A DNA stretch of 64,000 bases, from assembly GCF_041468085.1 (NCBI RefSeq), contig NZ_CP121017.1, positions 1,405,501 through 1,469,500 on the forward strand, in the 5' to 3' direction. Origin of the DNA: Tistrella mobilis. Its GTDB lineage: Bacteria; Pseudomonadota; Alphaproteobacteria; Tistrellales; Tistrellaceae. Of the stretch, positions 1 to 64,000 are shown piece by piece. The translations under genes were made by a program, and so were the position numbers. Under the pieces are notes generated by a model, which saw only the letters and a program-made list of their open reading frames with translations, ran no database searches and was not told the origin of the DNA. The first letter of the stretch is position 1, and the number at the start of each line of letters is the position of its first letter.

Positions 1-987
1 TTCGAAGACGGTGTATTCGCTGTACAGAAATTCCTTCGGGGCGCCGAAATCCGGCGGCAGGCCGAAATCGGGAACCGCGTTCAGAAAGTGGATGGAGATA
101 TCCGCAGGATGGGCGTAGTTCGACACGCGGATGCGCTGGTTGACGGTGAACATGGCGCCGGTGACACAGATGCCGGTGTGGCCACCGGTCACGCCGGCCT
201 TTTTGATGACCGAGAAGTCGCGAATGCCCCAGCCGCGCGGGCAATCCCGATTTTTGAGCGTGTCCAGGGTTTCGAGCATCAGGCAGTACTGATGGCCGCC
301 GGTGTGGACCAGCATGGTGACGCTGGTACCGCTGCCTTCGAGAACCGTCTTGTTGATACGGTGTCCGCCCGCGAGCGGGATCTCACCCTGGGGCAGGATC
401 ACATGGCGAGAGGCGGCGAGCGCCCTGTTCAGGGCCGCCGAATTGACGACGCCCTCGGAACTGGTCAGGCTGCGCGGGCGGCAGCCATACCAGGCGGCAT
501 AGACCGGCCCTTCGAAGCTTCGCCGCCAGCGGCCGGGACTGGTGCCGGCGACCGCGTCGGGTTTGACCAGGATACCGTCGTCATCGGCCGCGGTCGAAGC
601 GGGATCGTAGACGAACCAGCCGCTACCACCATCACCGGGCAGATCGTGGCCGTGGACATAGACCGCCCCGTTCAGCACCGGCCAGGCCCTCAACCCAGCC
701 AGATGAGCGGGATATTCGACGCCGCCGTCGACCGGGTCGGCCGACCAGATCAGGGTGCCGTCGGTGCGATCGAGCCGGGCGGCTGCCGGGGCATCATCCA
801 GCCAGATCTCGGGGAAACGGCCATCCGCGTCGGACAGGATCGGATGGCCATGGGTGGCGGTATGGGCGGCATCGACCCAGGCCGTCTTGGGCGTGGTGGT
901 GCCGGCATCGAACAGATGAAGTCGGGTGGACGGGTAGGGCGTGCCGTTGCCATCGACCGGGACGGGGATCGGCAGGACGAACTTCAT
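1..987 (-). CDS. Phage tail-spike/tail-fibre-like protein, N-terminal part (runs off left edge)
   Basis: The frame is open from ATG at 987 to base 1 (329 codons) with no stop, so the C-terminus lies outside the window. The start has GGGAG eight bases upstream. Residues about 1-65 resemble the N-terminal adaptor segment of many phage tail spikes and fibres: a 'LFDAGTTTPKT' stretch, then a 'HPILSDADGRFPEIWL' stretch. Residues about 180-329 look like the start of a right-handed beta-helix of the pectate-lyase-3 type (an 'LNRALAASRHVILPQGEI' segment followed by a glycine- and histidine-rich part). In this family the N-terminus attaches to the virion and the helix binds or cleaves surface polysaccharide. 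No other phage gene is visible, so prophage, tailocin or a stand-alone gene cannot be separated. The family assignment is by pattern recognition. Confidence 0.7.
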   Translation of the reverse strand, partial: MKFVLPIPVPVDGNGTPYPSTRLHLFDAGTTTPKTAWVDAAHTATHGHPILSDADGRFPEIWLDDAPAAARLDRTDGTLIWSADPVDGGVEYPAHLAGLRAWPVLNGAVYVHGHDLPGDGGSGWFVYDPASTAADDDGILVKPDAVAGTSPGRWRRSFEGPVYAAWYGCRPRSLTSSEGVVNSAALNRALAASRHVILPQGEIPLAGGHRINKTVLEGSGTSVTMLVHTGGHQYCLMLETLDTLKNRDCPRGWGIRDFSVIKKAGVTGGHTGICVTGAMFTVNQRIRVSNYAHPADISIHFLNAVPDFGLPPDFGAPKEFLYSEYTVFE

Positions 988-1102
988 GGGGCAAACTCCC
1001 GCTGCAAATGCTGTCCGGAGGCCTCCGTTCCAGGCTGGCGCGGAATACCTTCGGATGCGGGAGTCAGGCTAAGTACCGACAGGTTTCGTGTAAAAATCTG
1101 TT

Positions 1103-1121
1103 ATGTTGCAACATGTTGCAT
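1103..1121. promoter_or_regulatory. Palindrome and direct repeat upstream of the tail-spike gene
   Basis: Bases 1107-1120 (TGCAACATGTTGCA) form a perfect 14-bp palindrome. The octamer ATGTTGCA also occurs twice, at 1103 and 1113, a 10-bp period or about one helical turn. The site lies 116 bp before the tail-spike ATG and just beyond the ubiX stop codon, in a locally AT-rich gap. It could be an operator for the tail-spike gene. No convincing -35/-10 pair was found beside it. Confidence 0.35.
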
Positions 1122-1787
1122 CTAAAGATCAGCCTGTGCCTTATCCGGAGTGGCTGCCGTCTCCCGCCACCGCTTCAGCCCCGGCGTGTCGATGTCGAAG
1201 AGGTCCAGGACCCGGCCGAGGGTGTGGTCGATCATCGCCTGCAGGCTGTCGGGCTTTGCATAGAAGGCCGGCACCGGCGGGGCGATGATGGCGCCGGCTT
1301 CGGCGGCCTGGGTCATGGCGCGCAGATGGCCCAGATGCAGCGGGGTTTCGCGGACCATCAGCACCAGCCGGCGGCGTTCCTTCAGCACCACATCGGCGGC
1401 CCGGGTCAGAAGGCCGGTGGTGTTGCCATAGGCGATCTCCGACAGGCTGCGGATCGAGCAGGGGGCGACCACCATGCCCAGGGTGCGGAACGAACCGCTG
1501 GAGATCGCGGCGCCGACATCGCGCGGATCATGGACCGTATGGGCCAGCGCCTTCACCTCGGCCACGCGCAGATCGGTTTCGTAGGCAACCGTCATTTCGG
1601 CCGCCTTGCTCATCACCAGATGGCTCTCGATCCCGGCCGATTTCAGCAACTGCAACAGACGGATACCGTAGACGACGCCCGAGGCGCCCGAGATGCCGAC
1701 GATCAGACGGCGGGGCCCATGCCGGGCCATGCCATTCATTGCCGTCATCGAACCGTCATCAGGGGGGTTGAAGCCGTCCGTCGTCAT
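1122..1787 (-). CDS. ubiX: UbiX-type flavin prenyltransferase
   Basis: UbiX attaches a dimethylallyl group to FMN to make the prenyl-FMN cofactor used by UbiD decarboxylases, classically in ubiquinone synthesis. The protein has the family opening 'RLIVGISGASGVVYGIRLL' (FMN-binding loop), 'VVAPCSIRSLSEIAYG' in the middle, and 'VLMVRETPLHLGHL'. It is a soluble cytoplasmic family of about 190-210 residues and this one fits. The start is uncertain: 1787 has a weak AGAAAG upstream, while ATG at 1748, 1739 and 1730 would give a shorter leader. No ubiD is in the window. The gene is divergent from the YdcH-like gene. Confidence 0.88.
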   Translation of the reverse strand: MTTDGFNPPDDGSMTAMNGMARHGPRRLIVGISGASGVVYGIRLLQLLKSAGIESHLVMSKAAEMTVAYETDLRVAEVKALAHTVHDPRDVGAAISSGSFRTLGMVVAPCSIRSLSEIAYGNTTGLLTRAADVVLKERRRLVLMVRETPLHLGHLRAMTQAAEAGAIIAPPVPAFYAKPDSLQAMIDHTLGRVLDLFDIDTPGLKRWRETAATPDKAQADL

Positions 1788-1893
1788 ATCCACGTAACTT
1801 TCTGAGGGGTCGCCCTGTGAAAGGGGCCGGGCCGCGCCACGGGAGGTGGCGGTCTGTCCCGGTCCAAGATGGTATTGCGCAACGGAGGTGTCC

Positions 1894-2061
1894 ATGAGCG
1901 TTCAGGCGCGTGTCGAAGCCTTGAAGCAGAAGCATGCCGCTCTCGACGAGGCGTTGCACAGTGAATACATCCGCCCGAAGCCGGACGATCAGGCGATCGC
2001 CGAGCTGAAGCGCAGCAAGCTGAAAGTCAAGGAAGAGATCTCGCGGCTGGAGATCAACTGA
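1894..2061 (+). CDS. YdcH/DUF465 family small coiled-coil protein
   Basis: This is a 55-residue charged peptide. ATG at 1894 is preceded by GGAGG at ideal spacing. It is almost wholly helical and rich in Lys and Glu ('ARVEALKQKHAALDEALH', then 'ELKRSKLKVKEEISRLE'), the pattern of the DUF465/YdcH family, short coiled-coil proteins common in alphaproteobacteria. No molecular function is established. It is divergent from ubiX and is followed by a strong bidirectional terminator. Confidence 0.82.
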   Translation: MSVQARVEALKQKHAALDEALHSEYIRPKPDDQAIAELKRSKLKVKEEISRLEIN

Positions 2062-2183
2062 CCCGGTAGACCCGCCTTCCCGAGGCCGTAGTGCCCGCCG
2101 GCGGGATGCCGGCCTGTGCTGCGGCAATCAGGCCGCGGCCGTCTGGTGCCGATACGGCCGATGAAGACCCCCGCGATCCCGCG

Positions 2184-2218
2184 AAACCCCTGCCGCCCGG
2201 ATGGACGGCAGGGGTTTT
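2184..2218. terminator. Bidirectional intrinsic terminator
   Basis: A 9-bp perfect GC stem (CCCCTGCCG at 2187-2195, CGGCAGGGG at 2206-2214) with a 10-nt loop is flanked by AAA on the left and TTTT on the right, so it works on both strands. It separates the YdcH-like gene from the convergent acyl-CoA synthetase. Confidence 0.85.
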
Positions 2219-2249
2219 CGTATGACGGGGGCCGGCTGCCTGTAGTTTC

Positions 2250-3887
2250 TTACAGCTCTCGCGCCCGTTCGCGGAGCACGAATTTCTGCACCTTGCCGGT
2301 CGAGGTCTTGGGCAGGTCGGTGAAGACGAAGGTCTTGGGCAGCTTGAAGCGGGCCAGATGCTTCGCGCAGTGCTCGCGAATCTCGGCTTCGGTGGTGGTG
2401 GAACCGGGCTTCAGGGTGATGAAGGCGCAGGGTGTTTCGCCCCACTTCTCATCCGGCCGGGCGACGACGGCGGCTTCCATCACCGCCGGATGGCTGTAGA
2501 GCACTTCTTCGACCTCGATCGACGAAATGTTCTCGCCGCCCGAGATGATGATATCCTTCGACCGGTCCTTGAGTTCGATATAGCCGTCGGGGTGCATCAC
2601 CCCCAGATCGCCGGAATGGAACCAACCGCCGGCAAAGGCCTTGTCGGTGGCCGACTTATTCTTCAGATAGCCTTTCATGGTGATGTTGCCGCGCATCATC
2701 ACCTCACCCATGGTCCGGCCGTCGGCCGGTACGGGCTCCAGCGTTTCGGGATCGGCGACCGTCAGCCCCTGCTGCAGGGCATAGCGCACGCCCTGGCGCG
2801 CCTTGATCCGCGCACGCTCCTCCAGCGGCTTCGCATCCCATTCGGGCTTCCATTCGCAGACCACCACCGGGCCGTAGACTTCCGTCAGGCCATAGACATG
2901 GGTGATCTCGAAGCCCATCGCCTCCATGCCCGCAATCACCGAAGAGGGCGGGGCAGAGGCGGCGGTCATCATCTGGATCTTGTGGTCGAAATTGCGCTTC
3001 ACCTCAGCGGGCGCATTGACCAGCAGGCCGAGCACGGTGGGGGCCCCGCAGAGATGGGTGACGCCGTGGGTCTCGATTGCATCGAAGATCGCTTTGGCCT
3101 CAACCCGGCGCAGGCAGACCTGGGTACCCGCGGCTGCAACCATGGTGTAAGGGAAGCACCAGCCCGAGCAATGGAACATGGGCAGGGTCCAGAGATAGAC
3201 CGAGCCCTTGGGCAGATCCCAGGTCAGGATGTTGTTGACCCCGTTCATCCAGGCGCCGCGATGGCTGTAGACCACGCCCTTGGGATCGCCCGTGGTGCCC
3301 GAGGTATAGCCCAGCGAAATCGATTGCCACTCGTCGGCCGGCATCTCCCAGGCATAGTGGGGGTCGCCTTCGGCCAGCAGCGCCTCGTACTCGATCTCGC
3401 CCAGGAACTCGCCATGGGTGATCGCCGGGTCGTCGATGTCGATCACCAGGGGCTTGTCGTCCAGCAGCTCCAGCGTCGCCTTGATCACGCCGCTGAATTC
3501 GCGGTCGGTGAACAGGACCTTGGTTTCCGCATGTTTCAGGATGAAGGCGAGCGCTTCCGGGTCGAGCCGGATGTTCAGCTCGTTCAGCACCGCGCCGGTC
3601 ATCGGCACGCCGTAATGGGCCTCCAGCATGGCGGGCGTATTGGGCGCCATGATCGACACCGTGTCGCCATAGCCGATGCCGCGGGCCGCCAGGGCCGAGG
3701 CCAGGCGCCGGCAGCGGGCATAGAGTTCGCGATAGGTCCAGCGCTGATCGCCATGGATCACCGCCACCCGGTCGGGATGGACGTCGGCCGTGCGCTCCAG
3801 CAGCGAGAGCGGGGTCAGCGGCTGGTAGTTCGCCGGGTTGCGATCGAGGTTGGTGTCGTATTTCGACGGGGTGCTCTCGGCCGACAT
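2250..3887 (-). CDS. AMP-forming acyl-CoA synthetase (medium/long-chain or DmdB-like)
   Basis: This adenylate-forming enzyme makes acyl-CoA from a carboxylic acid, ATP and CoA. It has 545 residues, normal for the family. The P-loop motif YTSGTTGDPKG lies at about residues 194-204, the hinge region 'YIELKDRSKDIIISGGENI' follows, and the catalytic C-terminal lysine is in PKTSTGKVQ near the end. The 'LWTLPMFHCSGWCFPY' stretch is typical of the subgroup that includes 3-methylmercaptopropionate-CoA ligase and medium-chain acyl-CoA ligases; the substrate cannot be read from sequence. GGAGAG lies upstream of the ATG. It sits 91 bp downstream of a second acyl-CoA synthetase on the same strand. Confidence 0.88.
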   Translation of the reverse strand: MSAESTPSKYDTNLDRNPANYQPLTPLSLLERTADVHPDRVAVIHGDQRWTYRELYARCRRLASALAARGIGYGDTVSIMAPNTPAMLEAHYGVPMTGAVLNELNIRLDPEALAFILKHAETKVLFTDREFSGVIKATLELLDDKPLVIDIDDPAITHGEFLGEIEYEALLAEGDPHYAWEMPADEWQSISLGYTSGTTGDPKGVVYSHRGAWMNGVNNILTWDLPKGSVYLWTLPMFHCSGWCFPYTMVAAAGTQVCLRRVEAKAIFDAIETHGVTHLCGAPTVLGLLVNAPAEVKRNFDHKIQMMTAASAPPSSVIAGMEAMGFEITHVYGLTEVYGPVVVCEWKPEWDAKPLEERARIKARQGVRYALQQGLTVADPETLEPVPADGRTMGEVMMRGNITMKGYLKNKSATDKAFAGGWFHSGDLGVMHPDGYIELKDRSKDIIISGGENISSIEVEEVLYSHPAVMEAAVVARPDEKWGETPCAFITLKPGSTTTEAEIREHCAKHLARFKLPKTFVFTDLPKTSTGKVQKFVLRERAREL

Positions 3888-3922
3888 GGGGTGGTCTCTC
3901 CGGATGGTCCTGAAAACCTGAA

Positions 3923-3951
3923 GGCGCGACCACCCGCAAGGCGGTCGCGCC
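3923..3951 (-). terminator. Hairpin after the acetyl-CoA synthetase-like gene
   Basis: GGCGCGACC (3923-3931) pairs perfectly with GGTCGCGCC (3943-3951). On the minus strand it is followed by TTCAGGTTTTC, a weak U-tract. It lies between two co-directional acyl-CoA synthetase genes, so it may partly uncouple them. Confidence 0.5.
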
Positions 3952-3978
3952 AGGATCGTTATAATTCCGCAGAGCGGA

Positions 3979-5895
3979 TCATTCGTCGAGGGTTGAGGTG
4001 TCGCCCTCTGGCAGCCCCAGCTCGCGGGCCTTGAGCAGGCGGCGCATGATCTTGCCCGACCGGGTTTTGGGCAGCTTGTCGACGATCACCAGTTCCGAGG
4101 GCTGGGCGATCGGGCCCAGATCCTCGCGGACATGGGCGACCAGCTTCGCGACCAGGGCCTGATCGCCGGTCTCGCCGGCGCGCACCACCACGAAGGCCTT
4201 GATCTTTTCGCCCTTCAGATCGTCGGGCAGGCCGACCACGGCGGCCTCGGCGACGGCCGGATGGCCGACCAGAGAGCTTTCGACATCGGCCGTGCCGATG
4301 CGGTGGCCGGCCACGTTGATGACGTCGTCGGAGCGGCCGAGCAGGGCGATATAGCCTTCATCGTCCCGCACCGCCAGATCGCCGGTGACATAGCCGCCCA
4401 GACGTTCCGACCAGTAGCTTGCATAGCGCTTGGGGTCGCCCCAGACCGTACGCAGCATGTAGGGCAGGGGCTGTTCCACCACGAACAGCCCGCCCTGACC
4501 ATTGGGAACGTCCGCCCCCGTCTCGGGATCGACGATCCGGGCGAGCAGCGTGGGCATGGCGATGCCGGCGCGGCCCGGCCGGCTGGCCATGGCCGGATAG
4601 GTGCCGAGCATGGGGCTTGCCACCTCGGTCTGGAAGAAGTTGTCGACGCAATGCGCGAAGGCCTCGCCGTCATCCGAGAGGATCTCGCGCTGCGCCCAGG
4701 ACCAGGCCTCGGGGTTCAGCGGCTCGCCCGCGCAGGCCATGACCTTCAGGCTGCGGCGGGAGTATTTCTTCACGAAATCGCTGCCGAACCGCATCCACAT
4801 CCGCACCGCCGTGGGCGCCGTGAACATCTCCGTCACCCCGAAGCGGTCGACGACGTCCCAGGTGACGCCGGCATCGGGATAGTCGGGGGTGCCTTCACGG
4901 ATGATCTGATGACAGCCGACCAGCATCGGCCCATAAGCGATGTAGGAATGACCCACGATCCAGCCGATATCCGACAGCGACCACCAGACCGAATCCTGCG
5001 TCACGCCGAAGAAGGTGCGGATCAGCGTGTCGCAGCCGACCATATAGCCGCCATGGACATGGACCACGCCCTTGGGCGCGCCGGTGGTGCCCGAGGTATA
5101 GAGGATGAAGAGGGGATCTTCCGCCTCCATTTCCTCGGCCTCGATGAAGTCGGGCTGATGGGCGATGAGGGCGGCGAAATCGACCTCGCCGGCCGCGACC
5201 TCGCGACCGGTGCGCGACAGCACCACGACATGGTCCAGCTTCGGCGCATCCTCGCCCGAAAGGGCCCGGTCGACGATGCCCTTCAGGTCGACGATCTTGC
5301 CCCGCCGCCAGGTCGCGTCGGACACCAGCACCACTTTCGCGCCGCTATCCTGGATGCGCTTCTTCAGCGCACCTTCGCCCATGCCGGCATAGACCATGGA
5401 ATGCACCGCGCCGATGCGCGCGCAGGCATGCATCGAGAACACGCCTTCCGGGGTCAGCGGCATGTAGATGACCACCCGATCGCCGCGGGCGACACCCAGG
5501 CTTTTCAACCCGTTGGCAATCCGGCAGACCTCGGCCAGGGCCTCGGCATAGGTGAAGCTGCGTTCCTCGCCGTTTTCCGAGACGAAGGTCATCGCCTTGG
5601 CTTCGCCGCGGCCGGCCTTCACATGGCGGTCCAGGCAGTTGATCGAGATGTTGGTACGTCCGCCGGTGAACCACTGATGGTCCGGCATCTCGAAACGGCA
5701 GACCTCGTCCCAGGGCTTCGTCCAGGTCAGGCTTTGCGCCCGCTCTGCCCAGTAGCCGAGCGGGTCGGCATTGGCGGCGGCGACATAGGCCTTCGGATCC
5801 TTCACCGTCGCGGCCTCGACGACACGCGCCGGCGGATCGAAGCGTTCGGTGACGGTCAGCAGCGCGGCGATCTTGGCGGCGGCCTGATCGGACAT
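3979..5895 (-). CDS. Acetyl/propionyl-CoA synthetase-like AMP-forming ligase
   Basis: This 638-residue protein has the length and plan of acetyl-CoA synthetases: N-terminal cap, 'YTSGTTGAPKG' P-loop at about 256-266, a 'DIGWIVGHSYIAYGPM' segment matching the Acs acyl-pocket region, 'GRSDDVINVAGHRIGT' hinge, and 'PKTRSGKIMRR', whose lysine is the usual acetylation-controlled catalytic residue. The expected Acs 'WQTETGG' motif is replaced by 'FQTEVASPML', so acetate may not be the substrate; propionate or another short acid is possible. No acetyltransferase or deacetylase regulator is adjacent. The start ATG is in a clear 5' position with an AT-rich region upstream. Confidence 0.85.
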   Translation of the reverse strand: MSDQAAAKIAALLTVTERFDPPARVVEAATVKDPKAYVAAANADPLGYWAERAQSLTWTKPWDEVCRFEMPDHQWFTGGRTNISINCLDRHVKAGRGEAKAMTFVSENGEERSFTYAEALAEVCRIANGLKSLGVARGDRVVIYMPLTPEGVFSMHACARIGAVHSMVYAGMGEGALKKRIQDSGAKVVLVSDATWRRGKIVDLKGIVDRALSGEDAPKLDHVVVLSRTGREVAAGEVDFAALIAHQPDFIEAEEMEAEDPLFILYTSGTTGAPKGVVHVHGGYMVGCDTLIRTFFGVTQDSVWWSLSDIGWIVGHSYIAYGPMLVGCHQIIREGTPDYPDAGVTWDVVDRFGVTEMFTAPTAVRMWMRFGSDFVKKYSRRSLKVMACAGEPLNPEAWSWAQREILSDDGEAFAHCVDNFFQTEVASPMLGTYPAMASRPGRAGIAMPTLLARIVDPETGADVPNGQGGLFVVEQPLPYMLRTVWGDPKRYASYWSERLGGYVTGDLAVRDDEGYIALLGRSDDVINVAGHRIGTADVESSLVGHPAVAEAAVVGLPDDLKGEKIKAFVVVRAGETGDQALVAKLVAHVREDLGPIAQPSELVIVDKLPKTRSGKIMRRLLKARELGLPEGDTSTLDE

Positions 5896-6249
5896 GGTCG
5901 TTTCCCCCTGGCTGCGGACGGCCTGCGCCTCGACGCAATAATTATCGGGATGCCCGGCCCGTCGTCCGCGTAATTTCCCACCGGTTCCCGTTGAAAGAGT
6001 TGATCGGGTAAAACATGGTTCAAGTCAAGGGTGTGGACCCCCTCCGATGGTCGGGGGGCGGGGCGCCGGTGCAGACACGCATCCGCAGGACCGGCCCGCT
6101 ATCCGCGGTGGTGTATCATCTGTCTTGAAATTAAATTATAATCAACAGGCAAAACAAAAAATCTACTTGCGTGTACACTCACGTAAATACATGATCATTC
6201 TGTCGCGGCCATCTCCTTCGTCCCCGCCGCGGCTCGTTTCCGGGAGTTA
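5896..6249. other. Intergenic region with AT-rich island and imperfect palindrome
   Basis: This gap lies between two divergent genes. Bases about 6115-6200 are strikingly AT-rich for this genome and contain TTGAAA (6125) and a perfect TATAAT (6137-6142), though not at promoter spacing from each other. A 20-bp imperfect palindrome (16 of 20 positions symmetric) occupies 6165-6184 around the core GTGTACAC. No protein gene is supported here. Promoters for the acyl-CoA synthetase (minus) and the MFS gene or a small RNA (plus) are the likely content. Confidence 0.45.
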
Positions 6250-6284
6250 GCCGGCCGATCAGCGGTTGATCGGCCGGCCTTTTT
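6250..6284 (+). terminator. Strong intrinsic terminator with no obvious upstream gene
   Basis: A perfect 12-bp stem (GCCGGCCGATCA, 6250-6261, with its complement at 6267-6278) has a 5-nt loop and is followed by CTTTTT. It is oriented to stop plus-strand transcription, yet the nearest upstream gene is on the minus strand. That implies either a short untranslated transcript from the AT-rich island, or a leader that is terminated before the MFS gene at 6438. Confidence 0.8.
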
Positions 6285-6437
6285 CCATGAGATTCCTGCG
6301 GATCTGAGGGCAAGCTCTGCTTCGCCTTCTGCCAAGATGGACGGGAGTATGGGGTAATTGCCGACAGTGAGATGATGACGAACCCTGTCGGGCGCGGCTA
6401 AATGCCGCGCAGTCTCATCTCTCGCGGAGCCGCCCCC

Positions 6438-7703
6438 ATGCCCGCCTCTCCCGCATCCTCGCGTCAGCCCGGCTTCGGCCTGGCGGCCTGGACCGTCGTG
6501 GTCATCGGCTTCCTGTCGCTCGGGCTCGCCTTTTCGACCCGCGCGGCGCTGGGCCTCGCCATGCCGGTCTGGGAACAGGCGGAAGGCTGGAGCCGGACCG
6601 AGGTTTCCAATGCCGGTGCGCTCGCCCTGGTGGTGATGGCCCTGCTGGCACCGACCGCCGGTCTTTTGACCGACAGCCATGGGCCGCGCCGCCTGCTGGG
6701 GGCCGGGCTGGTGATGGTTGCCGCCGCGGCCGGGCTGATCTCGCTGGCTGACGGGCCGGTGATGCTGATCCTGGCCTTCTCGGTTGTCGGCGGCATCGGC
6801 TTCGGTGCGGTGGCGACCCATGTGGTGGCGACCGCCGTGGCACTGATGGTGCCGCCCGCCCGCCGCGGCTTCGCCACCGGCATCGCCACCGCAGGTGCCA
6901 CGGCCGGGCAGCTGGCCCTGGTGCCGATCCTGTCGGTCTGGATGACGGCGGACGACTGGCGCAGCGGCTTCATCGGCCTCGCCATTGCGGCCGGCGTGGC
7001 GGCGGTGGCGGCTTTCGTGCTGCTGCCGCGGGCCCGCGCCGCAGCGGTCGCCTCAGGAGGGGTTGCACCGGTCGCAGAGCCCATGGCCCGGCGGATCGGC
7101 TTCCTGGCCACCAATCCGGTTTTTCACGCCCTGTTCTGGAGCTTCTTCATCTGCGGCATCACCACCTCGGGGGTGATCGAGGTGCATCTGATGCCCTATG
7201 CCGCACTCTGCGGTTTCCCGCCATTGCCGTCCGCCACGGCCTATGGCGTGCTTTGTGCCGTCAATCTGGGCGGCATGATCCTGGCGGGCCATCTGGGCGA
7301 CCGGGTCGATCGCGGGCGGTTGCTGGCGGTCATCTATGCCGGCCGGGCAGGGGCGCTGGTGCTGCTGGTCTTCATCGGCGACGATTACGGCCTGCTGCTG
7401 ATCTTCGCGGTGCTGTTCGGCCTGTTCGACTATTCCACCGTCGCCCCTACCGCGGGTCTTGTCGCCGACCGCCTGGGCCTGCACCGGATGGGCCTGGCCA
7501 TGGGGCTGCTTTCGGCCGGCCACTCGCTGGGTGCCGCGCTGGGTGCCTGGGCAGGCGGCCGGATCTTCGCCGCCACTGGCGATTATGCCGGGCTCTGGTA
7601 TGGCGCTGCGGCACTTTCGGGCGTGGCGGTGCTGATCGTGCTGACCCTCGCACGGCCGCGCGGCCGCGATCTGCGCCCCGGGCGGGAGGCGCTGCCTGCC
7701 TGA
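6438..7703 (+). CDS. Major facilitator superfamily transporter
   Basis: This is an inner-membrane secondary transporter of 421 residues with about twelve hydrophobic segments. It has a 'GLLTDSHGPRRLLG' loop after the second helix and 'GHLGDRVDRGRLL' in the second half, both matching the MFS loop 2-3 and 8-9 pattern (G-x-x-x-D-R/H-x-G-R-R). ATG at 6438 is chosen because GGAG lies eight bases upstream; an ATG at 6402 has no ribosome site. The substrate is unknown. A terminator at 6250-6284 lies in its leader region. Confidence 0.82.
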   Translation: MPASPASSRQPGFGLAAWTVVVIGFLSLGLAFSTRAALGLAMPVWEQAEGWSRTEVSNAGALALVVMALLAPTAGLLTDSHGPRRLLGAGLVMVAAAAGLISLADGPVMLILAFSVVGGIGFGAVATHVVATAVALMVPPARRGFATGIATAGATAGQLALVPILSVWMTADDWRSGFIGLAIAAGVAAVAAFVLLPRARAAAVASGGVAPVAEPMARRIGFLATNPVFHALFWSFFICGITTSGVIEVHLMPYAALCGFPPLPSATAYGVLCAVNLGGMILAGHLGDRVDRGRLLAVIYAGRAGALVLLVFIGDDYGLLLIFAVLFGLFDYSTVAPTAGLVADRLGLHRMGLAMGLLSAGHSLGAALGAWAGGRIFAATGDYAGLWYGAAALSGVAVLIVLTLARPRGRDLRPGREALPA

Positions 7704-7788
7704 TATGTGGTCACCTGCCATTAATTTCGTGTCACGCAGCTTCCCTGACCTCCGGTCGGGAGACTATGCTGGGGCCTGATTGGACACG

Positions 7789-9909
7789 ATGACAGGCGAG
7801 ATGATCACACCGGCCACCATGCCCTTCAGCCTGACACCGGATCAGGCGGCGGCGCTCGATGCGATCGAGGCCTTCCTGCGTGACGACGCACCGGATGCCT
7901 TCATCCTGCGCGGCGGGGCCGGCACCGGCAAGACGGCGCTGATCGCGGCCCTGGTCGCCCGGATGGCGGGGCGGAACCTGTCTCCGGCCCTGGTTGCCCC
8001 CACCGGTCGGGCGGCACGTATCCTGACCCACAAGGTGGGCCGGATGGCTGGGGGCGAGGCCGTGACGGCCGTGACCATCCATCGTGCGATCTATGCGCTC
8101 GACCGGATCGAGGTGAACGAAGAGGCCGTCTCCGAGACCGATCCCGGCATGCGGATGATCTTTCCGCTGCGGGGGGAGGAAGCCGTTGCCCCGCTGATCG
8201 TGGTCGACGAGGCTTCGATGGTCGGCGACCGCGAGATGCAGGGCGATCTGCTGCGCTTCGGCTCCGGGCGGTTGCTGGCGGACCTGATCGCCTTCTGTCG
8301 CATGCGGCGACCGGGGCGCGAACGGGATCGGCTGGCGAAACTGCTTTTCGTCGGCGATCCCGCCCAGCTGCCGCCGGTGGGGGAAGAGACATCGCCTGCG
8401 CTCGATGCCGGTCATCTGGCCGCGGCCTTCGGGTTGAAGGTCACCGGCTTCGACCTTGCGACGGTGCTGCGCCAGGCCGAGGGCAGCGCCATTCTGGACC
8501 GGGCGACCCGCATCCGCGAGGCGCTGGCGGCGGAGCGGTTCGACACGCTCTCTCTCAGCCCTGATGGCGCGGAGATCATGGAGGTGGATGCCGCCGGTGC
8601 CGTCGGGGTGATCGTCGACGGCATCCGTGCGCGGGAACAGGCGGTGGCGGTGGTGGCCTCCAATGCCACCGCGCTCGACTACAACCGCAGTGTCCGCGAA
8701 CGGCTCTGGGGCGATGCCGCCTTGCCGGTGCAGGCCGGCGACACGCTGCTGGTCAACCGCAATTCACGCCGCCATGGCCTCAGCAACGGCGATGTGGTGA
8801 AGGTGTTGTCGGCCGACGATCCGGCCGAAACCGTGCCGGTGCCGCTCGCCGGCGGCCATCTGGTCACCCTGCGTTTCCGGCATGCGGTGGTGGCGCATCG
8901 CGAGGGCGATGGTACGGTCGTCCGCACCCGCTGCCTGTTGCTCGAAAACCTGCTCGACCAGCCGGGGCGGGACCTCACCCCGCTGGAACAACGGGCGCTG
9001 CTGGTCCATTTCCGCACCCGTCATCCGGATCTGTCGCCCAAATCCGCGGCCTTCCGGCAGTTGATCGTGGAAGACCCTTATGTGAACGCGCTCCAGGTCA
9101 AATACGGCTATGCCGTCACCTGCCACAAGGCCCAGGGCGGGGAATGGCAGACGGTGCTGGTCCATTTCGCGCCCGGCCGCGGTCTGCGCAATCCGGCATT
9201 CTTCCGCTGGACCTACACCGCCATCACCCGGGCGGTGCGCCGGCTGATCGTGGTCAACCCGCCGGATTTCAGCCCGGCGGATGTCTGGGCGCATGATCCG
9301 GCACCGGCAGCCATGGCCGACACCGCGTCAGAGGATCCGCGGACGGATCCCGACTGGTATCGGCTGTCCTTTCCCGGCACCGCCGCCCCGCTGATGGCGG
9401 TCCACCGCCGGCTGCGCGCCGCCTGGGCGGCCCGGGGGATCACGATCGAAGGGCTGCAGCATCTTCAGTATTGCGAGCGCTACACCCTGGCCCGCGACGG
9501 CCGGCGGGTCATGGTGCAATACCACTACAACGGAAAGTTCCGGCCCGGCCGGGCCGGCCTGGCGCCGGGCGGCGGCGATGCCGGGCTGGCCGGGGATGCC
9601 ATCAGGGCGTTCCAGGCGCTTGAGGATGATGGGGCCGGGGCGGGGCAGCCGGCCTTCATCCGGGATTTCCTGATCGAACTGGACGCGGCGCTGGCGGGGA
9701 CGGCCATCCGGCGCACCGGCCAGAAACCGATGCCCTATCGCCTGCGCATCGGCCTGGCAGATGCCACCCGTGCGGGTGAGATCGATGTCATCCACGACGC
9801 CCGCCAGAACTGGACCGCGGTCCAGGAGGTCGGCGGCCCCGGCGCGACCCACGGGCTTTGCGACGAGCTGCGCCGGTTGATGACCGCACATATCGGTTAC
9901 CGGCCGTGA
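7789..9909 (+). CDS. RecD/Dda-like SF1 helicase with C-terminal extension
   Basis: This is a superfamily 1 DNA helicase of about 706 residues. Walker A GGAGTGKT is at about 42-49, Walker B 'LIVVDEASMVGD' at about 136-147, motif III 'LLFVGDPAQLPPVG' follows, and the UvrD-C2 segment 'YAVTCHKAQGGEWQTV' is near 441-456 with 'YTAITRA' after it. About 185 residues beyond the helicase core form an extra domain ('GLQHLQYCERYTLARDGRR', 'YHYNGKF') that I have seen only in helicases of this sort; its role is unknown. The stop overlaps the next gene's GTG by three bases (GTGA), so translation is coupled. The start is uncertain (TTG 7780, ATG 7789 or 7801; no strong ribosome site). Confidence 0.8.
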   Translation: MTGEMITPATMPFSLTPDQAAALDAIEAFLRDDAPDAFILRGGAGTGKTALIAALVARMAGRNLSPALVAPTGRAARILTHKVGRMAGGEAVTAVTIHRAIYALDRIEVNEEAVSETDPGMRMIFPLRGEEAVAPLIVVDEASMVGDREMQGDLLRFGSGRLLADLIAFCRMRRPGRERDRLAKLLFVGDPAQLPPVGEETSPALDAGHLAAAFGLKVTGFDLATVLRQAEGSAILDRATRIREALAAERFDTLSLSPDGAEIMEVDAAGAVGVIVDGIRAREQAVAVVASNATALDYNRSVRERLWGDAALPVQAGDTLLVNRNSRRHGLSNGDVVKVLSADDPAETVPVPLAGGHLVTLRFRHAVVAHREGDGTVVRTRCLLLENLLDQPGRDLTPLEQRALLVHFRTRHPDLSPKSAAFRQLIVEDPYVNALQVKYGYAVTCHKAQGGEWQTVLVHFAPGRGLRNPAFFRWTYTAITRAVRRLIVVNPPDFSPADVWAHDPAPAAMADTASEDPRTDPDWYRLSFPGTAAPLMAVHRRLRAAWAARGITIEGLQHLQYCERYTLARDGRRVMVQYHYNGKFRPGRAGLAPGGGDAGLAGDAIRAFQALEDDGAGAGQPAFIRDFLIELDAALAGTAIRRTGQKPMPYRLRIGLADATRAGEIDVIHDARQNWTAVQEVGGPGATHGLCDELRRLMTAHIGYRP

Positions 9910-11318
9910 GCTCGCGGGAGATCTTCGCCCTGCGCCGGCAGGGCCGTCATGCCGAGGCGCTGGATCTGGCGCGCCGTGCCCATGCCGATGCCGGGGACGG
10001 GGCGTCCGATCTCTGGCTGCTGCGCGCCTATGCCTGGGTGCTGTACGACCGGATCCGGCAGGCGGTGGAGGCGCACGATGCCGGGCGCCTGTCCCCCACC
10101 GCGCTCACCGCTGCAATCTCGCCGCCCCTGCGCGAATTCTCACGCATGGGGGATCCCCTCCGACGGGACAGCGCCTTCTCGCAGATCCTGCGTCTGGCCG
10201 GGAAGGTCTCAGGCGTCTGGCCGGACTTCCTGGCCTTTGCCCATTGGGCCGGCATCGACGACTTCACCTGGGACGACCGCGAGCCATTCGTGGACGAAAC
10301 CGGCCGCAAGCTCGACGACCTGCGCACCCGCTTCATCCGGGCGGTCTGTCGCGCCACGGTGGCGAAGGCAGGCGCCGGCGGTCCTGAGGGCGCAGCCGTG
10401 GCCTGGGGGAGGGAGGTACTGGATCGTGCGCTTGAGGCCAGGCCCGATGATCAATGGCTGAACTACTACCGCAGCAGGTTGCACCTCGCCGATGGTGAGA
10501 CCGCACAGGCGAGCCGCCGCCTGGTCCCGGTGCTGCGCCGTCAGGGGCGGGCGGCCTGGGTCTGGGGTCTGCTGGGCGAGATCCTGGAAGAGGCGGGCGC
10601 GCGGGGCGATGCCCTGATCTGCCTGATCCATGCCACCCGTCTTGCCCGCGAGGAACAGGAGCTGGGCCAGCTGCGCATCCGCCTGGCCCGGCTTCTGGCG
10701 CTCGACAGCCGCTTCGACGAGGCGGCGGAACAGCTGCGCCAGGCGATGCAGTACCGCGAGCAGCACGGCTATCGCATCCCGCCGGAACTGGCGGGCCTCT
10801 GCGCGGCCGACTGGTTTGCAGGCGCGGTTGCGCGGGCGCCGGCACCGGTTGAAGCCGAAGCCGAAGCCTTGCTCCGCGGGCTGGAGCGCGCGAATCTCAG
10901 CTACAGCCCGGGCGTGATCGACCATGTCAACACGGCCAAGGCGTTGAGCTATGTGGCGACGGGTGCCAGCAGCGGCTTCGTCCTGCCCCATGGCCGGTTC
11001 CCGGCGATCAGGGATCTGGTGCCGGGCACGGTGGTGGAGGTCGGCCATGTCACGGCCGACGGGCCCGCGCTCGACTGGCGCCCCTCTGCCGCCACATCCC
11101 TGCCGGGGCTGTGCGAGAGCTTCACCGGCGTGATTGACCGCCAGGAGGACCAGGCTTTCGCCTTTCTGCGCAGCCCCGGGGGCGATGTCTTCGTGCCCCC
11201 CGATCTTGCAGCCGGGGTTGCTGTGGGCAGCTGGCCGGGCCGAAGCTGCCTTGCGATCCGGCGGACCGACAGGAAGGGGCGCACCGGCTGGCGGGCCGTC
11301 CGGCTGTCTGGCGCCTGA
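9906..11318 (+). CDS. TPR-repeat protein with C-terminal cold-shock/S1-like domain
   Basis: This 470-residue protein starts at a GTG inside the helicase stop codon. Helix-rich TPR-like units fill residues about 1-330 ('GRHAEALDLARRAHADAG', 'WGLLGEILEEAGARGDALICL', 'RFDEAAEQLRQAMQY'). The last about 65 residues ('FTGVIDRQEDQAFAFLRSPG' then 'DVFVPPDL') have the beta-strand pattern of a cold-shock/S1 nucleic-acid-binding fold, with possibly a second such barrel just before. No signal peptide or membrane helix is present. I recall a TPR plus S1/CSD arrangement from the predicted 'TOTE' conflict systems; no primase or nuclease is present here, so that link is inference. With the helicase it likely acts on nucleic acid. 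Confidence 0.65.
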   Translation: MSSREIFALRRQGRHAEALDLARRAHADAGDGASDLWLLRAYAWVLYDRIRQAVEAHDAGRLSPTALTAAISPPLREFSRMGDPLRRDSAFSQILRLAGKVSGVWPDFLAFAHWAGIDDFTWDDREPFVDETGRKLDDLRTRFIRAVCRATVAKAGAGGPEGAAVAWGREVLDRALEARPDDQWLNYYRSRLHLADGETAQASRRLVPVLRRQGRAAWVWGLLGEILEEAGARGDALICLIHATRLAREEQELGQLRIRLARLLALDSRFDEAAEQLRQAMQYREQHGYRIPPELAGLCAADWFAGAVARAPAPVEAEAEALLRGLERANLSYSPGVIDHVNTAKALSYVATGASSGFVLPHGRFPAIRDLVPGTVVEVGHVTADGPALDWRPSAATSLPGLCESFTGVIDRQEDQAFAFLRSPGGDVFVPPDLAAGVAVGSWPGRSCLAIRRTDRKGRTGWRAVRLSGA

Positions 11319-11330
11319 TGCATGAACGCA

Positions 11331-11360
11331 ACGGGCGGCACCCGCGAAGGTGCCGCCCGT
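11331..11360. terminator. Perfect 12-bp hairpin between convergent genes
   Basis: ACGGGCGGCACC (11331-11342) and its exact complement (11349-11360) form a hairpin with a 6-nt loop, only 12 bases past the TPR gene stop and 24 bases before the trcR stop. There is no clean U-tract on either strand, but position and strength fit a shared transcription end. Confidence 0.6.
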
Positions 11361-11384
11361 CAGGTTTACCCGGCCGGTGACGGC

Positions 11385-11978
11385 TCAATAGTCGTCGTTG
11401 AAGCCGAACTCTTCGTCATCGTCGAACTTCATCGGTTCGGGGATCTGCTCGTTGGGGTCGCGGTTCAGCCGGCGGATGGCCAGCTCGCGGTTCAGGTCGG
11501 TCTGGGTGCACAGGCCCAGCAGCACCGGATCGCGCGGCTTGATATTCGGGCTGTTCCAGTGGGTCCGGTTGCGAACGGCATTCACCGTCTGCTTGGTCGT
11601 GCCCAGCAGCTTGCAGACCTGCGCATCGTCGAGCTCGGGGTGGTTCTTAAGCAGGAAGGCGATCGCGTCGGGCCGCTCCTGGCGCTTGGCCACGGGGGTG
11701 TAGCGCGGGCCCTTGGTCCGGCGCATCAGCGGCACGGTCGGCTCACGCAGCTTCAGCCGCGCCGCCGGGTTGCGCTCGCAGCGCGTCACCTCTTCCGGGG
11801 TGAGCTGACCGTTCTTGATCGGATCCTGACCGACGATGCCGGTCGCGACGTCACCATCGGCGATGCCCTGAACCTCCAGCGGATGAAGGCTGCAGAACTC
11901 GGCAATCTGGTCGAAGGTGAGGGCGGTGTTCTCGACCAGCCAGACGGCAGTGGCCTTCGGCATCAGGGGACCAGCCAT
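11385..11978 (-). CDS. trcR: TrcR-type cell-cycle transcriptional regulator (DUF1013)
   Basis: This 197-residue protein matches the DUF1013 family, highly conserved in alphaproteobacteria, whose Caulobacter member is called TrcR. Diagnostic stretches are 'MPKATAVWLVENTALTFDQI', 'HPLEVQGIADGDVA' and 'LLGTTKQTVNAVRNRTHW'; the last looks like a helix-turn-helix. The C-terminus is very acidic. GAGGAG precedes the ATG. It acts as a cytoplasmic DNA-associated regulator in the family; targets are not visible here. The upstream quinone-reductase gene is on the same strand but separated by a terminator. Confidence 0.88.
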   Translation of the reverse strand: MAGPLMPKATAVWLVENTALTFDQIAEFCSLHPLEVQGIADGDVATGIVGQDPIKNGQLTPEEVTRCERNPAARLKLREPTVPLMRRTKGPRYTPVAKRQERPDAIAFLLKNHPELDDAQVCKLLGTTKQTVNAVRNRTHWNSPNIKPRDPVLLGLCTQTDLNRELAIRRLNRDPNEQIPEPMKFDDDEEFGFNDDY

Positions 11979-12090
11979 GTCGCTCCTCGTTCGAACTGTT
12001 CAGGCTACCGCCTGGCAGGCACCCGCTGGGGGCTCGGGGATGGGCCCCCGGCGGCGGTCGTGCCGATGACTATAGCGAAGCCCCGGCTTT

Positions 12091-12130
12091 AAACGAAAGC
12101 CGCGCGACAGGCAAGCACCGTCGCGCGGCC
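12091..12130 (-). terminator. Intrinsic terminator after the quinone reductase gene
   Basis: GCCGCGCGAC (12099-12108) pairs with GTCGCGCGGC (12120-12129). On the minus strand the stem is followed by TTTCGTTT. It ends the transcript from the gene at 12156-13181 and isolates trcR. Confidence 0.75.
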
Positions 12131-12155
12131 ATTTGTGTGACCGGCGGCCATGGGC

Positions 12156-13181
12156 TCAGAGATCGGCCACCTTCAGCACGATCTTGCCGACATGGGTGCT
12201 GCCGTCCAGGCGGGCATGTGCATCGGCCGCCTGCGTGAAGGGTATCACACTGTCGATCACCGGCCCGACCCGGCCGGCTTCGATCAGCGGCCAGACCTTT
12301 TCGGCCAGCGCATCGGCGATCGCCGCCTTCTCGGCCACCGGCCGGGCGCGGAGTGTGGAGCCGGTCACGGTCAGCCGCTTCATCATGATCGGGCGAAGGT
12401 CGACCTCGGTCTTCGGTCCCTGCAGGAAGGCGATGTAGACCAGCCGGCCGTCGCGGCGCAGCAGCTGCAGATTGCGGCCCAGATAGGGGCCGCCGACCAT
12501 GTCCAGGATCACGTCGACACCGGGATCGCCGGCGGTCGCGGCCTCGACCGCCTCTTTGAAATCCGTGGTGCGATAATTGATCGCAAGCGTCGCCCCCAGC
12601 TCTTCGCAGGCCCGGCACTTGTCGTCGGACCCCGCCGTGGCATAGACCTCGGCGCCGAGCGCCGCCGCCAGCTGGATGGCGGTGGTGCCGATACCGCTGG
12701 ATCCGCCATGGACCAGCAGGCGTTCACCCGCCTTCAGCGCGCCGCGCTCGAAGACATTGGTCCAGACGGTAAAATAAGTCTCGGGCAGGGCGGCCGCCTT
12801 CACCAGGTCCAGCCCCGCCGGCACCGGCAGGCATTGTTCCTGGGGGGCCGCCACATATTCCGCATAGCCGCCACCGGTGACCAGCGCGCAGACCCGATCG
12901 CCCGGCTTTACCCGGGTGACGCCGTCGCCGGCCGCGACCACCACGCCTGCAACTTCCAGTCCCGGAATGTCCGAGGCACCGGGCGGCGGGGGGTAGTTGC
13001 CCTGGCGCTGCAGCGAATCCGGCTTGTTGACGCCGGCGGCGGCAACCCGGATCAGCACCTCGCCATGGCCTGGATGCGGGACGGGGCGCGTGCAGGGCTT
13101 CAGTACCTCGGGACCACCGGGGGCGGTGATCTCGATCGCGGTCATGGTGTCGGGCAGTACGGTCTCGGGTTGGGCGGTCAT
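12156..13181 (-). CDS. NAD(P)H quinone oxidoreductase, zinc-free MDR (PIG3/zeta-crystallin type)
   Basis: This 341-residue cytoplasmic medium-chain reductase probably reduces quinones or other electrophilic carbonyls with NADPH. It shows 'AAGVNKPDSLQRQGNYPPPP', the 'PGLEVAGVV' loop, and the nucleotide-binding 'LLVHGGSSGIGTTAIQLAAA' (G-x-G-x-x-A pattern). The catalytic-zinc cysteine cluster of alcohol dehydrogenases is absent, as expected for this subfamily. ATG at 13181 is preferred because GGAGA is eight bases upstream; another ATG lies at 13145. It appears monocistronic. Confidence 0.88.
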   Translation of the reverse strand: MTAQPETVLPDTMTAIEITAPGGPEVLKPCTRPVPHPGHGEVLIRVAAAGVNKPDSLQRQGNYPPPPGASDIPGLEVAGVVVAAGDGVTRVKPGDRVCALVTGGGYAEYVAAPQEQCLPVPAGLDLVKAAALPETYFTVWTNVFERGALKAGERLLVHGGSSGIGTTAIQLAAALGAEVYATAGSDDKCRACEELGATLAINYRTTDFKEAVEAATAGDPGVDVILDMVGGPYLGRNLQLLRRDGRLVYIAFLQGPKTEVDLRPIMMKRLTVTGSTLRARPVAEKAAIADALAEKVWPLIEAGRVGPVIDSVIPFTQAADAHARLDGSTHVGKIVLKVADL

Positions 13182-13332
13182 GCGGGGCGTCTCCGGTCTT
13201 GTCCTGCGGTGGCGGGGCACCACCGCGGCCCCGGTCGGACGGGGCACGGCTGTCGGAAATGATCATTCCGGTTCGCGGCCGAGCATGGACCCAAAGCCGG
13301 CCGGATGGAAGGGGGCGCGGATGCGGGCAGGC

Positions 13333-14142
13333 TCAGGGCTCCAGCACCATGCCCTCACGCGCGACCACCGTGCCGGGCCGGCGTTCGGCAACCTCGGCGG
13401 CGATGCGGTCCATCTGCTCGTCGTCATGGGCCGGGTCGTGATGGAAGACGACATAGGTCTTCACGCCCGCTTCCTCGGCCAGCCGCATGCCGGCCGACCA
13501 TGTGGAATGGCCCCAGCCGATCCGGCTCGGATATTCCTCATCGGTGAACATGGCGTCGTAGACCATGATGTCGGCACCGGCCACCAGCTCGGCGATACGC
13601 GGATCGACGCCCTCGGCCGGGTGCTCGGTATCGGTGATGTAGCAGATGGAGCGGCCGTCGAATTCGACCCGGTAGCCCACCGCCCGTTGCGGGTGGTTGA
13701 GCAGGGCGGTGCGGATCCGGATTCCGGGATGCGGCTCCAGCACATCGCCCGGGGCGAAATCGCGGAAGCTCATATCCGCCTTCATGATCTCGACCGGGAC
13801 CGGAAAGACCGGGTCGCTCATCAATGCACACAGCAGGTCGCGCAGATTGCGCTCGGGATGCAGGTGCCCGGCCCACATCCGATAGGTGTTGCGCGGATCG
13901 AAGGCGGTCGAAAAGAACGGGAAGCCGCAGATATGGTCGAAATGGGTGTGGGTCAGGAACAGATCCGCATCCACCGGAACCCGGGTTCTCAGCTCGTCGT
14001 CCAGGACACGCAGCCCCGTGCCGGCATCGAAGATCAGGCGTCGGTCTCCGCATCGTATCTCAAGACACGACGTGTTGCCGCCATAGCGGACCGTCGACGG
14101 GCCGGGGCAGGCGATGCTGCCGCGCACGCCCCAGAACTTCAC
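13333..14142 (-). CDS. MBL-fold metallohydrolase (paralogue 1)
   Basis: This is a metallo-beta-lactamase-fold hydrolase of 269 residues. It carries the metal-binding motif 'LTHTHFDHICGFPFF' (HxHxDH), a later 'SICYITDTEH' and 'GWGHSTW', and a C-terminal 'YVVFHHDPAHDD'. Family members hydrolyse phosphodiesters, thioesters and similar bonds; the substrate is unknown. GTG at 14142 is chosen: AGGA lies upstream and the paralogue at 14461 starts at the equivalent residue ('FWGVRGSIACP'). The two paralogues are divergent and about half identical by eye. There is no signal peptide. Confidence 0.82.
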   Translation of the reverse strand: MKFWGVRGSIACPGPSTVRYGGNTSCLEIRCGDRRLIFDAGTGLRVLDDELRTRVPVDADLFLTHTHFDHICGFPFFSTAFDPRNTYRMWAGHLHPERNLRDLLCALMSDPVFPVPVEIMKADMSFRDFAPGDVLEPHPGIRIRTALLNHPQRAVGYRVEFDGRSICYITDTEHPAEGVDPRIAELVAGADIMVYDAMFTDEEYPSRIGWGHSTWSAGMRLAEEAGVKTYVVFHHDPAHDDEQMDRIAAEVAERRPGTVVAREGMVLEP

Positions 14143-14460
14143 CCAGAATTCCTGTGTCTTTGCCAATCCCTTACCCGCCGTTTCGAGCGGCCTCTCCTGT
14201 CCGACCCCGCGTGCTCTACAGGTATATGGTGACAGGGATGCGACGACACCCCATGCGGTTCCGGCATGGCCGGCCCGCACCGGTGTCTTTCCGGCGGTCC
14301 CTGTCCGTTCGGCCACCGCTCTCCCGGCGGTGATCCGTGCGTCTCCCGAACGGCAGTTTGCCTGCTTCGGTGGCGTGATGCAAACCGCGCACATCTTGCC
14401 CGGAACGTCGCCGCACACTACGGTTCTGAAGACGACAGGCCGATCACCACGAACAGGCGC
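14143..14460. other. Divergent promoter region between the two MBL paralogues
   Basis: This 318-bp gap separates the starts of two divergent paralogous genes and must hold both promoters. I could not identify a convincing -35/-10 pair or a shared operator in it, and no protein gene is supported. Confidence 0.4.
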
Positions 14461-15315
14461 ATGATGACCTTTTCAGTCGCCTTCTGGGGGGTACGCGGCA
14501 GCATCGCCTGCCCCACACCCCGTCATATGCGCTATGGCGGCAACACGTCATGCGTGGCGGTGACCTGTGGGGACCGCCAGCTGATCTTCGATGCCGGTAC
14601 CGGCATCCGCGAGCTGGGGCACCATATGAACCTTGCGGGCGTGCGCACCGCCACGCTGCTGCTGTCGCACACCCATTGGGACCACATCGTGGGCTTTCCC
14701 TTCTTCTCGCCCGCCTTCCGCCGCGGCAACCGGTTCGAGGTGCTGGCCGGCCATCTGATCGCGTCGGGCGGCATCCGGCGGGTCATCGACCGCCAGATGC
14801 AGGCGCCGACCTTTCCGGTGCCGCTGGAGGCGATGAATGCCGAGATGACCTTCGACGATTTCGCCGCCGGAGATACGCTGATGCTGGGCCCCGACATCCG
14901 GGTCCGGACCCTGCCGCTCAACCACCCCGACGGTGCTACCGGTTATCGCATCGACCATGCCGGTCGGTCTGTAGCCTACATCACCGATACCGAACATCGC
15001 CCCGACGGACCCGATCAGAATGTGCTGGCGCTGATGGACGGGGTGGATCTCGCGATCTATGACAGCACCTATACCGACGACGAATATCCGGCCAAGGCCG
15101 GCTGGGGGCATTCCACCTGGCAGGAAGGGGTGCGTCTGGCGCGGATGGCCGGCGCGCGCCGGCTGGCCATCTTCCATCACGACCCGGATCACGAGGATGA
15201 TTTCATGGACCGGGTGGGGGCGGCTGCCGCGGTGATGTGGCCGTCGGCTTTCGTTGCCCGCGAGGGTCTGGTGGTCGACCTGTTGACCGACAGCTTCCAC
15301 GATCTGCCGCGCTGA
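14461..15315 (+). CDS. MBL-fold metallohydrolase (paralogue 2)
   Basis: This 284-residue MBL-fold hydrolase is closely related to the divergent neighbour at 13333-14142. It shares 'FWGVRGSIACP', 'RYGGNTSC', 'LIFDAGTGIREL', the metal motif 'LSHTHWDHIVGFPFFSP', 'VAYITDTEH', 'GWGHSTWQEGVRLA' and 'IFHHDPDHEDDF'. The start is ATG at 14461 or 14464; the ribosome site is weak. Its C-terminus is slightly longer than that of the paralogue. A local inverted duplication of one ancestral gene explains the arrangement. Function is unknown beyond metal-dependent hydrolysis. Confidence 0.82.
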   Translation: MMTFSVAFWGVRGSIACPTPRHMRYGGNTSCVAVTCGDRQLIFDAGTGIRELGHHMNLAGVRTATLLLSHTHWDHIVGFPFFSPAFRRGNRFEVLAGHLIASGGIRRVIDRQMQAPTFPVPLEAMNAEMTFDDFAAGDTLMLGPDIRVRTLPLNHPDGATGYRIDHAGRSVAYITDTEHRPDGPDQNVLALMDGVDLAIYDSTYTDDEYPAKAGWGHSTWQEGVRLARMAGARRLAIFHHDPDHEDDFMDRVGAAAAVMWPSAFVAREGLVVDLLTDSFHDLPR

Positions 15316-15521
15316 CGACGACACCCCGCCCGGCAGGGCCGGACGGGGTGCGGTCTTGCTGCGAAGGAAGAAGGGACGGCGCCCTGCGCCGGGCCGCACC
15401 GGCGCCGCCCCGAGTGGCATGGGCGGGCGGGGAGACAGGAGGGAGCACCCGCCCACGCCGCGTCGCCGCCATGCCTGCTGCCTCGTTGCATGACGGCCAC
15501 GAAAGCGTCAGCCGCGTCCGC
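15316..15521. terminator. Convergent intergenic region with compound hairpin
   Basis: CACCCCG (15322-15328) pairs with CGGGGTG (15344-15350), and an inner CCGGC/GCCGG (15330-15342) extends the stem past one mismatch. It lies just after the MBL paralogue 2 stop. The rest of the gap, up to the convergent cyclase-family gene, holds no gene. A weaker stem (TGGGCGG with CCGCCCA) brackets about 15420-15456. No U-tract is evident. Confidence 0.5.
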
Positions 15522-16511
15522 TCAGCGGATGGCGACCGGGTTGATGATTGCCTGCACCGCGCCGGTATAGCGGGGCTGGCCCAGCACGAACATGAACTCG
15601 TACGCCTTGTCTTTCGCGAGTTCGGTGGTGTTCATGTTCTCAAGGATGTAGACGCCGTTCTGGGGCAGCAGAATCTGGTGCACCTCGAAAACGCCCGCGC
15701 CCTGCTCGAAGGGGATCACCTCCAGCGCCCAGCTGTCGGCGCCGACCGCGACCACGCCCTTCTCGGCCAGATAGCGCGCGCCTTCGCGGCCGAGGCCCGG
15801 CTCGCCGGTCGAATAGCGTTTGTCGTCCTTGCCGATCAGGCTGATCCAGCCGGTGTGGAACAGCACCACGTCGCCCTTGCGGATCTCGACGCCCTGCTTC
15901 TTTGCGACCTCGTCGATCTCGGCCTTGTTGAAGGCGGTGCCTTCCTTGACGACATCGGTGCCGTAATGGGCGGCCATGTCGAGCAGCACGCCGCGGGTGG
16001 TGATCGGGGGCACCTTTTCGATGCCGAGCTTGGTCAGCCCGGTCATCGCTGCGAAATCCTTGGCCTGATGGCCGTTATAATAGGTGCCGTCGATGCCGAT
16101 ATGGCCAAGACCGTCGAGCTGGCTGCCGATGCCCATCCAGCCTTCGACGATGTCGTCGTTGTAGGTGGTCTTGGTCGGCCCCAGGCTGGCGCCCTGGGTC
16201 TGGCCCGGCTGAACGACATAGATCTTGAAGCCGCGCGGCGCATAGGCCGGCGTCTTGGAATTGGTTTCGATGCCGAGCGGATAGGTCTTGCCGGTCTTGA
16301 CCAGCTGGGCCGCCTCCAGAACCTTTTCGGGGCTGAGGTTGTTGGCGGCGCCGATCTCGTCATCCGGGCCCCATTTGGACTTGGTCCAGTCGTCGGCGGC
16401 CAGTGCGACGCCGGCGATCAGACAGCCCATGGCGGTTGCTGCGGCGGTGCGTGCAAGGCGCCGGGCATGTCTGCGGACGGACAGGCCGGTACCGTGGCGG
16501 GTCGTGGTCAT
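15522..16511 (-). CDS. Exported cyclase-family (kynurenine-formamidase-like) hydrolase
   Basis: This 329-residue protein has an arginine-rich N-terminus followed by a hydrophobic stretch and a likely signal-peptidase site ('LIAGVALA' then 'ADD'), so it should be exported; the RRHARR start could suit Tat. The mature part matches the cyclase family (PF04199, metal-dependent amide or ester hydrolases): 'SQLDGLGHIGIDGTYYNGH' in the metal-site region, 'TRGVLLDMAAHYG', 'KGDVVLFHTGW', 'VVAVGADSWALE'. ATG at 16511 has GGAGGAG upstream. The substrate is unknown. The gene is flanked by a large AT-rich promoter gap. Confidence 0.82.
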   Translation of the reverse strand: MTTTRHGTGLSVRRHARRLARTAAATAMGCLIAGVALAADDWTKSKWGPDDEIGAANNLSPEKVLEAAQLVKTGKTYPLGIETNSKTPAYAPRGFKIYVVQPGQTQGASLGPTKTTYNDDIVEGWMGIGSQLDGLGHIGIDGTYYNGHQAKDFAAMTGLTKLGIEKVPPITTRGVLLDMAAHYGTDVVKEGTAFNKAEIDEVAKKQGVEIRKGDVVLFHTGWISLIGKDDKRYSTGEPGLGREGARYLAEKGVVAVGADSWALEVIPFEQGAGVFEVHQILLPQNGVYILENMNTTELAKDKAYEFMFVLGQPRYTGAVQAIINPVAIR

Positions 16512-16991
16512 AAGGGTCTTCTCCTCCCTGAGCGGTCCGGCCTGTTCCGGGCCGGATCGCCGCCTGACGTGGCCGGCCGCTCCGTTGGGCAGAAGTGGCA
16601 GCCGGTCCACCTGCAGCCCCCGCCATCGTCATCGTGGCGGGGTGCATGCCATCGGGGCGTGTCGTTCATTCCCGGAGATGCCCCCGGATGCCGCCCCTTT
16701 GCCGTGAATGGTTAACTGAATATTATCGGCGCGCAAGCTGATTATAAATTTAGCGCAATGTAAGAAATCTTTTGTCTAGTTTCTTGATATTTTGATCACT
16801 TTAAACATGGTTTGAGAATTGATGCACTACGAAGGTATGCATCTGATCATGTTGCGCTGCGGCAGGCAGGCGCGGCCTTGACGCTGGCGGGGGCGGGCCG
16901 GGCGGGGCTAGACTGCGACGGCGCTGCGGGATCCTCCGGAAGGGCTTCCGGGGGCGGCGGCGCCGTCAGAGTTCAGAGGAGCCGTTTCGTC
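16512..16991. other. 480-bp divergent promoter gap with AT-rich core
   Basis: Bases about 16710-16850 are far more AT-rich than the surroundings. On the minus strand a perfect TATAAT (complement of 16741-16746) faces the cyclase-family gene, with only a poor -35. Plus-strand promoter candidates for the dehydrogenase lie in the same island, but none is clear. No gene is supported in the gap. Confidence 0.4.
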
Positions 16992-17771
16992 ATGAGTCTC
17001 AAGGGTAAGACCGCGCTCGTCACCGGGTCGACCAGCGGTATCGGGCTGGCCATCGCCCGCGCGCTGGCCTTGGCCGGCGCCGATCTGGTCCTGAACGGTT
17101 TCGGCGACGCAGCGCAGATCGAGGCGCTGGTGGCCGAGATCCAGGCCGAGGCCGGGGTGAAGGTCGTCTATGACGGTGCCGATATGAGCAAGCCCGCCGA
17201 GATCGAGGCGCTGTTCGCCAATGCGGCCCCGAACGGGATCGACATCCTGGTCAACAATGCCGGCATCCAGCATGTGGCGAAGATCGAGGATTTCCCGGTC
17301 GGGCAGTGGGACCGGATCATTGCGATCAACCTGTCCTCCGCCTTCCACACCAGCCGGCTGGCGCTGCCGGGCATGAAGGCGAAGGGCTGGGGCCGGATCC
17401 TGAACATCGCCTCGGCCCATGGCCTGGTCGGCTCGGCCGAGAAATCTGCCTATGTTGCGGCCAAGCACGGCATCGTCGGCCTGACCAAGGTGACCGCGCT
17501 CGAGACCGCCGAGACCGGCGTCACCTGCAATGCGATCTGCCCGGGCTGGGTGCGCACGCCGCTGGTCGAGCGCCAGATCGAGGCCAAGTCGCAGGAGCAC
17601 GGCATCTCGATCGAGGAAGCCAGCCGCGACCTGCTGGCCGAGAAACAGCCGACGCTGCGCTTCACCACCCCGGAACAGCTGGGCGGCGTGGCGGTCTTCC
17701 TGTGCAGCGCGGCGGCCGACAACATCACCGGCATCTCGCTGCCGGTCGACGGCGCCTGGACTGCCCGCTGA
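16992..17771 (+). CDS. bdhA: 3-hydroxybutyrate dehydrogenase (short-chain dehydrogenase)
   Basis: This enzyme oxidises D-3-hydroxybutyrate to acetoacetate with NAD, part of PHB and ketone-body use. The 259-residue protein opens with 'KTALVTGSTSGIGLAIARAL' (TGxxxGxG cofactor loop). It has 'ILVNNAGIQHV', the catalytic Ser in 'IASAHGLVGS', Tyr and Lys in 'YVAAKHGIVG', and 'CPGWVRTPLVERQI', which is diagnostic of the BdhA subgroup. AGGAG lies ten bases before the ATG. It is followed after 49 bp by an alpha/beta hydrolase on the same strand, plausibly one operon. Confidence 0.92.
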   Translation: MSLKGKTALVTGSTSGIGLAIARALALAGADLVLNGFGDAAQIEALVAEIQAEAGVKVVYDGADMSKPAEIEALFANAAPNGIDILVNNAGIQHVAKIEDFPVGQWDRIIAINLSSAFHTSRLALPGMKAKGWGRILNIASAHGLVGSAEKSAYVAAKHGIVGLTKVTALETAETGVTCNAICPGWVRTPLVERQIEAKSQEHGISIEEASRDLLAEKQPTLRFTTPEQLGGVAVFLCSAAADNITGISLPVDGAWTAR

Positions 17772-17820
17772 CCCTGCCTTTCATCATCACAAACAAGAAC
17801 CAGCCGAGGAAACGCCCCCG

Positions 17821-18642
17821 ATGACCGAGATCCCCTCCGCCACCGATCCGCGCGTCTACATGGTGCATGGCCGTCCGGCCACCGCCCGGGTGAAGGGCGA
17901 TCCGGCCACCGGTGACGCACCGGTGCTGGTGCTGCTGCACGGCGCCGGTCTCGACCGCCGCTTCTGGCGCCCGGTTTTCGACGATGCCGCGATCACCACG
18001 CCCGTGATCGCCTTCGATCTGCCGGGCCGCCAGGGCAGCGAGGGGGAGGCCTTCACCCGCATCTCCGACAGTGCCGCCTGGATCGTGGCGGCACTGAAGG
18101 CGGCCGGTATCCGCCGTGCCGTTCTGGTCGGCCACAGCATGGGCACCCTGATCGCCATGGAGACGGCGCTGCTGCTCCGCGGCGATGACGCAGTGGCGGT
18201 GGACCGCCTGGTTCTTCTGGCGCCGGCCGATCTGATGGCGGTGAACGATGCGCTGCTGCAGCAGACCCTGAACGACCCGGCCGCCGCCCAGGCGATGATG
18301 GACAAATGGTCCTACGGCATTCCCGACGGCCCGCATTGCGCCGAGGCCCGCGCCAATGCCGCCGATGCGCCGGCGGGCGTGCTCCATGCCGACCTCACCG
18401 CCTGCAACGCTTTCGGCAGCGCGCTCGACCTCGCCGCCGCCATCGCCGTGCCGGTCGATGTGGTGGTGGGCGAGGCCGACAGGATGACCCGGGCCAAACA
18501 GGGCCGCGCCCTCGCCGCCGCCTTTCGCCATGCCGAGGTCACCGGCCTCGACGGCGTCGGCCACATGATGCTGCACGAAAAGCCTGAACCGGTTCTGGCC
18601 GTGCTCCGCCGCGCGGTTGGGGTGATCAGCCCGGTGGTCTGA
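17821..18642 (+). CDS. Alpha/beta-fold hydrolase
   Basis: This 273-residue cytoplasmic hydrolase has a nucleophile elbow 'LVGHSMG', an oxyanion 'LLHGAGLDRRFW', a probable acid in 'VVVGEADRM' and the catalytic histidine in 'LDGVGHMMLHEKP'. These give a complete Ser-Asp-His set. The substrate is unknown. It is 49 bp downstream of bdhA and co-directional, so an oligo-hydroxybutyrate or related ester is a reasonable guess, not shown by sequence. It converges on rutR, whose stop is only 14 bp away. Confidence 0.85.
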   Translation: MTEIPSATDPRVYMVHGRPATARVKGDPATGDAPVLVLLHGAGLDRRFWRPVFDDAAITTPVIAFDLPGRQGSEGEAFTRISDSAAWIVAALKAAGIRRAVLVGHSMGTLIAMETALLLRGDDAVAVDRLVLLAPADLMAVNDALLQQTLNDPAAAQAMMDKWSYGIPDGPHCAEARANAADAPAGVLHADLTACNAFGSALDLAAAIAVPVDVVVGEADRMTRAKQGRALAAAFRHAEVTGLDGVGHMMLHEKPEPVLAVLRRAVGVISPVV

Positions 18643-18655
18643 AGCAGGGGGGGCC

Positions 18656-19309
18656 TTACGCCCGCGGCCGCAGCCCGTCGAGCAGAAGCCGGGTGAGGGC
18701 GTCGGTGGTGGCGTCGGCGAAGGCGGGGTCGTCGAGGGTGTGGCCCGAGACCGCCTCTACCTGGACCGCGAAATCGGCATAGTGCTGGGTGGTGGCCCAG
18801 ATCGCGAAGATCAGGTGGCGCGGGTCGACCGGGGCCAGGCGGCCGGCGGCGATCCAGCCCCGGATGATGTCGCTCTTTTCGTCGACCAGGTCGCGCAGCG
18901 CGCCGTCGAGCAGGGGTTTGAGCAGGGGGGCTCCGCGCAGCATCTCCATGGCGAAGAGCCTGGAGGCCGCAGGGTCCCGGCGCGACCAGTCGAGCTTTTC
19001 GGCAATGTAGCCGCGAATGGCGGCCACCGGGTCGTCTTCGACATCCATGTCGCGCAGCGGCACCAGCCAGCGGTCGAGCACCCGGTCCAGCGCCTCGGTA
19101 TAGAGCCGTTCCTTGGTCGGGAAGTAGTAGAGCAGGTTGGTCTTCGACATCCCCGCCTCGCGGGCGATGGCCTCTATCCGTGCCCCGTCGAGCCCGACGC
19201 GCGAGAACACCGCCACCGCCGCGGTCAGGATGCGGTCGATCCGCTCGTCCGAGGCCCGGTGGCGGCGGGGGCGGTGGTCGGGGTTGCCCGGTGGGATCAG
19301 GCCATCCAT
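18656..19309 (-). CDS. rutR: RutR-type TetR-family regulator of pyrimidine/purine metabolism
   Basis: This 217-residue TetR-family repressor aligns along its length with E. coli RutR as I recall it: 'GVSKTNLLYYFPSKE'-like DNA-binding part (here 'GMSKTNLLYYFPTKERLYTE'), 'ASRLFAMEMLRGAPLL', 'PVDPRHLIFAIWATTQHYAD' and the '...GLRPR' end. RutR senses uracil or thymine and controls pyrimidine and purine degradation and transport genes. It is the last gene of the nucleoside transporter operon, starting 4 bp after the permease stop. A RutR-like operator lies at 24085-24100, before the operon. Confidence 0.9.
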   Translation of the reverse strand: MDGLIPPGNPDHRPRRHRASDERIDRILTAAVAVFSRVGLDGARIEAIAREAGMSKTNLLYYFPTKERLYTEALDRVLDRWLVPLRDMDVEDDPVAAIRGYIAEKLDWSRRDPAASRLFAMEMLRGAPLLKPLLDGALRDLVDEKSDIIRGWIAAGRLAPVDPRHLIFAIWATTQHYADFAVQVEAVSGHTLDDPAFADATTDALTRLLLDGLRPRA

Positions 19310-19313
19310 GGGG

Positions 19314-20258
19314 TCAGCGGCTCTCCCGTCGATAGAAACTGCCCGAGCCCTGGGGCGGGCGGCTGCGGCCGACCAGCCCGACCAGGGTGAGAATGGCCGC
19401 CAGATAAGGCAGCACCACGAAGAGCTGATAGGGCACGTCGCCATTGGCGAATTGCAGCCGGAGCTGGATGGCATCCGACAGGCCGAAGAGCAGGCAGGCG
19501 AGGGCGGCACCCACCGGCGACCAGCGCCCCAGGATCACCGCGGCGACGGCGATGAAGCCTTTGCCCGCGGTCATGCCCTCGGTGAACAGGAAGACCTGAG
19601 AAAGCACCAGCACCGCGCCGCCCAGCCCCGCCAGCATGCCGCAGGCAATGACGGCACACAGACGGTAAAGACGGACCGGCAGCCCGGCGACGTCGGCGGC
19701 GCGCGGGTTTTCGCCCACCGCCTTCAGCCTGAGGCCGATGCCCGTGCGGGCCAGGACCAGGGCTGCGAGCGGCACCGCCAGGATGGCGGCCCAGGTCATC
19801 GGATCGGTCGAGAACAGGGCCTTGCCGATGACGGGAATATCGGCGAGCCCCGGAATGGTAAGGTCGCCGAAGCCCGGCACCCGGTTTTCCGCCGCGCGGC
19901 CCGCGGCGGTCAGCCGGTGCAGGAAAGCGGCAAGCCCCAGCCCGGCGAGATTGGCGCCGATGCCGGCGACGATCTGGTTGGCCCCGGCATAGATGGTCGC
20001 GATCCCGAAGGCGGCCCCCAGCATGCCGCCCGCAAGCGCCCCGGTCACCACCCCCCAGCCGGCGGAGCCGCCGGCGATGGCGCCCCAGGCGGCCCCGAAG
20101 GCACCCAGGATCATAGAGCCTTCCAGGCTGATGTTCACCACGCCGGCACGTTCCGAGAACACGCCGCCCAGTGCCGCGAAGACCAGGGGCACCGACAGGC
20201 GCAGCATGGTGGCGAAAAGCTCGCCCAGGGCGGCGGGATCGGTCAGCATGTCGATCAT
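19314..20258 (-). CDS. Nucleoside-type ABC transporter permease 2 (YufQ/NupQ-like)
   Basis: This inner-membrane permease of 314 residues belongs to the branched-chain/ribose permease superfamily. It has about nine hydrophobic helices, the conserved start region 'GGVFSERAGVVNISLEG' and the coupling loop 'GIGLRLKAVGENPRAADVAG' (EAA-like). With permease 1 it should form the channel of a BMP-type nucleoside/nucleobase importer. The start overlaps the permease 1 stop (ATGA), so translation is coupled. Confidence 0.9.
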   Translation of the reverse strand: MIDMLTDPAALGELFATMLRLSVPLVFAALGGVFSERAGVVNISLEGSMILGAFGAAWGAIAGGSAGWGVVTGALAGGMLGAAFGIATIYAGANQIVAGIGANLAGLGLAAFLHRLTAAGRAAENRVPGFGDLTIPGLADIPVIGKALFSTDPMTWAAILAVPLAALVLARTGIGLRLKAVGENPRAADVAGLPVRLYRLCAVIACGMLAGLGGAVLVLSQVFLFTEGMTAGKGFIAVAAVILGRWSPVGAALACLLFGLSDAIQLRLQFANGDVPYQLFVVLPYLAAILTLVGLVGRSRPPQGSGSFYRRESR

Positions 20259-21339
20259 GACACCGCTCCGCTGCCGGCCGTGGGGATTGCGGCTCTGCGT
20301 CTGCGGGCCAGCAGCCGGTCGAAGGCGCCGTAGCGCTGAAGGGCGAGGCCCGACGCCGCGAAAAGCACGATCAGCCCCTGAACGATGGTGACCGCCGTGG
20401 CGTCCAGGCCGGCGCTTTTCAGCGTCGTGGCCGCGGTGCGCAGCAGCGCCATGAAGGCGGCCGAGATCACCGACCAGACGGGATCACCTGCCGCCAGGAA
20501 GGCGACCACCAGCCCGTCATAGCCATAGCCGGCGGCGAAATTGGCATAGAGCCGGTGCTTGAGGCCGATCACCTCGAAGGCGCCGGCAAGGCCGGCTGCG
20601 GCGCCGCCCAGCGCGAAGGCGATCACGGTCGTCCGGCCGACGGCGATGCCGGCATAGGTGGCGGCACCGGGCGATTTGCCCGCCACCTCTACCCCATACC
20701 CCCAGGCGGTGCGGCCAAGGGCGAAACGGGCGAGCACGGCGACCAGAAGGCCCACGATCACCCCCAGATGGGCCTCGGTATCGGCCATCAGCAGCGGCAG
20801 GAAGCTCGCTTCGGGGATTTCGGGCGAATAGGGGTAGGGGGCACCCGGGGCCTTCAGCGGCCCGCTTGCCGCATAGCTGACCAGGTTGAGCGCCACATAG
20901 TTCATCAGCAGCGTGGTCACCACCTCGTCGATGCCGCGCCGGGCCTTGAGCACACCGGCGATGCCGGCCCAGAGCGCCCCACCCAGGGCACCGGCCAGGC
21001 TGGCCGCCAGCAGCGCCACCGGCATCGGCACGCCTGCGGGCAGGTTCAGCGCCACGACGGTCGCGAACAGGCCGCCCATATAGATCTGGCCTTCGGCACC
21101 GACATTGTAGAGCCCCGCGCGGAGCGGGATCGCCACCGCGATGCCGGCCAGCAGCAGGGGCGACATCCGCGACAGCAGGTCCGACAGGCCCCAATAGTCG
21201 AGCAGCACCCGGTCGACGATCTGGGTGCCCAGATCGACGGGGTCACCGCCGGTGGCCGCCACCAGCAGCGCGCCCACGGCCAGGGCGAGCACCACCGCGC
21301 CGACCGGCACGGCGGCCCCTTTGAGAAGGCGGGCAGACA

Positions 21340-21343
<4 letters not shown>
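20255..21343 (-). CDS. Nucleoside-type ABC transporter permease 1 (YufP/NupP-like)
   Basis: This 362-residue multi-spanning permease has 'IPLRAGLYNVGAEGQIYMGG', 'KARRGIDEVVTTLLMNYVAL' and 'GYGYDGLVVAFLAAGDP', all characteristic of permease subunits paired with BMP-family binding proteins. Its start overlaps the ATPase stop in ATGATG, and its stop overlaps permease 2. It forms the transmembrane pore with permease 2; the substrate is likely a nucleoside or nucleobase, given rutR in the same operon. Confidence 0.9.
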
Positions 21344-22890
<1,547 letters not shown>

Positions 22891-22948
22891 GGGGCGGTAT
22901 CCGGGGTGGTTGGCGGGGGAGGAGCGGCGGAGCGGCAGAGGCCGGCGG

Positions 22949-23929
22949 TCAGATCTGCTTCCTGCCCGCCGCCAGATCGGCGATCAGCGCCTCGACCTCG
23001 GCCTTCACCCCGGCCGGCACGGCCGCGTGGAAGCTGCCGAAGCGCGCGGCGTCAGAGGTCGCGAGGCCGTAGACATAGTCTTTGCCGCCGGCCTTGCCGG
23101 CCTTGGCGTCTTCCAGGAAGTGCACCAGCGCGGCATTCACATCCATGATCACCGACTGGATCACGGTGTCGGGCCAGTCGACGATGGCGTCGTAATAGAT
23201 GCCGAAGGCCTTCACGCCCGCTTCCTTCGCCGCGGTCAGCGCCCCGTTCGACGCAAGGTCCATGGTCGGGAACAGCACGTCCGCGCCCTGCGAGATCTGG
23301 GCCGAAGCGGCCTCCTTGCCCTTCGCCACGTCGTTCCAGTCGCCCATATAGGTGACCAGGACTTTGGTGCCCGGCTTGCCGGCCTCGGCGCCCTTGGTAT
23401 AGCCCTCGACCAGTTCGGTCGAGAACTTGATCTCGGTGGCGCCCAGCCAGCCGATGGTGCCGGTCTTCGACACCTTGGCCGCCATATAGCCCAGCACATA
23501 GCCGAGCTGACGGTAGTCGAAATTGATCGTCGCGACATTGCCGCCGGCGCTCGCCCCCGACGAGACCACGAACAGCGTGTCCTTGAACTGTTTGGCCAGC
23601 CGGTCGGCCGGATCCTGGAACTCGCCGCCATGGCCGATGACGATGCCGTAGCCGCGCCGGGCGAAATCGCGCATCGCCGACAGCTGGTCGGGTTCGGCGA
23701 CACCTTCGGCATAGGCGACGTCGATGCCCATGGTCTCCTTGGCCTTCATCAGCCCGTCATAGGCGCTCTGGTTCCAGGCCTGGTCGCGGATGCTGCCGGG
23801 CAGCACGGCCGCGACGCGCAGCGCCTCGTCGGCGGCATGGGCCTGCGGGGCCATGGTGAGCGAGGTGGCGGCGATCAGGGCGGCGAAGCCGGCGATGCCG
23901 AGCCGGCGGGCGAAGCGCGAAAGAGACAT
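22949..23929 (-). CDS. BMP-family substrate-binding protein
   Basis: This periplasmic binding protein of 326 residues has a signal peptide ('FARRLGIAGFAALIAATSL' and a likely cut at 'QAHA'). The mature protein carries BMP/Med/PnrA features: 'GSIRDQAWNQSAYDGLMKA', 'GIDVAYAEGVAEPDQ', 'VIGHGGEFQDPA', 'FDYRQLGYVLGYMAAKVS', 'TGTIGWLGA'. This family delivers nucleosides or nucleobases to YufOPQ-type transporters. It is the first gene of the operon; AGGA precedes the ATG. Unlike many relatives it shows no lipobox cysteine. Confidence 0.9.
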   Translation of the reverse strand: MSLSRFARRLGIAGFAALIAATSLTMAPQAHAADEALRVAAVLPGSIRDQAWNQSAYDGLMKAKETMGIDVAYAEGVAEPDQLSAMRDFARRGYGIVIGHGGEFQDPADRLAKQFKDTLFVVSSGASAGGNVATINFDYRQLGYVLGYMAAKVSKTGTIGWLGATEIKFSTELVEGYTKGAEAGKPGTKVLVTYMGDWNDVAKGKEAASAQISQGADVLFPTMDLASNGALTAAKEAGVKAFGIYYDAIVDWPDTVIQSVIMDVNAALVHFLEDAKAGKAGGKDYVYGLATSDAARFGSFHAAVPAGVKAEVEALIADLAAGRKQI

Positions 23930-24084
23930 CCGGGTGCGGTCCTCGGAACAGGGTCAGGGGTGTCGGCACGGTCTTAGCAATCCCCGTGCCGCAGCCTGCC
24001 GGCCCCGGAATGCGGGACGCTTCGGCCGGACACATCACATCGTGTGCACAATTTCCGCACAGGAATTTCAATCCTGGCTAAATT

Positions 24085-24100
24085 TTGACCATCCGGTCGG
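24085..24100. promoter_or_regulatory. Candidate RutR operator between transporter operon and oxygenase gene
   Basis: TTGACCATCCGGTCGG compares with the E. coli RutR consensus TTGACCANNTGGTCAA: the left half-site is perfect (7/7) and the right half matches at GGTC (4/7). It lies in the 285-bp gap between the divergent starts of the binding-protein gene (23929) and the oxygenase gene (24215). The transporter operon encodes a RutR homologue, so autoregulation and joint control of both sides are plausible. Confidence 0.55.
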
Positions 24101-24214
24101 GATTTTCCGCCGGCGCCGCCTGCGGTGGCATGGCTTCTGCGGCTGGTCCGCTTCTTGCTGACACCGCGGCGGACCATATCCCCCCACCGACATGCCGAAC
24201 GGAGACGACAGATC

Positions 24215-25270
24215 ATGGCCGTGGTTCAGACCGGCAACGGGCCGCGCGAACTCGTCGACAGCGGGCTCGATGCCCGCAGCCTCGCCTTCACCGAAATCCC
24301 GGTGATCGATTTCGGGGCGCTGGTCGACCCTGCGTCCACACCCGCCGAGTGCATGGCGGTAGGCGATGCGGTGCGCGATGCCTGCACCCGGGTCGGCTTC
24401 TTCTATGTCCGCAATCACGGCGTCGATCCGGCGGTGATCGCCGGCACCTACGGGGCCGCGCGCGACTTCTTCGCCCTGCCGATGGACGAGAAGATGCGCA
24501 TCCATATCCGCAAGTCGAAGAACCATCGCGGCTATGTGCCGCTGCTGGAAGAAAACACCGACCCGACCGCGAAGGGTGATCTGCACGAGGCTTTCGACAT
24601 GGCGCTGGAAGTGCCGGCCGATGATGCCGACGTGCTGGCCGGCAAGACCATGTACGGCCCCAATGTCTGGCCGGAGCTGGATGGGTTCCGCCCGGCGATG
24701 GAGGGGTATTACGACGCCGTCTACCAGCTGGGTCGGCGGATCTTTCGCGGCTTCGCACTGGCGCTGGGCCTGGCCGAGGATCACTTCGAACCCCTGATCC
24801 GCAAGCCCATGGCACAGCTGCGCGTGGTCCACTATCCGCCCCAGCAGGGGCCGATCGACGAGCGTCAGATCGGCATCGGCGCCCATTCGGATTACGAGTG
24901 CTTCACCATCCTGAACCAGATGGAGGGGGTATCGGCCCTGCAGGTGCTGAACGGCGCGGGCGAATGGATCGAGGCACCGCCGATTCCGGGCACCTTCATC
25001 ATCAATGTCGGCGACCAGATGGCGCGATGGACCAACGACGTCTTCGCCTCGACCATCCACCGCGCCATCAACCGATCGGGCCGCGAGCGCTATTCGATCC
25101 CGTTCTTCTTCGGCCCCGATTACGACACGCCGATCGAGGTGCTGGACACCTGCACCACTCCGGAGCGTCCGGCGCGCTACCCCACCGTCACCTCGGGCGC
25201 GTATATCCTGTCGCGCTTCGACGAGACCTTCGCCTATCGCAAGGCGGGCGAGCCGGAACCCGCCGGATGA
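24215..25270 (+). CDS. 2-oxoglutarate/Fe(II) oxygenase (isopenicillin-N-synthase family)
   Basis: This 351-residue oxygenase has the IPNS/2OG family layout: N-terminal DIOX_N segment ('IPVIDFGALVDP', 'GFFYVRNHGV') and a C-terminal double-stranded helix. Iron ligands are in 'GAHSDYECFTIL' (HxD) and 'FASTIHRAI' (distal His), with 'RERYSIPFFFGP' for 2OG binding. ATG at 24215 has GGAGA upstream. The substrate is unknown; its divergence from a nucleoside importer across a RutR-like site suggests nucleobase or nucleoside oxidation. A structured repeat follows the gene. Confidence 0.85.
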   Translation: MAVVQTGNGPRELVDSGLDARSLAFTEIPVIDFGALVDPASTPAECMAVGDAVRDACTRVGFFYVRNHGVDPAVIAGTYGAARDFFALPMDEKMRIHIRKSKNHRGYVPLLEENTDPTAKGDLHEAFDMALEVPADDADVLAGKTMYGPNVWPELDGFRPAMEGYYDAVYQLGRRIFRGFALALGLAEDHFEPLIRKPMAQLRVVHYPPQQGPIDERQIGIGAHSDYECFTILNQMEGVSALQVLNGAGEWIEAPPIPGTFIINVGDQMARWTNDVFASTIHRAINRSGRERYSIPFFFGPDYDTPIEVLDTCTTPERPARYPTVTSGAYILSRFDETFAYRKAGEPEPAG

Positions 25271-25277
25271 GGATCAG

Positions 25278-25300
25278 GGACGCCTGTGAGGGCGTCCCAA
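25278..25300. terminator. Hairpin after the oxygenase gene, adjoining the structured repeat
   Basis: GGGACGCC and GGCGTCCC form a perfect 8-bp stem with a TGTGAG loop directly after the oxygenase stop codon. It has no U-tract. It sits immediately before the repeat copy at 25301 and may be part of the same structured element. Confidence 0.5.
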
Positions 25301-25354
25301 GCCGCCATTGAGGCGGCGGCCAAGGGCGTGGGACACGCCCGCCCGGCGAGGGAC
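25301..25354. repeat. Structured interspersed repeat, copy A
   Basis: This 54-bp GC-rich element is nearly identical (about 50 of 54 positions, one indel) to 53428-53480. It forms two hairpins: GCCGCC-ATTGA-GGCGGC and GGGCGTG-GGA-CACGCCC (25324-25340), ending in CCGCCCGGCGAGGGAC. The differences from copy B in the second stem preserve pairing. It lies between the convergent oxygenase and PepSY genes, touching the latter's stop. Confidence 0.75.
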
Positions 25355-25357
25355 CGA

Positions 25358-26764
25358 CTACAGACCCCTGCGACGGCTGAGAAAAATGATCGTTTCGAGG
25401 AGCAGGGCCGCGAGCATTGTGGCCCCCATCACCGGGAAGAGGATCGCCGGCACCGCCATCAGTGCCGCCGCCTGCGCCTGACTGCGGCCATCCGCCTGAC
25501 GCGGGGCCCCGAGCCGGCCCTTGGGGCGGCGCTTCCACCACATCACCGGGGCGGCCCCGCACATCACGATCAGGGCGAGGCAGGCGAGCAGCAGCACCAG
25601 CCGGTTCAGGGCACCCCATTCCTGGCCCATATGAACGTTGACGCCCCATTCGGTGGCGCGGGCGACCGGGCCGTAATCGGCGTAAGAGGCATCGATCAGC
25701 GTTTCGCCGGTCCAGCGGTTCAGGTGGATGATCCGCTGTCGGGCGAGATCATGCGGGAAGACCATAGCGGTATAGACCCCGTCCGGCGCCTGGGGCAGGG
25801 CCAGCTTGTAGCCGGGGGCGATGCCCAGGGTTTCGACGATCATGCGGGCGCGATCGATGCCGATATCGGGGGCGGCACTGCCCGTGGCGGGTGAAAGCGG
25901 CAGGGGGGCATCTTCCAGCGTCCAGGCGGTTTCGCCCAGCGCCGAGGTCGGCACGGGGCTGGCCGGCACTGCCTGCCAGACCCCCAGCGGATAGCCGAGC
26001 CCGGCATCGGTCGCCGTCGACCGGACGGCCGGTCCCCAGACCTGGCTCCAGGTCATGCCCGAGACCGCCAGGAACAGGATCACCGGCGCCACCACGATGC
26101 CGGTCACCGCGTGCAGGTCGCGCCAGAACACCCGCCCGGCCGGGCCGGGCCGCCGCCGGGAAGCGGTGCGGATGCGCAGCACGCCGTCGAGCTGCCGGCC
26201 CTCGGGCTTTCGTCCCCGCGGCCACCACAGCCAGATCCCCGTCAGGATCAGCGACACCGTCCAGCCGCCGGTAATCTCGATCAGCAGATTTGGCACCTGG
26301 CCGGCGATGATCAGGCTGTGCAGCCGGCGCACCACCATCATCGGGGCGGCCAGATCGGCGCGGTCGCCCAGAATCCGGCCGGTGCGCGGGTCCAGGAACA
26401 CGGTGAGCGCCGTGCCGTCGGCCGTCTTCATGCCGATACCGGCGCTGCGGTCGGCGGCGGCGGGGGCAAGATACGAAACCGGCCGGGCATCCGGCCGGGC
26501 TGCCTCTGCGGCCGCGATCAGCTCCGAGGGCGGCAGGGTGGTCTGGCCCGGTGCGACCGGCTGGTCCAGCACCAGCATATGGCCGTCGATCAGCCGGTCG
26601 AACGTATCCTTGTAGAGATAGATGGCGCCGGTCGAAGCCAGCAGCAGCAGGAAGGGCAAGGCCAGCAGGCCGGCGAAGAAATGCCAGCGCCAGAGCGCGC
26701 GATAAAGCGTGCCGGCAAGGCTTGCCGGCCGCGCCGCCGTGGCGGCGGAGGTGGTGACGGTCAT
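25358..26764 (-). CDS. PepSY-associated transmembrane protein
   Basis: This inner-membrane protein of 468 residues has an N-terminal helix ('FFAGLLALPFLLLLASTGAIYLY'), two middle helices ('GGWTVSLILTGIWLWWPRG', 'TGIVVAPVILFLAVSGMTW') and two at the C-terminus. This is the plan of PepSY-TM family proteins, often found with siderophore receptors or metal reduction systems. Family features include 'RLHSLIIAG' and 'WRDLHAVTGI' histidines and a 'VFPHDLARQRIIHLNRWTGE' periplasmic segment. AGAGA precedes the ATG. A DUF2946-like gene lies 38 bp upstream on the same strand. No TonB receptor is in the window. Confidence 0.85.
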   Translation of the reverse strand: MTVTTSAATAARPASLAGTLYRALWRWHFFAGLLALPFLLLLASTGAIYLYKDTFDRLIDGHMLVLDQPVAPGQTTLPPSELIAAAEAARPDARPVSYLAPAAADRSAGIGMKTADGTALTVFLDPRTGRILGDRADLAAPMMVVRRLHSLIIAGQVPNLLIEITGGWTVSLILTGIWLWWPRGRKPEGRQLDGVLRIRTASRRRPGPAGRVFWRDLHAVTGIVVAPVILFLAVSGMTWSQVWGPAVRSTATDAGLGYPLGVWQAVPASPVPTSALGETAWTLEDAPLPLSPATGSAAPDIGIDRARMIVETLGIAPGYKLALPQAPDGVYTAMVFPHDLARQRIIHLNRWTGETLIDASYADYGPVARATEWGVNVHMGQEWGALNRLVLLLACLALIVMCGAAPVMWWKRRPKGRLGAPRQADGRSQAQAAALMAVPAILFPVMGATMLAALLLETIIFLSRRRGL

Positions 26765-26802
26765 GATGTCTCTATCCGGTCCGGTCCGTGGGGATCCTGT
26801 GA

Positions 26803-27204
26803 TCAGGCAGGGAGCGGACGGAAAGGGGGCGCATGGGCGCCGAGCGGCGGGCCGGCCCGGGCCGGCACCGGTGCCACGGCAGCAGGAGCCGCCGGGTGGT
26901 CGATGGCCGGCAGGGCCATGGGCAGGGCGGGGCCCGCCGGTGCCGGCGGCAGGTCGGGCACGGCCACCATGGCGAAGTCGCAGACCGATCCGCGCCGGTC
27001 GTCGGCACCGCCATCGCCGCCGTCATCCGCCGGCGGATCGAAGCGCAGCCCAAGGCAGGTGACCAGATCGAAGCGGCCCTGGGCCGCGGCCGACAGATCG
27101 GGCATCACGCCCGCCGGCAGCAGCGCACGCAGCAGCAGCGCCAGGGCAAGCGCCCAGGCGGCGAGCGGGCGGCGGTGATGCAGGGGCCTGCGGTGACGGG
27201 TCAT
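26803..27204 (-). CDS. DUF2946-like small secreted or membrane protein
   Basis: This protein of about 133 residues has a hydrophobic N-terminal segment ('LAAWALALALLLRALLPAGVMP') and two cysteines ('LVTCLGL', 'SVCDFAM') in a Pro/Ala-rich body, the look of DUF2946 proteins that often neighbour PepSY or copper genes. Start ATG 27204 is chosen; a GTG at 27231 is possible. It is likely co-transcribed with the PepSY gene. Function is unknown. Confidence 0.6.
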   Translation of the reverse strand: MTRHRRPLHHRRPLAAWALALALLLRALLPAGVMPDLSAAAQGRFDLVTCLGLRFDPPADDGGDGGADDRRGSVCDFAMVAVPDLPPAPAGPALPMALPAIDHPAAPAAVAPVPARAGPPLGAHAPPFRPLPA

Positions 27205-27263
27205 CCGGCCAGAATGCCCGTGCGGCGCCACGGCTGCATCTGCGGCGAAATGTCGCGGTCGTG

Positions 27264-27755
27264 TCAGCCTTCGGGATAGATGAAGGCCGACACGCCGATC
27301 AGCAGGTCGTCATAGCGGCGGATCCAGGCCTGTTTGGGCAGCACCCGGCCGCTTGCCTCATGGGCATAGCTGTAATGGGACCAGCCTTGACCTTCGGGGG
27401 AGCGGGCAATGCGGATCCAGTCTTCGATGAAGCGGTTGCCGTCGCCATCGCTGATCCGGCGGAGATTGATGCCGGTCTGGCCCGGCCTTCGGGCATGGGC
27501 GCGGCAGGTGCCGTTCAGATCGTAGACGAAGACATAGAGATCACGATCGTCGAACCGGACCGGCCCGCGATTCACTTCGGCGAGGCCTGCGGCGCGGCCA
27601 TGGGCCTCGAAATAGGCGACGGCCCGGTCGGCCATGGCGCGGGCTTCTTCCGCGGTCTGCCCGGCCTCTCCCGGCAGCAGGGCGGGCCCGGCTGCCGCGA
27701 TACCGGGGACGGCCAGTCCGGCTGCGAAGATGCCCGCCTTCCATCCACGTCGCAT
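27264..27755 (-). CDS. Periplasmic single-Cache-domain protein
   Basis: This 163-residue protein has a signal peptide ('GIFAAGLAVPGIAAAGP'). The remainder reads as a single Cache sensor domain: 'MADRAVAYFEAHGRAAGLAEV', 'RDLYVFVYDLNGTCRAHARR', 'GINLRRISDGDGNRFI', 'GWSHYSYAHEASGRVLPKQA'. Cache domains bind small ligands, usually in chemoreceptors or kinases; here the domain stands alone with no output domain. GGGAGG precedes the ATG. It is upstream of the DUF2946-like gene on the same strand (59-bp gap). The partner is unknown. Confidence 0.75.
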   Translation of the reverse strand: MRRGWKAGIFAAGLAVPGIAAAGPALLPGEAGQTAEEARAMADRAVAYFEAHGRAAGLAEVNRGPVRFDDRDLYVFVYDLNGTCRAHARRPGQTGINLRRISDGDGNRFIEDWIRIARSPEGQGWSHYSYAHEASGRVLPKQAWIRRYDDLLIGVSAFIYPEG

Positions 27756-27811
27756 GTCTGCCTCCCGGTTGCAAACGTTCAGGTAGAATATCGGAGACGC
27801 CTTCAAACGAA

Positions 27812-27843
27812 AAGGCCGCCGCCGGTTGCCCGGCGGCGGCCTT
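27812..27843 (-). terminator. Very strong intrinsic terminator after the betaine operon
   Basis: A perfect 14-bp stem (AAGGCCGCCGCCGG and complement) with a 4-nt loop lies 24 bases past the binding-protein stop. On the minus strand it runs into TTTTCGTTT. It ends the proV-proW-proX-order operon. Confidence 0.9.
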
Positions 27844-27867
27844 GATCATGCGGACGATCCTGCGGGA

Positions 27868-28752
27868 TCAGCCCTTGATCTCGCCGGTGACCCAGTAGTT
27901 CACGCGGGCCGGATGCTCTTCGATGTACTTCGCGACTGCATCCTCATAGGACGTCTTCTCGGCCTCGGCCATCACCGCCTGCAGCTCTTCCAGCGGCAGC
28001 GAGAAGCGGGTCAGGAAGGCGAAGAGTTCCGGATGCTCGCGATCCAGGCCCGTGCGCGCGATGGCATGGACGCGCTCCGAACCGCCGAGGGCGCCCTCGG
28101 GATCGTCCAGATAGCGCAGATCATAGGCGCCGAACATCCAGTGCGGGCTCCAGCCGGTGACGACGATCCACTCGTCGCGCTTGATCGCGCGGTCGAGCGC
28201 CGCCGTCATCGCCGCACCCGAGGCCGAGACCAGTTCGTAATCCAGGCCATAGGCCTTGATCGCCTCGTCCGACAGGCGCATCAGCCCGGCGCCGGGGTCG
28301 ATGCCCTGGATCTTGTTGTCCAGCTTCTCGGCCACCTCGGGCTTCTTCAGGTCGGCAATGGTCTTGACCTGATCCTCGGGGATGTAGTTGGGCACGACCC
28401 AGCCGAGCTTGGCACCGGTATACATCGGGCCGAGATCGATCACCTTGCCGGCGACCTTCTCGTAGTAATCGGCATGGGTGTCGGGCAGCCAGGCCATCAT
28501 CATCAGGTCCAGATCGCCCTTCTCGACGCCCTGATACTGGGGTGCGATGTCGGCGAGGGTCAGCTCGACGTCATAGCCCAGGCGGTCTTCCATGACCTTG
28601 GCCGCCATCTTGGTGACCGTCTCGGCATCGGACCAGGCGGTCCAGCCGATGTTGATCTTCTTCTCCTCGGCGGCCATGGCAGAGGTGGCCATCGTGCCGA
28701 CCAGGGCGGTGGCGGCGAGGGCCGTGAGGGCACGCTTCGGGATGAAGCTCAT
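27868..28752 (-). CDS. Glycine betaine/proline-type ABC substrate-binding protein
   Basis: This 294-residue periplasmic protein has a signal peptide ending near 'SAMAAEE'. The OpuAC/ProX fold is indicated by 'INIGWTAWSDAETVTKM', 'LGYDVELTLADIAPQYQGV', 'DLMMMAWLPDTHADYYE', 'GIDPGAGLM' and 'VTGWSPHWMFGAYDLRYLDDP', with tryptophans suited to a quaternary-amine cage. It binds an osmoprotectant for the permease and ATPase encoded upstream. It is the last gene of the three-gene operon. Confidence 0.9.
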   Translation of the reverse strand: MSFIPKRALTALAATALVGTMATSAMAAEEKKINIGWTAWSDAETVTKMAAKVMEDRLGYDVELTLADIAPQYQGVEKGDLDLMMMAWLPDTHADYYEKVAGKVIDLGPMYTGAKLGWVVPNYIPEDQVKTIADLKKPEVAEKLDNKIQGIDPGAGLMRLSDEAIKAYGLDYELVSASGAAMTAALDRAIKRDEWIVVTGWSPHWMFGAYDLRYLDDPEGALGGSERVHAIARTGLDREHPELFAFLTRFSLPLEELQAVMAEAEKTSYEDAVAKYIEEHPARVNYWVTGEIKG

Positions 28753-28831
28753 GTCGATCTCCTCGGAAATGGTTTCGGGTGCAGGTGACTTGAGGAAGGC
28801 GTTGGTGGGGGGCGGGACGGGGGCGCCGGCG

Positions 28832-29680
28832 TCAGCGCTTGCGCCCGCGGCTCCGGCCGAAGCTCTGGGTCAGACGGTCGAGCACGATGGCCAGGACCAC
28901 CACGCCCAGCCCGGCCTCGAAGCCCAGCCCGATATCCAGCCGCTGGATGCCGCGCAGCACCTCGTTGCCGAGGCCGCCGGCACCGATCATCGAGGCGATG
29001 ACCACCATCGACAGGGCCAGCATGATGGTCTGGTTCACGCCGGCCATGATCGACGGCAGGGCGCTGGGCAGCTGGACCTTCACCAGCAGCTGGCCGCTGC
29101 TGCAGCCGAAGGCGCGGCCGGCCTCGACCATTTCGGCCGGCACCTGGCGGATGCCGAGATTGGTGAGACGCACCGCCGGCGGCATCGAGAAGATCACCGT
29201 GGCGATGGCGCCGGGCACCTGGCCCAGGCCGAAAAACATCACCGCCGGGATCAGATAGACGAAGGGCGGCATGGTCTGCATCAGGTCCAGCACCGGCCGG
29301 ATGGCGGTTTCCACCTTGTCCGAGCGGGCGGCGGCGATGCCGAGCGGCAGGCCGATCGCGAGGCTGAGCAATGTGGAGGCGATCACCAGCGACAGGCTGC
29401 GCATGGTCGCATCCCAAAGGTCCATACCGACCAGGGCCAGCAGGGCTATCAGGACGAAGACCGCAAAGCCGCGGCTGACACGCCAGAGGGCGATGCCGGT
29501 GAGTGCGATCACCATCAACCACCAGGGGATGAAGGCAAGCACGCCGGCGAAGGCCGAGACCACGCTTTCGACCACATCGGCGATCGCGTCGAAGGCGGGG
29601 GAGAAGTTGTCGAGCAGGAAGTCGACCACCGCCTCGACGCCATCGCCGATCGGAAGGGTGAATCCAAGATCGTTCATCAC
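28832..29680 (-). CDS. Glycine betaine/proline ABC transporter permease (ProW/OpuAB-like)
   Basis: This 282-residue inner-membrane permease has six or more helices, 'LSLVIASTLLSLAIGLPLGI', 'DLMQTMPPFVYLIPAVMFFG', 'PPAVRLTNLGIRQVPAEMVEAGRAFG' (the EAA coupling loop) and 'GAGGLGNEVLRGIQRLD', typical of ProW/OpuAB. Its start overlaps the ATPase stop (ATGA). The gap to the binding-protein gene is 79 bp. Confidence 0.9.
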   Translation of the reverse strand: MMNDLGFTLPIGDGVEAVVDFLLDNFSPAFDAIADVVESVVSAFAGVLAFIPWWLMVIALTGIALWRVSRGFAVFVLIALLALVGMDLWDATMRSLSLVIASTLLSLAIGLPLGIAAARSDKVETAIRPVLDLMQTMPPFVYLIPAVMFFGLGQVPGAIATVIFSMPPAVRLTNLGIRQVPAEMVEAGRAFGCSSGQLLVKVQLPSALPSIMAGVNQTIMLALSMVVIASMIGAGGLGNEVLRGIQRLDIGLGFEAGLGVVVLAIVLDRLTQSFGRSRGRKR

Positions 29681-30963
29681 GCGGCCTCCCCGCTGCCGGT
29701 TGCCGAGGCGGCTGCGGCCGCCGGCTGGTCGTCGCTGCCGCGATCCAGCGCATTCAGCAGCGCCCGACGGCTGACGACGCCGCGATAGACGCCCTCGGCA
29801 TCGATCACCGGCACCGGATAGGGGGCAGTGGCGACGGGTCCCAGGATGTCGGACAGTGCCGCATCGGCCGGCACCGTCACCGGATCGGGCAGATAGGCGG
29901 CACGGATCACGGCCTCGTGGTCGACGGGCTTGTCGCCATGCTTGCGGTCGCGCTCGGCGATCGCGGCTTCCAGACTTTCGACCGAGATGACGCCGCGGAA
30001 ATGGCGGCGGCGGTCGTGGACCACGGCGAAGTCGCGTTCGGCGCGGCGGATGCGCTCCAGCGCCGCCCGCAGGTGGCTTTCCTGAAGATTGACCACCGTC
30101 AGACCTTCGCGGCGGGCGACATCGGCGGCGGTATAAACCTGGGCCACGTCGACGCCGCGGAAGAAGGCGCGGACATAATCATCGGCCGGGTCGCGCAGGA
30201 TCTCGTCGGGCGTGCCGACCTGGATCATGCGGCCGCCTTCCATGATCGCGATCCGGTCGCCGATGCGCATCGCCTCGTCCAGATCATGGCTGATGAAGAC
30301 GATGGTCCGGCTTTCTTCTTCCTGGAGGCGGATCAGCTCGTCCTGCATCTCGCTGCGGATCAGCGGGTCGAGGGCCGAGAAGGCCTCGTCCATCAGCAGG
30401 ACGGTCGGGTTCTGGGCCAGCGCCCGGGCAAGGCCGACACGCTGCTGCTGACCACCCGACAGCTCGTTCGGATAGCGGTCGGCCAGATGACCCAGCCCTA
30501 CCTTTTCAAGAGCGGCACGGGCGCGGTCGCGGCGCTCCGACACTTTCATACCGGCGACATCCAGCCCGAAGGCAGCGTTGTCGAGCGCGGTGAGGTGCGG
30601 CATCAGCGCGAAACTCTGGAACACCATGGCGATATCCCGGCGGCGCAGGTCGCGCAGCGCCTTGGTATCCATGGCCGTCACATCGACCCCGTCGATCAGC
30701 ACCCTGCCGTCGGTCGGGTCGATCAGCCGGTTCAGCATCCGCACCAGGGTGCTCTTGCCCGAACCGGACAGCCCCATGATCACGAAGATCTCGCCCGCGC
30801 GGACCGTGAAGTCCACCTCACGGACCGCCACGGTGTTCCCCGTGGCTTCATGAATGGCGGCGGAACTTTCTCCCCGGGCGATGCGTTTCAACGCCTGGGA
30901 CGGGTGGGGCCCGAAAACCTTGGTCAGCCCCTGGACGACGATCTTTTCGCTGTTGTCGCTCAT
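29677..30963 (-). CDS. Glycine betaine/proline ABC transporter ATPase with CBS domains (ProV/OpuAA-like)
   Basis: This 428-residue ATPase has Walker A 'GLSGSGKSTLV', signature 'LSGGQQQRVGLARAL' and Walker B 'LLMDEAFSALD', followed by two C-terminal CBS domains (about residues 280-410), which in OpuA sense ionic strength. The N-terminal 'VFGPHPSQAL' extension is typical of ProV. ATG at 30963 is used; GGAG is unusually close to it. It is first in the operon and energises uptake of a compatible solute. Confidence 0.9.
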   Translation of the reverse strand: MSDNSEKIVVQGLTKVFGPHPSQALKRIARGESSAAIHEATGNTVAVREVDFTVRAGEIFVIMGLSGSGKSTLVRMLNRLIDPTDGRVLIDGVDVTAMDTKALRDLRRRDIAMVFQSFALMPHLTALDNAAFGLDVAGMKVSERRDRARAALEKVGLGHLADRYPNELSGGQQQRVGLARALAQNPTVLLMDEAFSALDPLIRSEMQDELIRLQEEESRTIVFISHDLDEAMRIGDRIAIMEGGRMIQVGTPDEILRDPADDYVRAFFRGVDVAQVYTAADVARREGLTVVNLQESHLRAALERIRRAERDFAVVHDRRRHFRGVISVESLEAAIAERDRKHGDKPVDHEAVIRAAYLPDPVTVPADAALSDILGPVATAPYPVPVIDAEGVYRGVVSRRALLNALDRGSDDQPAAAAASATGSGEAA

Positions 30964-31413
30964 GCTCCGTCGATCTGATCGGGCTGCCCATCGGGGTGCG
31001 ATGAGTGCGGCGCCGATGCCGGGCATCACGGATGACACCAGACAAAAAAGGCCCCGGACAGTCGAGCGGGTATCGCCTGACCATCGGGTGACAATCGCAT
31101 CAGAGATGCGCATAGCCGTTCGGAACGGGCCTATGGGCGCCGACCACGAGTATCCAGACGACGTGTGCGCCGTTGGACGGATGGGCCGCCGGTTATGTCC
31201 GGGCTGACTTCATGTCATGCCCGGAAATCTATGCGTGATCTGTATGTATCACATCAGGGCCGGTTTGAAAACCCATGGGGTGCCACAAAGTCTGTGGGTG
31301 ATCACGATGCTCACGTAAAACGAGCGTGGTATGATATTCCTTGCCGGCTCGCGCTTGGTCTGTACGACGGGAGGAGTGGCGGCTGCAATGAGGCGTCGCC
31401 GGAGCCTGAACGC
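30964..31413. other. Promoter gap upstream of the betaine operon
   Basis: About 450 bp without a supported gene. The stretch 31200-31350 is less GC-rich and includes TATGAT at 31330, but no matching -35 was found. The promoter of the betaine operon (minus) should lie in the proximal part; none could be pinpointed. Confidence 0.35.
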
Positions 31414-31443
31414 AAAAAGCCCCCGCCGGTGGCGGGGGCTTTC
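31414..31443. terminator. Intrinsic terminator downstream of hsp20
   Basis: GCCCCCGCC (31419-31427) and GGCGGGGGC (31431-31439) form a 9-bp stem with a 3-nt loop. On the minus strand five U residues follow, so it terminates the hsp20 transcript about 155 bases past its stop. Flanking AAA/TTT makes it weakly bidirectional. Confidence 0.8.
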
Positions 31444-31540
31444 TGGCAGGCGAGGGCGGGGGCCGTTGGGCGCGGCTCCCGCCTTTTGATGTGTCGGTGT
31501 CAGAGGGTCGGAGCGTTATGCCCCGACGCTTGCGCCTTGT

Positions 31541-31600
31541 CGATGTTCAGGCCTTACCGATGTTCGGGCCTTACCGATGTTCGGGCCCTACCGATGCTCA
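31541..31600. repeat. 17-bp tandem repeat at the 3' end of hsp20
   Basis: Three near-identical 17-bp units (31541, 31558, 31575; consensus CGATGTTCGGGCCTTAC, one difference in each outer unit) are followed by a partial fourth unit, CGATGCTCA, whose last bases are the hsp20 stop codon. The array is in the hsp20 3' untranslated region, before the terminator. Confidence 0.85.
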
Positions 31601-32038
31601 CGCGTTGCCGGCGGCACCGATGGCGATGCGCTTCGGCTGACGCTCCTCGGGGAGCTTGCGGATCAGCGACACGGTCAGCACACCGGCGGCGAGATCGGCC
31701 GCGGCCACCTCGACATGCTCGGCCAGGGTGAAGCGGCGTTCGAACGAAGCAGGCGCGAAGCCACGGGTCAGGTAGGTGACACCCTCTTCAGCCGCCTCGG
31801 CAGGCCTGGTGCCCTTCACGGTGAGCACGCGATCATCGACGGTGATCTCGATCTCGCTCTCGGCAAAGCCCGGAACGGCGAGTTCGATGCGGAACGTGTC
31901 TTCGCCGGTGCGGGCGATGTTCACGCCGTCGGCGCGGCCGTCGGCCAGACGATCGACCAGATCGAAGAGCGGGGTGCGGAAGGGATCGAAGCCGCGGGTC
32001 GCACGGAACGCGGGGGCAAACTGCAGGAGACCAGCCAT
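31598..32038 (-). CDS. Hsp20-family small heat-shock protein
   Basis: This 146-residue alpha-crystallin-domain chaperone has the short N-terminal 'GFDPFRTPLFDLVDRLAD', the crystallin core with 'RIELAVPGFAESEIEITVDD' and 'RGFAPASFERRFTLAEHVEV', and 'LAAGVLTVSLIRKLPEE' (A-x-x-x-G-V-L) at the end. It holds unfolded proteins in a refoldable state. GGAGGA lies upstream of the ATG in a leader that could be a ROSE-type thermosensor. A 17-bp tandem repeat abuts the stop. The C-terminal 'PKRIAIG' supplies the oligomerising I-x-I motif. Confidence 0.92.
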   Translation of the reverse strand: MAGLLQFAPAFRATRGFDPFRTPLFDLVDRLADGRADGVNIARTGEDTFRIELAVPGFAESEIEITVDDRVLTVKGTRPAEAAEEGVTYLTRGFAPASFERRFTLAEHVEVAAADLAAGVLTVSLIRKLPEERQPKRIAIGAAGNA

Positions 32039-32090
32039 GGGTCACATCCTCCGATAGACGAGCAATGTGTGGATCGACCGACGCCGCTGC
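32039..32090 (-). promoter_or_regulatory. Candidate ROSE-like RNA thermometer in the hsp20 leader
   Basis: Reading the minus strand, the leader contains TTGCT about 15 nt before the GGAGGA ribosome site. ROSE elements, the usual heat control of alphaproteobacterial hsp20 genes, pair a U(U/C)GCU motif with the AGGA of the Shine-Dalgarno. Sequence and position fit; upstream ROSE hairpins were not modelled. Confidence 0.4.
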
Positions 32091-32238
32091 ATCCGTTCAT
32101 GCGCCCGCTTCGGGGCCGCACAGGGTGGTGGTCGGTCGGTGCCGGTCCGACGCTCCGGCCCCGGCACGACCATGATGTAAGAAGGCCCGCAGCCCGTTCA
32201 AGAGGGTCGGCAGCGCCTTCGGGAGCTTACCCTCTCAA

Positions 32239-32292
32239 CGCGCAAACCCGGCATCCGAGCCCCTGGATGGGGACGAATGCCGGGTTTGCGCG
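32239..32292. repeat. 16-bp perfect inverted repeat with nested hairpin
   Basis: CGCGCAAACCCGGCAT (32239-32254) is perfectly complementary to 32277-32292. The 22-nt loop itself contains a CCCC/GGGG stem. It lies downstream of rpmE (minus) and upstream of the hsp20 leader. There is no U-tract, so it is not a textbook terminator; it could act as an mRNA 3'-end stabiliser or a cruciform. Confidence 0.6.
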
Positions 32293-32332
32293 AGGACGCT
32301 CCGGAGGGCGGCGCTGGCCGCCCGGCGGTCGT

Positions 32333-32554
32333 TCAGATGCCGAAGTTCGCGAAACGCTTCTTGAACTTCGCGACCTGACCGGCCTTCTCGGACAGACGGA
32401 CGGTGCCGCCGGTCCAAACCGGATGGGTCTTGATGTCGACGTCAAGCTGCAGCGTGTCGCCAGCCTTGCCATAGGTCGAACGGGTCTGGAAGGTGGTGCC
32501 GTCGGTCATCACCACGGTGATCTCGTGGTAATCCGGATGGATGCCCTGCTTCAT
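32333..32554 (-). CDS. rpmE: 50S ribosomal protein L31 (zinc-independent form)
   Basis: This 73-residue protein starts '[19 protein letters not shown]' and has 'THPVWTG' and 'FKKRFANFG', matching bacterial L31. There are no cysteines, so this is the C-minus form that does not bind zinc. GGAGG lies upstream of the ATG. It bridges the ribosomal subunits. Confidence 0.95.
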
Positions 32555-32647
32555 GGCGATGCCTCCTCGCGGAAAATTCGAGGCTGCGACATACCATGGA
32601 CAGGGCAACCCGTCCAGCCGAATAACGCCGGGCCCGGCGGAATCGCC

Positions 32648-33922
32648 TTACTTGTTGGTCAGCTTCAGCTCGATGCGGCGGTTGCGGCGATAGGCCTCCT
32701 GGGTCTCGGCCGTGTCGATCGGATGAAACTCGCCATAGCCGGCCGCCGACAGCCGCCAGGGCGGCACACCCTGCGAAATCAGGAACTTGACCACCGAGAT
32801 CGCGCGGGCCGCCGACAGCTCCCAGTTGGAGGCGAAGGCGGGGGTGGAGATCGGCCGGATGTCGGTATGGCCATCAACCTGCAGCACCCAGTTGATGTCC
32901 TCCGGAATCTCGCCGGCGATCTGGTTGAGCGCTTCCGCCAGCCGGGCGAGCTGGGCGCGGCCCGGGCCGGTGACATCGGCAGAGCCGCTGTCGAACAGCA
33001 CCTCCGACTGGAAGACGAAGCGGTCGCCGACGATCTGGATATCGTCGCGTCCGCCCAGCACTTCGCGCAGCCGGCCGAAGAACTCCGACCGGTAGCGGGC
33101 CAGTTCCTCGACCTTGGCCGCCAGCGCCTGGTTCAGCTGCCGGCCCAGATCGGCGATGGTCGCCTGCTGTTCCTCGCTGCGCTTGCGGCTTTCATCCAGC
33201 AGGCCCGCAAGCCGCGCCAGCTCCTGGTTCAGCCGCTCCAGCTGCGCCGCCATGTCGGCGACCCGGGCTTCGGCGGCATCGGCGCGCTGCTTCTGCCGGT
33301 CGGCGCGATCGAGTGCAGCGTCGACGCTCGATGCCTGGGCCTCGATGGCCGATTTCGCGTCGGCCAGCTGGTCGCCGGCGCTCTGCAGCGCCAGCGCCCG
33401 CTGGTCTGCGGTCTGTTCGCTCGCCACCAGCCGCTCGTCCAGGATGCGCAGCCGCTCTTCAAGCTCCGCCAGACGTTCGTTCAGGCTGCGCTTGTCGGTC
33501 TCGGCACTTTCCAGCGCCGTCGCGATCCGCGCCCGCTCGGCCTCGGTGGCCTGCTGGGTCTGGGCGGCCTCGTTCAACGCCTGTTCAAGGGCGGTAATCC
33601 GCTGGTCGGCCTCGGACACCCGCGCCGCCAGGCTGTCGCGCTCGGCGGTAGAGCGTTCGAGGTCGCTGGAGACCCGGTCGAGTGTGGTGCGCAGCTCATC
33701 CGCACCGGCCCGCTCCAGGTTCAGAAGCTCCGTGATCTCATTGAGCTGCCGCGTCAGCTGGTCCAGCTTCTCCTCGCGGCCCGACAGGGCCTGGCTCAGA
33801 TAGAACTGGGCCAGCATGAAGACCACAAGCAGGAAGATGATGACCAGCAGCAGCGACGACAACGCGTCGACGAAGCCGGGCCAGATGTCGCTGCCGCCCT
33901 GTTTGCGGCGATAACGGCGCAT
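32648..33922 (-). CDS. MotB/OmpA-like peptidoglycan-binding protein with long coiled coil
   Basis: This 424-residue protein has a short basic N-terminus, one MotB/TolR-like helix with a conserved Asp ('GFVDALSSLLLVIIFLLVVF'), about 200 residues of coiled coil, then an OmpA/MotB C-terminal domain ('VLFDSGSADVTGPGRAQLAR', 'VDGHTDIRPI', 'NWELSAARAISVVKFLIS', 'RRNRRIELKL'). It should be anchored in the inner membrane and grip peptidoglycan. The MotA/TolQ-like partner is 74 bp upstream. It is not a flagellar stator by context (no flagellar genes). The plan resembles Zorya ZorB, but no other Zorya gene is present. Confidence 0.85.
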   Translation of the reverse strand: MRRYRRKQGGSDIWPGFVDALSSLLLVIIFLLVVFMLAQFYLSQALSGREEKLDQLTRQLNEITELLNLERAGADELRTTLDRVSSDLERSTAERDSLAARVSEADQRITALEQALNEAAQTQQATEAERARIATALESAETDKRSLNERLAELEERLRILDERLVASEQTADQRALALQSAGDQLADAKSAIEAQASSVDAALDRADRQKQRADAAEARVADMAAQLERLNQELARLAGLLDESRKRSEEQQATIADLGRQLNQALAAKVEELARYRSEFFGRLREVLGGRDDIQIVGDRFVFQSEVLFDSGSADVTGPGRAQLARLAEALNQIAGEIPEDINWVLQVDGHTDIRPISTPAFASNWELSAARAISVVKFLISQGVPPWRLSAAGYGEFHPIDTAETQEAYRRNRRIELKLTNK

Positions 33923-33996
33923 GAGCGTCGATCCTTGGAACGCTGACGGGGCATCCGCGGGGATGCCGGTAGGAGCTGACGAAGACGGCGCCCGGC

Positions 33997-35172
33997 TCAG
34001 CGCCGTGCGTCGTCTTCGGCGGCGAGGGCTGCGATGGTGCGGGCGAGCAGGCGGACCTCGGAGCGGATGTCCTCCACCGCCTGCTGCCGGCCCTGGGGGA
34101 TGTCCTCGACCATCCGCGAGAGCAGGATGTCGACATTGCGCAGATGCGCGCGGCTGGCCTCGTCGAAGCCGTCGTCGCGGTTCTGCGCCTCCACCAGAGC
34201 GGCGAGCAGGGGTTTCAGATCCTTCTGCTGCTCGGCCATCTTCACCAGCACGGTCTGTTCGACGCGCATCTGATCGGTGAGGGTTGCCAGCCGTTCGGTC
34301 AGCGCCTTCAGGTTCTCGTCGCCCTGCCGGCGGACCTCTTCAGAGCGCTGCAGGGTGCGCTTCAGATCCGAGAGGTTCTCGGCGGTCTGTTCGACCAGCG
34401 CCGCCAGATAGGCACCGGCGCCGGGTGCGCCCTCGATCTCGATCGCCCCGGCACCGCCGCCGAGTTTGGTGAGACGCGAGAACCATTCCTCGACTTCGTT
34501 GAAGAACCGGCTCTGGGCCTGGCCGGCCTGAAGGTCCAGGAAGCCCAGGACCAGAGAGCTTGCAAGGCCGAAGAGCGAGGACGAGAAGGCCGTGCCCATA
34601 CCGGCCAGCGGCGCTTCCAGACCGGCTTTCAGGTCGTCGAACAGCCGCCCGACATCGCCGGTGCCGACCGAGAGATTGCCGATCACGGCCGCGACCGCGG
34701 TGATGGTCTGGATCAGCCCCCAGAAGGTGCCGAGCAGGCCCAGAAAGATCAGCAGGCCGATGATGTAGCGGCTGATTTCACGGCTCTCATCCAGCCGCGA
34801 GCCCAGGCTGTCGAGCAGCGAGCGGGTGGCGAGCGGCGAGAGCTTCGCGTCCTCGCGGGTCTGCGACATCATGCCCGCGATCGGCGCCAGCAGATCGGGC
34901 GTGGGCGTCGCCGCCATCCCCGGCCGGTTCTGGCGGAAGCCTTCCAGCCAGGCGACTTCGCCGTTCAGCCGCCAGACATTGCGCAGCGTGTAGGCGCAGC
35001 CCAGCACCGCGGTGCCGATGATCAGCGCGTTCAGGACCGGATTGGTCATGAAGGCGTCGATGAGTGTCGGTCCAAGCAGGGCGGCCACGGCCAGCGCCAG
35101 GACGAGGAAGATGATCATCCGCACCAGATAGCGCTGGGGGCGGGTCAGGGTATCGGTCGTCGGGCGGGCCAT
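33997..35172 (-). CDS. MotA/TolQ/ExbB-like proton-channel protein
   Basis: This 391-residue protein has two N-terminal helices ('MIIFLVLALAVAALLGPTLI', 'VLNALIIGTAVLGCAYTL') and, after a cytoplasmic stretch, a MotA/TolQ core: 'IIGLLIFLGLLGTFWGLIQT' and 'LAGMGTAFSSSLFGLASSLV'. A helical cytoplasmic tail of about 150 residues follows, longer than in TolQ. It likely forms an ion-driven complex with the MotB-like protein encoded next. ATG at 35172 is used. The role is unknown; the pair is common in alphaproteobacteria. Confidence 0.82.
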   Translation of the reverse strand: MARPTTDTLTRPQRYLVRMIIFLVLALAVAALLGPTLIDAFMTNPVLNALIIGTAVLGCAYTLRNVWRLNGEVAWLEGFRQNRPGMAATPTPDLLAPIAGMMSQTREDAKLSPLATRSLLDSLGSRLDESREISRYIIGLLIFLGLLGTFWGLIQTITAVAAVIGNLSVGTGDVGRLFDDLKAGLEAPLAGMGTAFSSSLFGLASSLVLGFLDLQAGQAQSRFFNEVEEWFSRLTKLGGGAGAIEIEGAPGAGAYLAALVEQTAENLSDLKRTLQRSEEVRRQGDENLKALTERLATLTDQMRVEQTVLVKMAEQQKDLKPLLAALVEAQNRDDGFDEASRAHLRNVDILLSRMVEDIPQGRQQAVEDIRSEVRLLARTIAALAAEDDARR

Positions 35173-35290
35173 GCGGATCAACCCTTGCTCTTCGATCGGT
35201 GTCTGGCATGCGGCCGGACGATGCCGACCTGCGGGCAGGGGAATATGTCGTCGAGGGACGGCGGCGGCCGGCCCGGAAGTCCAACGCCGC

Positions 35291-35812
35291 TCATCCCGCC
35301 CCCCGGATGTCGAGATCGACCCGGTCGGCGGGGCCGTCGGGGGCGGCGCCGTGTACCTTCAACTCGATACGTGTCGGGCCGATCCCGGCGCCCGACAGGA
35401 TCTCGCGCACCGCCAGCGCCCGGTCGAGCGCCAGCCGCCGCGCGGCATGGGGCGGCGCATCGGCGGCGGCGGTCGCATAGGCGTCCACCAGCACGCGTGT
35501 CCGGTCGGGCAGCCCGCCGGCGAAATCCTCGATCGCGCGCCGCCCGGAAGCCGGGATCTCGGCGCTGCCGGTCTCGAAGGGAATGGAGAGGGGGGCGTGC
35601 GACACGGCGTGCTGTGCGGCGGCGACGCCTGACGTCGCTGCCGCCAGCGGCACCAGGGCTGCCAGACCGGTCATTGCGATGACCAGGGCGTGGCGGGCCA
35701 GGCGGTGGGCAGCCGGATGGCGGGGCGCATGCGCCACGCAAACGCCCCGGCCATGGGGCCGGGGGGGGCTGCACTGCCGGGCGGTGGATGTCGGCGTCGA
35801 CGCGGGCGTCAT
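35291..35812 (-). CDS. Small periplasmic OmpA-like protein
   Basis: This 173-residue protein has a long, charged N-terminus and a hydrophobic signal segment ('LVIAMTGLAALVPLAAATSG'). The rest resembles a reduced OmpA-type domain: 'IPFETGSAEIPASGRRAIED', 'RVLVDAYA', 'RRLALDRALAVREILSGAGI'. AGGA is just upstream of the ATG at 35812, but a start nearer the signal segment (35674) is possible. It is 118 bp upstream of the MotA-like gene on the same strand, giving a three-gene envelope cluster. Confidence 0.68.
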   Translation of the reverse strand: MTPASTPTSTARQCSPPRPHGRGVCVAHAPRHPAAHRLARHALVIAMTGLAALVPLAAATSGVAAAQHAVSHAPLSIPFETGSAEIPASGRRAIEDFAGGLPDRTRVLVDAYATAAADAPPHAARRLALDRALAVREILSGAGIGPTRIELKVHGAAPDGPADRVDLDIRGAG

Positions 35813-35973
35813 GGCATCCTGATGGCTGATCGCCTGCGGCCGTCATGCGGCCGCACGGCAGGACCGGCCGGTGCGCCGGGGCGCGCCGACCCGTCCAACC
35901 ATAGCCCACCCGCCGAAGCAGCGGCAAGCCCGGCGGGTATGGCTGCGCCTGCTGGCCGCAGGATGGCCGGGTC

Positions 35974-36816
35974 TTACGCCTTGGCGGCGGCTTCGCCCGG
36001 GCGGCTGGGGCGCTTCGCCAGCATGGTGCTCAGCACCTTGTGGGTCTGGCCATGGATGGTGGTGTTGCCGGCGATCACATTGCCGCTGGTCAGCATGCCG
36101 TCACCGCCGGTCAGGTCGCTGACGAAACCGCCGGCCTCGCGGACCAGGATCACGCCGGCCGCCATGTCCCAGGGCTGCAGATCCAGCTCGAAGAAGGCAT
36201 CGAAGCGGCCGGCCGCGACATAGGCGAGGTCCAGCGCGGCCGATCCGAAGCGGCGGATGCCGCCGGTGTTCTTCATCATGCCGGCCAGCATCTTCAGGTA
36301 TTCGGCGTGATTGGGCTTGTCGGCGCGCGGAATGCCGGTGGCGATCACGCAGTCGATCAGCTGCCGGCGGGCGGCGACGCGGATGCGGCGGTCGTTGACG
36401 AAGGCACCATAGCCCTTTTCGGCCGAGAACATCTCGTCGCGCAGCGGGTCATAGGTCACGCCGGCGATGATCTCGCCTTCGCGCTCCAGCGCCACGGTCA
36501 CGGCGAAATGCGGAATGCCGTGCAGAAAGTTATGGGTGCCGTCGAGCGGATCGATGATCCAGCGATGCGACGGGCCGTCGCCCGAGCCCTTCACCTCGCC
36601 GCCTTCCTCCATCAGGAAGCCGAAATCGGGGCGGGCCTTGGCGAGTTCGGCGCGCAGCACCTTCTCGGACTTCAGATCGGCGCTGGACACGAAATCGGCG
36701 GGGCCCTTGCGGGACACCTGGAGGTTCTCGACCTCGCCGAAATCGCGGATCAGGCCGCGGGCGGCCTTCTGGGCGGCACCGATCATGACATTGAGGATGG
36801 GGGAACGGATGGCCAT
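35974..36816 (-). CDS. suhB: Inositol monophosphatase family protein (SuhB-like)
   Basis: This 280-residue Mg-dependent phosphatase has the metal/phosphate motifs 'FLMEEGG', 'WIIDPLDGTHNFLHGIPHFA' and 'LQPWDMAAGVILVREAGG', the signature of the inositol-phosphatase family. SuhB relatives also assist rRNA transcription antitermination. GGGAG precedes the ATG at 36816. It is the gene after efp on the same strand, separated by a hairpin. Confidence 0.92.
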   Translation of the reverse strand: MAIRSPILNVMIGAAQKAARGLIRDFGEVENLQVSRKGPADFVSSADLKSEKVLRAELAKARPDFGFLMEEGGEVKGSGDGPSHRWIIDPLDGTHNFLHGIPHFAVTVALEREGEIIAGVTYDPLRDEMFSAEKGYGAFVNDRRIRVAARRQLIDCVIATGIPRADKPNHAEYLKMLAGMMKNTGGIRRFGSAALDLAYVAAGRFDAFFELDLQPWDMAAGVILVREAGGFVSDLTGGDGMLTSGNVIAGNTTIHGQTHKVLSTMLAKRPSRPGEAAAKA

Positions 36817-36905
36817 CGGTGGCAACTCCCGGGCACGAGGTCGTCGGACGAACAGAAAGAACGGGGCAGAGGCGACGGCGGCGGGCGCCATCGCACAGGG
36901 ACGAA

Positions 36906-36941
36906 GCGCCCCCGCCGGCGTGGGACCGCCTGCGGGGGCGC
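36906..36941 (-). terminator. Hairpin after efp
   Basis: GCGCCCCCGC (36906-36915) pairs perfectly with GCGGGGGCGC (36932-36941). It lies 46 bases after the efp stop on the minus strand and before suhB. The tail is TTCGTCC, so termination may be partial. Confidence 0.6.
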
Positions 36942-36986
36942 ATCATGCCCGAACGGGGCGCGGGACGGAACTGCGGAAGCCGCAGG

Positions 36987-37553
36987 TCAGTCCTTCGCGC
37001 GCTCCAGATAGGTCTGGTCGGCGGTCATCACCACCACGCGGGTGCCGGTCTCGATATGCGGCGGCACCATGATGCGCACGCCGTTCTCAAGCAGGGCCGG
37101 CTTGTACGACGCCGCGGCGGTCTGGCCCTTCACGGTCGGCTCGGTCTCGGTGACCTCCAGGATGACCGACTCGGGCAGTTCCACCGACAGCGGCTCTTCC
37201 TCGTAGGACGAGACGGTGACGGTCATGCCGTCCTGCAGGAAAACCGCGGCATCGCCGGCCAGTTCCCGGGGCACGTTGATCTGCTCGTAGGTCTCCTGAT
37301 CCATCAGGGTCAGCATGTCGCCGTCGGCGTAGAGGTACTGGTATTCCTTCTCGTCCAGCCGCACGCGCTCCACGGCTTCCGAGGCGCGGAAGCGCTCGTT
37401 CAGCTTGGTGCCGGTGCGGATGTCCTTCAGTTCCACCTGCAGATACGCACCGCCCTTGCCGGGCTGGGTGTGCATGGTGCGACGGGCGACCCAGAGCCGG
37501 TTCTGATGCTCGATGATCATGCCCGGGCGGATGGCGTTGCCGTTGATCTTCAT
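36987..37553 (-). CDS. efp: Translation elongation factor P
   Basis: This 188-residue EF-P has three OB-type domains. The loop '[16 protein letters not shown]' carries the conserved lysine (K33 here), the site of beta-lysylation in enterics. EF-P rescues ribosomes stalled at proline runs. AGGA lies upstream of the ATG. The same window encodes a TolA with runs of 24, 32 and 16 prolines, an obvious client. No epmA/epmB is seen here. Confidence 0.95.
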
Positions 37554-37769
37554 GGCCTGCGGTCCTTCGTTTCCGGCCCCTCTGCGCTGCCGGACAGTCT
37601 GCCGGGGCAGTGGGCTCGGGACGGGTCTTCGGGATGGCGCTGGTCGGAAAGGGGGCAAAGATGAAGAGGCGCCGCCATCCCGTGAAATCGCCGCCGCCCC
37701 GCGTCTCGGGGGCTGACGGAAAGCCGCGGGTCCACGCGGCCGCTGCCGCGGAGGGGGACCCTCGGGCCG

Positions 37770-38438
37770 TCAGCCCCGGTCGGGGACGGGGCCTTCGTCT
37801 TCGAGGGCCCGCGCGATCTCGCGGTTGAAGTCGGCAACCGCCTGGGCGGGGCCGGCCTCGTAATTCCACACCCCGGCGGTAACCGCCAGGAAATCGGCAC
37901 CGGCACGGACCAGGGGCGCGCAGTTGGCGACCGTGATGCCGCCGATGGCGACGCAGGGCACTTCCATCAGCTCCTGCCACCAGTCCAGCAGGTCCAGCCC
38001 GGCGGTCGCCGGCGGGGTCTTGGTGGTGGAGGGGAAGAAGGCGCCGAAGGCGACGTAATCCGCACCTTCCTCGGCCGCGACCATGGCGCGGTGGCGCGAG
38101 GCATAGGCGGAGACGCCCAGAATGGCGTTGGGTCCCAGGATCCTGCGGGCCTTGGCCTGGTCCATGTCGTCCTGGCCGATATGGGCGCCGTCGGCCCCCA
38201 TTTCGGCGGCGATGTCGGGCCGGTCGTTGACCAGCACGGCAACACCGCGCGGCTGGGCCACCGGCAGCAGCCGCTCCACCGCGCGCCGGACGTCATCGTC
38301 GGCCGCATCCTTCAGACGGATCTGCAGGCAGGCGACGTCACCGCCGTCGAGCGCGCGGGCAAGCGTATCCGCGAACGCCGCCGGCGCGAAGGCCGGCGGC
38401 GTCAGCAGATAGAGGCGGCAATCGCGGGACGCGCTCAC
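37770..38438 (-). CDS. thiE: Thiamine-phosphate synthase
   Basis: This TIM-barrel enzyme of 222 residues joins HMP-PP and THZ-P to make thiamine phosphate. Motifs: 'CLQIRLKDA', '[20 protein letters not shown]', 'GQDD', 'GVSAYASRH' (where GxS-x-H is usual), '[15 protein letters not shown]' and '[12 protein letters not shown]'. The start overlaps the fba stop (ATGA), so it is translated with fba. Thiamine diphosphate is the cofactor of transketolase, encoded in the same cluster. Confidence 0.9.
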
Positions 38439-39355
38439 GCCTTGCCCTGATAGATCTTGATGATCTGGTCGAGCAGGGCGAGGGCCTCCTCACGCGGGCG
38501 CTGGAAGGTGTTGCGGCCGATGATCGAGCCGTTGGCACCACCGTCGCGCAGCTGCCGGATCTCGTCCATCAGCTCGTCGGTGCCCTTGGCGTTGCCGCCC
38601 GAGAACACCACGATGCGGCGGCCGGCGAACGAGGCCTGCATGACGTGCGAAATGCGCTCCGCCAGCGTCGAGCGGGCGATGTCGTACTTCTCGTAGACCT
38701 TCTTGGCCTCGTCCTGCTCAAGATCGGCGGTCGGCGGCTTCACCTTGATGATGTTGGCGCCGAGCAGGGCCGCATGGTGGGCGGCGTAGGCGCAGACGTC
38801 GAGGGCGGTCTCACCCTTCTTCGACAGCATGCCGCCACGCGGATACGACCAGACGACGACGGCGACGCCCTTCGACTTCGCTTCGAGGGTCAGCTCGCGC
38901 AGCTCCTCGATCATCTCGAACTGGTATTCCGAGCCCGGATAGATGGTGAAGCCGATGGCCGAGCAGCCGAGGCGCAGCGCGTCGTCGACGGTCGCGGTCA
39001 CGGCCTGGTCCTTCTCGGTCGCCAGGCTGTTGGAGCTGTTGACCTTCAGGATGGTCGGGATCGCGCCGGCGAAGGTGTCGGCACCGGCTTCCAGCATGCC
39101 GAGCGGGGCGGCATAGGCCGACAGGCCGGCATCGATCGCCAGCTGATAGTGGTAGTGCGGGTCGTAGGCCGGCGGGTTCGGGGCGAAGCTGCGCGCGGGA
39201 CCGTGCTCGAAGCCCTGGTCGACCGGCAGGATGACCAGACGGCCGGTGCCGCCCAGACGGCCTTCCATCAGGATGCGGGCGAGGTTCGCCTTCACACCCG
39301 GGTTCTCGCCTTCGTAATTGGCGAGGATCCGCTTCACGCGCTGAGTGATCTTCAT
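38435..39355 (-). CDS. fbaB: Class I fructose-bisphosphate aldolase (DhnA/FbaB type)
   Basis: This 306-residue Schiff-base aldolase has '[20 protein letters not shown]', 'LKVNSSNSL', '[19 protein letters not shown]', the lysine region '[11 protein letters not shown]' and '[10 protein letters not shown]', with 'GRNTFQRP' near the end. It cleaves fructose-1,6-bisphosphate to two trioses. ATG at 39355 is preceded by GGAA. It is followed by thiE with ATGA overlap. It lies downstream of pgk and a small orphan gene in the tkt-gap-pgk cluster. Confidence 0.92.
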
Positions 39356-39560
39356 CCGGTCGTCGTTCCCTGGCTGATGCGCCGGCGGCGCCAGAGGCGG
39401 CCGCCTTTGCTGTAAACTCCTGGTCCGGCGCTGAAAAGCAGTACCGGCCGCGGGGGATGCCCGTCCGATGCGCCTTGTAACCGAGACGTGCGTGATTTGC
39501 AATCACCCGACCACGGTGGGGGGCGCGACAACTTCGTGTCAGGGGCCCCCATAAGGCGTC

Positions 39561-39929
39561 TCAAAGGGGGTCTTGGGGCGTTCGTACCCTGGTTTCGGGG
39601 GCGGCTGCGGCGCAGAGCGCCATAAGTACGGCGGGTGATGTCTCGATCACCGGATCGGCCAGCCCCGAGATGGCCAGCATATGGGCGCGTGCTGCGTCGC
39701 TGCCGCAGTCGACCACCAGCCGGCAACCGGCGGTTTCGGGCCGGGCGGCCAGCGCTGTGGCCAGCTCCCGGATCCAGCCGATCCCGCCCGCGGCGAGCAG
39801 CCCGGGCGGGGTGGTCACGGCGGCGGGCACCGCCCGTCGACCGTCCCTGATGGCGTCGGCGAGGGCGGTGATGTCGGCGAGGGCCGCCACCGCTGCCACG
39901 CGATCATCCCCGCCTGCACCGACCGTCAT
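39561..39929 (-). CDS. Small conserved-looking protein coupled to pgk, function unknown
   Basis: This 122-residue protein starts 4 bp past the pgk stop, so it is almost certainly real and co-translated. It is Ala-rich with an alpha/beta look: 'DITALADAIRDGRRAVPAAV', 'AGGIGWIRELATALAARPET', 'CRLVVDCGSDAARAHMLAIS'. There is no signal peptide or membrane helix. I do not recognise the family. Placement between pgk and fba hints at a link to triose metabolism, but nothing in the residues shows it. Confidence 0.7.
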   Translation of the reverse strand: MTVGAGGDDRVAAVAALADITALADAIRDGRRAVPAAVTTPPGLLAAGGIGWIRELATALAARPETAGCRLVVDCGSDAARAHMLAISGLADPVIETSPAVLMALCAAAAPETRVRTPQDPL

Positions 39930-39932
39930 TGG

Positions 39933-41129
39933 TCAACGGGAAAGCGCTGCGACGCCCGGCAGTTCCTTGCCCTCGCAATATTCGAGGAAGGCACCGCCCG
40001 CGGTGGAGACATAGGTGAGTGCATCGACCACACCGGCATGGGCCAGTGCCGCCACCGTGTCGCCGCCGCCGGCGATGGAGGCGAGCGTGCCGGCGCTGGT
40101 CAGCTTTTCGACCGCCCTCGCAACCGCCACCGTCGCGGCATCGAAGGGCTGGATCTCGAAGGCGCCGAAGGGGCCGTTCCAGAGCAGGGTCTTCGAGCCT
40201 GCAAGGCAGGCTTCGACCTCGGCGACGGTCTTCGGCCCCACATCCAGGATCATCTCGTCGGCTGCGACGTCGTTCACATCGACGGTGCGGTTTTCGGCCC
40301 CCGCCTTGAACTCGCGCGCCACCACCGCATCGACCGGCAGCACCACCCGGCAGCCGGCGGCCTGGGCCTTGGCCAGGATGCCGCGCGCGGTTTCGGCCAG
40401 ATCGGCCTCGCACAGCGACTTGCCGACGGCGATGCCCTGGGCATGCAGGAAGGTGTTGGCCATGCCGCCGCCGATGATCACCGCATCGACCCGCGCGACC
40501 AGATTGTTCAGCAGGTCGATCTTGGTCGAGACCTTGGCACCGCCGACGATGGCCGCCACCGGGCGCTGCGGCTCGGCAAGCGCCGCACCCAGGGCCTCAA
40601 GCTCGGCCTGCATCGACAGGCCGGCGGCGGTGGGCAGGCGCTCGGCCAGGCCCACGGTCGAGGCATGGGCGCGATGGGCGCAGGAGAAGGCGTCGGAGAC
40701 GAAGATCTGGCCCAGGCTTGCCAGCGCATCGGCGAAGCCGGCTTCGTTCTTTTCTTCCCCGGCATGGAAGCGCAGGTTTTCAAGCAGTGCGACCTCGCCA
40801 TCGGCAAGCCTGCCCACCACGGCGGCGGCGGCATCACCGATGCAATCCTCGGCGAAGGCGACCGGGCGGCCGATCGCGGCTGCGAGCGGGTCCACCACCG
40901 GCTTCAGGGACATCGACGGCACGACCTTGCCCTTCGGCCGGTCGAAATGCGAGAGCACGACCACCCGGGCGCCGCGTTCGGCCAGCGCGCGCACCGTCGG
41001 GGCCTGGCGCTCGATGCGGGTTGCGTCGGTGACGACGCCGTCCTTCATCGGCACGTTCAGGTCCAGGCGGACAAGGACGACCTTGCCGGCGACGTCGATC
41101 TGGTCGAGGGTCTTGAAGCTGGCGGGCAT
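39933..41129 (-). CDS. pgk: Phosphoglycerate kinase
   Basis: This 398-residue two-domain kinase has '[16 protein letters not shown]', '[13 protein letters not shown]', '[14 protein letters not shown]', '[15 protein letters not shown]' and the nucleotide site '[10 protein letters not shown]' with 'GGGDTVAAL' near the end. It interconverts 1,3-bisphosphoglycerate and 3-phosphoglycerate with ATP. ATG at 41129 follows GGAA. It lies between gap and the small orphan gene; a terminator precedes it. Confidence 0.96.
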
Positions 41130-41196
41130 GGGGGAGCGTTCCGTTCTCGCGAGGGAAGGGCCGTATGAGAGGCGATCTGAAGACGATCTAAAGAAA

Positions 41197-41226
41197 CGGG
41201 CCCCGCGCATCGTTGCGCGGGGCCCG
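41197..41226 (-). terminator. Intrinsic terminator after gap
   Basis: CGGGCCCCGCGC (41197-41208) and its exact complement (41215-41226) form a 12-bp stem with a 6-nt loop, then TTTCTTT on the minus strand. It separates gap from pgk, so pgk probably has its own promoter or depends on read-through. Confidence 0.85.
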
Positions 41227-41238
41227 CATCAGACAAGA

Positions 41239-42243
41239 TCAGAGCTTGCCGAGCGCCACGGCCGTGTCGGCCATGCGGTTCGAGAAGCCCCACTCGTTAT
41301 CATACCACGAGAGAACACGCACCAGCGTGCCATCGATCACCGCGGTCTGGGTGGTGTCGAAGCTCGACGAATGCGGGTCGTGGTTGAAGTCGATCGACAC
41401 CAGCGGCTCGCTGACCACGCCCAGAACGCCCTTCATCGGGCCCTCGGCGGCGGCGCGCATCGCGGCATTGACCTCGTCGACCGTGGTCGCGCGCTTGGCG
41501 ACGACGGTCAGGTCGATCATCGACACGTTCGGGGTCGGCACGCGCACGGCGACGCCGTCCAGCTTGCCCTTCAGCTCGGGCAGCACCAGGCCGACCGCAC
41601 GGGCGGCGCCGGTGGAGGTCGGGATGATCGACTGTGCCGCGGCACGGGCGCGGCGCAGGTCCTTGTGCGCCACGTCCAGCACCGGCTGGTCGCCGGTATA
41701 GGCGTGGACCGTGGTCATGTAGCCGTGCTCGATGCCGATGGTGTCGTTCAGCACCTTGGCGACCGGAGCCAGGCAGTTGGTGGTGCAGGAGGCATTCGAC
41801 ACCACGGTGTGCTCAGGCGTCAGGCCGTCCTCGTTCACACCGAAGACCACGGTGTAGTCGGCGTTGTCGGCCGGGGCCGAGACCAGCACCTTGCGGGCGC
41901 CGGCTTCCAGGTGCTTCGCGGCGGCATCACGCTTGGTGAAGATGCCGGTGCACTCCAGTGCCACGTCGACCTTCAGCTCGGCCCAGGGCAGCTTGGCCGG
42001 GTCGCGTTCCGAGGTCACCTTGATCGGGCCGGTGCCGACGTCGATGGTGTCACCCTCGACCTTGACCTCGCCGTTGAAACGGCCATGGACCGAATCGTAC
42101 TTGAACAGATGGGCGTTGGTCTCGGCAGGCGCGAGATCGTTGATCCCGACGACCTGGATGTCGGTACGGCCCGACTCGACGATCGCACGCAGAACGCCAC
42201 GGCCGATGCGGCCGAAGCCGTTGATCGCCACCCGAATGGTCAT
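41239..42243 (-). CDS. gap: Glyceraldehyde-3-phosphate dehydrogenase, type I
   Basis: This 334-residue enzyme has '[19 protein letters not shown]', the catalytic cysteine in '[17 protein letters not shown]', '[15 protein letters not shown]' and '[13 protein letters not shown]'. It oxidises glyceraldehyde-3-phosphate. '[11 protein letters not shown]' after the second strand could allow NADP as well as NAD, as in Calvin-cycle forms, but this is not decisive. It lies between tkt and pgk on the minus strand. Confidence 0.96.
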
Positions 42244-42270
42244 GCCTTCCTCCGAACTGTCTTCGACGTG

Positions 42271-42298
42271 GGGGAGCCGACCGCCTTGGCGGCTCCCC
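42271..42298 (-). terminator. Hairpin between tkt and gap
   Basis: GGGGAGCCG (42271-42279) pairs with CGGCTCCCC (42290-42298). A second stem (CCCCC-GAAC-GGGGG, about 42341-42354) lies nearer the tkt stop. Neither has a U-tract. They may damp tkt read-through into gap or protect the tkt 3' end. Confidence 0.45.
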
Positions 42299-42376
42299 TG
42301 GGGGGTTGTTACGGTCGCTGCGGCACCCCGGATCGGCCAGCCCCCGAACGGGGGAGGGCCGGAACCGGATCCCCGG

Positions 42377-44386
42377 TCAGACGCGCGCGAGTGCGGCGTC
42401 GACCACGGCCTCGGCGGTGATGCCGAAGTGACGGTAGAGTTCGGGCGCCGGCGCGCTGGCGCCGAAGCCGGTCATGCCGATCACGGCGCCCTTGGGGCCG
42501 GTCCAGCGTTCCCAACCGAAGCCGATCCCGGCTTCGATCGCGACACGGACCACGTCGCCGCCCAGCACCTCGGCCTGATATCCGGCGGGCTGCGCCGCGA
42601 ACAGTTCCCAGCAGGGCATGGAGACCACGCGGGTCGGCACGCCCTTGGCTTCCAGCGCCTCGGCGGCGGCCACCGCGATCTCGACTTCCGACCCGGTGGC
42701 GAGCAGCACGACCTGCGGTGCGGCCGAGGCCTCGCGCAGGATATAGGCGCCCTTCGCCGACAGGTTCCCGGCCGACGCCTCAAGGCGCAGCTGCTTCAGG
42801 TTCTGGCGGCTGAGCGCCAGCACCGACGGGCCGTTGGTCCGCTCCAGCGCCGCCGCCCAGCATTCCGCCGTCTCGACCACATCGGCCGGACGCATGACCG
42901 CCACATTCGGCATCATGCGCAGGCTCATCAGATGCTCGACCGGCTGATGGGTCGGGCCGTCTTCACCCAGGCCGATCGAGTCGTGGGTCATCACATAGAT
43001 GACCCGCTGCTCCATCAGTGCCGACAGACGGATCGACGGCCGGCAATAATCGGTGAAGACCAGGAAGGTTCCGCCATAGGGGATCACGCCGCCATGCAGC
43101 GCCATGCCGTTCATGGCCGCAGCCATGCCGTGCTCGCGGATGCCCCAGAAGATATAGCGGCCGTCGAATTCACCCGGCGCCACCGGCTTCATGCCCTTGG
43201 TGCGGGTGTTGTTCGATCCGGTCAGGTCGGCGGAGCCGCCGATCAGTTCCGGAATGGCCGGCACCAGCACTTCCAGCGCCATTTCCGACGCCTTGCGGGT
43301 GGCGACGGTCTTGGGCGAGGCGATCAGGCCAGCGATGTAGTCGTCCAGCGCCTGTTTCCAGCCGGCCGGCAGTTCGCCCGCCATGGCGCGGGTGAATTCC
43401 GCCTGCGTCCCGGCGTCGAGTGCAGCCAGACGCGTTTCCCAGGCGGCGCGCTCGGCGGCACCGCGGGCGCCGGCATGGGCCCAGGCGGTACGGATATCGG
43501 CCGGGATCTCAAAGGGGGCATGGGGCCAGGCCAGCGCCTCGCGGGTGCCGGCGATCTCTTCGGCGCCCAGCGCCGCGCCATGCACGCCCGAGGTGCCGGC
43601 TTTCTTCGGCGCGCCATAGCCGATGACGGTACGGCAGGCGATCATCACCGGCCTGTCGGAGCTGCGCGCCCGGTCGAGCGCGGCGGCGACCGCCTCGGCA
43701 TCATGGCCGTCGACCGCATCGGTCGCCCAGCCGGCGGCTTCGAAGCGTGCCCGCTGGTCTTCCGAGCTGGACAGCGAGACCGGGCCGTCGATCGAGATGC
43801 CGTTGTCGTCCCAGAGCACGATCAGCTTCGAGAGCTTCAGATGGCCCGCGAGCGAGATCGCCTCCTGGCTGATGCCCTCCATCAGGCAACCGTCGCCAGC
43901 GATGACATAGGTGTAGTGGTCGACCACCGATCCGCCGAAGCGGGCGGCGAGCAGGCGCTCGGCCAGCGCCATGCCGACGGCGTTGGCGATGCCCTGGCCC
44001 AGCGGGCCGGTCGTGGTCTCGATGCCCGAGGCATGGCCGTATTCGGGGTGGCCGGCGGTGCGGGCGCCCAGCTGGCGGAAGTTCTTCACCTCGTCCAGCG
44101 TCATGTCTTCATAGCCGGTCAGATGCAGCAGGGCATAAAGCAGCATCGAGCCATGGCCGGCGGAAAGCACGAAGCGGTCGCGATCGGCCCATTTCGGGGC
44201 TTTGGGATCGAACTTCAGGAACCGGGTGAACAGCACGGTGGCTGCGTCGGCCATGCCCATCGGCATGCCCGGATGGCCGGAATTCGCACGCTCGACGGCG
44301 TCCATGGCAAGGGCGCGCACGGCATTGGCCATGTCACGCGGCGTGGGCGCGGTGGTCGAGGTGGCATCGGTCGTCTGAGCGGTCAT
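42377..44386 (-). CDS. tkt: Transketolase
   Basis: This 669-residue TPP enzyme has '[17 protein letters not shown]', '[17 protein letters not shown]', the TPP site '[20 protein letters not shown]' with '[10 protein letters not shown]', and '[20 protein letters not shown]' in the second domain. It transfers two-carbon units in the pentose phosphate and Calvin pathways. It is first of the minus-strand cluster tkt-gap-pgk-orf-fba-thiE and divergent from the AGCS symporter. Confidence 0.96.
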
Positions 44387-44793
44387 GGGCCTTCACGCAA
44401 GCGTTCGAAGAGGGGCAGCGGCCGGCGCGGGGCCGGCAGGGAGCGCCACGGGCAAAGCGGACCTGCGGTGCGCGCGGGCAATTGCACGCCTCAGCGACCG
44501 CGTCAACCACCTTTAACGAGTGCCGTGCGGCGCAAAGATGGCGGGGTGTCATCTCTCCGTCAACCGCCTATTTCCGCGGCGCCTTCCTGCCACCGGTCCG
44601 CAGTCGCCGCATCCGGGTCCCACAGGGGCCGGCGGGGGGCCGCCCGGGCATGCCTGGTTCACCCTGGCGCGTGAACAGCACCAATCTGCATCAGGTCGCA
44701 GCCAACAGCGGAATCCTGCGGTGTGCGGGGTCTCTCTACCATGACGCTCATCCAAAACGGGCCGGATTACGGCCGTGGGGCAGGAGGGAGACG
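44387..44793. other. Divergent promoter region of tkt and the symporter gene
   Basis: About 407 bp without a supported gene. It must hold the tkt promoter (minus) and the symporter promoter (plus). The one notable site is the 12-base sequence at 44683-44694, listed separately. Confidence 0.4.
44683..44694. promoter_or_regulatory. Candidate operator shared with the XRE regulator promoter
   Basis: AATCTGCATCAG, 100 bp before the symporter ATG, is identical to the reverse complement of 49454-49465, which forms part of a 15-bp dyad in front of the XRE regulator. Extending the dyad (AATCTG-CAT-CAGATT), this copy keeps four of six right-half bases. Confidence 0.45.
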
Positions 44794-46224
44794 ATGGAAT
44801 TCCTGACGGCGTTCTTCGGAGCGATCGACAATCTGACCTGGGGGTGGGCGCTCATCCCCATTCTCGTCGTGTTCGGCGTGTTCCTGACCATCATGTCGGG
44901 CTTCGTGCAGTTCGTGTTTTTCCGGCGGATGTTCCGGGTACTGGGCCGCGGCGCCAACAATGCCGATCCGAACGCGATCTCGGCGCGCGAGGCGCTGCTG
45001 GTCTCGGTGGGCGGGCGCGTCGGCGGCGGCAACATCGCCGGTGTCGCGGTCGCCATCACGCTCGGTGGCCCGGGCGCGGTGTTCTGGATGTGGGCGATCG
45101 CGCTCTGCGGCATGGCGACCAGCCTGATCGAATGCACGCTCGCCCAGCTCTACAAGACCCGCGACGGCGAGGGCGGGTTCCGAGGCGGGCCGGCCTATTA
45201 CATCCGCCGCGGCCTCGGCGGGCGCTATAACTGGCTGGCCGTCGTCTACGGCATCTGCCTGATGGCCTCGTTCGGCTTCGGCTTCAATGCCTTCCAGGGC
45301 AACACCATGGCCGGCGCCCTGCACGACAGTTTCGGCATCGACCGCCTCTGGTCGGGCATCGTGATCGTGGCGGTGACCGCGCTGGTCATCTTCGGCGGCA
45401 TCAAGCGCATTGCCCGGGCGGCGGATGTTGTGGTGCCGGTCATGGCGCTCGGCTACATCGCCATCGCCCTGGTGGTCATCGTGCTCAACATCACCGACGT
45501 GCCGGATATGCTGGTGCGCATCGTCCGCTCGGCTTTCGGCTTCGATCAGGCGGTTGCCGGCGGCATGGGTGCCGCCATTGCCCAGGGCCTGCGTCGCGGC
45601 CTGTTCTCCAACGAAGCCGGCCTGGGCTCGGCGCCGAATGTGGCGGCCACCGCGCTGGTCCGCCATCCGGTCAGCCAGGGGATCACCCAGTCGCTGTCGG
45701 TGTTCATCGACACCATTCTGATCTGCACCTGCACCGCGCTGATCATCCTGCTGGGTGACGTCTATGTTCCGGGTGCCCAGGGTATCGACGGCGTGGCGCT
45801 GACCCAGCAGTCGCTGGCAGGGCATCTGGGCGATGCCGCGCGCTATCTGCTCACCCTCGCCATCCTGCTCTTCGCCTTCTCGTCGATCATCTATAACTAC
45901 TATCTGGGCGAGAACGGCCTGGCGGTGATGACCCGGTCGAAGCCCGCCGTGCTGGCGCTGCGCTTCGCCATCCTGGCCATGGTGTTCCTGGGCGCGGCCG
46001 CGCCGCAGGCAACGTCGGTGTTCTTCTTCTCGGACCCGATGATGGGCCTGCTCGCCCTGGTCAATCTGATCGCGATCATCATGCTCTTCCCGGTGGCGAT
46101 GCGGGTGATCGACGACTACCGCGCCCAGCTCAAGGCCGGCGTCGCCCGCCCGGTGCTCGATCCCGCGCGCTTCCCCGATCTGGATCTCGATCGCAAGGCC
46201 TGGGACCCGACGATCTGGAAGTGA
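44794..46224 (+). CDS. AGCS-family sodium:amino-acid symporter
   Basis: This 476-residue inner-membrane protein has about ten helices and the AGCS signature region 'SVGGRVGGGNIAGVAVAITL' (G-x-G-N-I-x-G) and 'GLFSNEAGLGSAPNVAATA'. Family members import alanine, glycine or related amino acids with sodium. ATG at 44794 has AGGGAG upstream. aspA follows after 78 bp on the same strand, so the cargo may be aspartate- or asparagine-related here; this is inference. Confidence 0.9.
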   Translation: MEFLTAFFGAIDNLTWGWALIPILVVFGVFLTIMSGFVQFVFFRRMFRVLGRGANNADPNAISAREALLVSVGGRVGGGNIAGVAVAITLGGPGAVFWMWAIALCGMATSLIECTLAQLYKTRDGEGGFRGGPAYYIRRGLGGRYNWLAVVYGICLMASFGFGFNAFQGNTMAGALHDSFGIDRLWSGIVIVAVTALVIFGGIKRIARAADVVVPVMALGYIAIALVVIVLNITDVPDMLVRIVRSAFGFDQAVAGGMGAAIAQGLRRGLFSNEAGLGSAPNVAATALVRHPVSQGITQSLSVFIDTILICTCTALIILLGDVYVPGAQGIDGVALTQQSLAGHLGDAARYLLTLAILLFAFSSIIYNYYLGENGLAVMTRSKPAVLALRFAILAMVFLGAAAPQATSVFFFSDPMMGLLALVNLIAIIMLFPVAMRVIDDYRAQLKAGVARPVLDPARFPDLDLDRKAWDPTIWK

Positions 46225-46302
46225 TCCCGACGTGACTGCCGGGGCCGTTCTCTCCGGACGGCCCCGGTCCCACCCCCGCACACCACAGCCTGGATCAGAC
46301 CG

Positions 46303-47676
<1,374 letters not shown>

Positions 47677-47700
47677 TGCGGACCTGCCGGCGGCGACGGA

Positions 47701-47740
47701 TCGGGGGAGCTTCGGGGGAAGGCTCCCCCGATTTCGTTTG
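47701..47740. terminator. Terminator between convergent aspA and asparaginase genes
   Basis: GGGGGAGC (47703-47710) and GCTCCCCC (47722-47729) form the main stem, extended by TTC/GAA. It is followed on plus by ATTTCGTTT. Only 70 bp separate the two convergent stop codons, so it probably serves both. Confidence 0.75.
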
Positions 47741-47746
47741 GCAGGC

Positions 47747-48592
47747 TCAGCCGAGCCAGAGGCGGATGAGGGCGGCTTCCGGGGTTTCCGGGCCGCCATT
47801 CTCCACCCCGCAGGACCAGAGACCGGCGCCCGCGGCATAGCTGCCGGGAACGAGCCCGCCCTGTTCGCACTGGCTGACCGCCCGGATGCGTTTGCCCGCC
47901 CTGACGGCATCGGCCAGGGCGTCGATGACCGCCGGATCGGCCATGGCGGTGCCGGCGCCGAAGACCCTGAGCACCGCGCCGTCGAGTTCAGCCAGGCAGG
48001 CCCGCAGCATGGATGCCGGAATGCCCGGCGACAGGGAGAGTATCGCAAGCCGCCGGTCGCCGAACCGTCGGCGGCGTGGCGGGCAGGCCGGAGCCTGCGG
48101 GATGGCCCGGAAGCTGTCGGCGCCTTGCGAATCGTGCTTCACCAGCCCGTCCGCCGGCATCAGGCGGCCGGCGAAGGCCAGCATCACCGCTTCACCGGGG
48201 CGGAGGGCGGCATCGATCGCAAGATCGAGATTGTCTTCCGCATCGCCGTGGCGGCCGAGCGGCTGCATGGAACCGCAGAGCACGACATGGCGGCCGAGCC
48301 CCGCCAGTGCCTGCGACAGCGCGGCACCGGTGAAGGCCATGGTGTCGGTGCCGTGGGTGACGATCACCGGCGTGCCCGGATGGTCGTCGATCAGGTCGAG
48401 CATCCGGTTCCAGTGCGCCGGGCCGACATCGGCGCTGTCGAGCAGCGGCGCGAAGACGCGGGTGGTCAGCCGGATGTTCTTGGGCAGGCGCGCCTCGACC
48501 GCGGCCTCGACCAGCCCGTCGACGGGGCCGAGGCCGTCGGGCGTATCGCCCATGCCGATGGTGCCGCCGGTGTGGATGAGCAGCAGGCGCAT
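47747..48592 (-). CDS. Asparaginase (type I/II family)
   Basis: This 281-residue enzyme hydrolyses asparagine to aspartate and ammonia. The first catalytic Thr is in 'LLIHTGGTIGMG' and the second in 'VIVTHGTDTMAFTGAAL', with 'LCGSMQPLGRHGDAEDNL' after. It is shorter than many homologues. There is no signal peptide, so it is cytoplasmic. Its ATG overlaps the racemase stop by one base, giving a coupled two-gene operon. Confidence 0.88.
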   Translation of the reverse strand: MRLLLIHTGGTIGMGDTPDGLGPVDGLVEAAVEARLPKNIRLTTRVFAPLLDSADVGPAHWNRMLDLIDDHPGTPVIVTHGTDTMAFTGAALSQALAGLGRHVVLCGSMQPLGRHGDAEDNLDLAIDAALRPGEAVMLAFAGRLMPADGLVKHDSQGADSFRAIPQAPACPPRRRRFGDRRLAILSLSPGIPASMLRACLAELDGAVLRVFGAGTAMADPAVIDALADAVRAGKRIRAVSQCEQGGLVPGSYAAGAGLWSCGVENGGPETPEAALIRLWLG

Positions 48593-49338
48593 CAGGCCGC
48601 CTTCATGCCGGCATGGCCGAGGGCAAGCGCCGCCAGCCGGGCCGCGACCGCATCGGTCACGTCGATGAGTTGCCGCCCGGCCACCGGCTGCGCGATCAGC
48701 GGCAGCTCGGTGCAGGCGAGCAGGATGGTTTCGGCCTGCATCTGCATGATGATCTCCTCAAGCCGCGGGCGGAGTGACGGATGGGCGCCACCCAGCCGCT
48801 TCACGTCGTGGATGAGCGTCTGCAGCCGGTCGGGGTCGGCCGGGGTTTCGATCGCGACATGGGCGGCGAGGCCAGCATAGGCGGAGTGGTCGTCGAGCGC
48901 CACGACCGGGGCTGCCCCCAGCAGCCCGATTCGACATGCGCCGCTCTGCCGGATCTCGTCATGGAGCACGCCCTGAAACGAAACCAGCTGACCGGCGCCG
49001 GGGATATCGGCCAGCAGCGCATCGATCCGCGGGGCGTACCAGTTCAGCGTATTGCAGGCAATGGCGAAGGCATCGACCCCGGGCGCAATCTCCCGCACCG
49101 TCCGCTCCATTGCCGCCCAGACCACCGCCTCGTTGGCCCTGAGGTCCATCGAGAGCCCGAGAGCGGGTTCCGAAACCGCAACCAGCCGCGGCGCGTCCAG
49201 ATCGCCGCGGAAGCTGGTGCCCATCAACGCCTGGGTATGGCGCAGGATCTTGGCCCAGAGATCGAGCCCGGCTTCGGGGCCGGAGCCTGTGATGATGCCG
49301 AGCGTATAGGCCCGGCCGGCATGGGGGCGCGGTGTCAT
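48592..49338 (-). CDS. Aspartate/glutamate racemase family protein
   Basis: This 248-residue protein has the two-cysteine active site of the Asp/Glu racemase family: 'DAFAIACNTLNWYA' and 'ETILLACTELPLI', plus an N-terminal 'LGIITGSGPEAGLDLWAKIL' in the position of the usual GxxGGxGP. It may convert D-aspartate to L-aspartate for the pathway encoded around it. ATG at 49338 follows GGGAAAG. It is first in the operon with asparaginase and divergent from the XRE regulator. Confidence 0.82.
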   Translation of the reverse strand: MTPRPHAGRAYTLGIITGSGPEAGLDLWAKILRHTQALMGTSFRGDLDAPRLVAVSEPALGLSMDLRANEAVVWAAMERTVREIAPGVDAFAIACNTLNWYAPRIDALLADIPGAGQLVSFQGVLHDEIRQSGACRIGLLGAAPVVALDDHSAYAGLAAHVAIETPADPDRLQTLIHDVKRLGGAHPSLRPRLEEIIMQMQAETILLACTELPLIAQPVAGRQLIDVTDAVAARLAALALGHAGMKAA

Positions 49339-49426
49339 GGCATGGGTCTTTCCCGCGAAGATGGTCCGAGGGCATCGCGCCGAAGGCACGTAGGCTGCCA
49401 TGAAATGGTGTCGATGGGGCCCCTGC

Positions 49427-49465
49427 TTGACAATGCGGCACTCGGTGCTCAATCTGATGCAGATT
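49427..49465 (+). promoter_or_regulatory. Promoter and dyad operator in front of the XRE regulator
   Basis: A perfect -35 TTGACA (49427-49432) is followed at 17 bp by a weak -10 CAATCT (49450). The perfect dyad AATCTG-ATG-CAGATT (49451-49465) overlaps the -10 and probable start site, an ideal place for repression. Its right 12 bases recur in inverted orientation at 44683-44694. Confidence 0.5.
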
Positions 49466-49493
49466 TGTGCGATTACAGCATCAAAGAGCGCAG

Positions 49494-50300
49494 ATGACCG
49501 AGATCGCCGAGAATCTTCGCCTGCTCTGCTCGTATCGGCCGTCGATCTCTCAGGTCGGGCGGGATCTCGGCATCAACCGCAGCCAGCTCAACCGCTACCT
49601 GGCCGGCAGCTCCGCGCCGCGGCCGGCGCTGCTGCGCAAGATCTGTGACTATTTCGGCGTCGAACCCTACGAGATGATGCTGCCGCCGCGCGATTTTGCC
49701 GAGATCGTCCGGGTCCGCGGTCTGGACGAGGGCACCACCAACCGCCGGCTGCGCCAGCATTTCGACCGGGTGATGGCCCTGGGCGATGCCCGGGTCCGCA
49801 ATCTGACCGGCATGTTCTTCGAATACTACTATTCCATGTCACAGAAGGGGAAGGTGATCCGCGGGCTGATCGTCTTCTCGGTGGAGGACGGGCGGACCTT
49901 CTACCGGCGCCTGGAACGCATGGGGCCGCATGACCGGCCCGGCCGGCGCCACTACCGTTATCAGGGTGCGGCCCTGGTCGCCGGGGACCGGGTGTTCATG
50001 TCGGATTACGAATACGGCGCCGGCATCGAGCTGACCCAGACGGTGCTCTATCCGGACTACGCCCTGCGCTGGACCCGGCTGCACGGGGTGAAGCTGGGGG
50101 TGTCGGCCGATCAGGCCCATATGCCCTGTTCGGTCCGGGTCTATCTGGAGCGGATCCCGGCGCGGCTGTCGCTGACCGGTGCACTCAGGGCCTGTGGCCT
50201 GTTCGATCCCGGCCATCCCGAAATCCCGCCGCATGTGCCCGAGATGATCGACAACCGCATGTCCGGTCCCTATGCCTTCGACGCCTATGCCCGGCGGTGA
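49494..50300 (+). CDS. XRE-type HTH regulator with unknown C-terminal domain
   Basis: This 268-residue protein has an N-terminal helix-turn-helix (about residues 5-58: 'RPSISQVGRDLGINRSQLNR', 'KICDYFGVEPYEMML'). The remaining about 200 residues contain 'YYYSMSQKGKVIRGLIVFSV' and 'YRYQGAALVAGDRVFMSDYE', which I do not recognise; a sensor role is likely. It is divergent from the racemase-asparaginase operon and carries a dyad in its own promoter, so it probably regulates that operon and itself. The ribosome site is weak (GAG). Confidence 0.75.
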   Translation: MTEIAENLRLLCSYRPSISQVGRDLGINRSQLNRYLAGSSAPRPALLRKICDYFGVEPYEMMLPPRDFAEIVRVRGLDEGTTNRRLRQHFDRVMALGDARVRNLTGMFFEYYYSMSQKGKVIRGLIVFSVEDGRTFYRRLERMGPHDRPGRRHYRYQGAALVAGDRVFMSDYEYGAGIELTQTVLYPDYALRWTRLHGVKLGVSADQAHMPCSVRVYLERIPARLSLTGALRACGLFDPGHPEIPPHVPEMIDNRMSGPYAFDAYARR

Positions 50301-50320
50301 CCGCTGGCGCAGTGCGGCCC

Positions 50321-50390
50321 TGGTCCCTGGCATCACGCCCATGGTCCCTGGCATCACTCATTGACGCAGGGGGCGCCCGCTCCCTATGTT
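50321..50390 (+). promoter_or_regulatory. Direct repeat and probable promoter for the zauP-zapA transcript
   Basis: TGGTCCCTGGCATCAC occurs twice, at 50321 and 50342 (21-bp period). Immediately after is TTGACG (50361-50366), an 18-bp spacer and TATGTT (50385-50390), a reasonable housekeeping promoter. The two repeats cover the -70 to -36 region, where an activator or repressor could bind. The rest of the gap to 50646 holds no supported gene. Confidence 0.5.
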
Positions 50391-50645
50391 GGCGGGGCGC
50401 CGTCGAGGCGGGGACAACCCGCCCGATCCGAGGTGCGCGCCCCCCGGCGGCCGGCACCGGCTTTCGGGGGATGTCGGTTCAGCTCGTCAGTCCCGGCCTG
50501 CCGGAGATGGGGATCGGATTCCCATGCAACGGTTGGTCATCGCGTTCCGGCCCTGCGCCGGGCCGTGCTATCCTGACGAGGTTCTCCCGGCTTGGGCCGT
50601 GCCGACGAACAAGCGCAACCTCCTGTCTTCATGGTGGCCGGATCT

Positions 50646-50960
50646 ATGGCGAATATGGAAATGGCGTGGCAGAGGCTGTCGAGCGCGCTCACGCGGCTGG
50701 ATGCTGCGAGTCGCAAGGCGGCCGAGCGGGTGACCCAGGCGCGGGCGTCCGGAGAGGCGGCCGCTTCCGGGGCGGCCGGTGCCCGGATCGACGCGCTCAG
50801 GGCCGAGATCGAGACCCTTGCGACGGAACGCGACCGGCTGAAGGCGGCGTTGACCGAGGCTGAAGAGGCCCGTCTGCGCGCAGATGATCGCGGCCGCCGG
50901 GCGGGTGAGCAGATCGACCGGGCCATGGGCGTCATCGGGCGTGTGCTTGATGACCGCTGA
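50646..50960 (+). CDS. ZauP-like (DUF4164) coiled-coil protein upstream of zapA
   Basis: This 104-residue, largely coiled-coil protein ('RIDALRAEIETLATERDRLK', 'LTEAEEARLRADDRGRRAGE') lies directly before zapA; its stop at 50960 overlaps an upstream ATG candidate of zapA. In Caulobacter the gene in this position encodes ZauP, a ZapA-binding division protein; the similarity here is by length, coiled coil and synteny. Start 50646 or 50631. Confidence 0.7.
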   Translation: MANMEMAWQRLSSALTRLDAASRKAAERVTQARASGEAAASGAAGARIDALRAEIETLATERDRLKAALTEAEEARLRADDRGRRAGEQIDRAMGVIGRVLDDR

Positions 50961-50988
50961 GCCGAACCGGATCGGAGACGAGAAAGCC

Positions 50989-51339
50989 ATGGCCGAAGTC
51001 GAGGTACGCATCCTGGGCCGGGCGTTCACGCTCGCCTGTGGCGAAGGGCAGGAGGAAAGCGTCCGCACCCTTGCCCGCAAGGTCGAGGAACGGGTGCAGC
51101 AGGCGGCGAGCGGCCGCAGCGTGGCGGTGGATGCCCGGGTGATGCTGATGGCGGCGATCCTGCTGGCAGAGCAGGCCAACGAGGCCGAACAGGGGCTCTA
51201 CCGGGCGCGGGTGGAGGTGGAAAAGATCCGCCGCACCGCCGATCGCTCCGCCGCTGACGTCGATGCGACCCTCGCCCGGGCGCTCGATGATTTCGCGGCA
51301 CGCATCGAGACTATTGCAACCCGGCTCGAGAAACTCTAA
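50989..51339 (+). CDS. zapA: Cell-division protein ZapA
   Basis: This 116-residue protein has the ZapA N-terminal pattern 'AEVEVRILGRAFTLACGEGQ' then 'RTLARKVEERV', followed by a C-terminal coiled coil. It bundles FtsZ filaments at the division site. ATG at 50989 gives the normal family start with GGAG upstream; an ATG at 50950 would add 13 residues and overlap zauP. A probable 6S RNA lies directly downstream, the conserved proteobacterial order. Confidence 0.88.
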   Translation: MAEVEVRILGRAFTLACGEGQEESVRTLARKVEERVQQAASGRSVAVDARVMLMAAILLAEQANEAEQGLYRARVEVEKIRRTADRSAADVDATLARALDDFAARIETIATRLEKL

Positions 51340-51350
51340 ATCTCGAAACA

Positions 51351-51563
51351 GGACGGGCTCTGGCCTTTCGGTGAGGCAACCTAAATCCCAGGGACCGATA
51401 CCATCTACATGAGGGAGCTGTCCCTCCCCGTGCGTGCGGATAGGGCACCGGCCGGTTCGTCCGGACCGGTACGCCCGGACCAAGCCACGGGGATCACGGC
51501 GCCCACCTGCACACGCGGGTCCATGTGGATTTTCACCGCCAACCTTCGTGCCGGTCCCCGTCC
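51351..51563 (+). ncRNA. ssrS: Probable 6S RNA
   Basis: The gap between zapA and the 5-formyltetrahydrofolate cyclo-ligase gene is the conserved place for 6S RNA, and this one folds by eye into a long rod. GGACGGG (51351) pairs with CCCGTCC (51557); CGGTG (51369) with CACCG (51534); ATCTACATG (51403) with CATGTGGAT (51522, one U-G); CCCCGTG (51426) with CACGGGG (51486); and an apical GGGC...GCCC hairpin (about 51443-51475). Unpaired segments between the outer pairs give a central bubble. 6S RNA mimics an open promoter and sequesters housekeeping RNA polymerase. Ends are approximate. Confidence 0.7.
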
Positions 51564-51656
51564 GCCAGTTTCCGAACGACCCCGGCCGCGTCCTCGCGGC
51601 CGGGGCGTCGCCGTTTACGGCCGGTCTTGTCCCGGCCTGTCTCCGGAGCGCCGTCC

Positions 51657-52283
51657 CTGACCATTCCGCTGCAGGATCCCGGGCTGCCAGACCCGGCACT
51701 CGATGCCCGCAAGGCCGCCATGCGCCGCGACTTCCGGCGTTTGCGCCGCGCGGCGCAGGCGGCAGGCGGTGCCGATGCCGCAACGGCCTTTGCCGCAGAG
51801 GCGGGGGCAGTTGTGGCCCGGCTGCCGCGGCCGCCGCGATGGATTGCGGGCTATGTGGCGGCGGGCGGCGAGATCGACGTGTTGCCGCTGCTGATCGCCC
51901 TTGGGGCGGCCACCGGCGCCGGGCTCTGCCTGCCGGTGGTGACGGCGCCCGATACGCCGCTGGGCTTCCGGGCCTGGCAGCCCGATGCCCGGCTGGTGGC
52001 CGGCGCCTTCGGCATCCTGATGCCCGACGAGACCGCGGCCCCGTGTGCGCCCGACCTGCTGCTGATGCCGCTGGTCGCGGTGGACCCGGCCGGTCGCCGG
52101 CTGGGGCAGGGGGGCGGCTTCTACGACCGGACCCTGGCGGCGGCCGAGGCTGCCGGGCAGATGCCGTTCACGATCGGTGTGTGCTTTGCCGTCCAGGTGA
52201 CGGACGAGGTGCCTGCCGGGCCGCTGGACCGGCCGCTCGATCTGATCCTGACCGATCAAGGCCTGCTGGTCCCGGTGAGGTGA
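51657..52283 (+). CDS. 5-formyltetrahydrofolate cyclo-ligase
   Basis: This enzyme converts 5-formyl-THF to 5,10-methenyl-THF with ATP. The core is clear: 'DARKAAMRRDFRRLRRAA' N-terminal ATP-binding helix, 'GILMPDE', 'LLLMPLVAVDPAGRRLGQGG', 'GFYDRTL'. The start is unusual. The first ATG inside the domain (51720) would remove the conserved Lys/Arg helix, and the ATG at 51525 lies within the 6S RNA. A CTG at 51657 has GGAG eight bases upstream and is used provisionally; TTG at 51627 is another option. Confidence 0.82.
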   Translation: MTIPLQDPGLPDPALDARKAAMRRDFRRLRRAAQAAGGADAATAFAAEAGAVVARLPRPPRWIAGYVAAGGEIDVLPLLIALGAATGAGLCLPVVTAPDTPLGFRAWQPDARLVAGAFGILMPDETAAPCAPDLLLMPLVAVDPAGRRLGQGGGFYDRTLAAAEAAGQMPFTIGVCFAVQVTDEVPAGPLDRPLDLILTDQGLLVPVR

Positions 52284-52396
52284 GCCGAAATACCCCTGGG
52301 CGCGGCGTGGGGCGCGCCTCATATCCATCCACGGGCGGTATCGCAGCCGGTGCCAGGCGCCCATGTACAGACGATGCAGAGACGAAAGGTCGAACG

Positions 52397-53275
52397 GTGC
52401 GGATACTCTTTCTTGGTGACGTGGTCGGACGTTCCGGCCGGCAGGCGGTGATCGATCATGCGTCGACCATCCGGTCGGCCCTCGGCGTCGACCTGTTGAT
52501 CGTCAACGGGGAGAATGCCGCCTCGGGCTTCGGCATCACGCCCAAGATCTGCGAAAGCTTCTATGCCGCCGGCGTCGACATCCTGACCACCGGCAATCAC
52601 ATCTGGGATCAGCGCGAGATCCTGGGCTGGATCGATCAGGACCAGCGGCTGGTGCGTCCGATCAACTTTCCGCCCGGCACGCCCGGCCGGGGGGCCACCA
52701 TGGCGACCCTGCCCGACGGCCGGCGGGTTGTGGTGATCAACGTCATGTGCAGCCTGTTCATGGAATCGCTCGACGATCCGTTCCGGGCGCTGGCGCCGGT
52801 GCTGCGCGACTATCCGCTGGGCGGGCTCGTCTCGGGCATCTTCGTCGATCTGCATGGCGAGGCGACCAGCGAGAAGATGGCCTATGGCCATTTCCTCGAC
52901 GGCCAGGTGACCGCCGTGGTCGGCACCCATACCCATGTGCCGACCGCCGATCACCAGGTTCTGCCGGGCGGTACCGCCTTTCAGTGCGACGCCGGCATGT
53001 GCGGCGACTATGACAGCGTCATCGGCATGGACAAGAACGCCTCGCTCGACCGCTTCACCCGGAAGATGCGCGGCCAGAAGCTGCTGCCGGCCAATGGACC
53101 GGCCACCATCTGCGGCACGCTGATCGAGACCGACGACGCGACCGGCCTTGCGAAGTCGATCGCGCCGCTGCGCGTGGGCGGGCGGCTCAGCCCCGCCTGG
53201 CCCGGTGCCGAGCCGATGCCGGAAAGCCTGTTGCAGCTGCACCTGCCCCAGGGGCAGGCCGAGACGGTCGGTTGA
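52397..53275 (+). CDS. YmdB-type (TIGR00282) metallophosphoesterase
   Basis: This 292-residue binuclear metal phosphodiesterase has 'RILFLGDVVGRSGRQAVI', 'LLIVNGENAASGFGIT', 'TTGNHIWDQREIL', 'GEATSEKMAYGHFLDGQVTA' and 'VVGTHTHVPTADHQVLPGGT'. Bacillus YmdB hydrolyses cyclic nucleotides; the role here is unknown. GTG at 52397 gives the family's normal first residues and has AAAGG upstream. A repeat-rich 262-bp gap follows. Confidence 0.9.
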   Translation: MRILFLGDVVGRSGRQAVIDHASTIRSALGVDLLIVNGENAASGFGITPKICESFYAAGVDILTTGNHIWDQREILGWIDQDQRLVRPINFPPGTPGRGATMATLPDGRRVVVINVMCSLFMESLDDPFRALAPVLRDYPLGGLVSGIFVDLHGEATSEKMAYGHFLDGQVTAVVGTHTHVPTADHQVLPGGTAFQCDAGMCGDYDSVIGMDKNASLDRFTRKMRGQKLLPANGPATICGTLIETDDATGLAKSIAPLRVGGRLSPAWPGAEPMPESLLQLHLPQGQAETVG

Positions 53276-53383
53276 GGTCCTGAACGCTCGTGATTTCGTC
53301 TCCGGGGATGCATCCGGCGGCGAGTTCTGCTATCGAAGCGTCCGGAAGCACGGGAGGCCAGGCGCCACCGGTGGCGGAAGTTT

Positions 53384-53427
53384 TTGCATCAACCATCGCA
53401 AGCCGCGGCTTGCGATGGTTGATGCAA
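53384..53427. repeat. 44-bp perfect palindrome
   Basis: The sequence from TTGCATCAACC (53384) to GGTTGATGCAA (53427) is its own reverse complement over all 44 bases, with no spacer (centre CCGCGG). It begins within a TTTTT run and immediately precedes repeat copy B. It would form a 20-bp-plus hairpin in RNA or a cruciform in DNA. Confidence 0.9.
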
Positions 53428-53480
53428 GGCGCCATTGAGGCGGCGGCCAGGGGCGCGGGAGCGCCCGCCCGGCGAGGGAC
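53428..53480. repeat. Structured interspersed repeat, copy B
   Basis: This is nearly identical to 25301-25354. The second stem reads GGGCGC-GGGA-GCGCCC (53451-53466). Where copy A has a T-A pair this copy has C-G, so pairing is conserved through a compensating change. It ends in the same CCGCCCGGCGAGGGAC. A further hairpin (GGCAGCTCA and complement, 53485-53508) follows before yebC. Confidence 0.75.
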
Positions 53481-53537
53481 AAAAGGCAGCTCAACCTGCT
53501 GAGCTGCCGGTCAGACTCCAGAGGGTTGGCGGTAGAG

Positions 53538-54287
53538 ATGGCCGGTCATTCACAGTTTAAGAACATCATGCACCGCAAGGCCGCGCAGGATAAGAAGCGC
53601 GCCAAGGTGTTCACGAAGCTGCTCCGCGAACTGGTGATCGCCGCCAAGGAAGGCGGTGCCGATCCCAATTCCAATCCGCGGCTGCGCAGCGCCGTGGCGG
53701 CGGCCCGCGTCGCCAATATGCCCAAGGACAATATCGAGCGCGCGATCAAGCGTGGCGCCGGTGGTGCCGACGGCGAGAACTATGAAGAGGTGCGGTACGA
53801 GGGCTACGGCCCGGGTGGCGTGGCGCTGATCGTCGAGGCGCTGACCGACAACCGCAACCGCACCGCCTCTGAAGTGCGCTCCGCCTTCAGCAAGCATGGC
53901 GGGTCGCTGGGCGAGACCAATTCGGTGGCCTTCAACTTCAACCGCGTCGGCCGTATCACCTATCCGCTTTCGGTGGCGGGTGCCGAGGCGATGCTGGAAG
54001 CCGCGATCGAGGCCGGTGCCGACGATCTGGAAAGCGACGACGAGACCCACGTCGTCTACACCCAGCCCGATGCGCTGCAGGAAGTGCGTACGGCGCTGGA
54101 GGGCAGCTATGGCGACCCGCAGGAGTTCAAGCTCGGCTGGGTGCCGCTCAGCACCATCGCGATCGACGAGGAACAGGCCCAGACCCTGTTCAAGCTGATC
54201 GAGGTGCTGGAAGACAACGACGACGTCCAGGAGGTGATCGCGAATTTCGAGGTCTCCGACGAGGTGATGGCGAAGCTGAACGGATGA
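53538..54287 (+). CDS. yebC: YebC/PmpR-family regulatory protein
   Basis: This 249-residue protein opens '[20 protein letters not shown]' and continues '[20 protein letters not shown]', '[20 protein letters not shown]' and '[18 protein letters not shown]', the YebC/TACO1 signature. Members bind DNA or assist translation of proline-rich stretches. It lies just before ruvCAB, as in many bacteria, so a joint transcript is likely. ATG at 53538 is used; a TTG at 53526 is in frame. Confidence 0.95.
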
Positions 54288-54326
54288 GCCCGGTCAGCTG
54301 AGCCGGGTCAGGGGCTGTTGCCTGCC

Positions 54327-54827
54327 ATGCGCATCATCGGCATCGATCCGGGGCTTCGGATCACGGGCTGGGGCATCATCGACACCGAGGGCTCCAGGCT
54401 GACCCATGTCGGCCATGGCGTGGTGACCTCCGACGACAAGGCCGCTCTCTCCGACCGGCTGCGTACGCTCTATGACGGCCTCTACGAGGTGGTGGAGCGC
54501 TATCAGCCGGCGGGGGCGGCGGTCGAACAGACTTTCGTCAACGCCAATGCGATGTCGGCGCTGAAGCTGGGCCATGCCCGGGCGGTGGCACTGCTGGTGC
54601 CGGCGCAGTCGGGGCTGGTGGTGGCGGAATACGAGCCGAGCCTGGTGAAGAAGGCGCTGACCGGCAGCGGCCGCGCCGACAAGGCGCAGGTCGCCGCCAT
54701 GGTCGCCCGGCTGCTGCCCGGCATCGACCGGGATGCGCGTGCGGATGCTTATGACGCACTCGCCGTCGCGATCTGTCACGCGCATCATGGGGGCACGCGG
54801 GCCGGCTGGACGGCCCGGGCCCGCTAG
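54327..54827 (+). CDS. ruvC: Holliday-junction resolvase RuvC
   Basis: This 166-residue nuclease has 'MRIIGIDPGLRITGWGIID' (first catalytic Asp), 'AAVEQTFVNANAMSALKLGH' (Glu) and 'DADAYDALAVA'-type C-terminal acids ('RADAYDALAVAICHAHH'). It cuts Holliday junctions brought by RuvAB. ATG at 54327 follows GGGG. ruvA begins 30 bp after. Confidence 0.95.
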   Translation: MRIIGIDPGLRITGWGIIDTEGSRLTHVGHGVVTSDDKAALSDRLRTLYDGLYEVVERYQPAGAAVEQTFVNANAMSALKLGHARAVALLVPAQSGLVVAEYEPSLVKKALTGSGRADKAQVAAMVARLLPGIDRDARADAYDALAVAICHAHHGGTRAGWTARAR

Positions 54828-54857
54828 GGCGGCCCAACAGGGGAGACCACACCCGGC

Positions 54858-55505
54858 ATGTTCGCGCGGCTCAAGGGCATCGTCGACGAGATCGGTGCCG
54901 ATCATGCGGTGATCGACGTTCATGGCGTCGGCTATCTGGTGCAGGCCTCGCGCCGCACCCTGGGCGCACTGGGCGGTACCGGCGCCGCCGCCACGCTGCA
55001 CGTAGAAACCCATGTGCGCGAGAACGACATTCATCTCTACGGTTTCGTCGACCGGGCGGAGCGCGACTGGTTCCGCCTGCTGGTGACGGTGCAGGGCGTG
55101 GGCGCCAAGGTGGCGCTGGCGGTGCTTTCGGTGCTCGACCCTACCGCGCTGGCCTCGGCGATTGCGGCTCAGGACGCCCGCGCGCCGGCCCGCGCCACCG
55201 GCGTCGGTCCCAAGCTCGCCAAGCGTATCGTGATGGAACTGAAGGACAAGGCGGCGCTGGTCGGCATCGGTGCGGCCGACGTGGCGGTGCTGGCGAAATC
55301 GATCAAGACGCCCGAGGCCATCGCCGCGGTCAGCAAACCGCCCGAGGTCGCGGCCTTCGACGACGCGCTGTCGGCGCTGGTCAATCTGGGGTATCGCGAG
55401 GCGGAGGCGGAGCCGGCGCTGCGCCGGGTGGCGGAAGCTGCGGGTGAGGCGGCGGGCGACGTTCAGATCCTGCTTCGCGGCGCGCTCAAGGAACTGGCGC
55501 GATGA
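54858..55505 (+). CDS. ruvA: Holliday-junction branch-migration protein RuvA
   Basis: This 215-residue protein has the OB-fold '[20 protein letters not shown]', '[20 protein letters not shown]', '[17 protein letters not shown]' (helix-hairpin-helix), '[17 protein letters not shown]' and a C-terminal UBA-like domain ('[20 protein letters not shown]'). It recognises the junction and recruits RuvB. Its stop overlaps the ruvB start (ATGA). Confidence 0.95.
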
Positions 55506-56563
55506 GCAGCGGCGACGAGCGTCTGGTTCAGCCCGCAGCTCTTGCCGAGGACCGGCAGGATCCGGCGCTGCGGCCGGAACGGCTGGCGGATTTCGTGGGC
55601 CAGCGCCAGGTGTTGGGCAATCTGGCGGTGTTCATCGCCGCCGCGCGTGCGCGCGGCGATGCACTGGACCATGTGCTGCTGCACGGACCTCCGGGCCTGG
55701 GCAAGACCACGCTGGCCCAGATCGTGGCCAAGGAGCTGGGGGTCGGGTTCCGGGCCACCTCGGGGCCGGTGATCGCACGGGCCGGCGATCTGGCAGCGAT
55801 CCTGACCAATCTCAACGAATACGACGTGCTGTTCATCGATGAAATCCACCGCCTCAACCCGGCGGTGGAAGAAATCCTCTATCCGGCGATGGAGGATTTC
55901 CAGCTCGATCTGGTGATCGGCGAGGGGCCGTCGGCGCGCTCGGTGCGGATCGATCTGCCGCGCTTCACCCTGGTGGCGGCCACCACGCGCGCGGGGCTGG
56001 TCACCCGGCCGCTGCGCGAGCGCTTCGGCATCCCGCTCCGGCTGAACTATTACGAGATCGATGAACTGGCCTCGATCGTTCGTCGTGGCGGCCGGCTGCT
56101 GGGCGCACCCTTGACCGAAGAGGGCGCGCTGGAGATTGCCCGACGGTCGCGCGGCACGCCGCGTGTCGCCGGTCGGCTGCTCCGCCGGGTGCGCGACTTC
56201 GCGGCCGTGGCCGAGGCGGCGGCGATCGATGCCGGCGTGGCCGACCGGGCGCTGAACCGGCTGGAGGTCGATGCCCGTGGTCTCGACGCCATGGACCGGC
56301 GCTATCTTGGCTGCATCGCCCGCCATTACGGCGGGGGGCCGGTGGGGGTGGAGACCCTGGCGGCGGCGCTGTCGGAAAGCCGGGATGCGATCGAGGATGT
56401 GATCGAGCCCTTCCTGATCCAGCAGGGTTTCCTGGCCCGCACGCCCCGCGGCCGGGTGCTGACCCGCGGCGGCTGGCAGCATCTGGGGCTGATGCCGCCG
56501 GCCCGCGATGGCGAGGCCGACCTGTTCGCCGGCGCCGAGACCGACCCCGACCCGGATCTTTGA
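55502..56563 (+). CDS. ruvB: Holliday-junction helicase RuvB
   Basis: This 353-residue AAA+ motor has '[19 protein letters not shown]', Walker A '[18 protein letters not shown]', Walker B '[19 protein letters not shown]', and a C-terminal winged helix ('[20 protein letters not shown]'). It drives branch migration with RuvA. It is translationally coupled to ruvA. Confidence 0.96.
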
Positions 56564-56663
56564 ACGCGGCCCCCGCCGGGATATCTTGCGCGACGGTAGT
56601 GTCGATCCGCATAATGCGGCGCACAGGTTGCATTTGAAGGCCGCGAACCCTTTGGAGGATCCC

Positions 56664-57098
56664 ATGGACACCACGCCCGCCGCCGTTCAGCCCGATGTCA
56701 TCCGGGTGCGGGTCTATTGGGAAGATACCGATGCCGCCGGGATCGTCTACTATGCCAACTATTTGAAATTCATGGAGCGGGGCCGCACCGAATGGCTGCG
56801 CCGCCGCGGCATCGATCAGCGGCCGCTGCTGGAGAATGACGGCTTCGGCTTTGCGGTGCGCGAGGTGGCGCTGGACTATCAGGCGCCCGCCCGGCTTGAA
56901 GACCTGTTGACCGTCTCGACCTGGATCACCGGCCGCGGGGCCGCCTGGGTGGAGTTCGAGCAGGTGGTGGCGCGCGGCGATCAGACGCTGGTGCGCGGCC
57001 GGATCAAATGCGTGGCGCTGAACCCGGCGAGCGGCCAGCCACGGCGCCTGCCGAAAGCGCTGATCGCGCTTGCGGATGCGGCGGCCGCCCCGCGTTGA
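56664..57098 (+). CDS. ybgC: YbgC-family acyl-CoA thioesterase
   Basis: This 144-residue hot-dog-fold thioesterase has 'VRVYWEDTDAAGIVYYANYL' with the catalytic Asp and 'FMERGRTEWLRRRGID'. It is normally the first gene of the tol-pal operon and linked to phospholipid metabolism. GGAGGA is at ideal spacing. Here an oppositely oriented amidase separates it from tolQ. Confidence 0.92.
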   Translation: MDTTPAAVQPDVIRVRVYWEDTDAAGIVYYANYLKFMERGRTEWLRRRGIDQRPLLENDGFGFAVREVALDYQAPARLEDLLTVSTWITGRGAAWVEFEQVVARGDQTLVRGRIKCVALNPASGQPRRLPKALIALADAAAAPR

Positions 57099-57136
57099 GC
57101 GGGACGGCCGGACGGGTGTTCCCGGATCGGCTCCGG

Positions 57137-58534
57137 TCAGTCGAAATTCGGCCAGGGGCGCTGCTCGTCGCGCATGCCCTCCCAGGCGGCCGCCATGCGC
57201 AGTACGCCCAGATCGTCGAAGCGCCGGCCGACGATCTGCAGACCGATCGGCAGGCCCTTGGCGTCGTAGCCGCAATTGACCGAGATCGCCGGCTGTTCCG
57301 ACATGTTCCAGACGACGGTGTAGCCGATATGCTCGAACGGCCGCTCGGGATCGTCCAGCGGCGAGGCCTGGTCGGCCGGGTAGGTGACGGTGGGGGCGAC
57401 CGGCGACAGGACGAAATCGTAGCCGCCGCCGTTGAACAGCCGGCCGGCGGCCTTGCGCATCTCGAAGATGCGGTTCAGGCCGCGCACCGCCTGCAGGGCG
57501 CTGCGGGTCTGGCCGCTTTCGGCCCAGGCGCGGATATAGGGCAGGATCTTCGCGCGGGTCGCTTCCGGCAGGCGCTCGACATCATCCCAGGCGCGGACCC
57601 GCCAGAAATCGTCCAGACCGTCGAGCATCTCGCGGGTCAGCACCGCCGGAACCTCTTCGACGACGGCACCCGCCGCCTCGAAGCGCCGTGCGGCTTCCGT
57701 AACCGCCGCCAGCACCTCGGCATTCGGTGCCATACCGGCGCCGATGTCGAGCATCAGCCCGATGCGCAGGCCACGGATCTGAAGCCCGTCCAGGTCCATC
57801 CAGTCGATATCGGCCGGCGGCAGGGCGCTGCCGTCGCGCCAGTCGGCCTTCGACAGCACCGACATGGCGAGCGCAGTATCGGCGACGGTGCGGGTCATGG
57901 GGCCGACCACCCGGCCCAGATAGGCCGGATCGACCGGCACCCGGCCGTTGGTGCCCTTCATGCCGACGATGCCGCACCAGCTGGCCGGCAGGCGGATCGA
58001 GCCGCCGATATCGGTGCCGAGATGGATCGGGCCATAACCGGCCGCGGCCGCGGAACCTGCACCGGCAGAGGAGCCGCCGGGATTGGTGTTGAGGTCCCAG
58101 GGGTTGCGGGCCAGCTTGTGGAAGCTGGACAGGCCGGACGAGAGCATGCCGTAATCGGGCATGGTGGTCTTGGCCAGGATCACGCTGCCGGCCTCGCGCA
58201 GCCGGGCGGCGGCGGGCGCATCGGCGGCGGCCGGGGTCATGTCCGATGCGGCGGTGCCGACAGGCACCGGGCAGCCCTTGGTCGCAATGTTTTCCTTGAT
58301 CGTGACCGGCACGCCGTCGAGCGGGCCCAGCGCCTCGCCCTTCTGCCAGCGGCTGGTGGCCTCGGCGGCGGCGGCGCGCGCGGCCTCGGGGTCGAAGGCC
58401 CAGGTCGCGTTGAGCTTCGGCTCCCACGCCTCGATCCGCGCGATGACGGCTTCGGTCACCTCGGTGGGCGAGGTGTCCCCGGCGGCGTAAAGCCGCCCCA
58501 GCTCAACGGCGGACAGATCGGCGAGCGACGTCAT
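57137..58534 (-). CDS. Amidase-signature family hydrolase
   Basis: This 465-residue enzyme has the Ser-Ser-Lys triad of the amidase signature family: lysine in 'PVTIKENIATKG', serines in 'NTNPGGSSAGAGSAAAAGYG' and 'LGTDIGGSIRLPASWCGIVG'. It hydrolyses an amide; the substrate is unknown. GatA is unlikely, as no gatB/gatC is present. It is the only minus-strand gene in the ruv-tol block and converges on ybgC (38-bp gap). Confidence 0.88.
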   Translation of the reverse strand: MTSLADLSAVELGRLYAAGDTSPTEVTEAVIARIEAWEPKLNATWAFDPEAARAAAAEATSRWQKGEALGPLDGVPVTIKENIATKGCPVPVGTAASDMTPAAADAPAAARLREAGSVILAKTTMPDYGMLSSGLSSFHKLARNPWDLNTNPGGSSAGAGSAAAAGYGPIHLGTDIGGSIRLPASWCGIVGMKGTNGRVPVDPAYLGRVVGPMTRTVADTALAMSVLSKADWRDGSALPPADIDWMDLDGLQIRGLRIGLMLDIGAGMAPNAEVLAAVTEAARRFEAAGAVVEEVPAVLTREMLDGLDDFWRVRAWDDVERLPEATRAKILPYIRAWAESGQTRSALQAVRGLNRIFEMRKAAGRLFNGGGYDFVLSPVAPTVTYPADQASPLDDPERPFEHIGYTVVWNMSEQPAISVNCGYDAKGLPIGLQIVGRRFDDLGVLRMAAAWEGMRDEQRPWPNFD

Positions 58535-59089
58535 GGGTACAGGTGCCTTTCGTATGTGCAGGCCGAAGGCGGGGAGGGGCAGGGATCGGGCTGCATCGGC
58601 CCGGTTTCATCCTGCGGGGGCAGGTATCGGCGGCGGAGACGCGCGGTGCCGGCTGCCCGGTCCGTATGCCTTCGGATCGGACCGGGCCGATTATGGCGTC
58701 CGACGCAGGGCAGGGTCCAGGCAAATGCATTGGCATGTTGTGAATTTCCTCTCGTAAATCTTTGTATAATATTGAGAATATTGCGGTGCGGCACGCGCTC
58801 CCACCGGGGATCTGTTGCGCCGCGATGACATTCGCCACAACGACCGCATCGCCGTCTCACATGGCCCCTTCACAAGTCACGCGGGTTGGCATATCTCGTG
58901 GCCGGCTCACGGCCGGGGACGAGGTGTCCGCACCTCGTCCGACTGTCGGAGCTTCGGCCGGTCCCCCGTGTCAAATTCGTGAAACGGCAGCGGTTTCGGC
59001 CGAACTCTGGTAATCAAACGGGTCGATGAATGAGGGCGGGGCAGCTTCCCGGGCAGTGCCGGGGCCCGTCCGATCCACGGAGGACGTGA
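58535..59089. promoter_or_regulatory. 555-bp promoter/leader region between amidase and tolQ
   Basis: An AT-rich patch (58735-58790) holds a perfect TATAAT at 58765 on plus; TTGTGA lies 21 bp before it, too far for a standard promoter. GCCCGGTCCG (58655) and its complement (58678) form a 10-bp inverted repeat. GGACGAGGTG-TCCG-CACCTCGTCC (58917-58940) is a perfect 10-bp stem with a tetraloop, within the probable tolQ leader. No protein gene is supported. Confidence 0.5.
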
Positions 59090-59824
59090 ATGGAGCAGGA
59101 GGTCGTGAGCCAGGCGGCGCTCGCCGGATCGGTGGCAGCGCACGACATGAGCATTCTCAGCCTGGTTATGAACGCCGACATCATCGTGAAGGCGGTGATG
59201 CTTATGCTCGTCCTGGCCTCCGTCTGGTCCTGGGCGATCATCTTCGACAAGTTCCGGTTGATGGGCCGGCTGAAGCGCCGCGCCGACGACTTCGAGAACC
59301 GGTTCTGGTCGGGCGGGTCCCTTGAAGAACTTTACGACGCCATTTCCGAGCGGGCCGACCATCCGATGGCCCAGGTCTTTGCGGCGGCGATGGGCGAATG
59401 GCGCCGGGCCAAGGCCAAGGGCACCGCGCTCACCGACGCCACGTCGCGTGCCAATCTGCGTCAGCGGATCCAGCAGGTGATGGAGATCGCGCTCAACCGC
59501 GAGATGTCGCTTCTGGAGCGCAATCTGGGCTTCCTGGCAACCGTCGGCTCCACGGCACCCTTCGTCGGACTGTTCGGCACCGTGTGGGGCATCATGAACA
59601 GCTTCACCTCGATCGCGATGACCAAGAACACCACGCTGGCCGTTGTGGCGCCGGGTATCGCCGAGGCCCTGTTCGCGACCGCGATCGGTCTCGTCGCCGC
59701 GATCCCGGCGGTTATCTTCTACAACAAGCTGTCGAGCGATGTCGGCCGCTACGGCGCCCGGCTTGAGAATTTCACGGGCGAGTTCGGCGCACTGATCGCC
59801 CGCCAGATCGAAGACAGGCGCTGA
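59090..59824 (+). CDS. tolQ: Tol-Pal motor protein TolQ
   Basis: This 244-residue inner-membrane protein has one N-terminal helix ('VKAVMLMLVLASVWSWAIIF') and two later helices within 'FLATVGSTAPFVGLFGTVWG' and 'EALFATAIGLVAAIPAVIFY', the TolQ/ExbB/MotA pattern. With TolR it uses the proton gradient to energise TolA during division. GGAGGA precedes the ATG; tolR follows after 3 bp. Confidence 0.95.
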   Translation: MEQEVVSQAALAGSVAAHDMSILSLVMNADIIVKAVMLMLVLASVWSWAIIFDKFRLMGRLKRRADDFENRFWSGGSLEELYDAISERADHPMAQVFAAAMGEWRRAKAKGTALTDATSRANLRQRIQQVMEIALNREMSLLERNLGFLATVGSTAPFVGLFGTVWGIMNSFTSIAMTKNTTLAVVAPGIAEALFATAIGLVAAIPAVIFYNKLSSDVGRYGARLENFTGEFGALIARQIEDRR

Positions 59825-59827
59825 CCC

Positions 59828-60286
<459 letters not shown>

Positions 60287-60401
60287 CGGCCCGCGGGTGC
60301 GGGAACCTTTTCGGCCCCGTGCCGGTTGACACCGGCCGGGATCGTGGCTTCGGGGGAGGGTGCTTCCCCAAGCCGGCATTCCATGGAGCTTCGGACCTGA
60401 G

Positions 60402-61523
60402 GTGAAGCGCGGTCTGACATATTCGCTGGCAGCACATGGCGCCGTTGCGGCGCTGTTGTGGTTCGGCCTGCCGTCGCTCAGCCGACCCTTGCCGCCGGAG
60501 GAACAGACGATCGTGATCGACGTCGTTCCGGTGAGCGAGGTCACGCGGGCATCGCAGCTGCGTCCGAAGCCCGATCCGAAGCCCGAGCCCGAGAAGCAGG
60601 TGGCGCAGGCCAGCCCGCCTCCGCCACCACCGCCTCCGCCACCACCGCCTCCACCTCCACCGCCTCCTCCGCCGCCACCTCCTCCGGCGGCTCCACCGCC
60701 ACCACCTCCTCCTCCACCGCCACCACCTCCTCCTCCACCTCCACCGCCTCCACCTCCACCGCCGCCACCACCTCCACCGCCGCCTCCGGCCCCAAAGCCG
60801 CAGCCGGCACCTCCGCCGCCACCGCCGCCACCGCCGCCGCCACCGCCTCCGCCGCCCAAAAAGCCGGAACCGGAGAAGAAGCCGGAGCCGCCGAAAAAGC
60901 CTGAGCCGGAGAAGAAGCCGGAGCCGGAGAAGAAGCCCGAACCGCCGAAGAAGCCTGAACCGGAGAAGAAGCCCGAGCCCGAGAAGAAGCCCGAACCACC
61001 CAAGCCAGCGCCGAAAAAGCCGGAACCGGAGAAGAAACCGGAACCGGAAAAGAAGCCGGAGCCGGATGATCCTCTGGCCTCGCTGCGTAAGAGCCTGGAT
61101 CAGCTCAAATCGCAGACGAAGGAGGACGCCCCCCGCGAACAGCAGGTCGCGCGGTCCAATCAGCCGCAGGCGCCCGTGATGCAGCGCAATGCCCAGCAGA
61201 CCGATCAGGTATCGGTCAGCGACATCGCCTTCATCCGGAGCCAGATCGAGCGACGCTGGTCGGTGCCGGTCGGCGCGCCGGAGGCGGAGAATCTCGTGGT
61301 CGAGGTTCGCATCCGCCTGGCGCCCGATGGTACGGTGCTGTCTGCCGACGTGGTCGACCGCGCGCGGATGTCGCGGCCGGGCGAAGAGGCATATCGCGTG
61401 GCCGCGGAAAGCGCGGTCCGTGCCGTGCGTGCCGCAAGTCCGCTGGAGTTGCCGGCAGGCAAATACGAGCAGCTCAAGGACATTGTCCTGGCGTTCAACC
61501 CGAAGAACATGGTGGGCCGATGA
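60402..61523 (+). CDS. tolA: TolA with very long polyproline linker
   Basis: This 373-residue protein spans the periplasm between TolQR and outer-membrane Pal. It has one N-terminal helix ('[17 protein letters not shown]'), proline runs of 24, 32 and 16 at residues about 72-95, 98-129 and 137-152, about 75 residues of KPEPEKK-type repeats, and a TolA/TonB-type C-terminal domain ('[20 protein letters not shown]', '[19 protein letters not shown]'). GTG at 60402 is chosen because the protein then starts just before the helix. Its stop overlaps tolB (ATGA). Typical TolA has an Ala/Lys helix instead of polyproline. Confidence 0.9.
60615..60857 (+). repeat. CCN (proline-codon) low-complexity tract in tolA
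   Basis: About 240 bases consist almost entirely of CCT, CCA and CCG codons, with short irregular sub-repeats such as CCACCGCCT. The synonymous mixture means it is not a pure microsatellite, yet sub-repeats could still slip. The opposite strand is purine-rich with many GG steps. Confidence 0.9.
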
Positions 61524-62899
61524 CAGACACGATCCGTTCCGCAACCGCCGGTCAGGCGCCGCGTCAGAAGATGCGGCCGGTCCTGCGGGCCTTCGCGGTT
61601 GCGGCAGTCGGGCTGGTCGTGGGGCTGGGCGGGGCGGGATTGCCCCAGCCGGCCTCGGCGCAGGTACGCATCGACATCACCCGTGGCGTGGTGGAGCCGA
61701 TGCCGATCGCGATCAGTCCGTTCCTTGCGGTCGATCCCTCGGCAGCACCCTTCGACGCCGACATTCCGGGCGTGGTGGCGAACGATCTCGCAAGCTCCGG
61801 CCTGTTCCGGCCGATCGACCGCGGCGCCTTCCTGCAGGGCCCGGCCGAGATGAACCCGATGCCGGATTTCGCCGACTGGCGGCAGATCAACGCCCAGGCG
61901 CTGGTCACCGGCCAGGTGCGGCGCGAAGGCGACCAGATCGCCGTCGAATTCCGGCTGTGGGACGTGTTCGGCCAGACCCAGATGGCGGGCGTGGTCTATC
62001 GCGTCGACCCCAAGCTCTGGCGCCGTGTCGCCCATATGATCGCCGATCAGATCTACGAGCGGATCACCGGCGAGGGCGGCTATTTCGATACCCAGATCGT
62101 CTATGTCGCGGAAAGCGGCCCGGCCAACAAGCGGGTCAAGCGGCTGGCGATCATGGATCAGGATGGCGCCAACCACCGTTTTCTCTCTGACGGTGCGGAT
62201 CAGGTCCTGACGCCGCGTTTCTCGCCGAACTCGCGTGAGATCACCTATATGGCCTTCCGGGGTCGTCAGGCGCGGGTGTTCATCTACGACCTGGATACCG
62301 GCCGTCAGCGGGTGCTGGGCGATTTCCCGGGCATGACCTTTGCCCCGCGCTTCACCCCCGACGGGCGCAGCGTGGTGATGTCGATGGCGCGCGATGGCGT
62401 GACCTCGATCTATCGTCTCGACACCAATGGCGGGTCGGTGCAGCGGCTGACCTCGTCGCAGGCGATCGACACCTCGCCCTCGATGTCGCCCGACGGGCGC
62501 CGGATGACGTTCAATTCCGACCGCTCCGGCGGTCAGCAGATCTACGTGTCCGGTGCCGACGGCTCGGGTGCCCAGCGCATCAGCTTCGGCAACGGCACCT
62601 ATGCAACGCCGGTCTGGTCGCCCCGCGGCGATCTGATCGCGTTCACCAAGATGAACCGCGGACGGTTCTACATCGGGGTGATGCGCCCCGATGGCAGCGA
62701 CGAGAGGTTGCTGACGGACGGCTATCTGGTTGAGGGCCCGACCTGGGCGCCCAATGGCCGTGTCCTCGCCTTCTTCCGTCAAGACCGTCCTGGCGGACCG
62801 ACCAGACTGTATTCGATTGATATCACGGGATATAACGAGCGGTTGATCGTCACTCCCGGCGAGGCATCGGATCCGGCGTGGTCGGCCTTGATTCGATGA
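61520..62899 (+). CDS. tolB: Tol-Pal periplasmic beta-propeller protein TolB
   Basis: This 459-residue protein has an N-terminal signal ('[19 protein letters not shown]', cut near 'ASA'), a TolB N-domain ('[14 protein letters not shown]', '[11 protein letters not shown]') and a six-blade propeller with repeated '[16 protein letters not shown]', '[15 protein letters not shown]', '[16 protein letters not shown]' blades. It binds Pal. It is translationally coupled to tolA. Confidence 0.96.
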
Positions 62900-62969
62900 G
62901 GTCAATAGTTATACTTTGACCTGTCGTGTGCCTGGCGACCGGGTAGGTCATGACCCTCGCGTGACCTAC
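62899..62969. promoter_or_regulatory. Cluster of GGTCA/TGACC half-sites between tolB and pal
   Basis: Five half-sites in 70 bp form two inverted repeats: AGGTCAA (62899) with TTGACCT (62916), and GTAGGTCA (62943) with TGACCTAC (62962), the latter enclosing a contiguous GGTCATGACC palindrome (62946-62955). The first starts within the tolB stop codon. They could be operators or overlapping RNA hairpins ahead of pal. Confidence 0.5.
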
Positions 62970-63052
62970 GCTGGCGATTGGAGCGAACGCCGGCCAGGAC
63001 TACCTCTCCGCTTTCCGGTGCTCCGACATGTCTCGGATACCTTAGGTAGAAA

Positions 63053-63568
63053 ATGCGCACCAAGATCCTCACTGCTGTCGCCGCCCTGGCCTTCATGGCC
63101 GCCTGCTCGTCCGCGCCGGAAGATACCGGTTCGACCGGCGCCTCGGGCGGGGCCTCGTCGTCGTCGTCCTATGGCTCGGGCCAGGGCACCGTTTCCACCG
63201 GCGCGCAGCCCGGCAGCTGGGAATACGTCCAGCAGACCGCCGGCGACCGCGTGTTCTTCGAGCTGGACAGCTCGTCGCTGACCGCCGAGGGTCGCCAGAC
63301 CCTGTCGGTTCAGGCCGATTTCCTCCGCGCCAACCCCGCGCAGCGGGTTGTGATCGAGGGGCATGCCGACGAGCGCGGCACCCGCGAGTACAACCTGGCC
63401 CTCGGTGACCGTCGCGCCACCGCTGCCAAGAACTATCTCGTCGCGCTCGGCATCTCGCCGGACCGCCTTGAGACCATCTCCTACGGCAAGGAGCGCCCGG
63501 CCGTCCTCGGTTCCGACGAGGCCGCCTGGGCGCAGAACCGTCGCGCCGTGACCGTGCTGGTCAACTGA
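63053..63568 (+). CDS. pal: Peptidoglycan-associated lipoprotein Pal
   Basis: This 171-residue lipoprotein has a signal with lipobox ('ALAFMAAC', cysteine 17), a Ser/Gly-rich linker, then an OmpA-type domain ('RVFFELDSSSLTAEGRQTLS', 'VVIEGHADERGTREYNLALG', 'RRATAAKNYLVALGI'). It anchors the outer membrane to peptidoglycan and is the target of TolB/TolA. GGTAG lies upstream of the ATG. Confidence 0.96.
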   Translation: MRTKILTAVAALAFMAACSSAPEDTGSTGASGGASSSSSYGSGQGTVSTGAQPGSWEYVQQTAGDRVFFELDSSSLTAEGRQTLSVQADFLRANPAQRVVIEGHADERGTREYNLALGDRRATAAKNYLVALGISPDRLETISYGKERPAVLGSDEAAWAQNRRAVTVLVN

Positions 63569-63574
63569 CGACGG

Positions 63575-63615
63575 TATCCTGCCCGGCCGGATCCTGCCCG
63601 GCCGTATCCTGAGGG
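63575..63615. repeat. 15-bp tandem repeat after pal
   Basis: TATCCTGCCCGGCCG (63575) is followed by GATCCTGCCCGGCCG (63590) and a partial third unit TATCCTG (63605). It lies just after the pal stop. The remaining gap to 63842 shows no supported gene. Confidence 0.7.
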
Positions 63616-63841
63616 TCTGCTCTGACCTCGATCGGCGGCCGGTGTTTCCCGCATCCAACGGGGAGCACCGGCCGTCGGCCGTTCTGCGGGTGGGCCACGC
63701 TGCGAACCGGTCTCTCTCTGAGGTGTCGGTCTTTCTGCCGCCCCATGGCCTGGGCTATAAGGGACGAGGCGTGGCGCCTGCGTCCTGCATCGTTCGTGTT
63801 CCGCCCTTCGTCTTCCTCTCCCCATCGAGGCATCGACCACC

Positions 63842-64000
63842 ATGTCTGTTTCCGTGACCCGGCCCCGCCCGTCCGGCCTCAAGCGCCGCCTGGTCGGCGG
63901 TACCGCCCTGGTGATGACCACCCTGGCCCTTCTGGTGGTCGAACAGCCCGATGCCAGCGCCCAGCAGCAGGTGCAGGGTGGTCTTGCCCCCGCCGCCCTC
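63842..64000 (+). CDS. cpoB: CpoB/YbgF, N-terminal part (runs off right edge)
   Basis: Fifty-three codons are visible from ATG at 63842. They encode a basic N-terminus, a hydrophobic stretch ('LVGGTALVMTTLALLVVEQP') and a likely signal-peptidase site after 'DASA' followed by Gln-rich sequence, as in CpoB. CpoB normally follows pal and coordinates outer-membrane constriction with peptidoglycan synthesis. The call rests mostly on position. Confidence 0.72.
   Translation, partial: MSVSVTRPRPSGLKRRLVGGTALVMTTLALLVVEQPDASAQQQVQGGLAPAAL

Follow-up and report, generated by a model that had tools for sequence, protein, structure and literature searches.

TOTE conflict systems have been described as combinations of TPR, OB, TBP and Effector components (Aravind, Iyer et al. 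2022, cited from the passages of PMC12458937 that we consulted), and PADLOC lists a candidate two-gene system, PDC-M16, most PDCs being unvalidated according to the portion of PMC12988326 that we consulted. No published phage challenge or biochemistry of PDC-M16/TOTE pairs was found among the open papers. In the window, a 64,000-nucleotide stretch of Tistrella mobilis DNA, two adjacent genes encode a helicase and a partner protein that match the two PDC-M16 proteins over their full length, with the same architecture as the best model. The helicase matched PDC-M16A (PDLC04476) with 942.9 bits, residues 11-700 aligning to positions 1-687 of 691, and the partner matched PDC-M16B (PDLC04481) with 678.6 bits over profile positions 2-467 of 471. 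Judged by sequence, the pair is a HEPN-less member of this already listed candidate defence family. A conflict or defence role, suspected in the initial annotation of the locus, is likely, being supported by these matches and by the defence contexts of part of the relatives. With moderate confidence, we regard the pair as a complete and maintained two-gene module of the PDC-M16/TOTE type, most likely acting against phages or mobile elements.

Architecture of the pair

Table 1. Features of the helicase-partner locus (window positions; residues are those of the encoded protein)
Feature	Position	Strand	Basis or detail
Predicted SF1B (Dda/RecD2-like) helicase with TBP-TOTE tail, PDC-M16A	7789..9909	+	706 aa from ATG 7789
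Walker A, GGAGTGKT (residues 42-49)	7912..7935	+	G42, A44, G45, G47, K48, T49 invariant in alignment
Walker B/motif II, DEAS (residues 140-143)	8206..8217	+	D140, E141, S143 invariant in alignment
First TBP-TOTE repeat (residues 535-598)	9391..9582	+	PF22721, 67.9 bits alone, cut-off 27; alpha-beta4-alpha in model
Second TBP-TOTE repeat	9652..9882	+	PF22721, 55.5 bits alone; second alpha-beta4-alpha in model
GTGA stop/start overlap, helicase-partner coupling	9906..9909	+	4 bases shared
TPR/DUF7017 - S1/CSD (OB) partner, PDC-M16B	9906..11318	+	470 aa from GTG
Predicted TPR superhelix (model residues 2-329), holds DUF7017	9909..10892	+	Pfam and predicted model
Beta-rich C-terminus (residues 332-468)	10899..11309	+	predicted model
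S1CSD-TOTE-2 in partner C-terminus	~11115-11306	+	PF22707, 54.6 bits, cut-off 27
Strong terminator-like hairpin, between pair and convergent TrcR gene	11331..11360	+	fold z -3.2

The open reading frames, including their GTGA overlap, lie where the initial annotation had placed them, and its proposal of coupled genes is supported (Table 1). An alternative helicase start at ATG 7819, giving 696 aa, agrees better with where most close relatives begin. Among the pairs examined, the exact 4-base overlap is possible in 18 of 60, and in 40 of the other 42 a start codon lies no more than about 25 bases away. Because the adjacency of helicase and partner is kept in many relatives from several phyla, the pairing is more than chance.

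The SF1 core had been described as intact, and the alignment of 42 relatives confirmed this, given that its motif residues are invariant, including, besides those of the Walker motifs, G189, D190, Q193, L194 and P196, the stretch from H446 to W453, and Y476, T477, T480 and R481. In fold searches the predicted helicase model matched 9kwf (Z 29.2, 3.1 A over 315), 3gp8 (Z 28.9, 2.9 A over 333) and 3upu (Z 28.3, 4.4 A over 400), the matches of these whole-model searches being taken up by the core (residues 8-495). Alignment and model together identify the predicted motor as an SF1B helicase, kin of Dda and RecD2. Assignment to the ordinary RecD2 family (TIGR01448, 97.5 bits) or to RecD of RecBCD (TIGR01447, 69.4 bits) was rejected, both scores being far below the curated cut-offs of 500 and 310.15, respectively.

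The extra C-terminal domain of the helicase is real, spanning about residues 518-706, and Pfam matches and predicted topology indicate that it is a duplication of a TBP-like repeat. Searching PDB sequences with a profile of the tail alone retrieved no TBP chain up to E 10, and its one match, to a bromodomain protein (E 0.41), is chance-like; as the core and the TPR part took up the matches of the whole-model fold searches, the TBP reading rests on Pfam and the predicted topology. The duplication had been missed in the initial annotation.

The partner had been read as a TPR scaffold ending in an S1/CSD fold, which is supported by DUF7017 (above the Pfam cut-off, the TPR models being under theirs), by S1CSD-TOTE-2 and by the predicted TPR superhelix, whose best fold match reached Z 17.0 (5.8 A over 273), the matches of whole-model searches being taken up by the TPR part, residues 1-308. 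The partner thus probably binds nucleic acid. The first S1/CSD lobe is weakly matched by S1CSD-TOTE-1 (PF22708, 11.3 bits, under cut-off). The TOTE components TPR, OB (S1/CSD) and TBP-like domain are thus present in the pair, and the intact helicase may serve as the effector component. Pfam searches detected no HEPN, nuclease, RNase H or primase domain in either protein, in agreement with the absence of primase and nuclease remarked on earlier.

N-terminus, tail and partner among the relatives

Some helicase relatives have a HEPN-like N-terminus. Plasmid-borne pairs of a DUF4145-helicase and a TPR protein (L084 from Klebsiella, L086 from Leisingera and L087 from P. veronii) share the core, tail, partner and gene order of the window pair, but their helicases are extended at the N-terminus by some 200-270 aa, a region that includes a match to DUF4145, which we take to be HEPN-like; the window helicase has no such region. 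Like these HEPN-like relatives, several of the other PDC-M16A models reach further at the N-terminus (e.g. 930 aa). The clade of the window pair is without this region: none of its 18 rows has an N-terminal extension of at least 150 residues, the N-terminus of L015, cut off near a contig start, being out of view. Since the clade has no long N-termini and the best PADLOC model, at 691 aa, covers an equal span, the lack of HEPN seems to be a trait of the clade as such, and a reduction within Tistrella is not supported. The link to TOTE systems suggested earlier is supported, both TBP-TOTE repeats and S1CSD-TOTE-2 scoring above the Pfam cut-offs, but the suggestion that the pair is a reduced version is not.

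The survey of gene neighbourhoods covered the best 80 of 534 confirmed relatives, and its counts describe the loci kept. The partner adjoins 60 of the 65 scoreable tailed helicases (the other five being without it) and none of the 10 tail-less ones, so that the possibility, raised in the initial annotation, that homologues never co-occur is contradicted. As a tail-less set is nested beside the window pair's clade in the tree, tail and partner look to have been lost together there. The association gives a Fisher p of 3.6e-9 when kinship is ignored; as statistical proof of co-loss it was rejected, because a kinship-aware test with 2 pairs (median p 0.5) cannot reach significance. Core and partner distances are correlated (r 0.965 over 31 loci), and a special co-evolution of the tail with the partner was not supported, the partial r being 0.43 for the tail versus 0.57 for the core.

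Eight loci were set aside from the tail and partner count because of contig ends, a frame break or partial tails (L021, L024, L027, L033, L038, L054, L064 and L077), and L073, L088 and L089 were dropped as duplicates. Open reading frames were called with a home-made caller that makes errors in high-GC loci, such as L022. This locus and L020 were assigned by hand to the group with tail and partner, the automated pass having missed the partner owing to a wrong-strand call in L022 and to the distance limit in L020, which the tree still labels 'noTPR'; the tree label 'HEPN' of L033 derives from N-terminal length alone. Among the counted partners, that of L051 is a 275-aa frame scoring just 61.8 bits, L068 and L076 have partners truncated where their contigs end, and the L007 partner is split.

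Genomic contexts in Tistrella and elsewhere

In four loci the relative belongs to a BREX operon, where it is found between brxC and pglX. Others follow reverse-transcriptase genes, in many cases accompanied by an iREC protein (reverse transcriptase nearby in 24/86 loci, iREC-type protein in 15/86), and McrC, GmrSD, HsdM or Cas1 were found beside relatives in single cases each. These counts are descriptive, because the context queries were picked from genes first seen in the same loci, which match by construction. For BREX, PADLOC was run on BrxA, BrxB and BrxC of L002 and PglX of L006, the other BREX loci being matched by phmmer. As the histidine-kinase query matched 4/86 loci, the order reverse transcriptase, kinase, iREC is established for few of them. 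Such embedding would suit a pair that is inert alone and acts by modulating a distinct effector whose gene lies elsewhere in the genome. We consider this improbable for Tistrella, whose genome has no match to the BrxC model PDLC02483 and none to HisKin-conflict (the latter a weak search, control genomes also being without a match), and given that 48 of the 86 loci, all Tistrella loci among them, matched no context query, although queries were few and flanks mostly about 6 kb.

Helicase relatives also occur on 66 plasmids, 14 of them conjugative and 45 mobilizable, and the HEPN-type pair is present, partly truncated, in 53/5426 E. coli genomes. Together with the resemblance of the core to phage Dda, the plasmids could suggest a plasmid or phage replication or anti-restriction module now stranded on the chromosome. 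However, similarity to phage proteins is mostly confined to the helicase core: none of 274 phage records covers 80% of the helicase query, and the best 80 of 125 confirmed loci on viral contigs, found with core patterns, are Dda-like cores that all end by residue 552. As the pair is also found at one and the same place on the chromosome in each of the three Tistrella genomes, we regard a stranded helper as very unlikely. One record of the phage collection, MT835724.1, contains relatives of both helicase and partner.

That site lies between the MFS transporter and TrcR genes, and the near neighbours also include an oxidoreductase and two MBL-fold genes, in line with the housekeeping surroundings described before. 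The window was rejected as part of a defence island, since PADLOC found no convincing defence gene among the 54 other ORFs. The names that it returned there were mad3 (2 members) and the ZorA and ZorB models (1 member each), which we read as putative ABC-type and MotA/TolQ-OmpA-type look-alikes; none of these ORFs gave a Brx match and the pair is not in a BREX operon. Unlike a typical defence island, the pair thus has one fixed site in the three genomes examined and no convincing defence gene nearby, which counts against the defence reading, as do the five tailed helicases for which no partner was detected, the absence of HEPN, nuclease and primase matches in the two proteins, and the 48 loci that matched no context query.

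Purifying selection on both genes in Tistrella (dN/dS 0.15-0.21) and the kinship of the core with RecD2 and Dda fit the preferred reading of a maintained module. Together with the single site and the surroundings free of convincing defence genes, they also speak for the main rival to defence, namely that the pair is an old acquisition domesticated for upkeep of replication forks or recombination in Tistrella, with the partner as loader. We give this alternative a minor but appreciable chance. Against it, the pair is patchy outside the genus, PDC-M16B being found in 6/385 alphaproteobacterial genomes (E 1e-20), three of them Tistrella; from one Tistrella genome to another its amino-acid sequence diverges by about 10-13%, more than that of any of seven neighbours tested, 15522-16610 coming close; and some of its relatives are carried by mobile plasmids or lie in defence contexts.

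Proposed action and comparison with known systems

Under the defence reading that we prefer, the TPR-OB protein would dock on, or work through, the helicase tail, and tail and OB part may together recognise an odd nucleic-acid structure, such as an invader-made fork, flap, R-loop or transcript hybrid. The motor, moving 5'-3' if it is like its kin, would then translocate on or unwind this structure, so that replication or transcription of the invader would be blocked or dismantled. Elsewhere the same chassis is joined to fused HEPN-like domains, to a reverse-transcriptase/iREC unit or to BREX; as no HEPN, reverse-transcriptase/iREC or BREX part is found beside the Tistrella pair, the role of effector would fall to the helicase.

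More tentatively, the TBP-tailed helicase and its TPR-OB partner may form a transferable recognise-and-unwind chassis plugged into unlike immune systems (between brxC and pglX in BREX, behind a reverse transcriptase-kinase-iREC relay, in HEPN-like fusions and beside McrBC), which in Tistrella would act unaided, as a fixed complex for immunity or surveillance whose sole effector is the helicase. PDC-M16/TOTE pairs are widespread, some of them on plasmids of common bacteria, and if this shared use in BREX and reverse-transcriptase loci is true, one sensing and unwinding part is reused across unlike immune systems. Because the Tistrella copy is minimal, with two genes and no HEPN, it offers a simple test case for the roles of the TBP-like tail and of the TPR-OB protein, and since the nested clade is missing both tail and partner, a directly testable prediction follows, namely that the two bind each other.

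Compared with the RecD2 and Dda helicases (3gp8, 3upu and 9kwf), the core is alike (Z 28-29), whereas the TBP-like tail and the TPR-OB partner set the Tistrella pair apart from them. In the passages of PMC12458937 that we consulted, TALON systems have TPR-CSD and TBP proteins in common with the pair, but they combine them with a YprA helicase and a NERD nuclease, whereas the Tistrella helicase is predicted to be of the SF1B Dda/RecD2 type. The pair also corresponds to the TOTE conflict systems, whose Pfam families are matched by its TPR, S1/CSD and TBP-like domains, the TBP-like repeats being fused in Tistrella to an SF1 helicase.

Domain architecture of the gene pair

According to Pfam, the helicase carries SF1 helicase domains followed by a C-terminal extra part (the tail) that consists of two copies of TBP-TOTE, described as 'TATA-binding-like protein domain of the TOTE conflict systems', scoring 67.9 and 55.5 bits and each alone exceeding the cut-off of 27. 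In the AlphaFold2 model (mean pLDDT 85.8; 42 sequences) the tail forms two alpha-beta4-alpha units, an arrangement compatible with a TBP-type duplication. The core aligned structurally with Dda and RecD2 (Z 28-29), and its motif residues did not vary across the 42 sequences.

In the partner, Pfam detected DUF7017 and S1CSD-TOTE-2 (54.6 bits, cut-off 27), with S1CSD-TOTE-1 and TPR models matching below their cut-offs. The partner model (mean pLDDT 93.9; 35 sequences) comprises a helical repeat at residues 2-329, which aligns structurally with TPR proteins, and then a beta-rich part at 332-468. The helicase may begin at the alternative start instead of 7789, because most of its close relatives begin 1-5 residues ahead of the residue aligned to position 13.

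Features of the helicase-partner locus (window coordinates)
Feature	Position	Strand	Remark
Helicase gene	7789-9909	+	alternative start 7819
Partner gene	9906-11318	+	overlaps helicase gene by GTGA
Strong hairpin	11331-11360		separates the pair from the convergent TrcR gene

Association of the tail with the partner

Co-occurrence was counted in 83 loci, comprising 79 of the best 80 of 534 confirmed relatives and four plasmid loci; eight of the 83 were left out of the count, and L020 and L022 were assigned by hand from a separate partner search. Tailed helicases adjoin a partner in 60 loci and are without one in five (L017, L026, L037, L069 and L072, the L026 contig extending just 1.5 kb past the helicase), while all ten tail-less helicases are without a partner. 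The kinship-aware version of this test contained two independent pairs alone, both pointing the expected way (median p 0.5). Of 60 helicase-partner pairs, a set not quite identical to the 60 loci of the co-occurrence count, 18 allow an exact 4-base overlap, and 40 of the remaining 42 have a start codon no more than about 25 bases from the stop codon of the helicase gene. At L017 (5995-9761) a Cas10/Cmr2 palm-domain protein follows the TBP-tailed helicase in place of the TPR partner, and in Pantoea (L007, 8103-9516) the partner is divided between two frames, which is a frameshift or sequencing error.

Ten tail-less proteins (Marinobacterium, Amphritea, Nitrincola and L031) group together with support 87 in the helicase-core tree, nested in a 28-row set (support 100) that also contains the 18-row clade of the window (support 90). 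Tailed proteins occur in both halves of the tree, on which L029 is a second tail-less case. On this unrooted tree, loss of the tail in this group is likelier than gain, if not proven. The Marinobacterium, Amphritea and Nitrincola helicases (L032, L034, L035, L038-L040, L042, L044 and L078; about 480-525 aa, no partner detected) have recurring neighbors in common, which suggests a settled role.

Genomic neighborhoods and mobility of relatives

Context queries, chosen from genes first seen in the 86 loci searched, matched at least once in 38 loci and not at all in 48. In the clade of the window, 7 of the 17 other loci had a match (L002, L003, L004, L006, L007, L009 and L013), and none was obtained in any of the ten tail-less loci or in any Tistrella locus. 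In L002, L003, L004 and L006 the order is BrxA, BrxB, BrxC, the pair and a PglX-like gene, with one additional ORF intervening in L002 (PADLOC was run on the L002 and L006 members of these BREX loci). PglX/Eco57I-type methylases were found in seven loci, including these four, HsdM in three, Cas1-like genes in three, and McrC and GmrSD in one each.

Reverse transcriptase (RT) genes occur in 24 of the 86 loci, a count in which L073 and L074 share a contig, L077 is a marginal, downstream match and L067 lies on the opposite strand. A relative of the iREC protein was present in 15 loci, and a separate histidine-kinase query matched just 4. The order in L053 is RT, HisKin-conflict, a 210-aa protein, iREC protein, helicase and TPR; in L030 the RT is fused to a kinase and followed by a receiver-domain protein. 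The top PADLOC matches of the L030 RT are RT models with retron-like names, and it is presumably a retron RT. Operons combining RT, HisKin-conflict kinase (in few loci), iREC/receiver protein, helicase and TPR (L053 1223-9679, L055, L030, L043 and others) come mainly from Bacteroidota. A WYL-domain gene lies near the pair in 17 of the 86 loci. On a Rhodothermus plasmid (L085, 1-12521) the copy is a few genes away from Csm6, Cas6, Cas2 and Cas1. In L016 a valyl-tRNA synthetase gene adjoins the pair; as this locus and those of Tistrella illustrate, the neighborhoods are not uniformly defence-related.

Plasmid helicases L084, L086 and L087 match DUF4145, which we regard as HEPN-like, above its cut-off. 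L047 has a Swt1-like HEPN match slightly under the cut-off (26.5 vs 27.5 bits) and shares with L058, L064 and L080 an RNRCxGH motif, presumably the HEPN active site. These seven HEPN-like relatives require two changes on the tree, and none belongs to the clade of the window.

Of 5426 E. coli genomes, 53 carry the Klebsiella/E. coli form, at 29 chromosomal and 24 plasmid places, and at least 80% of the query is present in 42 of the 53; all copies are at least 99% identical, in a search designed for near matches. IS elements flank it in both E. coli examples examined. These data indicate recent mobility for this distant relative (31% identity), not for the pair in the window. A 'Bacteriophage sp.' record of 24.5 kb, obtained from human faeces, also encodes relatives of both helicase and TPR protein (MT835724.1, 11448-14868).

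The Tistrella locus and the predicted role

The pair occupies one shared site in all three Tistrella genomes of the family search (that of the window and two others), the nearest named relative being Tistrella mobilis KA081020-065 (helicase 88% identical). Of 385 alphaproteobacterial genomes, six contain PDC-M16B (E 1e-20) and four PDC-M16A (E 1e-100), three in each case being Tistrella. Of the 76 gene families of the window, the 25 listed have metabolic and housekeeping roles, and none of seven neighbors tested had a match (E 1e-15) in the retrieved sequence flanking the loci of the other relatives. Within Tistrella, the helicase has a dN/dS of 0.18-0.21 and the partner one of 0.15-0.18, compared with 0.02-0.09 for five of seven neighbors tested and 0.14-0.18 for the TrcR gene and the gene at 15522-16610; the two genes are thus kept, yet evolving faster than most neighbors. 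Nearby, two paralogous MBL-fold genes (13333-14418, minus strand; 14446-15315, plus strand) lie head to head and are about 51% identical by tblastn.

Architecture, pairing, intact motor residues and contexts were established for the pair, and the analysis supports a maintained nucleic-acid-handling complex descended from conflict systems. In such a complex the partner would dock on the helicase tail, the TBP-like and OB parts could do the sensing, and interference might proceed through unwinding. As a predicted role, defence is rated above genome maintenance because of the contexts of some relatives and the patchy spread, both of which weigh against maintenance; the latter is nevertheless a live explanation, supported by fixation of the pair in the genus Tistrella.

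The term PDC-M16 was not found in the paper texts of the open-access literature searched. In the excerpts available, PDCs are putative defence candidates from 'guilt by embedding', with experimental validation absent for most (PMC12988326), and TOTE denotes TPR, OB, TBP and Effector (PMC12458937, quoting Aravind, Iyer et al. 2022). Both Tistrella proteins have full-length matches in PADLOC-DB, the helicase to PDC-M16A and the partner to PDC-M16B, the two components of a candidate defence system.
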